This document shows, in pieces, positions 1 to 64,000 of a DNA stretch of 64,000 nucleotides (positions are counted from its first letter, which is position 1; the number at the start of each line of letters is the position of its first letter). A model generated the notes under the pieces. It was not told where the DNA came from and made no database searches. It saw only the letters and a list, made by a program, of their open reading frames with translations. The stretch spans positions 122,001 to 186,000 of the forward strand of contig RPFO01000050.1 in NCBI GenBank assembly GCA_009746045.1, read 5' to 3'. This DNA comes from Mesostigma viride (taxonomy: Eukaryota; Streptophyta; Mesostigmatophyceae; Mesostigmatales; Mesostigmataceae). The position numbers were made by a program, and so were the translations under genes.

Positions 1-1855
1 GAAGATAGAGTATACACGAGGGTAAGTTTTAAACTCCACATTTAGCTTTCAAGATTGACAAGTCTGGTTGCATTTAAGTAATTGATATGCCGACTGACGC
101 GAGATCTGGAACATATGATGAGTTGTCTCACTAGCTAAATATGATAATTTTCTCACTTACAATTATGTATAAAAGTACAACCATGCGTGCTTGCATGGAG
201 CTAATATTCCTATGCAGTGTGTATACTGCCGGGCACACGTGTCCCCTCTACGCATAATGTCCAACCAGGATTATAGGCAATCCACCGGACTAAAGAAGTA
301 TAAGAGTGCTTGTGACAGTGCCATGTAGAGAAACGTTCGCACTGTCTCATCTTGCATTCTTGCGGTCGCATGCATTGATCGACTCATACAAGCTGTCAAG
401 CTCACGTATCTCATAGAAGGGGGACGCAACGTTCGTCGAACAAAACAAAAATCGGAAAAGCCACTGAAGATCTCGAACTACTTGACCTCGGGAATGTAGA
501 GTGCCGCCATGTTCAATCACAGCTGCCCTTAGGTTTGAAGCCGCGTACTTCGCAAAGCCCAAACGCTGAAGCCCTCGGTGGATGCGCTTCTAGCATGCAT
601 TGCTTGCATGACCAGGTAACCACCCGAGGGGCGACAACCACCAGCCAGACAAGGTCCTCCGAAGCATCCGCTCTTGACAAGCCCAGGCCATGCCATCCCA
701 GGCAATGGCTGGTCACACGGCATCCACCCCTCGAACAAGGCATATTCACTCCCCCTCCGATCGCCACCACCACCACCACGACCACCACCACCAAATGTCG
801 CGTGGGTCACATTCAGGAGCCAAAAGCCGCCAGGGAGCATATCCTCTGGCACACACACTTCTACTCTGACAACACTTGGGCACAACACTTCCTAGAACCG
901 AAAGGATGCCAGGCCTGCTGACGGACAGCATTCCCAGGGGCCAAGGGAGGCGGAGGGAGGGGCGGGGAACTGCTGGAAAACAGCATCCACAGCACCACGA
1001 AGCTGCACCGAGATGCCATCAGCCTCACACTTGCAATGATACACATGCCATGACACCTGGATACGGTGCCCGTCAAATCGGTGAAAGCCCCCTCCATTCC
1101 ATCCCGTTGGTGCGACCAGGCGCTGCCTGAGGCTTCCTGCCCCAGCGTGCGGGGCGATCTCATCGCCCGAGTGCGCGGCATCATCTGCCCGACGCAACCA
1201 GCTCAAGTCACGACGCATGCACAGACGGTCAAGCTTCCAACGGGCTCAAGAGAAACTGACGGCGTCCCATGTCGCATAGAAGGCCATGAATCTGCCAGCC
1301 GCCAGTCGGACTCCTGGATAGCCTGATGGATTCCTGTGTGGCCGACTCATGGCCTGCACGGCCCTTTGAAAGCCCACGTAAAGTGGCCCGCGGTTACCTC
1401 CCTGTGGGGACCGCAAAGGCCTCTGGGCTGGGCCGTGCGTGCGCGAGAGCGTACAGCGAGGACTGGACAGGTGGAGCAGCCAAGGGATCACATGTGCCAA
1501 GGGAGCACCCCTACCAGACGAACTTCACTGCATCCCTGCGCCACGAGCATGAGCGCCCCACTGGAAGATGATGCATCCCACAGGCCAAGAGCCTTCCACG
1601 TGCCTCAGCACCACTGTTGCGCGATTCGACATCCTCATGCCTGATGCCTTCATGGCACAACCCTGAGGGCGGGTATTGACACTTCACACCTCTGCGCCTT
1701 GATTGCTCTCCTGCCAATTATCGTATCGGCTGCACCCACGACGAGGCTCCTCACGCCGGAAACGTCGCAATCCCAACGCGCTGCCGCCCGTCACGCAACC
1801 AACAGGTTCAATACTCGCGAGTGCCGTCCCCCTTCACGCCGCAAACAGGTCCCCA
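1..1855. other. No gene recognised
   Basis: This stretch lies beyond the stop codon of the minus-strand sulfatase. It holds only short overlapping open frames on both strands, with no family motif and no preferred frame. A short CCA/CCACGA run sits near 766-794. It may include the sulfatase 3' UTR, but I saw no convincing polyadenylation signal. Confidence 0.6.
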
Positions 1856-8549
<6,694 letters not shown>

Positions 8550-9954
8550 GGCACGATCCTCTAGGCTAATTTCATTATCCTCTCACTCAGCCCGTCAATT
8601 GCAGCCATATCCAGGCATGTGCTGCTTTTCTGAATGCGAGAGCCATTTTCCACCATGACTCATAACGCTCCGACGCAAAGATGCCTTGCGCAGCCGTGGG
8701 CAGACTGCTCGAAATGGGCCAAAAAAAATGGCTGTTTACGCTGCAATTGGGCGTTTAGCGACCATGCAGCGCTACGGTACCGGCTGTGCGCTGTAAATGA
8801 CATGCCCTGGTCGCAGCAGGTAGTAAAACTACAGTCGCGTGCGTCCCCACTTGAACGCAGTCAGATACGTCTTTCGCGATGTCGCGAGGCACGTCGCCAG
8901 CCTAGCAGGCTAGCACGCAAGTACGCATTTATTGGCCGTGGACCCGTGGTGTCGTGGCATCAATGCGTCATCATTCTGTCAAATTGGGACAAGTTGAGTA
9001 CTACGGTTGCACAGCCAATGGCCGTTACGCACATGTCAGGCAGTTTTAGTACTACAGCCGTCCACAGCCATGCCTCCCCAGTCTACATCTCCACTTTTGT
9101 CAGCGTTCATTTGTTTTTGCGAGTGCTACTTGACTGCTACTTGTGGCTGATGGGCGATGTCTCGTCTCAGTCTTCACTCTTGAGTGCCTTGTTGCTAGTG
9201 TGGCTCAATAAGGTTTTCCGACGGGCAGAATTTTAGAATACGACCTAAGTAGCTTAGATTGTGGAAACTGGGGAAAATACCAGCATCCGCCAGTTGTTTT
9301 GACAGTTCAGTACCGCACAACCCCTATACTTGTAATCCATAGGACGGCCCTGGCGGCTGTCATCTCTTCTCTGTCTGGCTATGACCGGCGTCAGGCGTGG
9401 GATCCAACCGACTGACTGACTGATACTTGTAATCAACTTGTGTCCTCGATCAAATTGAGGCTAATATTGAAAAGCCTGAACACGGGGGCATGCATAATTG
9501 GTAGTTCCGACTTCCGAGTTCGACGCTCGCCAGTCGCCAGTCGCCACGGCTTCTGAATAATTTATGCAACTTTCAACCGATGACCGTCCCTGATTCCTGT
9601 GCTCAATTCACGGTCAGCAGAAGTGAATGGCTGCCAAGTGCACACGAATTTTCTGCCATAGCAGAATTTTCTGGCGACATGTGCATCGCAACGGACGCGA
9701 GTGAGGAACAGAAAAATTACTTGCCACTCTGTCACGACGGCCAGACTGCATACGTCTTCCGTGAAGTCTACCATGCGAATGAGCTACCAGCGATGCTTTA
9801 AATGCATTAGTTGTTGACATGCAAGGCGAGCTTGTGGGTAGCGACTGATGTGAAAGGCAGCAAACCTAGTTGTTGCAGTCGCGCCCTGTACCTGTAAAGT
9901 CTCGTGAGATAACCAATCGAGTGCGTTCAATATCTTTCTTCGAGGAGGAGGAAG
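8550..9954. promoter_or_regulatory. Divergent intergenic promoter region
   Basis: This 1.4-kb gap separates the start codons of the sulfatase (minus) and the acid phosphatase (plus). It must contain both 5' UTRs and probably both promoters. Plus-strand CCAAT motifs occur at about 9013 and 9911. A 200-codon open frame at 8634-9236 has no recognisable domain and probably is not a gene. The promoter role is inferred only from gene orientation. Confidence 0.45.
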
Positions 9955-22590
<12,636 letters not shown>

Positions 22591-23276
22591 GCCAATTCTG
22601 GCTAGTTAGCAATGTACTGATATTGTTTGAAAAGTGCAGATTGCAGCCTGTCAAGAGAATTAGACATCTCTTTGGAAATTCGATAATTTTTAAAATACAA
22701 AATTGGCAGGCCGTTTCGATAATCGACTCGACACCACATGGCATCGCCGGATCCTGCGCATGTGTGCACTAGGCAGTACCATGTGATCCCTAGTTCATCA
22801 AGCGGATAAAATATTTACACGCGGCCATGCATACCCTAAGTGCAGGGGAACGAACACGGTCCAGCATTTCTGGTCTCTTATCCATCCCTAGGAATGTTGC
22901 ACAGCGAGAAGTCCGGACCGGCAGATGCATGTACACGTCTTCCCTCCGTTGATCATGCCGGAAGGCAAGCCACAGCTGCTATTAACACTGCCCACGCGGC
23001 CGGGGAGATCTCGACTAGCTGGCATCTACTGCGGACCTGCACGTATGAGACCTTAAAGTGTGCGGACCATGAATGTTGGCGGGCCGTGCAGTGACATGCA
23101 GAAGAAACTGGACATATCCAACAGTGGGCTGAGCCACCCTAAGTGGTAACCATCTAGCTTGCGGCCAGCTAGGCCATCCAAACAGAGGCGAACATCATGT
23201 AGTAGATGACACATTGGGCAGCTAGCATTTGTTGCTTTCTGACGACAACACATAGCCTTGCATAATTTCACATATA
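22591..23276. other. No gene recognised
   Basis: Sequence downstream of the phosphatase stop codon, presumably including its 3' UTR. I see no motif or long frame. Confidence 0.5.
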
Positions 23277-24058
23277 GTACCGGCTACTCCCCCTTCTCAA
23301 GAAGGTTCCAGCCGTGTTCAGCCCGTCTCACGGTTAATTCGAGACTGAACAAGTCTCGAGTGCAGACACGTGTGTAGTACTCCTACACACAGATCTCGAA
23401 TGATTTATCTAGTACCAAATCCGAAAGGCTTGCATCACTCCCCGGAAAGGAGAACTTTTGCGGATGACTGTAGGTGTCAGTTGGTGATGCCTTAGGATCC
23501 GGAGACGTCCGCCCTATAGTCAGCAAAATTGGTGCGAGAGGTCCCCAGTTCGATTCCGGCCTGGATTCATTTGCAGATCGCGTTTTTCCGCGGTTTCCGC
23601 GGACCGGCACTGAACGCAAATAGTTTTCACCTTTGCGGTGTGCCAAATCAGAATATACGCTTGGCTGATCTCGATAGTACCGGCTACTCCCCCTTCTCAA
23701 TAAGGTTCCAGCCATGTTCAGCCCGCGTCTCACGGTTCGAGACTGAACAAGTCTCGAGTGCAGAAACGTGTGTGGTACTCCTACACACAGATCTCGAATG
23801 ATTTATCTAGTACCAAATCCGAAAGGCTTGCATCACTCCCCGGAAAGGAGAACTTTTGCGAATGACTGTAGGTGTCAGTTGGCGATGCCTTATTAGGATC
23901 CGGAGACGTCCGTCCTATAGTCAGCAAAATTGGTGCGAGAGGTCCCCAGTTCGATTCCTGCCTGGATTCATTTGCAGATCGCGTTTTTCCGCGTTTTCCG
24001 CGGACCGGCACTGAACGCAAATGGTTTTCACCTTTGCGGCGTGCCAAATCAGAATATA
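23277..24058 (-). repeat. Tandem pair of ~385-bp repeats with tRNA-like boxes
   Basis: Copy 1 spans about 23277-23656 and copy 2 about 23677-24058, with high identity. Each carries on the plus strand an A-box-like TATAGTCAGCAAAATTGG and, 16 bases later, a B-box GTTCGATTCC (23548-23557 and 23949-23958). No anticodon arm lies between them. They look like tRNA-derived SINEs or a degenerate pol III unit. The minus-strand frames through them are probably not genes. Confidence 0.6.
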
Positions 24059-24283
24059 GTTTGAATGGACATGTATACTGCGTCATGTGAGCATAAGTTC
24101 TGATCGACGGCCTCAAAGATGCTAGCAGCTTGGTGACAGCATTGAACGCATTGTGGCAATCCACCTTCAGCGCCACATGGGTCGGATGCGTCTCTAGGCA
24201 GGCCTGAACTGTGTGTGCACGATGATGTCGCTGCCCCGGCCCTGTTGTGGCGACGCCAAGCTGGGCAGCGACGGACTCCTCGA

Positions 24284-24335
24284 TCAGTATAATAATAGTA
24301 ATAATAATAATATCAATAATAATAATAATAATAAT
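24284..24335. repeat. (AAT)n microsatellite
   Basis: AATAATAATA-type run next to the SINE-like 3' end at 24337; on the minus strand it would be that element's tail. Confidence 0.85.
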
Positions 24336-24336
24336 A

Positions 24337-24545
24337 AGCACGTGACTGCGTCACGTGGGTGCCAATACAGAGTAAAGGAACCTTCAACCCTATAATTCAC
24401 AGCGAGAAGGAGGGAGGGCACCCTAGCTTCTCTCACTGCCGCAAGTGGGCAGGCCACAGAGCGCTCTCTCCACAGCATGGTGCATGCCGGGGCGCAACAC
24501 TGTGGGTGCAATACAACCAGTGCAATACCATAGGTAGGCTGACGC
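24337..24545 (-). mobile_element. SINE-like 3' end, copy with AAT tail
   Basis: About 210 bp shared with 24596-24832 and 20525-20700. The microsatellite directly at the left end marks the 3' end of a minus-strand retroposon. Confidence 0.65.
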
Positions 24546-24569
24546 ATAGCTCGATCAGTATCACTCCGG

Positions 24570-25180
24570 TTAATTCATTAATTAATATATTAATAAGCAC
24601 GTTCAACTGCGTCACGTGGGTGCCAATACAGTGTAAAGGAACCTTCAACCCTATTTACCCAACGAGAAGGAGGGACCTCGGGCGCCCTAGCTTCTCTCGC
24701 TGCCGCAAGTGGGCAGGCCTCAGAGCGCTCTCTCCACGGCATGGTCAGTGCCGGGGCGCAACACCGTGTGCATGGGTGCATGCAATGTACACAACCAATG
24801 CAATACCATAATAGGTACGTAGGCTGACGCATGGCTTATGCACTACAAAGGTACGTGAGGTGGGCTCAAGACGTCGGATAAGGCGCAAGCTGATGGCCAC
24901 GTATACAAGGTGCCAGAGCTAACTGCAGGTACTATAACGCTGTGCGCGCTAATATCATTTCAAGTGCTGTCTAACTAAGCTATATCCCATAATCGATATT
25001 GCCCCCATGTAGACATGCAACTAGCTTGAGACTTGCTCTATCCCGGGGGCCGGCCGGAGCCCGGGGGGGCTTCCACAGTTTCTTGTTGACATAAAGGTCC
25101 CCGCCCCGCCAGTACACTTGGGGCTTCTCGGGGTTGGTCTTGTGGCGGATGTAGTTGGGGCCGAGAAGTAGGCGCGAAAC
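24570..25180 (-). mobile_element. 5'-truncated ORF1-type retroposon
   Basis: Read on the minus strand, the element starts in an ORF1 C-terminus (about 25180-25030), continues through the 24832-24596 repeat and ends in an AT-rich TTAATTAATTAATAT tail. The ORF1 fragment carries IRHKxxPEKPQVYWRGGDL, matching the C-terminus of the ORF at 50198-51076. This links the SINE-like repeat to an L1-type ORF1 and suggests it is that family's 3' end. Confidence 0.6.
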
Positions 25181-25472
25181 TCGGGGGCCTTTTGGCCAGC
25201 GACAAACTGATGACATTACTCACCAGCTTGCATATAGAGGACCTCGTCGCGCAAGCAATGGGACGAACGCGGCCAGGTAGCACTAGGCGGGGGGGCGTCG
25301 TCCTTAATGCAGCCCGCCGCCGCCCTGGACTGAGCCGGCTGGGGCAATTAGCCGGGCCCCAGCCAGCCAAGGGCCGGCGCGCCGCCGGGGCCCTAGGCAC
25401 CCCACCGCGCGGCCAAGTCGATCGGCAACAGCCTCAAAGAGTGCGGTTAATTGCCCCGATATAGTCACAAGA

Positions 25473-26056
25473 TGTTACGTCCCTGCCCAGACTCACCTAG
25501 CCTGAGCTACGTAGCAAAAGACCCTTCTTGCCGGAATTAGGAATAATTCAAGATAGCCTAAAGTAGGTTGCGCTTCACGACGTGAGTCGTGAGATATCTG
25601 GCATCACGGCTTAATGCCAAGCTAATTAGTTCACACTTATAATGGCTAGCAATACCAATTACAAATGGATAATGCCCCGGGCTCAATGTGTAGGCGTATT
25701 CGCACTTATCATTCATTAAACCAAGAGGACGAGACTCTCGTCCTTGGACCAATTTAACCTAGGTTGGTTGCGGCGCAGATACACGCCAATTTCCTTAGAA
25801 CAATCCGAGTCACTCATTCCACGTAGGATCCGGGCCGACATCGACCCTCAACTATAGGATCCACGCCTAGAACCACTGACAGACTCAGAACCGGCGCGGC
25901 GCCACAGCGCCGGCCCCTAAAAGGACAACCTAGGACCAAAATAACTAGTCCAATTCACACAATAGCCAAGGTCCGTAAAACCCAAGTTCAATAGACCAAA
26001 CAGCCTTAGTAATTTATTCCATTGTTACGTCCAGCCAAAAGGGCAGGGACGTAACA
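25473..26056 (-). repeat. 3' LTR of chromovirus
   Basis: 584 bp, beginning TGTTACG and ending CGTAACA. The outer 16 bases at each end form a perfect inverted repeat, longer than the usual TG...CA. Confidence 0.95.
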
Positions 26057-26075
26057 CTCCTCCCCCCCATGGGGG
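26057..26075 (-). promoter_or_regulatory. Polypurine tract
   Basis: On the minus strand CATGGGGGGGAGGAG ends directly at the 3' LTR. This is the expected primer for plus-strand DNA synthesis. Confidence 0.8.
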
Positions 26076-26274
26076 TCGGTAGTCCCTACCGTACAAGTGA
26101 GATTGGAAAACAACACTACTATAAGAGTACTATGTCCCAACCTCGGTTCACCCGCAGGTTAGTAATGCCAGTTCCTCTAGAAGTTGATACACAGGACCAA
26201 CTCTGACGTAGTAGTAAGACAATGATGGTGACTGGATCAATCCTCTATCCGTCACGAAAACTATTCTAACCACT

Positions 26275-28765
26275 CTAGCGTCCGCCGCTAGTGGCACGTC
26301 GCTGCGACAGGATTTCAGTGAAGGCCCTACGCCCCGCGTGGGTCATCTGTGAAGTCATCACCCCAGGGTGCGAACACAAGTCAACCTCGAAAGCCACCTG
26401 GTAGGGGGACACCTTCTGTCGACCCAGCCGGGACAGCTCCACCCACGACCCTCGGGGCCACAGCGACAGGAACCCAGCAAGGTACTGGGGATGGGTGAAC
26501 ATGAGCGTCAACGCCGACCGATCCACCACCCCACACCGGTGCTCGCGAACAAAGTGCACCCCCATCAGGAAAACCTCCATACGCACGTGATCATCGTTGA
26601 TCGACACCGTCCGGGCCCCTACAATATCGGGCGCCACCAGATTAAGAAAGGCACTCCCCTCCGCTGGAGCCACCTTGGGAGGCGTCACCACGTGCTTCAC
26701 CCCATCGACCTGATAGCGCCAATCCCACCAGTCTTCGGACCCGAATCGCACAACATGCCCCACCGCAGCGGGGAAGCGAGGGTCGTCGGGTTGCGGCAGG
26801 GGCAGGGGGACTTGGGGCAGAAAGGTGATCTCTACCTGTTCCCAGTAAGCCCCGCGATCCACAGCGAACCAAGGACCCGCGCGAAACACCAGAGGAGCAG
26901 GTAGGTGCGTACCCGGGGGAACCTGAAAAGCCGGAGGCCCCTCGAATGTCACACAGAGCTTCTCCGTGCGCGGTCCTGGCCCACCATGTCGCACCACTCG
27001 GCCCGGTACCGGCCGTATGAAGTCCCCAATGACCACTCCTCGTGAGATGACCCAGGAGCTCTGGAGGCCGCATCATAGCCCACTGAGGTGGCAGCAGAAT
27101 GATCGCCTTGACGACCGTGCTGGACCATCAGGCGCTGTATCAGGTCCTGTCCTGATTGTACCGCAGCTACGAGCGCTTCCAAACGCATCACGGGCTCCGC
27201 TGGTACCAGAATGCCCGTTCCGCTGGGATCCTCGGCGGCCCGAGGTCGCGTCGCTGCCAGGGGTGTAGGCACGGTTCCTCCGCGGAAGAGTGCGAGTGTC
27301 GACCCGACGAAGTGGGACGGATGTGTCCCTCCGCAGGACGTGGCATTGATGAGCCGGCTGGTGCAGGCCGGGGACGTGGATCCAGGGAGACCAAAAAGGT
27401 AGGCTCCGGTGGTTCCAAGGAGACAAGGAAGGTAGGCTCCTCCTGGCCCGCATCCGTCGGAGGATCTAAGGGGGCCACAACCGGGGGCTCGCCCCCGGCC
27501 GGCTGTTCTGTCCTAGCCGGAGCAGCTCCCGTCGTATCCGACCGCGGTCGCCGAGACTCTCGCTCCAATTCCACCGCCGACCCCCACGTGCGCTCCCAGT
27601 GCCGATCCGCCGGGCGACGAGGTGGTGGTGAAGCTCGGCGAGCAGGGCGTACCTCCGTTCCCGAGTCCGAACGGGAACGCGAGCGCGATGACGGTGAGGG
27701 CGAGCGCCGACGTGCAGGCCGGTCTGGAGCACGCCGAGCCTCTGGTTGGCTGCCTCCGCCCCAACCCGTGGGCCGCGGGCGAGACCCTCGCCCAGAGGGG
27801 CGCCCCCAGCCCATCGCCGGCGGTGGCGCCTCGAAACGCGTCACAGGACGATGTCCTGCGCCGCCCTCCAAGGAGCCCCCAGAAGGTGGATCCCTTGAAG
27901 GGGGACGAGGAAGAGGACGGGGAGGGTAGTCATCAGAGTCGGAGTCATCACCCTCGCTCCCATCATCCTGGTCCTCGTCGTCCATCGCCACGATGCGATC
28001 CAGGGCCTGCGCAACGAGTACTGACCCGCGCGCATACACTTCTCGCCCCGCAACGCCCCTTCAACGGGAGGTATCGCGGAAAGTAGTTCTCCAGATGCTT
28101 CCGCACCTCGGGTGGAATTAGGAGGAGCAACAGCCGTGGAAAAGCAGCCTGCATCCAACGTGTTCATGCACGCATGACACAGGCACTCCCGCTCATGGGT
28201 TTCCCAGTCGATACCGACCACCACGCCGTCGCGCTCGGCGGTGCGGGTCTCGATCTTGAACCCCACATTTCTCCGCACGAACCATCGAAAATCCTCCAGC
28301 TTAGCGGGGCCGACCCGCGCCAGAATGGAATCGGCGCGGAGATCTGACGGCATCTGGTTACGGCGCCGACGACGCCGCTCCACCAAGTCACCCGCCCGAC
28401 CATATCGCGCACGAACACCGGGGGTTAAATGTCTCCTCATTCAGCTCCTTCACTATCTGCAGCGCGCGCGCGTCCGGAGCTTCGGGTCTGGACGACGTCT
28501 CGTGCCGGCCACCACCGCCCGAGCCCCCGGCCCTTGAAACGCCCCTTCGGACTGCAGGCTCTCCGCGAGCTGTCTGCATCCTGTCAACCTGTTCTGGTAG
28601 AGGGGCCTCCGGGTAATCTGTCGTGTCCATATCCACCAGATCTTCCTCACTCGAATCCCCGTCTACTACCCGGATCCCTGCCTCTACGGCCTCCGCGGCG
28701 CTGGCAGAAGTCTGGACTCGGGAAGCGCCTCCGCGGCGTCCCCCTGCACGGCCCACACACCACAA
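26275..28765 (-). CDS. Chromovirus accessory ORF, unknown function
   Basis: This lies between the chromodomain and the 3' LTR and is read through several frames: 28765-28388, 28440-28164, 28154-27963, 28039-27188, 27272-26949 and 27036-26275. The N-terminal part contains an ECLCHAC segment and a FPRLLLLLIPPEVRKHL segment. It is followed by an acidic patch, a long Pro/Arg/Ser-rich disordered region, a probable coiled-coil (VMRLEALVAAVQSGQDLIQRL) and a C-terminal domain with YLAGFLSLWPRGSW. The same order and similar motifs occur in the ORF at 56177-58469 of another LTR element. No envelope-type signal or membrane segment is evident. It could be a nuclear or packaging factor, but no known family is recognised. 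Confidence 0.6.
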
Positions 28766-28846
28766 GCCAAGGCATTAGTCGGCGTGTACCTGATACCCGG
28801 TTCACACCTCACTCTCACCCTACACCGTACGCCGTTATACCGCCTA

Positions 28847-29062
28847 TTAATGCAACTGGTGTGTCTTCTTGTATGCTTCCAGTAAGCGGGCGCAACCCGC
28901 TAACTCAGTAGGGGTGCGCCAGGAGTCCTCCGACTCATGCTGCGCGAATCGCCATCGCACACGGTATTGTCGCTGGGTCCCCCGACCTCGTTTGACATCT
29001 CGGTGTCCCACGATCGCAGCCACCTCATCCTCCTGTTCCCCTGTGTCCGGATTGAACTCCAA
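28847..29062 (-). CDS. Chromodomain at pol C-terminus
   Basis: The segment DEVAAIVGHRDVKRG...YRVRWRFAQHESEDSWRTPTEL is a chromodomain: aromatic-lined core and the W-x(10-12)-W/E-P-type ending. It is one base out of frame with the preceding integrase. Chromodomains bind methylated histone tails and steer chromovirus integration. Confidence 0.85.
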   Translation of the reverse strand: MEFNPDTGEQEDEVAAIVGHRDVKRGRGTQRQYRVRWRFAQHESEDSWRTPTELAGCARLLEAYKKTHQLH

Positions 29063-30350
29063 CGGGGCCGGGGGTTGACCCTACCCTGAATGGTGTTCTG
29101 GTGGTACAACTTGAGCTGGTCACGATGGAAACGGTTGGACGTGAGGTTCCATGACACCGGGACGTCCACCTGGAACATGACGTCATCAAACTTGGTGAGA
29201 ACCTTGTAGGGGCCCAGGAACATGGGACGAAGCTTAGTCTTCAGCTCCTTCTCCACCTTGTGTGAGAATCGTCCGATCTGTGGGCCCTCCACCAGGACCC
29301 AATCGCCCACTTCAATGGACGGCGCCCGGTTATCCCGCTTGCCGGCCGTCCTCTCCAGATACCGCTCGGTCGCGGCACGGTAGCCCTGGACTGCACTGTT
29401 ATGAGCCTGGTGCATCCGCTGCAGCAAGCGATCAACCCCCTGGCGTGTGTCCAGCTTGACCTGATCCTCTCCCCGTTCGGGGCTCATAAGCAGGTCGGGA
29501 GGCGTGAGAGGGTGCCTGCCAGAGTTGAGGAAAAAGGGGTAAATCCGTGGGCGGCCTGGGGAGCATTGTTCAGGGAGAACTCCACCAAGCCCAGAAGCTC
29601 CTCCCAATTGCTGCCCACCGCGTCGGTGTAGTGTCGCATGGTCTCCTGCACTGTGCGGTTCAACCGCTCCACCAGATGTGACGACGAACTGTGGTATGCC
29701 GTGCCCAGCGACACCTTGGTGCCCAGCCGTTCGAAGAACTCCTGCCAGAATTTGGCCGTGAAGAGCTTGTCGCGGTCGGAGATGAACTGTCGGCTGAGCC
29801 CATGGAACCGGAACACGTGCGTCAGGTATATCTTGGCGCACTCCTCTGCAGTGAGGTCGGCCGGACACGGGGCCAGGTGACACATGCGCGTCAGGCGGTC
29901 CACGAACACCAGAACCATGCTGTTGCCGCTCTTCGCCTTCTTGAACGGGCCGATGAAGTCCATCATGATAGAATCCCAAGGACCCATCGGATCAGGTAAC
30001 GTCTTGGGGACGGCTTGCGAGCCCGTGTTCCTGGACTTCATGATCTGGCACGAGGGGCACTGGCGCACATATGTCTCAATATACTCCTTCATCCCTGGCC
30101 AGTAGAAATGTTTGCGGGCCCGAGGATAGAGACGGTGGCTTCCTTGATGTCCGCCTAGAAGCGAATCGTGGAGCTCGTGAAGCAAGGCGGCTCTACAAAG
30201 CTCCGGGACATACAGCCGCCATTCCTCCGGCTGGATACTCACGAACAGGCGTCCATCCTGGAACTTGCAAGGGTAGGCACCCATCTGCTGGGGATGCGCC
30301 CGGATGGCTTCAAGCGCCGCTTCCTCCGTGACCGTGAAACGACTGATCAT
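28900..30350 (-). CDS. Integrase of chromovirus (IN)
   Basis: The first frame, 30350-29484, carries the zinc-binding HHCC module (HELHDSLLGGHQG then CPSC). It is followed by the DDE core: D in MMDFIGPF, D in ISDRDKLF and E in SHLVERLNRTVQE. The frame then shifts within an A-run at 29531-29535, which is T on the coding strand. It continues to 28900 with the GPY/F-like segment (KLRPMFLGPYKVL). The enzyme would insert the element's cDNA. Function is broken as read only because of one-base shifts. Confidence 0.92.
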
Positions 30351-32123
30351 CGTCTCCAGGTCCGACGTGACTGTGAACGCGTCCGCGGCCGGTTCTGCTC
30401 CGCACCCGTCTGGTTGACGAATTCGGAGAAGACTGTGGGCGGGCCGATCGGCTGAAGCTGAAAAATTCCCTGGGGCGGCACCACATGGCTAAGGGGCATG
30501 CGCATATGCGATCCCTCCCCCTCCCCGGGGGTCCACGTCCTCGTGGGCATCGTCTCCTCCAAGAGAGGTGACAAGTCATCACTGGTGGTGTGTCCCAGAT
30601 GAAACAGGTGGCGGGCCCGGGGAGACCGTGGCTCCGCGCCGTAGGCGGTCCCCGGGGCGGCCACTGGTACGCAAGTGGTATGAAGCACATCCATGTCCTC
30701 GTAGAACCAATAGTCCGCCCGTCGCGAAAGGGCGTCTGGCACCACGTTGTCCGCGCCCTTGACGTATTGGATCTTGAATGGCGCAAACTGTGACAAGTAC
30801 TCCATCCACCGCGCTTGGCGGGGCGTCAGGTTGGGCTGCACCAGGAGGTGGGTGAGCGGCCGGTGGTCGGTGTGGATCACCAGGCGGTGGGGGTCGAGAT
30901 CCCCCTGCTCACTAATGGCCACCGAAAACTGGGCCCCCAGAAGATGATGACGCCACGTGTGGCAGCTGTAGACTACTGCCAGAAGCTCCTGCTGATGCAC
31001 TGGGTAATTCCGCTCCGCCGGAATCATTGTGCGTGAGATATACTCGATGGGCTGAAGACCCTTGCCTTGGTCCTGCAAGAGGACACCCCCGATGGCCACC
31101 TTGCTGGCGTCCGTAGCCACGACGAAAGGAAGGGCCGGGTCCGGCAGGATAAGGACTGGTGCTGTGGTGAGGTGGCGCTTAAGCGCCTCAAAAGCCTGTT
31201 GGCACTGCTCAGCCCAGAGGAACGGGGTACCCTTCTTGAGAAGAGCGTTGATCGGAGCGGCGATGGTGGCAAACCGCGGGATGAACCGTCGGTAGTAAGA
31301 TGCCAATCCCAGGAAGCTGCGCACCCCCTTCACGTCCGTAGGGACAGGCCATTGCTGGACGGACTCGATCTTCTCTGGGTCGGTCGCGATGCCGTCTGCT
31401 GACAAGGTATGGCCCAGAAACGGCACGCAGCGGCCGGCGCGCACCTTGGCTTTCCGCGCCGAAAGGTGCTCATCCTCCATGATCTGCAGCACGGCGTCCA
31501 CATCCTCTAGGTGCTCCTCGAACGTCTTGGAGTACACCAGGATGTCGTCCAGATACGCCAGCGCGCACGTGCGCTTGTAGGTCCAGGGCGGGCGCGCCCC
31601 CTTCTGCGGGTCCGCCAGGTCCTGGGAGACCTGCGGCAAGTGGGCTGTGCCCATCACCGGACGGAGGATATCATTCATCAGCATCTGGAAGGACGCCGGC
31701 GAATTGCACAGCCCCATTGCGCCACCCGAAACTGATAGTGACCGAAGGGCGTAGCGAACGCGGTCTTGTGGCAGTCTTCTGGCGCGATGCGCAGCTGCCA
31801 AAACCCGTCCGCACAGTCGATGACGGTGAAACACGTGGCCCCCTGGACACGGTTGAAGATGTCGTCGATCCGCGGTAGGGATACCGGGACTTGACGGTGA
31901 TGGCGTTCAGCTTCCGGTAATCCGTCACCAGACGCCACTTGCCTCCTGGCTTGGGAACGAGCAGCACGCCCGCTGAGAAGGGGCTGTTGCTGGGTTCAAT
32001 GAGCCCCGCGTCGAGCAGTGAAATGAGGATCTTCTTGAGCTCCACCAGCTCGACTGGGCCCATGCGGTACATGGGAGACACGGTAGGACCGGAACCCTCC
32101 TGGAGCTGGACACGATGCAACAC
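30347..32123 (-). CDS. Reverse transcriptase and RNase H of chromovirus
   Basis: Three overlapping frames (32123-31671, 31938-31678, 31834-30347) make one polymerase. Visible RT blocks: LIEPSNSPFSAGVLLVPKPG, WRLVTDYRKLN, FTVIDCADGFWQL, LCNSPASFQMLMN and the catalytic YLDD at about 31544-31555. RNase H follows, with D in VATDASK, E in HQQELLAV and D in HTDHRPL. About 27 extra residues precede YLDD. The frame breaks lie at short homopolymers (GGG at 31878-31880, CCCC at 31712-31715), each mended by one extra base. Confidence 0.93.
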
Positions 32124-33403
32124 CGATCGATTGGGAGGGAACTGGGGGGTGCGTCCGCAAAAAGGGTAGTGCGCTTCTCCAGGACGGCATTGAACCGCGC
32201 CAGCTCATCCGGTGTGAATCCGGCACCGATCTCGTTAAGCAGAGCCTGAGTGCTATCCAGGTCTATGCGATACATCGCGTACTCCTTGCCCTTCCGAAGC
32301 TGGCGCGCCAGCGTCTTGCTGCTCATCAGGATCTGGGACGCTGGTCGAGGCCCGTCCGCCGAGCGCTCGTGTGTAATGTTATGGACCTCCGCGGCCTGTG
32401 CCCTATACTCGCTGTCAGGGCACCAGAATGAACCATCCGGAAACCAAACTACCCGCCGGCGCACACTGATGTCCACATCCTGCTTGTCCAGCCAGTCCAC
32501 GCCAATGATGATGTCGGCAGCGCCCAGCGGCGCAATAGTCGCCACCAGGTCCACCGGCGTGCCCTGCAGCACACCCTTGATGTCTGCTAGGCCCGGCGAT
32601 TGGTGTCGCCGACCGTCTGAGTAGGTGACATAGACTGCCGTGGTGTGAGGCCGGGGTACCAGGCCCAGCCGACGCACCAGGGCCTCGTTGATGAAGGACG
32701 TGGAGGCGCCGGTGTCGACCAGGAACTTCACGTCCATGATCGTTTTCTCCTTCAAATACGGATCAAGGACGGTGGGAGGGACCAATAACCCTCCGCTGAA
32801 AAGAAACAGATGCCGCGAATCTCCCTGAGATGCACGCGCCGCCGGTTGGGAGGGCGCGTCTGCGGCCACGTTATTAACATCTACCTCTACTCTAGTTGAC
32901 TCCGCGTCTGGGCTACCATCTGATTTTTCTATCCTATCCCCTACCCCGGGACCCAAGCCCATGGGCAGGGCTACTACTCCCGAGGAGCGGTGGGACGGGA
33001 GGCCGCCTCGCCCGACCACCCGCCCTCTTCCCCCCCTCCTCCTCTTCGTCAGCCCCCCCTCCTCATCGTCGTACTCGTAGCCAGCCACTGCCTGCGTTTG
33101 GCCTGAAGAGGAGGACTGTCGCCGCGCCTCCATCTCGTTGACCGCACGCAACACACCCTTGGTAGAGCTGGTCGCGGGTGGTCGCGGCTGCTGGTACTGC
33201 GTCGGGGCCTGTCTGGCGTGCTGCAGGCGAGCCGCACGCTCACCCGCGTTGCGGGGTCGATCCCGAGGACCGGAGGAGTCGGGGCGGCTGCCGAAGGCCG
33301 GGCCGGAGAAACGAACACTGGGTGTCCCTCTCCTGTCCCACGACTGGCGTTCTTGCCCCGGAGCTTGGGGCAGTCGCGCTTGAGGTGCCCCACCTCGCTG
33401 CAC
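31925..33403 (-). CDS. Aspartic protease region of chromovirus pol
   Basis: VKFLVDTGASTSFINEALV contains the DTGA active site of a retropepsin, followed by the flap-side IIIGVDWL motif. A basic Gln/Arg-rich linker precedes it. It overlaps the Gag end in another frame (Gag frame at 33049-34347), so either a programmed shift or a lost base connects them. At the C-terminus the frame is lost at a six-G run (32144-32149) before RT. Confidence 0.88.
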   Translation of the reverse strand: MQRGGAPQARLPQAPGQERQSWDRRGTPSVRFSGPAFGSRPDSSGPRDRPRNAGERAARLQHARQAPTQYQQPRPPATSSTKGVLRAVNEMEARRQSSSSGQTQAVAGYEYDDEEGGLTKRRRGGRGRVVGRGGLPSHRSSGVVALPMGLGPGVGDRIEKSDGSPDAESTRVEVDVNNVAADAPSQPAARASQGDSRHLFLFSGGLLVPPTVLDPYLKEKTIMDVKFLVDTGASTSFINEALVRRLGLVPRPHTTAVYVTYSDGRRHQSPGLADIKGVLQGTPVDLVATIAPLGAADIIIGVDWLDKQDVDISVRRRVVWFPDGSFWCPDSEYRAQAAEVHNITHERSADGPRPASQILMSSKTLARQLRKGKEYAMYRIDLDSTQALLNEIGAGFTPDELARFNAVLEKRTTLFADAPPSSLPIDRCCIVSSSRRVPVLPCLPCTAWAQSSWWSSRRSSFHCSTRGSLNPATAPSQRACCSFPSQEASGVW

Positions 33404-34885
33404 ATGAAGCAGCGCGCCTTGCTAGCGTCGATCGCGTTGACGCCAGGATCAGTGTAGCCCTCGTCAGGGTCGTCGAGGTACTCGTCCTCCTCCTCGCCGG
33501 CGAAATCAGTGGAGTACATCTGGTTCACCCGTCGCGGGGGAGTAGGTCTGAAGAAACGGCGCACTGATGGGGCACGCCCGCGAGCCACTACGTCGGCCAC
33601 CTGTAGGAGATACCTCTGGATATTCAAGATGTCCCACTCTTCCCAAGGGACATCGGCATAGTGCTTGAATACCTCATCCTGCAGCTCAGGACAGAGTGCC
33701 TCGATGAACCTGCTCTTGTACTCGTACCAGGTCATGTCAGCCAGGTAGGCGGCGCTGGACTCGAACTTAGACAGAAACTCGCGATATGGGGTGGTCCCCT
33801 GGCGCAGCTTGCTGAAGGCCATCCGCTCGTGGAGTGTAGCATCTGGGGGCACCAGCTTGCGACGCACGCGGTCCATCAGTTCCGCCAAGGTTTGCGGGTA
33901 TGACTGGGACGCGATGCTCTCACAGTTCAAGATGCTTATCACCGAGGGGTCCATACAGGAGTTAATCACCAGATCAATCAGATCACTGGTGGCCAGCTGC
34001 CAGTTGTGATGATTGCGCCAGATGGTATACTGTCGTCGCCACATGCGTCCCCATTCCTCTACCTCGCGCGGTTTCATGTCCGCGTGCAGCTTGGGTACAT
34101 TCTTGAAATTGGGCATCGGTGGGGCCTTTACTGCGGCGGTGACAGGCCCACCGACGTCTACGTGGGGGATATCGCCGAAGTCGGGGGGCTGCGACCGGGG
34201 GAGAGGGCTGGATCTGGGCGGCGTACCATGAGTCCGCCGCACCTGGACGGACGAGGGGTGTTCGTATCCCGGGTCATCCAATGCCACCCTGCTGAAACTG
34301 AAGTTGCCAGCAGGCGCAGGCGAGGGGACCGCGCTTTGGTCAAGCACCCGTGGACGCTGCGGTTGAGAAGCCGGGCGCTGGACTGGCGTGTGAGTCTCCT
34401 CGTCTCTGGTGGTGACACTGCTCCTGGTCTCCCCTGGGCTGGTCCGAGGTCTATGAGTACCAACAGGCGGGCCCTGCGTGACAGTTCCCTCGTCCGTCTC
34501 GTTAGTCCTTCCAGGTCATCGAACTCGCCATCTGCCCCTGGGGCCTCCCCTTCCTCGTCCGAATACCATAACGCCGTGGGTAACAGGGACGTGCTGCCGA
34601 AGGACACCTGCGTCTGCCCCGGTGCGGGGGACCCGGTGGAGGTCCCTGGGGCCGCCCCCGACCTGCCCAAGGATGCGTTGGTCGCCCGGTGACTGGCTGC
34701 TGCTGGCGGTAGTGCAGGGTATCTCCATTCTCGTCTCCCGCTGCTCTGGATCCGGTGGTAGCCATTGTGGTCTCGTCTGGGGTTGTTGCTGCTGCGTCCG
34801 GGGTTGCTGCTGTTGCCATTGCTGCTGTGGTGACCGTTGCTGCTGCTGATGCTGCTGCTGCTGTTGCTGCTGCTGCGGTTGCTGC

Positions 34886-34917
<32 letters not shown>

Positions 34918-35274
34918 TTGCTGCTGCTGCTGTTGCTGCTGCTGCTGTTGCTGCTGCTGCCGTTGCTGCTGCTGCGAGTACTCTTGGAGTCTCTCTCGGT
35001 CGTTCCTGTCATCTCCCTGCCTGGGTAAGGCGTCTATATTGTCCCCATCCGCTGGGAACCTAGGGTTCTGATCTCTGGATCGTGGGGAGCCTTCCGCAGG
35101 TCTCTCCATGACCTCACCTGTATCTGTCCCTGCTTGGACGTGCAGTGGTACCTCTATACCCTCTGTACCGTGCTCGTGGTTGTCTACCGGTTCTATCTCT
35201 GTATTCTCTAGATCTCGTTCTCTAATCTCTTCCTCTGTATCTCTGGCGTTCCTTGTTTGGGACCGTGTGGGCAT
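33049..35274 (-). CDS. Gag of chromovirus
   Basis: The likely start is the Met at 35274 (MPTRSQTRNARDTEEE). The N-terminal part is acidic, then Gln-rich (CTG/TTG repeat, 34840-34975). The reading frame changes between 34516 and 34347 and continues with the capsid-like helical region (VEEWGRMWRRQYTIWRNHHNW to YLLQVADVVARG). A CCHC zinc knuckle, CFMCSEVGHLKRDC, follows. Gag forms the virus-like particle and binds RNA through the knuckle. Confidence 0.88.
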
Positions 35275-35346
35275 GGTGCTCGTACCGGTACTTACACTGC
35301 AGGCAACACCTCCCCAGGAAGGAAGAGAGAGAAAGAGAGAGAGCAA

Positions 35347-36470
35347 CCACGTGCTATAGAGCTATAACTATAGAACCTAATACTACTCCCTAGTACTGGT
35401 CTCCTCTACTGCTTGCTAGGGCCAATGGTCAGCTGAGAGAAAGTCACTGTAACTGCTGTCCCCTCCCCCTGACTGCTGAGTGTGGGTGGCTTGGAGCATT
35501 CACGTGTGGTGTGCATCCCCTCAGGCAATGGCATGTGTTCCCTAACAAACCTATCTGCATCTGTAATGTTATCAAACCCTTTCCACTTAGCACTAGAGCC
35601 TTGGGACAATATCTTATCTTTAATATGCTCCTCACACGTCTTCCAGCTGTAGAATATAGCAGGCCTACCCTTATCCCCGTCGTGAGCTACTGCGTAGTAA
35701 GGAAATCCAGACTGTCCACCCTTGTTTATTTTACGTCGTGGCATGTTACATCATAGTCTGGCAGCGGCTTGCAAGCAAGAGAGAAAGGGGAAACCCAGGC
35801 TACCTCTAATGCAGTGACCTTAAACAAACGAGGAGAGGGAGCACGGAGTATATCACAGCACACGCCCGAGCCTTCCGCAGGAACGGGCTATACGCACACA
35901 CGGAGGTAAACACCGTCAACACAGTCGGCAACAGCCAGACGGTATCCACCCCCACGACCCCTTGCAGGTCAAACAACGAATGTCCGTCTCCGCGACGTCC
36001 ATGGGCACCAACAACATTTACAACCTATAGAGGCACAACATATAACATAAACCCCCTGCGCGCGCGTTCCCGGATAGAGAGCAAGCTCGCCAGCTAGCCT
36101 TCAGCAGGCATAGCTTTGTAAAGAAAGAATTCTAACTAGGGGACGTACCATCTTCGATGACGTTAATCCCTCCTGAACTGGCCGCCACCCGGTGTCGTTG
36201 AAGGCAAGCCCTGGCCGCCACTAGGTGTCGTTGAAAACAGGAGGCTGAACGCTATAGTTGACAGCACCTCACCACAGGACTATTGCTAGCCCCGCCGAGT
36301 ATCCCAGACTGGCCGCTTGCTGCTAGGTCGTCGTTGAATCCCTTTACGGGCTGGCCGCCGGCCTGACAGCAATCGTTGAATTCCGGAACCTCTACCTACG
36401 CCAAGCTTCGTCTTGGTATCCTAATTGGCTCACTAACCCTCTCCGCGAGAGTTAGCTAACCTTTCCAGCA
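35347..36470. other. Chromovirus 5' untranslated leader
   Basis: Sequence between the Gag start and the primer site. A minus-strand frame of 112 codons (35744-35406) has no recognised domain but starts with a basic MPRRKINKGG and could be a small leader ORF. Short direct repeats of a GGCCGCCACCCGGTGTCGTTG-type unit occur at about 36180-36235. Confidence 0.5.
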
Positions 36471-36489
36471 CATTTCCTCCGATAACCAG
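36471..36489 (-). promoter_or_regulatory. Primer binding site
   Basis: One base inside the 5' LTR the minus strand reads TGGTTATCGGAGGAA. The leading TGG pairs with the CCA end of a tRNA. I cannot say which tRNA. Confidence 0.65.
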
Positions 36490-37073
36490 TGTTACGTCCC
36501 TGCCCAGACTCACCTAGCCTGAGCTACGTAGCAAAAGACCCTTCTTGCCGGAATTAGGAATAATTCAAGATAGCCTAAAGTAGGTTGCGCTTCACGACGT
36601 GAGTCGTGAGATATCTGGCATCACGGCTTAATGCCAAGCTAATTAGTTCACACTTATAATGGCTAGCAATACCAATTACAAATGGATAATGCCCCGGGCT
36701 CAATGTGTAGGCGTATTCGCACTTATCATTCATTAAACCAAGAGGACGAGACTCTCGTCCTTGGACCAATTTAACCTAGGTTGGTTGCGGCGCAGATACA
36801 CGCCAATTTCCTTAGAACAATCCGAGTCACTCATTCCACGTAGGATCCGGGCCGACATCGACCCTCAACTATAGGATCCACGCCTAGAACCACTGACAGA
36901 CTCAGAACCGGCGCGGCGCCACAGCGCCGGCCCCTAAAAGGACAACCTAGGACCAAAATAACTAGTCCAATTCACACAATAGCCAAGGTCCGTAAAACCC
37001 AAGTTCAATAGACCAAACAGCCTTAGTAATTTATTCCATTGTTACGTCCAGCCAAAAGGGCAGGGACGTAACA
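36490..37073 (-). repeat. 5' LTR of chromovirus
   Basis: 584 bp, same length as and seemingly identical to 25473-26056. It should contain the promoter and polyadenylation signal. A 64-codon frame inside it is present in both LTRs and is not a gene. Confidence 0.95.
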
Positions 37074-37078
37074 CAAGA

Positions 37079-37950
37079 AGGGGATATAATCCTCATCTGA
37101 GCTGTCCTCTATATCCTGTAATGGATGCAGACGAGGCGGTAGTGTAGCGGCTATCCTCAGGGGCAATAACATGCATCCACTTGCTATAGATAATAGGGTT
37201 GGGTCGGTTACCGGTTTTATAGCCCATCCGGGTACTGGAACCGGTCCTCGCCCGGCCTCGATCGGCTACCAGTACCGGTATCGGCGAGGCAATCAGTACT
37301 GGTATATACCGGCCGGTTACCGTCGTGCATGCATGATGGTTACCGGCCGGTACCGGTATACCCAATGGCATATAAACTGAAGGCTACTTTAAAGTCCAGT
37401 GCATGCTAACTAGTAGTAGTACTCCGGTTACCATCAGTTAATTACAGGTACCGGCCGATCATGCATGCACCATCGGTTAACTGCTGGTTACCGTTACCAC
37501 ATTCAACTTGCTGTCTGGAAGAGCTAGTGACGAAATACGTACTTGCTGGGCTGGCTGTTGGTTGGTGCAATTACCGGTATCGGTACTACCGCTAACGGTC
37601 GGTTGTAGTAACCGGCCCCTCCCGGTTGTACTCGGCCCTGGTAACCGACCCGACCCTTGGTTGTAAACTCGCCCCCGGTAACCGACCCATGACCCTAATT
37701 AATTAATTAATTAATTAAACTCGTGCTCCCGTTGGGGAGTCACGGAGCACCCTAATATGACCCTAATATGCACCATATATACAGATATACGAGCCACGAG
37801 CCACGAGCCACGAGGTAGCCATGGCTGACGGCGGAGCTCATAATAACTTTCACGTTTGAGCACCGAATTTAGCCGTGAATATCACAATTAATCGATGCGT
37901 CTTTCTACGACGCACATGCTGATATAATTTTCCGAAGCTATTACGCAATA
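37079..37950. other. TACCGG-rich stretch, no gene
   Basis: 37195-37690 is packed with TACCGG/CCGGTA and GGTTACC motifs in both orientations. It is followed by (TTAA)n at about 37698-37718. The 37717-37752 segment matches the 3' end of the retroposon at 49796-49832. A CGAGCCA repeat (about 37789-37814) follows. Confidence 0.6.
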
Positions 37951-37959
37951 TACGATGAG

Positions 37960-39236
37960 CAAACGCGCCTCTCGACGCAACGCAGCCTGGCGGCTGCGCT
38001 CGGCAATGATATTACGCCTGCAGCATCGGCTGCAGCTTCGCCCCCCGGCCCAGACGGCGACGGTGACACTAGTCGTGCACTGGTGCTCGCCCAGCCCTCC
38101 GGGCATGCCTCGCCATCTGCATCGCCTGAACCTAAGCGCAGTCGCTCTGCTGAGCCGCCCTGCATGGGTAGAGATCTCCTTTGACGTCAACAGCTCCGGC
38201 TACTGGCAACGCAGCCCGGGATGGTTCATGGAAGACGTGTTTTTCGGCACGTACGCCTCGCTTCTAGCCCTGTGCGTGCACCTCACATCCCACAACCGCG
38301 GCCGCTGGCCTGGTAATGGCCAGCTTGTCGACCCTGCCGAGGCTCTCCCAATCCTTCACCGCATGAATCGCCCCAAGCTCCAACGCTAGCTTCGCCCTCT
38401 GCTCCCTCCTTGGACGCTCCGAAACCGCGAGGCGCGATCTGGGCTTCCCCCCCCCCCCCCCCACCTTTCCCACCAAAGCCACCATCCGCACCCTCCTTAA
38501 GGAAGCTTTCGAGCAGCACGTGACCCCCCTTGCCACAGACAGATGTGACGGCATTGGGAGGCACGCTGGCTGCTGAGCTCCCTAACATTTCCACCACCGT
38601 CACCTCCACCTCCACCCTCCTCGCCTCCACCTCCACCGCCTCCACCGACTCCATCACCGCCCAGCTCCGCGACATCGACCAGCGTCTTAAGGATAATGCC
38701 ATCGCTATCGAGGTCCTGCAGAACACCGCAGGCCTCACCGCCCAGGCAGTGAAGGACATTGCCGCCAAGCCAGCCCCGGCTGGCCTGGCCGGCGATGCTC
38801 CTCCCAATGATCACGACCTGGGCGGACATGCTTAAGCAACATACCACCTCCACCACCTCCGCCGTCGCAGCCCAGCTCCAGCGGCAGACGCTTGACCTCC
38901 GCGAGGAGGCCGAGCTCGCCAAGCGCAGCCTCAACGCCATACTCAAGAACTTCGACATGGTGGAAGGTGAGAATTCCGAGAAGCTTGCACGTGCCTTTGA
39001 GAGCAAAATCCTTGCACGCATGGGCCTCCTATAATTGGTGCATGAGATTAAGCTGACCGCCCACCGCCTCCCCCGCGCGCGGGGTAAGGCCGGGGCGCCT
39101 CCGCTTCTTCTCATCTTTGACAGCCCTGCGGACAAGATTTCGTTTCTCAGACGCCGCAAGCGGCTCGAGAAGACTCGACTTCACCGTGGACGACGACTTG
39201 ACCCTGGCGCAGCAACAACGGCGACGGGAGCTATAG
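37960..39236 (+). pseudogene. Degenerate L1-type ORF1
   Basis: Several frames add up to an ORF1-like protein: a Ser/Pro-rich start, LLKEAFEQHVTPLAT, a coiled-coil-like Thr/Ala stretch (38530-38830), and an HRLPRARGKAGAPPLLLIFDSP segment. RRKRL and DFTVDDDLTLAQQQRR follow. These match the order in the ORF at 50198-51076 (HVTWPLAEQL, CHRLPHSRDKAAPPPVLLTF, RRKRL, DDDLTPAQQQQRR). The final YWRGGDL segment is missing. Frame shifts near 38450 (a C-run), 38830 and 39170 make it a relic. Confidence 0.65.
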
Positions 39237-39725
39237 TTAGTCTCCATGCTTTGCTGTAGACTAAGTCTCAAAGGCATTGTGAATACAACGTATGAATAAG
39301 CCTTGTAAACCTACGTTGGTATGTGAATATAAATACCACGTGGGCTATGCAGATAGGAATGCTAGTCGAGTCGCATACGTTTCCCTAGATAGGTACTTTG
39401 GGTACTGAGGTACGTGACTGATGTCAGTACCCAGTATACGTAGTGTCCTGTCATTGGACGGTACTAGAGTATCCTAGATAGGGACCGTACTGCAGCGTGC
39501 ATTGATCTGTGATCGCACGATGCAGTGACTAGACTGCTACCTGTCATCGTGTGGCCTCGGGCCAACGGTCTGCACCCAACGGTCACTGGCGGCGCAGCCA
39601 GTGAGAGGGACGTTGATAAAGGGCAAACCTATTTTCTAATGATCTAAAGCATTCACTGCTCATTGCTCACTGTGTTCTCAAGCAATATATCCCGTCGCAA
39701 TCTAACTTGAATTTTATTTGCTACC
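39237..39725. promoter_or_regulatory. Leader of the 39726 Gag gene, possible LTR
   Basis: Contains a TATAAATA box at about 39327. GGTACTNNAGTA-type repeats occur around 39390-39475. No second copy was found in the window, so I cannot show that it is an LTR. Confidence 0.35.
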
Positions 39726-40820
39726 ATGGCTATCACGAACAAGAATGTCGCTAAGAAGCTTACCTACAACGAGGATGATGATGGGCAGGATCGGCGGATG
39801 CCCAAAGACAACAATCAGAAGCCGGCTGGCGATGCGGCCATTTCCAAGAAAAAGAAGAAAAACAAAAAGAACCACAATGTCTGCCAGGACGAGGGGACGG
39901 CGGCTGCAAAGCCGACCGACCTACCCCCCTCCCCTGAGAAGCCGGAGGACGAGACGGCTCCCCCCCGGGGGACCGGCTTACCCTCGACTCCGGCAGCTGC
40001 CCCAGCCGCAACCACGGCTGGCACAGCCATGGCTGCGGAGCCCTCGGTGGTAAACCCCACCGCGGCTCCCCAGTTCGGCCCCCCGTTGCCGACTATTCGG
40101 GAGCTCATGCCCCGTCAGACGGCTTCGGTGGCGCCGGACGGGGCGATCACGTTTCGCCCCGCCACATCTGATCTTCGTGTTCCCTTCGCTCAGGGACACA
40201 ATCATTTCGAGCTAACGTTTGGGCGACCTAGTTCTGCTTCCCTTCTTCGCAAGAAGAAGGACATGGAAAGCATTAAGCTCGCGCGGGTGGTGCGTAGACC
40301 CGTGGAGCCCATCGGAGGACAACAAATGTCCGATGATGAGGTCTCCGACACTGCCAGTCTTCCCGATGGGGAGACTGAGATAACTCTTACCCCAGCGCTC
40401 CTGGCGGTCGAGCAGGCCGCGCTGGTGGCTAATGAAGAACGCCGAGCGAGGCAGCGAGACCGGGAGGTCCGTCGAGAGGCGGCTTTTCGGCTCGCCGCTA
40501 AGCGGCAGGAATATGAGGAGGAGGCCGCCCGTCGCCTGGCCACCCACCAGGCGATGGCGGCGGCGTACCGCGAGGCCACTCAGCGGCTACGCGACCTCCT
40601 CAAAAATGCTGACTATCCGATGGAATACTCGGATGGTCAAGACCTGGCCGAGCTTGCTCGGTCAGCACATTTTAAAGCCATGTCCTCCATAACCCAAGCC
40701 AGGGTCACGGAGGCCATCTTGGCCAAGCATGGGGTGGTAGCTGAAGATGCCCCCCCGCTGGAAACCACCAGCAAGAAACCCTCTCCTCCTCAACCCTTGC
40801 AGTACCCCAAACACCCGTAG
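39726..40820 (+). CDS. N-terminal part of a retroelement Gag, interrupted
   Basis: The ORF opens with a clear ACCATGGC start. It encodes a Lys-rich NLS-like block (KKKKKNKK), a Pro/Ala-rich linker and a long charged helical, probably coiled-coil region rich in Arg/Glu/Ala (about residues 240-290). It is true Gag sequence up to the TAC codon at 40803-40805. The last five codons and the stop lie inside the inserted element. The frame resumes at 52939 across the insertion. It is assigned to Gag because the continuation contains a capsid-like region and a zinc knuckle. Confidence 0.7.
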   Translation: MAITNKNVAKKLTYNEDDDGQDRRMPKDNNQKPAGDAAISKKKKKNKKNHNVCQDEGTAAAKPTDLPPSPEKPEDETAPPRGTGLPSTPAAAPAATTAGTAMAAEPSVVNPTAAPQFGPPLPTIRELMPRQTASVAPDGAITFRPATSDLRVPFAQGHNHFELTFGRPSSASLLRKKKDMESIKLARVVRRPVEPIGGQQMSDDEVSDTASLPDGETEITLTPALLAVEQAALVANEERRARQRDREVRREAAFRLAAKRQEYEEEAARRLATHQAMAAAYREATQRLRDLLKNADYPMEYSDGQDLAELARSAHFKAMSSITQARVTEAILAKHGVVAEDAPPLETTSKKPSPPQPLQYPKHP

Positions 40821-40956
40821 GTTTGGTAAATTTGCATTTACCAAAACCAAATTTTTTGAGATATGCGTTTTTTGGTCTTCAATGACGCATATGGTTGGAA
40901 AAAACACCAAAACAATGTTCTGACAAAAAAAAATTTCATGGCTTGTGTCAGAAAAT

Positions 40957-43267
40957 TGACGTGAAGGTGCTTTTCAAGGCATTTTGTGCCAAATATGACA
41001 TGTCAATTTTTCCTGACTGCAGTTTTGCTCATACATAGGCCCACATGTGGTCGTTAAGGTCTATCTAGTGCCCCAAGAGGGATTGCAAAGTTGCACATTT
41101 TTTGGATACCTGCAGGGGTCCCAACGGTGACGTCAAGTAGCATAAAAACCGCGGTTTTGCTCGGTTTTAGCCCATTTAGGCACCCTAGACCATGAAAATG
41201 AGCTCAGATTGCAGCCAAACTTGGCAGCTGCCCTTGCCATGCTAAAGAAAGAACATGAGCAAAGTTGAACATTTTTTGGATGCCTGCAGGGCACCCTTGG
41301 TGACGTCAAATAGCATAAAAACCGCATTTTTGCTCGGTTTTAGCCCGTTTAGGCACCCTAGACCATGCAAATGAGATCAGATTGCAGCCAAACTTGGCAG
41401 CTGCCCTTGCCATGCTGCAAAACGAACATGGGCGAAGTTGCACATTTTTTGGATGCCTGCAGGGCACCCTGGGTGACGTCAAATAGCATAAAAACCGCAT
41501 TTTTGCTCGGTTTCAGCCCATTTAGGCACCCTAGACCATGCAAATGAGCTCAGATTGCAACCAAACTTGGCAGCTGCTCTTGACATGCTGAACCAAGAAC
41601 ATGTGCAAGGTTGCACATGTTTTGGATACCTGCAGGGCACCCTGGGTGACGCCAAGTAGCATAAAATTAATTGACGCGAAGGCGCAAATACGACATGTCA
41701 ATTTTTCCTGGCTGCAGTTTTGCTCTAAATATGACTCATATGTGGTGGTTAAGGTCTATATAGTACCCCAAGAGGGATTGCAAAGTTGCACATTTTTTGG
41801 ATACCTGCAGGGGTCCCAACGGTGACGTTTAGTAGCATAAAAACCGCGATGTGGCACGATTTTAGCCTGTTTAGGCACCCTAGACCATGCAAATGAGCTC
41901 AGATTGCAGCCAAACTTGGCAGCTGCCCTTGCCATGCTAAAGATAGAACATGTGCAAAGTTGCACATTTTTTGGATACCTGCAGGGCACCCTGGGTGACG
42001 TCAAATAGCATAAAAACCGCATTTTTGCTCGGTTTTAGCCCATTTAGGCACCCTAGACCATGCAAATGAGCTCAGATTGCAGCCAAACTTGCCATGCTGC
42101 CCTTGCCATGGTAAAGAAAGAACATGAGCAAAGTTGCACATTTTTTGGATGCCTGCAGGGCACCCAGGGTGACGCCAAGTAGCATAAAATTAATTGACGT
42201 CAAGGCGCAAATACGACATGTCAATTTTTCCTAGATGCAGTTTTGCTCATACATAGGCCCATACGTGGTAGTTAAGGTCTCTCTAGTGCCCCAAGAGGGA
42301 TGGCAAAGTTGCACACTTTTTGGATACCTGCAGGGGTCCCAACGGTGACGTCAAGTAGCATAAAAACCGCGGTTTTGCTCGGTTTTAGCCCGTTTAGGCA
42401 CCCTAGACCGTGCAAATGAGCTCAGATTGCAGCCAAACTTGGCAGCTGCCCTTGCCATGCTGCAAAACGAACATGGGCGAAGTTGCACATTTTTTGGATG
42501 CCTGCAGGGCACCCTGGGTGACGTCAAATAGCATAAAAACCGCATTTTTGCTCGGTTTTAGCCCGTTTAGGCACCCTAGACCATGCAAATGAGATCAGAT
42601 TGCAGCCAAACTTGGCAGCTGCCCTTGCCATGCTGCAAAACGAACATGGGCGAAGTTGCACATTTTTTGGATGCCTGCAGGGCACCCTGGGTGACGTCAA
42701 ATAGCATAAAAACCGCATTTTTGCTCGGTTTCAGCCCATTTAGGCACCCTAGACCATGCAAATGAGCTCAGATTGCAACCAAACTTGGCAGCTGCCCTTG
42801 CTATGCTTCAAAAAGCACATGTGCAAAGTTGCACATGTTTTGGATGCCTGCAGGGCACCCTGGGTGACGTCAAGCAGCATAAAAATCATTGACGTGAAAG
42901 GTGCAAATACGACATGTCAATTTTTCCTAGCTGCAGTTTTGCTCATACATAGGCCCATATGTGGTGGTTAAGGTCTTTATAGTACCCCAAGAGTGATTGC
43001 AAAGTTGCACATTTTTTGGATACCTGCAGGGGTCCCAACGGTGACGTTTAGTAGCATAAAAACCACGATGTCGCACGATTTTAGCCCGCTTAGGCACCCT
43101 AGACCATGCAAATGAGCTCAGATTGCAGCCAAACTTGGCAGCTGCCCTTGGTATGCTGCAAAAAGCACATTTGCAACGTTGCACATTTTTTGATACCTGC
43201 AGGGCACCCTGGCTGATGCCAAGTAGCATAAGATTATTTGACGTGAAGGCGCGAATACGACATTTCA
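40957..43267 (+). repeat. Left satellite arm (~173-bp monomer)
   Basis: Monomers run GCATAAAAACCGC ... GCTCGGTTTTAGCC ... ATGCAAATGAGCTCAGATTG ... GGATGCCTGCAGGG ... GGTGACGTCAA. Every two to four monomers a different block of about 120 bp is inserted (CGACATGTCAATTTTTCC ... ACCCCAAGAGGGATTGC), at about 40957, 41668, 42193, 42888 and, cut short, 43240. This is a higher-order repeat. The many small frames in it are not genes. Confidence 0.93.
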
Positions 43268-43270
43268 AAT

Positions 43271-45008
43271 GGGTGGGTGGGTGGGTGGTACGTGGTTGGC
43301 CCGTGGGTAGGTGCAGGTGGGTAGGTGCAGGGTGGTGGGTGGGTGGGTGGGTGGGTGGGTGGGTGGGTGGGTGGGTGGGTGGTGGGTGGGTGGGTGGGTG
43401 GGTGGGTGGGTGGGTGGGTGGTGGGTGGGTGGGTGGGGGTGGGTGGGTGGGTGGGTGGGTGGGTGGGTGGGTGGGTGGGTGGGTGGGTGGGTGGGTGGGT
43501 GGGTGGGTGGGTGGGTGCATGGGTGGGCGGGTGCGTGGGTGGGCGGGTGGGTGGTGGGCGGGTGGGTGGGTGGGTGGGTGGGTGGGTGGGTGGGTGGGTG
43601 GGTGGGTGGGTGGGTGGGTGGGCGGGCGGGGGGCGGGCGGCGGGCGGGCGGGGGTGGGCGGCGGGCGGCGGGGGGCGGGGTGGGTGGTGGGTGGGTGGGT
43701 GGGTGGGTGGGTGGGTGGGTGGGTGGGTGGGTGGGTGGGTGGGTGGGTGGGTGGGTGGGTGGGTGGGTGGGTGGGTGCATGGGTGGGCGGGTGCGTGGGT
43801 GGGCGGGTGGGTGGGTGGGTGGGTGGGTGGGTGGGTGGGTGGGTGGGTGGGTGGGTGGGTGGGTGGGTGGGTGGGTGGGTGTGGGTGGGTGGGTGGGTGG
43901 GTGGGTGGGTGGGTGGGTGGGTGGGTGGGTGGGTGGGTGGGTGGGTGGGTGGGTGGGTGGGTGGGTGGGTGCATGGGTGGGGGGTGGGTGGGTGGGTGGG
44001 CGGGTGGGGTGGGTGGGTGGGTGGGTGGGCGGGCGGGCGGGTGGGCGGGCGGGCGGCGGGCGGGCGGCGGGCGGCGGGCGGGCGGCGGCGGGCGGGCGGG
44101 CGGGCGGGCGGGCGGGCGGGCGGGCGGGCGGGCGGGCGGGCGGGCGGGCGGGCGGGCGGCGGGCGGGCGGGCGGCGGGCGGCGGGCGGGCGGGCGGCGGG
44201 CGGGCGGGCGGGCGGCGGGGGCGGGCGGGCGGGCGGGCGGGCGGCGCGGCGGCGCGGGCGGCGGGGGCGGGCGGCGGCGGGCGGGCGGGCGGGCGGGCGG
44301 CGGCGGGCGGGCGGGCGCGGCGGGCGGGCGGCGCGGCGGGCGGGCGGGCGGGCGGCGGCGGGCGGGCGGGCGGGCGGGCGGGCGGGCGGGCGGGCGGGCG
44401 GGCGGGCGGCGGGCGGCGGCGGCGGGCGGGCGGGCGGGCGGGCGGCGGGCGGGCGGCGGGCGGGCGGGCGGGCGGGCGGCGGGCGGGCGGGCGGCGGGCG
44501 GGCGGGCGGGCGGGCGGCGGCGGGCGGGCGGCGGGCGGCGGGCGGGCGGGCGGCGGGCGGGCGGGCGGGCGGGCGGGCGGGCGGGCGGGCGGGCGGGCGG
44601 CGGGCGGGCGGGGGCGGGGGCGGGCGGGCGGGTGGGTGGGTGGGTGGGTGGGTGGGTGGGTGGGTGGGTGGGTGGGTGGGTGGGTGGGTGGGTGGGTGGG
44701 TGGGTGGGTGGGTGGGTGGGTGGGTGGGTGGGTGGGTGGGTGGGTGGGTGGCGGCGGGCGGGTGGGTGGCGGGTGGGCGGTGGGTGGGTGGGTGGTGGGT
44801 GGGTGGGGCGGGCGGGCGGGCGGCGGGCGGGCGGGCGGCGGGCGGCGGGCGGGCGGGCGGCGGGCGGGCGGGCGGGCGGGCGGGCGGGCGGGCGGCGCGG
44901 CGGGCGGGCGGCGGGCGGGCGGGCGGGCGGGTGGCGGGCGGGCGGGCGGGCGGGCGGGTGGGTGGGTGGGTGGGTGGGTGGGTGGGTGGGTGGGTGGGTG
45001 GGTGGGTG
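43271..45008 (+). repeat. GGGT / GGGC minisatellite, 1.7 kb
   Basis: GGGT blocks (43271-43620, 43681-44028, 44632-44748, 44959-45008) alternate with GGGC/GGC blocks (43621-43680, 44030-44630, 44810-44958). It starts abruptly inside a truncated satellite block at 43267. The plus strand can form G-quadruplexes along its length. Confidence 0.97.
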
Positions 45009-46390
45009 CCGTGGGGAGGCCTGCCTCTGTTAGTACTTAGTCTACGCATTACCCAATCGAGCATATGTGCTCGCATGAGTGAGTCTCACACAGCTGGATG
45101 GCCGATACAGTTGTGGACAGGGATTGGTGTGCCTCACACAACGATAAATCTATAGATAGGCCCTAGTAAGATGTTGCAATGTACTATCACCTAAAAATGC
45201 TTCCCCACATCAATTAACATGTTCATCATAGCAAATAAAGCGAATTTCTTCCTGCCACTGTGGTAAGCAACAGACTGTGGTAACGGCCACTCGGCCAGCC
45301 CGATGCTCAACCAAAAGTACGCCAAGAAAGTGCAAGGAGTAAGTTTGATTTCCTCCTCAGGGTCCACGCCTGGTCATGCTGCATGCGCACTTAAGCCCAT
45401 ATTTTTTAACAGCTTCAGCCTCGAAAACACCCGCCCTTTTTACCTTTTGATTGCCTCGATCGCGTGTCACAATAGGACAACTGGTCATCACCGCCATCGG
45501 GGTCAAGGTTCGACCACTTCCGGTCCAGTCTGCGATCCCATTGCCCGAAACTTCATTTCACCAGGAATAGGTTCCGCGACTGCACATTTCCAATGGATGG
45601 TGCCGAGAATGCCAACATAGCCGTTCTCGTGAGCATCACCAGCAGCTTGCAGTATTCAGCTGCTCAAGTTCGATTCATCAAGGGCCTGCACGAGTTGCAA
45701 AATTGATCAGCAGCCAGTCCTCGTGCTCGCACGGGAAAAAAAGGATTTCCCCTTGAGAAAATGCCAAAACATTCATTATTATTATAACAGCAGATCTGTA
45801 AATATACTCGAACTCTCGGTTGGTCAGCGCGCTACCTTTCACCGTACTTCCGCGGTGTGCCAAGCCAGCAAACGGACTTTCTCCCGTCATGCAGTGTCTC
45901 TAGATGTTTAATAGCAACATTCCAGGACGCAAGAGAACCCATTACCCCAGGACCTCCGAAGTATGTCATTCTGCCAGCTGCCTATAAATAAAACCTCTTC
46001 GAAACGACTGAGCAACGAAAACTAAACCGTTGACCAATGACCAATTCGGCATTACTCATTGATGGCAAATAAAATAGACATGGTTTGAGCCGGAATGGGT
46101 AGTCCTCTGCCGAATTCGCATGTTCCGTCTATACGACTACACAGATTCATAGCATTGCGAAGAACAATCCTTCGACGTTGCTTGGCAGTTGGCTGCTTGT
46201 GAAATGGCGGCTTTTGGGCAGGGGCCACTGCGACCACGTGCATGTCCTGTCCAGCTTACTGTGTCCTCGTGTCGCATCACGAGTCTGTCCATTATTTGTA
46301 CAGTCTGTCATTATTAGGTATCGTACAATGCTGGCTATATTTTGTCTCGACTCACCAGGCCGAGAGGCCTGGCCTCTTCCTTGTCCGACC
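45009..46390. other. Centre of the large element, no gene recognised
   Basis: Unique sequence with short open frames (for example 45303-45620, 105 codons) that show no domain. Confidence 0.5.
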
Positions 46391-46719
46391 TGTCAATTAT
46401 GTCAATTATGTCAATTATGTCAATTATGTCAATTATGTCAATTATGTCAATTATGTCAATTATGTCAATTATTTGTTTGCGTAAACTTTTGCTAGACTTT
46501 CAATATTTAAGTTTTATTTTCCAAGGAAAATCACTAAAATCTGCACTTTCTAAGGACTTTGATACCAAGACCTAGTAATTTTGACTATGTAGTTTTGACC
46601 ATGTAACTACGTAAGATTCTAATACTTTACAAATGCTCCCAAACAAATAATTGACATAATTGACATAATTGACATAATTGACATAATTGACATAATTGAC
46701 ATAATTGACATAATTGACA
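46391..46719. repeat. Inverted pair of 9-bp arrays
   Basis: (TGTCAATTA)9 at 46391-46471 continues into TTTGTTTG. After about 160 bp, CAAACAAA leads into (TAATTGACA)8 at 46648-46719. The two arms of about 80 bp are reverse complements and could fold into one hairpin. Confidence 0.93.
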
Positions 46720-47300
46720 GGCTGGCCAACCAGGCGGTGCGTGCCAGCGTGCACGGGCACTGCGTATTTTGGCAGAAGGTGCCGGGGCTGGTGTGAATTA
46801 TGCAGCCTGCAATACCATCCCAGCACTCGGGCAGCAATTTTCTCGCATAGCCGTCGTAAGTTAAAGGTGCTCTATAAGCGACACGCGAGGCTGAGCGAGA
46901 ATGCTAGACATTCGATTAATATTGATGGCGGTTGCCTTGCTGACAGAAGGCGTACGATGCGCGCGATCGGTCGAATTCTCCGAATGGCCGCAGTCACCGA
47001 AACCTTGGGTGATAGCGGTCTTGCCGGCCGCTGTCGTCGCAGTATTTCTGTTGTGATCATAATACTTAATTAGGCCCCACCGTCTAGGTAATCTAGTCGC
47101 TCTACACGTAAGCCAGCCTTTATTTCAATGCACAAGGCAACACATTTCCATCACCATTCATCTTCATCATCCTGAACGACTCGAACACGCGGACAAGATA
47201 ACGGCAGGCTCGAGCTACCATGGTCCGGATTCTCCCGATTTCTGGCCTGCGCTGGTTGTCTCCTTGATAATACTTAATATTGCTTTTGGTGGGATTTTGC
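46720..47300. other. Unassigned sequence between the 9-bp arrays and the 47302 ORF
   Basis: A plus-strand frame around 46730-46860 encodes ARALRILAEGAGAGVNYAAC and ends near GQQFSRIAVV just before a GTAAGT. It looks like a real exon, but I recognise no family. Confidence 0.3.
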
Positions 47301-47301
47301 G

Positions 47302-47915
47302 ATGCACGTGTTTTGGATGGGCCACATGTTGGCGCAGGTTATTGACTTGGATGGGCCTACCCCAGATTCCATCGTGGTTGCGCCATATCACGCCAGCTCG
47401 TGGACCGGGCAGTTCAATAAGGTGCACCTGGGGGCAGGGTCGGCCAGTGGGCAAAGCAACCAGGGGTTAGTTGTTCCATATAACGACATTGTTTTGCAAC
47501 ACTGGACCGTTGGAAATGGGGCGGTAGTCCATACGCCAAAGCTGATGGGGGCAAGGAAGCTCAACCAAGGGACGCTAGATGCCTTGAAGCTTCATCCTGA
47601 CATTGACTTTGAGGGGTACAAGACAGTGCAAGCCTCAGAACGTACGACCAAGGTGGCATGTGAATCTTACTTCCGTGAGAGAGGGAGTGCTGCATTGCTA
47701 TAGGCATGCGGACATGCGCACTCTTTTTAGTGGGCAAGCCAAGAAGGCAAAATAGGTTCCATGGGTGGGTTACAAAGGTGGGCCATGCTTTCAAACTTGT
47801 ATGGAGTGATGGGCAGTATGAGGAGTATAGCAAGCTAGAGGACGTGCTGAAATTTGTGTGTGGGTGCCCTTACGGTGTAAATGCTTTTGGCCGTGAGCAA
47901 GTCTTGCAGCAGTAG
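47302..47915 (+). CDS. Unknown protein inside the large element (two frames)
   Basis: Frame 1 (47302-47703, 133 codons) and frame 2 (47706-47915, 69 codons) appear to be parts of one protein. The second contains FHGWVTKVGHAFKLVWSDGQ, reminiscent of Tudor/chromo-like or other chromatin-reader barrels (inference). The first has no known motif. No DDE or tyrosine recombinase motif is seen. It is the best candidate for a gene belonging to the 12.1-kb element. A stop or one-base shift at 47701-47706 separates the parts. Confidence 0.4.
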
Positions 47916-48655
47916 CAAGTTGACAATGGTGCTGGCAGTTCTACGGGAGCTCCTGCTGTGCCTCAGGTGTGTGATGCCACCACAGTCGACATCCACCACG
48001 ATGTCCACTCAAGTGACCATGAATCGGATATGGAAAACATTGACTGCATGTGACATTAGTGTAGACAGTGATGATGAGGCGGATGAGGCGGAGCGCGATT
48101 GATCATAATAGGCTGGTGGCGCAGCATGCGCACGCCTTGGTAATGGTGTCGTCACGATTCCCTGCCTATCCATGTTTTTAATGTGCCTATACCTCATGCA
48201 CACACGTTTTTGATTTATTGATTTCATGTCATGTCATGTCATGTCAATATATATATTTATGGCTTGTGGCTGATGTGTTATTCCGCCGCACCCGGGCCGA
48301 CTTTGTCGCGACCCATGCGGTCTAGATTCCTTCCAGGCCTGCATGGTGGGCCGGCAGCGCTGTTGCTGCGTGTAGTTTTGTGATGTATAGTTAGTTGTAC
48401 CTTGTGCCGCTGGCGTGATCCTTGGATGTCTGTGTCAGATTACTATTAATTTCTTCAGGGTTATTCTCCCAGTTCTCGGGTTTTTCCTTATGTTGCATGC
48501 CTATCTCACCTCCGTAATCTATCATTCTCAATGAATATATATTTATGGTGGGCTCGGGGCCATGTGTCAATTACGCAAAGATAACTAATATGTGAAATCC
48601 ATTGATTGGCCAGTACTAAGCATGCATGGACTTGTGTTCTTTTTGCAATATGGAA
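47916..48655. other. No gene recognised
   Basis: Contains a short (CATGT)n run at about 48226-48246 and AT-rich patches; it leads into the right satellite arm. Confidence 0.5.
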
Positions 48656-49786
48656 AGTTAGGGTGCAATCTGAGCTCATTTGCATGGTCTAGGGTGCCTA
48701 AACGGGCTAAAACCGAGCAAAAATGCGGTTTTTATGCTATTTGATGTCACCCAGGGTGCCCTGCAGGCATCCAAAAAATGTGCAACCTTGCACATGTTCT
48801 ATTTTCATCATGGCAAGGGCAGCTGCCAAGTTTGGCTGCAATCTGAGCTCATTTGCATGGTCTAGGGTGCCTAAATGGGCTAAAACCGAGCAAAACCGCG
48901 GTTTTTATGCTACTTGACGTCACCCAGGGTGCCCTGCAGGTATCCAAAACATGTGCAACTTTGCTCATGTTCGTTTTTCAGCATGTCAAGAGCAGCTGCC
49001 AAGTTTGGCTGCAATCTGAGCTCATTTGCATGGTCTAGGGTGCCTAAATGGGCTAAAACCGAGCAAAAATGCGGTTTTTATTCTACTTGGCGTCACCCAG
49101 GGTGCCCTGCAGGCATCCAAAAAATGTGCAACTTTGCTCATGTTCTTTCTTTAGCATGGCAAGGGCAGCTGCCAAGTTTGGCTGCAATCTGAGCCCATTT
49201 GCATGGTCTAGGACCTGCCTAAACAGCCTAAAACCGAGCAAAACGCGGTTTTCATGCTACTTGACGTCACCGTTGGGACCCCTGCAGGTATCCAAAAAGT
49301 GTGCAACTTTGCAATCCCTCTTGGGGTACTATATAGACCTTGTCCACCACATATGAGTCATATTTAGAGCAAAACTGCAGTCAGGAAAAATTGACATGTC
49401 GTATTTGCGCCTTCACGTCAATTAATTTTATGCTACTTGGCGTCACCCAGGGTGCCCTGCAGGCATCCAAAACATGTGCAACTTTGCACATGTTCTATTT
49501 TTAGCATGTCAAGAGCAGCTGCCAAGTTTGGTTGCAATCTGAGCTCATTTGCATGGTCTAGGGTGCCTAAACATGGGCTAAAACCGAGCAAAAATGCGGT
49601 TTTTATGCTATTTGACGTCACCCAGGGTGCCCTGCAGGCATCCAAAAAATGTGCAACTTTGCACATGTTCTTTCGTTAGCATGGCAAGGGCAGCTGCCAA
49701 GTTTGGCTGCAATCTGAGCTCATTTGCATGGTCTAGGGTGCCTAAACAGGCTAAAATCGTGCCACATCGCGGTTTTTATGCTACTT

Positions 49787-51205
49787 CATTCATTCATTAA
49801 ACTCGTGCTCCCGTTGGGGAGTCACGGAGCACCGAAGTGCTTTTAATCCCTGTGTGTGCACTACAGGAGAAAGGGCAGAGACCCCCAGTCTCCTTCATGC
49901 CAAAGGCATGCCACAGCTGCAATCGGGCGCGGCTAGCTAAAGGACAGGCTAACGATCCGGCAAACTGTGGGTGCAATAAGACCCATGTGAGCATATCATA
50001 GCAAGGAGCGTGGGCAAGTAATCTGAACATAGCCAGGGCGTAGCATGGCTGTACTAGGACTAGGCTAAGGCTATGGCTGGTTGTGTACCGTGCGTTGGCG
50101 GCACGTGACTAGGTGTGTTGGCACAGCTAGGCGACATCTAGGCATGGCTGCCTTAGCGGCAGTGACGCCAATGGTTACAAGCTAGGGCTATTCTATTCTA
50201 GCCCGCTGGGGGCGTCCACATCTTGTGGTTGATCATCAGGTCCCCGCCCCTCCAGTACACCTTGGGCTTCTGGGGGTCCTGCTTATGGCGGAGGTATTCC
50301 GGCCACAGGTCGCGTCGCTGCTGTTGCTGAGCGGGGGTGAGGTCGTCATCCAGCGTCCAGGTGAGGTCGTGCAACCGCTTGCGACGAGAGAGGAACCGCT
50401 GCTTATCCTCAGGGGAGGGGAAGGTGAGTAGGACTGGTGGGGGAGCCGCCTTGTCCCGTGAGTGGGGAAGGCGGTGGCACCCACGCAGTTCTACCTCACC
50501 TACCAGGCCCATGAGGGTAAGAAGCTGGTTCTTGAGCTCGTCAGCAAGAGAGGTTGACGTCTCACCTGGCTTCTGGGGGAAGCGACGTAGCACCACTCGG
50601 CACTCGCGGCGAGCGCGGTCGGTGACCTCCCGTTGCTGGGCCTGGCGGTGGTCCTCCAGCTCCTGGAGCTTTGTGGCGATGGCGTCGGTGGTGGAGGCGG
50701 TCGCTGACCGCAGCAGGTCCGCGTAGGAGAGCGGCGGGAGGTCGCCAGCATCCTGCCGGGGTGGCTGGGATGCAATGGTGGCCGTCTGCGCCGCTATCTT
50801 GGGGACCTGTGTGGCCAGGGCCTCGGTGTGGGCGGTGATGGCCTCAAGCTTCTTCAGGAGCACGCCACACTTGCCCTCCACCTGGTTAAGGCGAGAGACA
50901 AGTGCAGCATGCGTTTCCGAAGCCTGCGCCGTGGTGTGTAGCGCCGTGAACTGGGGTTGTAGCTTGTGGATGACCTTGGTTTCCACGTTGGAGACCCGGG
51001 CCTCGACTTTGTTGAGCGTGGTGTTCAGCGATGTCAGCTGCTCGGCCAGCGGCCAGGTCACGTGCTCCTCCAGCACTGCGCGGATATCATCCTTGCCGAG
51101 GGAGGAAGCCGATGGGGCTGCCGGCTGTGCGGGGGCTGGGGTGCGGAGCGTTCTGGTGATGTCGCCGAGGCGGATCTGGAATTGGCTGGTCAGGATAATC
51201 AGGCG
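49787..51205 (-). mobile_element. ORF1-only retroposon inserted in the satellite
   Basis: An 11-bp target duplication, TTATGCTACTT, flanks it at 49776-49786 and 51206-51216. On the minus strand it enters in an open ORF1 frame, ends ORF1 at 50198, has about 400 bp of 3' UTR and finishes with an AATG tail (49787-49799). No ORF2 (endonuclease or RT) is present. It parallels mammalian HAL1 half-L1 elements. Confidence 0.85.
50198..51205 (-). CDS. L1-type ORF1 protein (5'-truncated)
   Basis: The frame is open from the element's 5' junction to the stop at 50198, about 335 codons, with no ATG near the start; a true N-terminus is missing. The first half is a heptad-rich coiled coil (SLNTTLNKVEARVSNVETKV onward). 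The second half has an RRM-like region (CRVVLRRFPQKPGE, VELRGCHRLPHSR, VLLTFPSPEDKQRFLSRR) and the C-terminal domain DDDLTPAQQQQRR...PKVYWRGGDL. The layout is that of L1 ORF1p, an RNA chaperone that coats the element RNA. Family assignment rests on architecture, not on a search. Confidence 0.7.
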   Translation of the reverse strand, partial: RLIILTSQFQIRLGDITRTLRTPAPAQPAAPSASSLGKDDIRAVLEEHVTWPLAEQLTSLNTTLNKVEARVSNVETKVIHKLQPQFTALHTTAQASETHAALVSRLNQVEGKCGVLLKKLEAITAHTEALATQVPKIAAQTATIASQPPRQDAGDLPPLSYADLLRSATASTTDAIATKLQELEDHRQAQQREVTDRARRECRVVLRRFPQKPGETSTSLADELKNQLLTLMGLVGEVELRGCHRLPHSRDKAAPPPVLLTFPSPEDKQRFLSRRKRLHDLTWTLDDDLTPAQQQQRRDLWPEYLRHKQDPQKPKVYWRGGDLMINHKMWTPPAG

Positions 51206-52938
51206 TTATGCTACTTGACGTCACCGTTGGGACCCCTGCAGGTATCCAAAAAATGTGCAACTTTGCAATCCCTCTTGGGGTACTATATAGACCTTAACCA
51301 CCCATATGAGTCATATTTAGAGCAAAACTGCAGTCAGGAAAATTTGACATGTCGTATTTGCGCCTTCACGTCAATTAATTTTATGCTACTTGGCGTCACC
51401 CAGGGTGCCCTGCAGGTATCCAAAACATGTGCAACTTTGCACATGTTCTATTTTTAGCATGTCAAGAGCAGCTGCCAAGTTTGGTTGCAATCTGAGCTCA
51501 TTTGCATGGTCTAGGGTGCCTAAATGGGCTAAAACCGAGCAAAAATGCGGTTTTTATGCTACTTGACGTCACCCAGGGTGCCCTGCAGGCATCCAAAAAA
51601 TGTGCAACTTCGCCCATGTTCGTTTTGCAGCATGGCAAGGGCAGCTGCCAAGTTTGGCTGCAATCTGAGCCCATTTGCATGGTCTAGGGTGCCTAAACAT
51701 GGGCTAAAACCGAGCAAAAACGCGGTTTTTATGCTATTTGACGTCACCCAGGGTGCCCTGCAGGTATCCAAAAAATGTGCAACTTTGCACATGTTCTTGC
51801 TTTAGCATGGCAAGGGCAGCTGCCAAGTTTGGCTGCAATCTGAGCTCATTTGCATGGTCTAGGGTGCCTAAATGGGCTAAAATCGTGCCACATCGCGGTT
51901 TTTATGCTACTTGACGTCACCGTTGGGACCCCTGCAGGTATCCAAAAAATGTGCAACTTTTTTGCAATCCCTCTTGGGGTACTATAAAGACCTTAACCAC
52001 CACATATGAGTCATATTTAGAGCAAAACTGCAGTCAGGAAAAATTGACATGTCGTATTTGCGCCTTCACGTCAATTAATTTTATGCTACTTGGCGTCACC
52101 CAGGGTGCCCTGCAGGTATCCAAAACATGTGCAACTTTGCACATGTTCTATTTTTAGCATGTCAAGAGCAGCTGCCAAGTTTGGTTGCAATCTGAGCTCA
52201 TTTGCATGGTCTAGGGTGCCTAAATGGGCTATAAAACCGAGCAAAAATGCGGTTTTTATGCTATTTGACGTCACCCAGGGTGCCCTGCAGGCATCCAAAA
52301 AATGTGCAACTTCGCCCATGTTCGTTTTGCAGCATGGCAAGGGCAGCTGCCAAGTTTGGCTGCAATCTGATCTCATTTGCATGGTCTAGGGTGCCTAAAC
52401 GGGCTAAAACCGAGCAAAAATGCGGTTTTTATGCTATTTGACGTCACCCAGGGTGCCCTGCAGGTATCCAAAAAATGTGCAACTTTGCTCATGTTCTTTT
52501 TTCAGCATGGCAAGGGCAGCTGCCAAGTTTGGCTGCAATCTGAGCTCATTGCATGGTCTAGGGTGCCTAAATGGGCTAAAACCGAGCAAAAATGCGGTTT
52601 TTATGCTACTTGACGTCACCGTTGGGACCCCTGCAGGTATCCAAAAAATGTGCAACTTTGCAATCCCTCTTGGGGCACTAGATAGACCTTAACGACCACA
52701 TATGGGCCTATGTATGAGCAAAACTGCAGTCAGGAAAAATTGACATGTCATATTTGGCACAAAATGCCTTGAAAAGCACCTTCACGTCAATTTCGTCGGG
52801 GGGGGGGTAAGGTTTTTTGGTCCAAATACATTTCTCGAGGCATCCTGCACCAAGTATGAGTCAGACAAGCAAAAATATTCAGTTTTTAAAATTTTACCAA
52901 AAATGTGGTAATTTACCAAACCTACGGGTGTTTGGGGG

Positions 52939-54329
52939 TACAAGGAGGGATTGTTGGTCTTGGCCTGGCAGGGGAAGGGCAAGGCCCAAGAGTTAAATGT
53001 CAAGGAGGCCATGATCATGGGCAACCCCCTCCCTGACATCCCTACGGATGAGGCTGCCTTTCAGGCGGCCCTCCGCGAGCATGAGGTCCGCCAGGAGATG
53101 AAACGGCTCATGCAGGAGGAGGCAGCGAGGAGAGCGGCGGCAGTCCGGCAGACACCCCTGCCCGCCCCTCCACCGCTGGGGCTGGACCCAGTGGGGTTTC
53201 CCGGACCCCCCCGGACTCCCCCCGGGCCACCCCGGCCCCCCCTCCCCCTCCCCCACCACCCCAGGTTCGCCCTGTGGGTTGGGGCCCCCTCCCCAACCAG
53301 GGGGGGTGGCCAGGACCCCAGGAGGCCCTGGGGGGAGGTCAAGAGGTGCCCAGGGCACCCACCCAACCTGCTGAGGCCCCCCCAAGGACGGGGGATATCC
53401 AGGAACAGCTCGCCATTCTCCAGGCTCAGCTGGCCTCATTGCAAGACCAGCAGTTAACAGCTAACCAGCTGCAAACTGTCGAGGGCCTGCGCGCCCTGAT
53501 GTCGCGGTATGAGCGGGGGACCATCAACCTGGACCCCACCCGCCTTCAACAGGCAACTGACGTCTTCTTGAGGGCCAACCCCCCTCTCACAGGTGTGTTC
53601 AACCCTCATAAAAAGGAATCCAAAATCAATATTGCTGGTTTGCCTGAGGGTCACACTGTTGAACAAGCTAAACAATTTGTCTTTGCTCTGGAGTATGGGA
53701 TGGAAGGTCTAAACCTTAGACACCAGTTTAAGGCTCTCAGGGCCTCCTCCACATTCCACCAATCATCTCCTGCAATCAGAGCATTGATTCAAACCTATCA
53801 GGAACGCACCCTGACACCTGAAGCAGCCATTGAACAGTGGCCTACCTTTATCACTGATCTGAAACAGCTAGTGCTTACCAATAACCACATGGAAGCAGTA
53901 GAACGTTTCAACTGGCTTGCTGCATATAAGGTGAACAAGAATAACCTCTCTGGGGATGCAAAAACATACAGGGTAATGATAGAGAAAGACCTTGAGCTTC
54001 TCAAGCTCCAACCAAGGTATCTCATCCACACCTGGCTAACAAAAGCTAATTTGCAACCTTCTGTCCTGGCTACCCTGCTTACAGGCCTCAAGTCCCTCTG
54101 GGACAACTTCAGAGCTGCCATGCTCTATATCGAGGAGGCAGTGGACCCCCTGGGTACTGGCAACCCCCAGGCCCAGGACCCCAAGGTCCAGGGTGTCCAA
54201 GGCCACAAGCGCAAGGGGGGAGCCAGCCAGGGGGGGGCACCCAAGACCCACAAGTCCTCCCACCAAGGGGGCAGTGGCTCTCAGGGGCGTGGCAACACGT
54301 GGCACCGTGTGCCCCTGCATGGCAACCCC

Positions 54330-54374
<45 letters not shown>

Positions 54375-54953
54375 AACAACAACAGGTCCCAGCAGGGCAA
54401 TAATAACAACAGGTCCCAACAGGGCCAAAACAACAACAACAACAGGTCCCAGCAGGGCCAGAACCACAACAACAATCGGTCCCAGCAGGGAAATAACAAC
54501 AACAACAACACCAACCAACCTGGAAACCCTGGCCCACGTTGCCTGAGGTGCTTCCAGAGGGGGCATATTCGGGACAACTGCCCCAACAACGACTCCCTGA
54601 ACACCAACGTGGATCTCTGCCCGGGTTGCTGGCACGCACGTCATCCCCTGGGACCTCCTGGCAGCCGGTGCAACAGGACTCGCTACCAAAAACAATGTGA
54701 GTTCTCTCACCTTGCTTACTCTGAGGATGATGATCTCATTACCATTGGAGATGGCAGCCCGGGCATAATTGATTTTGAGGCAGCAACCTTACTGTCCTCC
54801 CAACACCCTGTACTGGAACCTTACATAAAAGCACTAACCCCTACTGTTGACAACTCCATAGATATCAAGGAGCTTGCTCATCAGCTGCACCTAGCCATGC
54901 CGGGTCATGAAACAGTGGCTGAGGAACTGGCCAGACGGCTGGGGGCCGGGTAG
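52939..54953 (+). CDS. C-terminal part of the interrupted Gag, with zinc knuckle
   Basis: It resumes the 39726 frame after the insertion. A Pro-rich C-run region (about 53170-53290) holds a one-base shift from frame 52939-53457 to frame 53274-54953. The second frame shows a capsid-like helical region (QQATDVFLRANPPLTGVFNP to LYIEEAVDPLG), a poly-Asn tract (AAC repeat, 54328-54382) with SQQG repeats, and a CCHC knuckle, CLRCFQRGHIRDNC. A second Cys/His cluster follows (CPGCWHARHPLGPPGSRC). It then runs into integrase-type sequence (HQLHLAMPGHETVAEELARR). Confidence 0.75.
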
Positions 54954-55234
54954 TAGCATGGGAAAACCACTCAGGAATGCAGTCAAACTGGCTAGACAAC
55001 ACTGTCAAGAATGTCAGTTCAATAGCCCCAAACCTCAAAAATGGCATACTGCAACTCCTTCCACCACTAGGGGCATGATAGTGCATGGGGGATGTGATGC
55101 ACATCAACAAAGATGTCCAACCCTACCTGATCCTAAAAGACTCATGGTCCAGGTTCACAGTCATGGAACCCCTACCTGGCATGTCTGCAGGGCAGCTACG
55201 TGTTGCACTCATGATTGCTTTACCCAGATTCTAC
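54954..55234 (+). pseudogene. Integrase fragment
   Basis: Across two frame shifts (near 54946 and 55085) the sequence continues ARQHCQECQ, completing an HHCC zinc module with the His pair upstream. It then reads DVMHINKDVQPYLILKDSWSRF, like the start of an integrase catalytic core with its first two Asp strands. It is cut off at 55234 by an LTR. No protease or RT lies between Gag and IN, so a large internal deletion is likely. Confidence 0.6.
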
Positions 55235-55807
55235 TGTTACGCCGCGGATATCTACCTCCACCTCTACCTCTAATGGGCCTGATACTACCTAAACTGGTCA
55301 GGCCTCCTCTACTTAACCCTCTGGCGAAAGACGAACGTGACGGAGCTGATCTCAATGCATTAACGTAAGTGTTACTATAATACGCCATACAACCATTTAT
55401 CAAAACCCGTTTACTCCAGGAATAGAGGAAGGAAACACAACTACACTGCCGTGACCCAAGCCTAAATGTGTCAATTCATTTAACACACGCCGAGTGCACA
55501 CACAAGGGGTAGAACGCGCATAAATGGTCACCAACGGTCCAACACGCTCGGGCCGACATGGCCCTCGCCTACAGATGCACGCTGGTCCACTACATCTACT
55601 GATGCACGCTGGTCCACTACATTCTACCACAGGATCAGGACCACTAGTAAAGTACGCGGCGCGGCGCCCAACGGCACCCAATGTACCACAGTACTGTTAC
55701 GAGGACAATAATGTCCCGGTAGGAGCCTAAACGTAAACCTAGGGACAACCGAGGCAAAAGACCTAATTTACGTCCGTAACTACAACGAATTGTTACGCGA
55801 CGTAACA
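55235..55807 (-). repeat. LTR of a second retroelement
   Basis: 573 bp, TGTTACG...CGTAACA, with imperfect 12-bp inverted ends like those of the chromovirus LTR. On the minus strand it is preceded by GTGGGGGGGGGAGG (55808-55821), a polypurine tract, so this is a 3' LTR. No partner LTR was found in the window. Confidence 0.75.
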
Positions 55808-56176
55808 CCTCCCCCCCCACAAAGGTAGGGAGCCCTCTCCCTACGCACAGGGAGGAAAACAAGGGGTAGGAAACCTAATGCACCCAGCACACACTAACAC
55901 AGTCAGCAGGCCATCCAAGATACAAGGCACCAATAGTTCACACGGTCTCCACCACCACGCCTGGAGGTGTAGGGTTAGCCAGCACCAAGCCTGGTGGTAG
56001 GTTCCCCTAACTGCCTGGAACAAAGTCCTTGCCGGGGGGAACGGCACTGGGCAGGACACACAGAGTAAACCAATCAGCACCAAGGACCAAGAACGACCAG
56101 TCAACTGGCCAGAACATGAGGGCGACTCTACATACCGGAGGGACAACACCCTCAGGTCGGGCCTAAGGCCCTCTAT

Positions 56177-58469
56177 CTAATGGCCATCCGTCTGGTAGGT
56201 ACCACGGGAGGCCAGCAGGACATCCAGGTAAGCCTGGTAGTGAGACACATCCTCAGCATTGTCGTGCCTATCTACAGTGAGGAAAACATCGGCCCACACG
56301 CCGTCAGGGAAAAGTCCCAGGAAGGACCAGTAGTACCTATGCTGTGTAAGAACGACCTGGCCCCGGGCCCAGTCCAGGAAACCGCAGGCAAAGAGGCGTA
56401 GGAAAGGCTCTACCGCGATCAGGCAGAGAGCCCGAAGGAGCAGGCGATGATACCGGATCCGAGGGCGCATACCCGTCGGGAAAAACAGATCTACCAGGGG
56501 CTCCACGTTGGACGGCCACAACCGGATGTGCCGAATCTCGCGGGAACGCCACCGGCGGGCACACTGTCGCGACCCGAACGTCTCAAGGTAGTCGCTAGCC
56601 CGGGGAGGAGGATGACCCCGAGAGTCCAAACCCTGGCCCGGGATGGGCGCTGGACGACGGGCATCCCACTCTAGGATGGGCTGAAGGACGGTGCTGTACG
56701 TGGCACCCGGCACCGCAGGAAAATCTACCGTAAGAGCATCTGAGGCCATAATGCCCATAGGCGGAGGGTAGGCCCACTGGAACCCGCCATAGGTGTCCAA
56801 GTCATTGTGGCGCCGCGCCCAGCGGTACAGGACGCGCCGAACCAAGATCTCACCCTGGAACACCGGATCAGCCAAAATAACCATGCATGTCGAAAGGAGG
56901 CCGATCAGTCTCAACTGGTAGGTTACGGTCCCGCGGCGCCCGACACACCTGGGAGAACCCGTAGGACATGGGCGAAATGGCCAGCTCGGCGGAGGCGCGC
57001 GGCAGGTCACACTGGCGGCAAGCGAGCGCAGACATACCATACCCGAAGACAGGCGTGTCGCGCGACTCCGGAGTCGCATGCACTACAGAAGGGGCCCGAT
57101 CCCGATCGCCCTCTGACAACTCCCGAAGGGAATCGGCAGCGCGGGTGGCGCGCGGGTCAGAGCCACTGGACCGAACAACCGCAGCCAAAGACCGCGGGGC
57201 CGAAGGGGCAGGGGCCGGCGAAGGGGTAGGAACCGGCACAGGCGCAGAAGGTGCCGGTACAACAGGGGGCCGCGTCGGACCCGAGGCCGCAGGGGGTCGC
57301 GACGGACCCGCCTCCGCAACTGGCGCGCCGGTCTCTGGGGGTGGAGCACCACCAGGCCACATGTTGAAAATAGGACCCGTGGGGACAGGCAATCCGGCAT
57401 ACGACTGGTTACCGTCCAAGCTCCAGTCAGGCACCGGGATCCTCTGCGGAGGACCGCCCTCCCAAAGCCTGGGAAGACCGCCCGGGTCGCTGAAGAAACC
57501 CCGCGAGGGCGGCGCTGACGTGGTGGGCGGCTCGGACGCGGCGGCGGCGGGCGCTGCCACTGGGACGGCGGACTCGCGCCGAGGCGCAGGTACGTCAGTA
57601 GCAGGCGCAGCGGTAGCCGAAGGCGTAGGAGCTGCAGCACCAGAGGGAACCGTAGACGCCGAGGCGACCGAAGGGGAAGGGGGCACAGCTGCAACAGACA
57701 CCCCACCTGGCGTGGCTGGAGCGTGCGCCTGGGCCGCCATGAAGGCCCCGAAGGCCGCCGTCAGGGACTGGATCTGCGCCTGCATCGCAGAAACTGTCGC
57801 TGCAAGAGGATCAGGCTCACGACCAGAGCCCGAAGGGGTAGGCTCCACCGATGCGCACAGGACCGACCTCGGTGAAGACGGGACAGGGGAAGGCGCCGAC
57901 ACTGAAGAGGAGGACGCCGCAGGGGAGGCCGAATACTCAGGGGAATACTGCGCCTCTACCGGCGCGTCCGTAGGGGTAGGGTCGCCAAATCCTACACCCG
58001 CGTTCTGGTCTGCTATCTCCATAAACTCTACGGCCCGTAACAGGTCGCAGGGGTTCTCATCCAGCTCCGCATCACCCTCGGCAGGAAGCCAGGGGAACAC
58101 ATCCCGTAGGCAAGAGCGGCCCACAGGGGTAGAAAGGTAGGAAAACACCCTGGGGCACTGGAGAATCGCAGCTATCTGTCCCAGGGCTGGACAGCTGGAG
58201 CCACATTCTAGCAAACAGTGGCCGGCATCGTCAAATCCGTGCAAAACAAGCTGATGCGGTTCAGCAGGGGAAGGACCGTACCACGTGACCCCGAAGAGAG
58301 CCGCCCGGACTATGCCCGCATGCTGGGCCTGGAGGGCCGGATGCACGACGCCACCCGGGAAACTAGACCGTGAAACCCAACGACCCGGAAGGGCCTCGAA
58401 GTACAGCTCAGGGTCAGGTAGGGGCAGGGACGGCAGCGGGCTCTCAGCCGGAGGGGTAGGCTCTGACAT
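56177..58469 (-). CDS. Accessory ORF of the second LTR element
   Basis: The start is probably MSEPTPPAES at 58469; an in-frame Met also exists at 58550. The first frame ends at 56868 and the second covers 57079-56177, so one shift occurs in the overlap. The N-terminal domain includes GHCLLECGSSCPALGQIAAI and FSYLSTPVGRSCLRDVFPWL. A Pro/Ala/Ser-rich disordered stretch and a helix (MQAQIQSLTAAFGAFMAAQ) follow. The C-terminal domain has YYWSFLGLFPDGVWADVFLT and HYQAYLDVL. Motif order and wording parallel the chromovirus ORF at 26275-28765. Position upstream of a 3' LTR is also the same. Function unknown. No Gag or pol of this element remains. Confidence 0.65.
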
Positions 58470-58550
58470 GACGGCTGCGGAGGGTGGTTTGTTTGGGTTA
58501 GGACAGATTTGTCCATTTAGGACAGTCCTGCAGCCAAAGCGTGAAAACAT

Positions 58551-58981
58551 TAGCTTATTGGTGCCTTACGCTGTTACGCATGCTTGCTTCTGCATGATAA
58601 TTTTTTGAATGGTATTCAACTGTTTTTATGTGTATATAACTGCAGTCTTGTTTCACGTGTATGTATGTGAATACACAAATGTTCTCAGCATTGAGTTATG
58701 CACAATGCACATCAATTAATTTATTAAAAGTAATTAGTAATCATGTAGACTGCGTCACGTGAGCATAGATTAAGTGAGACAACTATTCCTAATGACGCAA
58801 GGCGGTCCAACGTCGTGTAAGTACAAGCCGTTACTAGTTGTATGAGAAATAAATCGTTGTCCTGATTAGCCAAGATGTTGCACTACCACAATACCCATGA
58901 TGTTGCTCTTAATAATAATGCCATGTCCTATAATGCATGAATGGGCGGTGATCTAAGCATGTCATAAAACATCCTATTCCA
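58551..58981. other. No gene recognised
   Basis: AT-rich sequence with a short copy of the GACTGCGTCACGTGAGCAT motif (about 58748-58768) also found in the SINE-like repeats. Confidence 0.5.
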
Positions 58982-58985
58982 GCGA

Positions 58986-59622
58986 GCAGCGGGCAGCGGG
59001 CAGCGCGCAGCGGGCAGCGGGCAGCGGGCAGCGCGCAGCGGGCAGCGGGCAGCGGGCAGCGGGCTGCGGGCAGCGGGCTGCGGGCAGCGGGCAGCGGGCA
59101 GCGGGCAGCGGGCAGCGGGCAGCGGGCAGCGGGCTGCGGGCAGCGGGCTGCGGGCAGCGGGCTGCGGGCTGCGGGCAGCGGGCAGCGGGCAGCGGGAGTG
59201 CGGGCAGCGGGCAGCGGGCAGCGGGCAGCGGGCAGCGGGCAGCGGGCAGCGGGCAGCGGGCAGCGGGCAGCGGGCAGCGCGCAGCGGGCAGCGGGCAGCG
59301 GGCAGCGGGCAGCGCGCAGCGGGCAGCGGGCAGCGGGCAGCGGGCAGCGGGCAGCGGGCAGCGGGCTGCGGGCAGCGGGCAGCGGGCAGCGGGCAGCGGG
59401 CTGCGGGCAGCGGGCAGCGGGCAGCGGGCAGCGGGCAGCGGGCAGCGGGCAGCGGGCAGCGGGCAGCGGGCAGCGGGCAGCGGGCAGCGGGCAGCGGGCA
59501 GCGGGCAGCGGGCAGCGGGCTGCGGGCAGCGGGCTGCGGGCAGCGGGCAGCGGGCAGCGGGCAGCGGGCAGCGGGCAGCGGGCAGCGGGCAGCGGGCAGC
59601 GGGCAGCGGGCAGCGGGCAGCG
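58986..59622 (+). repeat. 7-bp GGGCAGC minisatellite
   Basis: About 90 copies of GGGCAGC with scattered CGCGCAGC and GGGCTGC variants. Repeating RCPLPAA-type frames on both strands are artefacts; the longest is 239 codons. Confidence 0.95.
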
Positions 59623-59718
59623 GGGCAAAGTACTGCCAAAAAAAGGGACCCTGCTTTGGGCTGGGCGGAGCCAGCGGGTTACTCTAGTAATAATTAGTCA
59701 CAAGGTCCTGTTGGGACG

Positions 59719-60533
59719 CTAACGCGGTGGCGCAAATTCGTATGGCACATACATGCGTGGCGCCTCGCGTGGCGCAGATTCACATGGCACATACATGCGC
59801 GGCGCCTCGCGTGGCGCAGATTCACATGGCACATACATGCGCGGCGCCTCGCGTGGCGCAGATTCGTATGGCACATACATGCGCGGCGCCTCGCGTGGCG
59901 CAGATTCGCATGGCACATACATGCGCGGCGCCTCGCGTGGCGCAGATTCGTATGGCACATACATGCGCGGCGCCTCGCGTGGCGCAGATTCGCATGGCAC
60001 ATACATGCGCGGCGCCTCGCGTGGCGCAGATTCGCATGGCACATACATGCGCGGTGCCTCGCGTGGCGCAGATTCGCATGGCACATACATGCGCGGCGCC
60101 TCGCGTGGCGCAGATTCGCATGGCACATACATGCGCGGCGCAGATTCGCATGGCACATACATGCGCGGCGCCTCGCGTGGCGCAGATTCGTATGGCACAT
60201 ACATGCGCGGCGCCTCGCGTGGCGCAGATTTGCGTGGCACATACATGCGCGGCGCCTCGCGTGGCGCAGATTCGTATGGCACATACATGCGCGGCGCCTC
60301 GCGTGGCGCATAGTCTGGTGCCGGCACCGCTGCCGCTGTTGCCGCAGGGGGCGCACTGGCTGCCGGCACCGCTGCCGCCGCTGCCGCCGCTGCCGGCGCT
60401 GCCGGCGCTGCCGGCGCTGCCGCCGCTGCCGTGGTGGGCACACCGGCTGCCGCCACCGCTGCTTTGGTGGGTGCGGCGGCTGCCGCCCCCGCTGCCACTG
60501 CCGCCGCCGCCTCTTTATGCTTCTGCAGCAGTC

Positions 60534-60577
<44 letters not shown>

Positions 60578-62362
60578 AGCTTTGTCATCATGGCATTAAA
60601 TTGCTGCTGTTGCTGTTGCTGTTGCTGCTTCATCATGCTGTCGAATTGCTGCAGCAGCGCTGCCATCCCCTTCGAATTTTCAGCCGGGGCGTCAGGCTGC
60701 TTGGCAGGCGCTGAGCCGTTTTCTGAGCGGCGCTGGCGCTTGACTGGTTTCGTCGCCGCAGCTTCTTTGGCAGGCTGCTTGCTCACGATGCGCTTGCCAC
60801 GCCCATGCACGTTGGTGACCTCCTGCAACGCGGGCAGCCCTGCAATTTGTGGGTCGGGCATGTCAGAGTCTTGTGTTATGCAAGCTGGCAGACGTGGCAG
60901 CGTAGCCGGGTATTTCGCCAAGAGGGCCGATCCTGGAAACTGCTCAGCGGACAAGATGAATGGCGGTGGGCCAGCACTCAATATCTGGGGCAGCAGGTCC
61001 GCCTTGTTCTTGATGGCCCAACTCATCACCGCCTGCATGTCCTCATTCCAAGCGGATGATGGGAGAACGCCCTTGTGCTCCAACCCCAGGGTAGTGGGAA
61101 ACGTGGTGGCATTCTTGTCGTTGACAACGATGACCACTGCGTCGAAAAATCCGATCGCGGACGGTCGCCTGGTTGGGCTGCCTTTGAGTCGGTCGAGCAA
61201 GTTTTTAAATTTCTTGTAGCGGCTCTGCCTCACAAAATGCGCGCAGATTGACGAGCTCGCGATTGCCCCCACTACCACCCCCACATGAGGCCATTCGGGG
61301 ATTGCAAGGGCCACGATATCATCCTCGCTGTCGCTGGTGGAAGCACCGCCTGGTGTTTTGTGCATCCCCGGCCCTGCCGGTGGAGGAGAAAAAGCTAGTT
61401 CTTTTCTTGTGTCGCCGACATCGAAATGACGCGACGCCGAAGCCCGAAAGGTACCAGCTGCAGGGCCCGGGGTGTTCTCCTTCTTGGAGGCGTCGCGCTC
61501 AACCACGGGAATGTGCGCGCCGCCAACAGCATGCTTGCCAACCGTGGGGCCCATCGCAGCACGCAAAGCTGCATCACCTTGGCCGCTCTTGTCCTGATTG
61601 CCATCACCCATCGCACCCTTGCCTGCGCCGTTCTTTTCCTCCTCGCCATCACCCATCGCACCATAGCCTGCGCCGTTCTTTTCCTCCTCGCCATCACCCA
61701 TCGCACCATTGCCGCCTGCGCCGTTCTTTTCCTCCTCGCCATCACCCATCGCACCATTGCCGCCTGCGCCGTTCTTTTCCTCCTCGCCATCACCCATCGC
61801 ACCATTGCCGCCTGCGCCGCTCTCCTCCTCGACGCCACCACCAAGCGCAACACCGCCTGGGCCGTTCTTCTCCTCGACGCCACCACCCGTTGCATCATCA
61901 TCGACATGACCCTCGTCATGCAATATTATCACCAGAACCCAGCTCACCATCGTCGACCCTTCCATCCACGACTTTGGCTAGCTTAACGAGTTTCCGTGAT
62001 GGAACCTTAACGACCTTGCCCTTGCCGCCCAGCGAATAAAGAGCACCAAGGCCGGCCAGTTGGGCGTCGACCACCTTTTCCTTAAAATCGACAGGCGAGG
62101 CCTCCTTGCTGATGGCGGTAGGCGGCCAAGGGCCGCCACACTCCTGGCAGGTCCACTCTGTGCCATCCTCACCCGCCGATGCATCCCTAAACATCCCGGT
62201 GCACAGCCCATGCAAGTGCTTGCCACACTGGCCTGAGCATGGATGGTTGGCTCCGCCCAGCAGCTCATTTTTGTCGACACTATCAAATCCGGTTGCATGA
62301 TCAGCGCCGGGCAATTTCTTGCATCTATCGCCTGCGTAGCAGGGGCCGCTTGACCCCTGCAT
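59719..62362 (-). CDS. PHD-like, poly-Q protein with 14-residue C-terminal repeats
   Basis: The N-terminal frame (62362-61916) has Cys/His spacing C8, C14, C42, C46, H49/H51, C54, C72, C75, fitting a C4HC3 PHD-like finger. The second frame (61965-59719) continues after a shift or tiny intron near 61930. It has acidic GNGAMGDGEEEKNGAG repeats and an unrecognised globular region (about SDSEDDIVALAIPEWPHVG to FPGSALLAKYPATLPRL). A basic PVKRQRR, poly-Gln runs, a poly-Ala region and 14 copies of APREAPRMYVPxES (one shortened to 10) follow to the stop. PHD plus NLS suggests a chromatin protein. A transposon-encoded origin is possible. No introns are needed beyond the one break. Confidence 0.6.
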
Positions 62363-62567
62363 TCTTCGCTTGCTACAGATTTAACCACCGGAAAATAGAC
62401 AAAGATTGCACGCAACCTTCCAATAATGCCGGCTGCGATTTAACCTTCGTTTGCTGGGCGCTGCACGCTGCAATGTATCGAGTCAATTTGCGCGGGATCT
62501 GGAACTTTGAATATATGTTTAGGCAAGAGGCTGCGGCGTCATTTGGCTGCAGCTGGGTAACTACTTG

Positions 62568-63064
62568 CGTCTTGCGGCCAAGATACGCAGCCTGCCTCGA
62601 GAGGGCTGCGTATCTTTGCCGCAGCCTGCCTCACCAGCTAAAAACCTTGCGGCCAAGATACGCAGCCTGCCTCCTCGAGGATATCCTCGAGGAGGCAGGC
62701 TGCGTATCTTGGCCGCAAGGTTTTTAGCTGGTGAGGCAGGCTGCGGCAAAGATACGCAGCCTGCCTCGGCAGCTGGGGAAGTAACTACTTGCGTCTTGCG
62801 GCCAAGATACGCAGCCTGCCTCGAGAGTCGAGGCAGGCTGCGTATCTTGGCCGCAAGACGCAAGTAGTTACCCTGGCAGCCAAATGACCAGCTAAAAACC
62901 TTGCGGCCAATATCCTCGAGGAGGTAGGCTGCGTATCTTGGCCGCAAGGTTTTTAGCTGGTGAGGCAGGCTGCGGCAAAGATACGCAGCCCTCTCGAGGC
63001 AGGCTGCGTATCTTGGCCGCAAGACGCAAGTAATTACTTCCGCAGCTGCCGAGGCAGGCTGCGT
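62568..63064. repeat. Cluster of long perfect palindromes
   Basis: The module CTTGCGGCCAAGATACGCAG recurs about eight times in alternating orientation. 62604-62761 is a perfect 158-bp palindrome centred on GAT/ATC at 62682/62683. 62782-62824 and 62828-62870 are perfect 43-bp inverted arms around a 3-base loop. Further copies lie at about 62900-63060. Confidence 0.95.
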
Positions 63065-63530
63065 ACATTTTGGCGGCAAGTTCCCCAGCTGTTCGCTGCT
63101 TTGGCAAGTTGTTGCAACGACTTCGCCACGTGACTGCCAACAGGGGCGCCTGCGTTCAAGTCTTCAGTGCGTGCCCTGGCGGCACATCATTATTACGTAA
63201 ATAGCCGTGAAGCTTTCGGTACCTTAGCAGTTTATAGTTGGATTTATGGCAGACAAGGCTGACTGCAGGATATTATTTTGTGGTTTAACAAGTGACGCCG
63301 AAATGAATAGGCACGGAGCCGAAAAATAGCCGACGTAGTTCAGTTGATTTGGAGACGAGTTGTTAGCATTGATGACAAAAATGGGATTAGGTTTACACAG
63401 GACAGTAATAGGCGCTGAGCCGGCTGCTTACTCTTATGAGGTCCGGCATCCATTCAGCGCCGGGGGAGTCCTGCTTTTGGTTTAGGTTGAAACTTTTATA
63501 AATGTTAGAGATAAAGGCTAGGATAGCAAA
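63065..63530. other. No gene recognised
   Basis: Unique sequence between the palindromes and the edge ORF; no motif seen. Confidence 0.5.
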
Positions 63531-63540
63531 ATGGCCGAAC

Positions 63541-64000
63541 ATGTCGAGTGGGACGGAGGTATTGTCTCCGACTCGGACGACGATGACGATTTTGCGTACC
63601 ATGACGGAGGGCTCGGTCGTGCTATACTGGCATCCCACGTGCCAAATGCTCTGCAACACCGACGTCCCCTGGCCCCCCATGTTGGTGGGGGTGGTGAAGA
63701 AGGTAGAGCAGCCTGCCGATGAGGGGGGCAGCGAGCCTCACCTGGTCCTCTCTGTATACCGTGCCAGGAGCATCATTACAATTCGTTTAACTGGCCTCCC
63801 CCGTCGGCTGGTCCGAAAAATGCCCGGCGACCTTGGTCGTGCGGACCCTAAGTGTAGCGGTACGGCCAAGTCGCTGTGGTTAGTCAGTCAGTCAGTTCTG
63901 ACCCACGCAAAACTGGAGGTTTTCGGTTTCGTGTCGGCATTCGCGTGGGACGGAACGACGGTTACTCCTCTTGATTCTGCTCGGGCCGAGAACAAAAGTT
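63541..64000 (+). CDS. Partial ORF at right edge, unknown
   Basis: A plus-strand frame is open from ATG 63541 (further in-frame ATGs at 63583 and 63601) to the window end, 153 codons without a stop. It includes VLYWHPTCQMLCNTDVPWPP and LVGVVKKVEQPADEGG. A competing short frame from 63531 (MAEHVEWDGGIVSDSDDDDD, ends 63722) looks like a natural acidic N-terminus, so a one-base shift near 63590 could join the two. No family recognised. Confidence 0.4.
   Translation, partial: MSSGTEVLSPTRTTMTILRTMTEGSVVLYWHPTCQMLCNTDVPWPPMLVGVVKKVEQPADEGGSEPHLVLSVYRARSIITIRLTGLPRRLVRKMPGDLGRADPKCSGTAKSLWLVSQSVLTHAKLEVFGFVSAFAWDGTTVTPLDSARAENKS

Follow-up and report, generated by a model that had tools for sequence, protein, structure and literature searches.

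A foldback-type transposable element family with satellite-built arms and 3-bp target-site duplications, apparently non-autonomous, in Mesostigma viride

Foldback elements with tandem repeats in their inverted ends are represented by Tetris of Drosophila virilis and by Galileo. Tetris is described as apparently non-autonomous, with no autonomous partner found by its authors; its inverted ends contain internal tandem repeats of ~220 bp that also occur in longer satellite-like arrays, and its target-site duplications (TSDs) are 8-10 bp with a middle of varied composition, the authors suggesting Mutator (PMC4079207). Galileo, of the P superfamily, is described as a foldback element whose terminal tandem repeats hold extra transposase binding sites (PMC4079207). 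We analyzed a 64-kb stretch of Mesostigma viride DNA (the window), in which an element of 12,133 bp (40805-52937) is inserted in a Gag gene. Set against these descriptions, it resembles Tetris in being apparently non-autonomous with tandem repeats in its inverted ends, and Galileo in its foldback build with such repeats; it differs from Tetris in its 3-bp TSD, its CCCC ends and a constant core that carries a gene remnant of a DUF7869-paired family.

The element is bounded by a perfect 28-bp inverted match, CCCCAAACACCCGTAGGTTTGGTAAATT, at 40805-40832 (+) and 52910-52937 (-). The end sequence, CCCCAAACACCCGTAGG, begins CCCC, a start from which a few copies of the family depart by one base, and the right end reads GGGG followed by GTA. 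The 16-mer CCCAAACACCCGTAGG, with three mismatches allowed, occurs in the window only at 40806-40821 (+) and 52921-52936 (-), exactly in both cases; an earlier note made from this sequence had recognized the inverted ends, and their perfect match extends beyond this word. Interior to the repeats lie a left subterminal region (40833-40952, +) and a right one (52794-52909, -), mostly unlike each other in alignment; both types recur in other family copies, as does the terminal repeat. The earlier note also saw GTAC on both sides, and it does stand at 40802-40805 and 52938-52941, but the last C on the left is the first base of the inverted repeat. Because the duplications of the family are 3 bp long, we take the TSD to be GTA, at 40802-40804 and 52938-52940, followed by the first C of the element; the left limit also accords with four uninterrupted Gag copies.

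Searching the 440-Mb assembly for the 16-mer with at most one mismatch gave 59 places, versus 10 for the reversed word that served as a control. Thirty-eight of the 59 face each other as 19 pairs, with 8.4-48 kb between partners, supplying the further loci with paired ends for which the earlier note had called. Twelve others are single ends, one of which (C1531) has 13 flanking bases identical to those of C655, and these may be one insertion. The remaining nine were left out: seven on C1768 that belong to a 42-bp tandem repeat rather than to element ends, one on C1, where the sequence behind the word is unrelated to the element, and one on C1107. Copy numbers are lower bounds because only the best candidates were scored in the genome searches. 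An exact 3-bp TSD flanks 16 of the 19 pairs (CTC, TTG, GTA, GAC, ATG, AAG, TTG, CAC, ATA, CTG, GAG, GTG, CTG, ATT, TAG and CCC), at a chance expectation of about 1 in 64 per pair; the CCC case, C1923, lies beside a C-rich end, and the pairs on C1648, C2111 and C1421 have no TSD. The central base is A or T in 15 of the 16, a regularity seen post hoc. No pair has a 4-bp duplication; we reject the 4-bp palindromic duplication proposed earlier, since the TSD of the family is 3 bp and its sequence differs between loci.

The insertion in Gag can be read against empty sites. When short stretches of the two flanks are joined by script, the right flank is open for 171 codons in the restored frame, versus 17 and 30 in the others, so that the restoration of the Gag reading frame was rightly noticed before. 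We scored 40 places similar to the left flank. The insert is carried by two, the window and C1945, the latter having the same insertion together with its left flank; this contig is either allelic or the product of a duplication. At 17 places the right flank directly abuts, 0-1 base apart (by our reading of two tables), and at two more it keeps the register but for 71 unaligned bases at its start; the other 19, whose right flank lies outside the 40 scored, are assigned to neither group. We read four of the empty places (17 plus two), and all are uninterrupted, three as GCAGTA/CAAGG and one as GCAATA/CAAGG, giving the precise empty site at the join that an intact Gag copy was expected to show. 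Identity to the empty copies is 84-87% over 200 bases for the right flank versus 95-98% for the left, and the divergence sits in the first ~70 bases of the right flank. Protein searches with both Gag halves gave no match at E 1e-3.

A possible objection is that a satellite block expanded by chance, or was carried by segmental duplication, and happened to land in Gag; the arms are indeed satellite, their lengths differ between copies, and C1945 shares the insertion together with its left flank. The identical 28-bp ends, the TSDs at different sites and the precise empty site refute this objection, artefact aside, and we give it practically no weight. The family has transposed in the past, and the 19 paired copies, their duplications and the empty Gag sites bear out the earlier proposal of a mobile element rather than a chance satellite.

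The left arm (40953-43268, +) is built of A units, 173 bp long, together with variant B units, and its outer part mirrors the right arm, in which repeat analysis places the satellite in opposite orientation in an inner part (48655-49786, -) and an outer array (51206-52793, -). The A/B units themselves run through 40990-43268 (+), 48655-49786 (-) and 51218-52756 (-), in agreement with the view that the inner arms are one satellite in two orientations; at the thresholds used, the window holds none outside the element. We read 12 of the 19 paired copies in full and seven at their ends only. All 12 have A/B arms in opposite orientation, of lengths that differ between copies, so the suggestion that the satellite spreads as transposon ends holds at other loci too. 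Inverted arms of tandem repeats in 12 of 12 copies, with precise insertion and a TSD in 16 of 19 pairs, are the marks of a foldback-type element. In the window copy arm-to-arm identity is 98% in the outer part and declines inward to 83-88% (the nested LINE-like insert described below was excised ~2 bases off its limits in the arm scripts, which hardly affects the figures, and satellite unit limits were set by hand for some comparisons). Between copies the outer arms differ by ~4% (10 copies compared, two of the 12 left arms being left out for lack of an anchor), whereas the cores differ by at most 1.45%. The satellite would grow within the arms by unequal exchange and by copying between arms, and every transposition would spread it further; the repeated units may act as extra, putative protein-binding sites. 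Alike arms recur at many sites, insertion is precise, empty sites exist and the cores are nearly identical, which makes the family a clear example of transposition scattering a satellite, and its identity gradient and arm/core contrast make it material for the study of arm turnover.

Between the arms, a TGGG microsatellite (43270-45008, +), an array of a kind found in all 12 cores read, leads into a unique core (45009-48654, +) that is common to the family. The core alignment of 12 copies has 3,233 columns, 74 of them variable, and four copies at different sites (TSDs AAG, TTG, CTG and GTG) have cores that differ by only 0-0.06%; cores this similar indicate that the family moved recently. The core contains a small hairpin, formed by an array of the 9-bp unit TGTCAATTA (46391-46472, +) and its inverted partner array ATAATTGAC (46647-46719, -), both arrays being shorter in the other 11 copies read; its presence in all 12 cores read led us to reject the idea that the hairpin (46391-46719) is a later nested MITE. 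None of the core frames tested (against Pfam, PDB, and viral and prokaryote contigs) has a transposase domain, a P/THAP protein or a DDE_Tnp_4-type match. Rfam gave no match at gathering scores, and the end and satellite words had no useful match in viral contigs.

The core does hold the broken end of a gene, a point absent from the earlier note. By tblastn, 47314-47700 (+) corresponds to residues 352-476 of an intact 633-aa relative, ORF2, at 50% identity, and 47700-48035 (+), in a shifted frame and with one more stop in the window copy, to residues 476-584 at 45% (E 1.6e-53). This remnant lies between the ends in all 19 paired copies. It belongs to a multicopy protein family, some members of which form a two-ORF, transposon-like unit: of 14 loci with an ORF2 frame in the 633-639-aa class, 13 carry a 585-aa DUF7869 frame (ORF1) ~2 kb upstream. 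ORF2 itself matches no Pfam family. At C1568, the one two-ORF locus that we read, ORF1 matches Pfam DUF7869 at E 1.2e-12 and had no useful match in PDB or viral contigs, and a tandem array with a period of 173 is present. This array scores 35.0 against unit A, above all 200 dinucleotide shuffles (maximum 33.5), a small margin at a single locus; the other orientation scores 25.5, which four of the 200 shuffles reach, and for unit B the scores do not exceed chance (99 and 163 of 200 shuffles). The word TGACGTNNNNTAGCATAAA, picked after viewing the alignment, occurs 17 times in the element, nowhere else in the window, and three times at C1568 at 173-bp steps. The two-ORF units of this genome resemble the element in ORF2 homology and, at C1568, in a 173-period repeat with a shared word, but differ in having intact ORF1 and ORF2, a short tandem array and seemingly other ends, no CCCC end being present in the stretches of C1568 examined.

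One could suppose instead that introns divide a functional transposase gene in the core, the copies then being autonomous, as part of the core has a single variable site in ~600 columns and the remnant is open for 141-176 aa. We consider this highly improbable: a shared stop codon closes the frame in the window copy and in six others that were translated, the frames of C2133 and C1421, which lack one base at this point, extend to only 176 aa, and the match to intact ORF2 is confined to residues 352-584. Nor was ORF1 matched at E 1e-5 in 12 copies (the window copy and 11 others), or DUF7869 found inside any paired copy among the best 150 of 275 candidate places. Among assembly ends with at most one mismatch to the 16-mer, we found no autonomous copy combining CCCC ends with a transposase. 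As candidate partners, C1958 has only 23 bp of the end, followed by other sequence with a frame that is gypsy-like by eye, and C280 is a further copy with a doubled end. A frame on C1391 was dropped as low-complexity. C1454 carries a rearranged relative, broken up by a frame that by eye resembles the Copia type, with a weak OTU-like match (E 0.024) below the Pfam cut-off.

Taking the evidence jointly, we are confident, short of certainty, that these copies are a recently mobile, non-autonomous foldback DNA-transposon family, probably mobilized in trans and of DUF7869 descent. The element is most probably a derivative, moved in trans, of an apparently undescribed group of DUF7869 DNA transposons. 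The family would descend from a two-ORF transposon in which ORF1 carried DUF7869 and of which the end of ORF2 was left in the core; a transposase supplied in trans would recognize the 28-bp ends, cut at both and join the element to target DNA opened with a stagger of 3 nt. In Pfam DUF7869 is a domain of unknown function, so its role here is one that we infer; it is the likely candidate transposase, in a multicopy family of an early-diverging streptophyte alga. We extend this only tentatively, and with less than even confidence, to the proposal that an undescribed group of eukaryotic DNA transposons, perhaps a superfamily, uses DUF7869 proteins as transposases and carries a working 173-bp subterminal satellite, which defective derivatives like the present element enlarged into kilobase arms. 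Were this so, a satellite would have been born, kept alike and dispersed as transposon ends in this alga. Searching the literature for DUF7869 by name returned nothing.

The duplications bear on other assignments. The 8-10-bp TSD of Mutator-like or Tetris-type elements is not seen here. Galileo and the P superfamily make 7-bp TSDs, unlike the 3 bp of this element, which also has no P/THAP protein in the core frames tested. In piggyBac the ends begin CCC and the TSD is TTAA, a 4-bp palindrome; our element shares the CCC start, and GTAC as a TSD would have been a further resemblance, but here only 3 bp are duplicated and they form no palindrome, and none of the 19 pairs has any 4-bp duplication. 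CACTA/EnSpm ends begin CACTA or CACTG, in contrast to CCCC. PIF/Harbinger elements have a 3-bp TSD, typically TWA. It is conceivable, if unlikely, that the same mobile element uses an unrelated transposase with a 3-bp stagger (e.g. a PIF/Harbinger or CACTA relative), its ORF2 piece being captured and its satellite kinship convergent. The length and A/T-centred bias of the TSDs, although post hoc for the latter, recall PIF/Harbinger, and the DUF7869 locus that was read seems to have other ends. Yet the 16 duplications have no TWA consensus, no such transposase was detected in the core frames tested, the ORF2 remnant is in every paired copy, and a related 173-period array sits beside an intact two-ORF unit. 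We therefore prefer DUF7869 descent. To our knowledge, the known cases of satellite-armed foldback elements are Mutator and P; a 3-bp TSD falls outside both, and this family indicates that such an element can use one. By title, literature searches returned only a rice MULE-like sequence for GTAC target duplications with transposons, only mites and insects for Mesostigma with foldback, and no such elements for Mesostigma viride with transposase among the matches listed.

A further observation, also absent from the earlier note, is that a LINE-like insert (49787-51205, -) with a TGAA-unit tail is nested in the right arm and divides it in two, without belonging to the mobile unit. It is flanked by its own 11-bp duplication, TTATGCTACTT, at 49776-49786 and 51206-51216, and its 335-aa frame (50201-51205), which we rejected as a gene of the element for this reason, has relatives in the Mesvir1 protein set. 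The C113 copy has a 96.7% relative of the insert in its own right arm.

The element that interrupts the Gag gene of the window (40805-52937, 12,133 bp) is bounded by the inverted ends named in the earlier note: a word search of the window found their 16-mer, here the end word, at two places, facing inwards. The terminal inverted repeat is perfect for 28 bp and has CCCC at its start; inside it the left and right sequences align as mostly unlike over ~120 bp, past which the arms match again (245 bp at 98%) and pass into the satellite arrays. In the 439.9-Mb assembly (2,243 contigs), where the window is C446:122001-186000, we found the end word with at most one mismatch at 59 places, against 10 for the control, the same word backwards. 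Nineteen facing pairs, spaced 8.4-48 kb, account for 38 of these places; the rest are 12 single ends, 7 in an unrelated tandem repeat, 1 unrelated and 1 unclassified. The tandem repeat (C1768:1736355-1736664, step 42 bp), which carries a one-mismatch end word at its seven places, is no kin of the family. One right end (L003, on C280) is doubled: a complete 28-bp end and a short gap precede a second, partial end that has the usual right subterminal region. Another place (L061, on C1958) keeps 23 bp of an end of the element, which abut other sequence with one frame that is gypsy-like by eye; this fragment is possibly the remnant of a broken end.

We read three bases on both sides of the ends of all 19 pairs. 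An exact 3-bp target duplication is present in 16 pairs and a 4-bp duplication in none of the 19, and therefore the palindromic 4-bp GTAC duplication proposed earlier is really GTA followed by the first C of the element. The duplicated triplet differs between loci; 15 of the 16 have A or T as the middle base, a bias spotted post hoc (P ~4e-5 if A/T content is taken as 44%). The element is a DNA transposon insertion with a 3-bp duplication, and the duplication length, as tested here, excludes Mutator and P. The pairs without an exact duplication are those on C1648, C2111 and C1421. In the latter two (L043, L044, L049, L050) the triplet on the left of the C2111 element is TCA, which on the opposite strand reads TGA, the triplet on the right of the C1421 element; this relation may reflect exchange between copies or may be chance.

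The earlier note had proposed comparison with an uninterrupted copy of the Gag gene, and such copies exist: four places read straight across the insertion site, three as GCAGTA/CAAGG and one as GCAATA/CAAGG (the slash marks the site). For the sequence to the left of the insertion 40 places were scored, at 94-100%, the window and C1945 among them, and for the right flank likewise 40. Reading the two match tables together, we found the flanks directly adjoining (0-1 base between) at 17 places; at 2 more the right flank is in register with its first 71 bases unaligned, and for the remaining 19 matches to the left flank, no right flank lies within the 40 scored. On the left of the site the empty copies match at 95-98%; on the right they are less close, 84-87% across 200 bases, and the longer alignments there, at 91-96%, begin at base 68-72. 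C1945 has the same insertion (L063, C1945:298918-298933) with a left flank 99.9% identical over 1.5 kb; it is either a duplicate or an allelic contig.

The window copy and eleven others were read over their whole length, the other seven pairs at their ends only. All 12 have arms of satellite units A and B in opposite orientation, with arrays of roughly 1.4 to 4.8 kb per arm, some interrupted, and all share a core with some 3.3 kb of unique sequence besides its TGGG array. Tetris of Drosophila virilis and Galileo, both described in PMC4079207, share this foldback build with the element. TTTGGTAAA occurs four times in the window, where 0.31 would be expected, each time no more than 45 bp from an end of the element, and four times per copy in 12/12 copies; it may be a candidate protein-binding site. 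The core alignment has 3,233 columns shared by every one of the 12 copies; 74 of these vary, and the largest pairwise difference is 1.45%. The cores of C1435, C1480, C1793 and C2043 are 0-0.06% apart at different places (duplications AAG, TTG, CTG and GTG), and these copies therefore moved recently. Within the core, two 9-bp arrays at 46391-46719 pair as a hairpin; their unit numbers vary among the 12 copies (3-9 and 3-8), by analogy much as in a changing microsatellite.

The core frames gave no Pfam match of note. The core does hold two pieces of a broken gene, the ORF2 remnant, and in the genome search both pieces match within each of the 19 paired copies. Outside the family, relatives at 47-50% identity make up 124 of the 150 places scored with the first piece, and at many of them the second piece continues in an open frame of the same length (e.g. 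572 aa, C446:1975323). At the relative on C1568, ORF1 (585 aa; DUF7869, E 1.2e-12 from a search with 516 aa of it) lies upstream of ORF2 (633 aa, no Pfam family), and behind ORF2 stands a tandem array with a period of 173. Residues 352-476 and 476-584 of ORF2 find their match in the window core, a single frameshift separating the two stretches, and no match to ORF1 was found in any copy read; because the remnant is broken and ORF1 is missing, the element is non-autonomous.

A 585-aa DUF7869 frame lies about 2 kb upstream of ORF2 at 13 of 14 loci, a count that covers ORF2 frames of 633-639 aa only, as a mobile two-gene unit would predict. Scored places for DUF7869 number at least 150 in this genome, 0 of 150 of them within paired copies, and 14 control genomes gave none. 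The C1568 array scored above 200 of 200 dinucleotide shuffles against unit A, by a narrow margin, and TGACGTNNNNTAGCATAAA is common to the element (17 times) and C1568 (3 times, in 173-bp steps); the array thus appears, narrowly, to be related to unit A. The ORF2 remnant, together with the satellite in common, leads us to infer that the DUF7869 family may be the transposase source, but the ends at C1568, the sole locus read, look different and no autonomous partner was found.

Unit A is 173 bp and unit B about 174-180 bp. From the outside, the left arm runs BAAA BAA BAAA BA and a partial B, and the right arm BAAA BAAA B and, past an interruption, AA B AAA and a partial A. The six outermost units of the window copy average 97.7% identity to their mirror partners, compared with a mean of 92.7% over 118 other pairs; 1 of 20,000 permutations gave so high a value, and one non-partner pair is also at 100%. 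Identity between the arms of this copy drops from 98% on the outside to 83-88% on the inside; since the inner value is no higher than for unrelated units, this trend is in part loss of register. Over the outer 560 bp in ten copies, left and right arms of the same copy differ by 4.3%, against 4.9% for random pairing (0.18% of arm shuffles were as low), and left arms of different copies differ equally, by 4.3%. Same-copy likeness would weakly suggest that one arm is copied from the other. Common descent accounts for part of it, because the window arms are about as near to those of copy C335a (1.4-1.6%) as to each other (1.6% different).

What interrupts the right arm is a LINE-like insert, flanked by an 11-bp duplication of its own. 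Its 335-aa frame has 12 protein matches, the best at 96% identity over the full length; 10 are named Mesvir1, presumably for Mesostigma viride. A second 3' end of this LINE-like family lies outside the element at 37700-37751 (compare 49782-49833), with a different tail.

The host frame is Gag-like through its CCHC knuckle, with no match in Pfam; joined in the window, it is open for 171 codons rightwards of the site. The Gag reading changes frame within a C-rich stretch (52942-53457 and 53085-54953). By eye, integrase-like pieces seem to come straight after Gag, as they would in a decayed or deleted retroelement, though Pfam finds none. A Mesostigma viride genome paper gives repeats as 66% and LTR elements as 27.9% (PMC6947507). 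Elsewhere in the window, identical 585-bp direct repeats (25473-26057 and 36490-37074) flank a gypsy-like retrotransposon on the minus strand, with matches to reverse transcriptase, RNase H and integrase; it has the look of an LTR element that inserted very recently.
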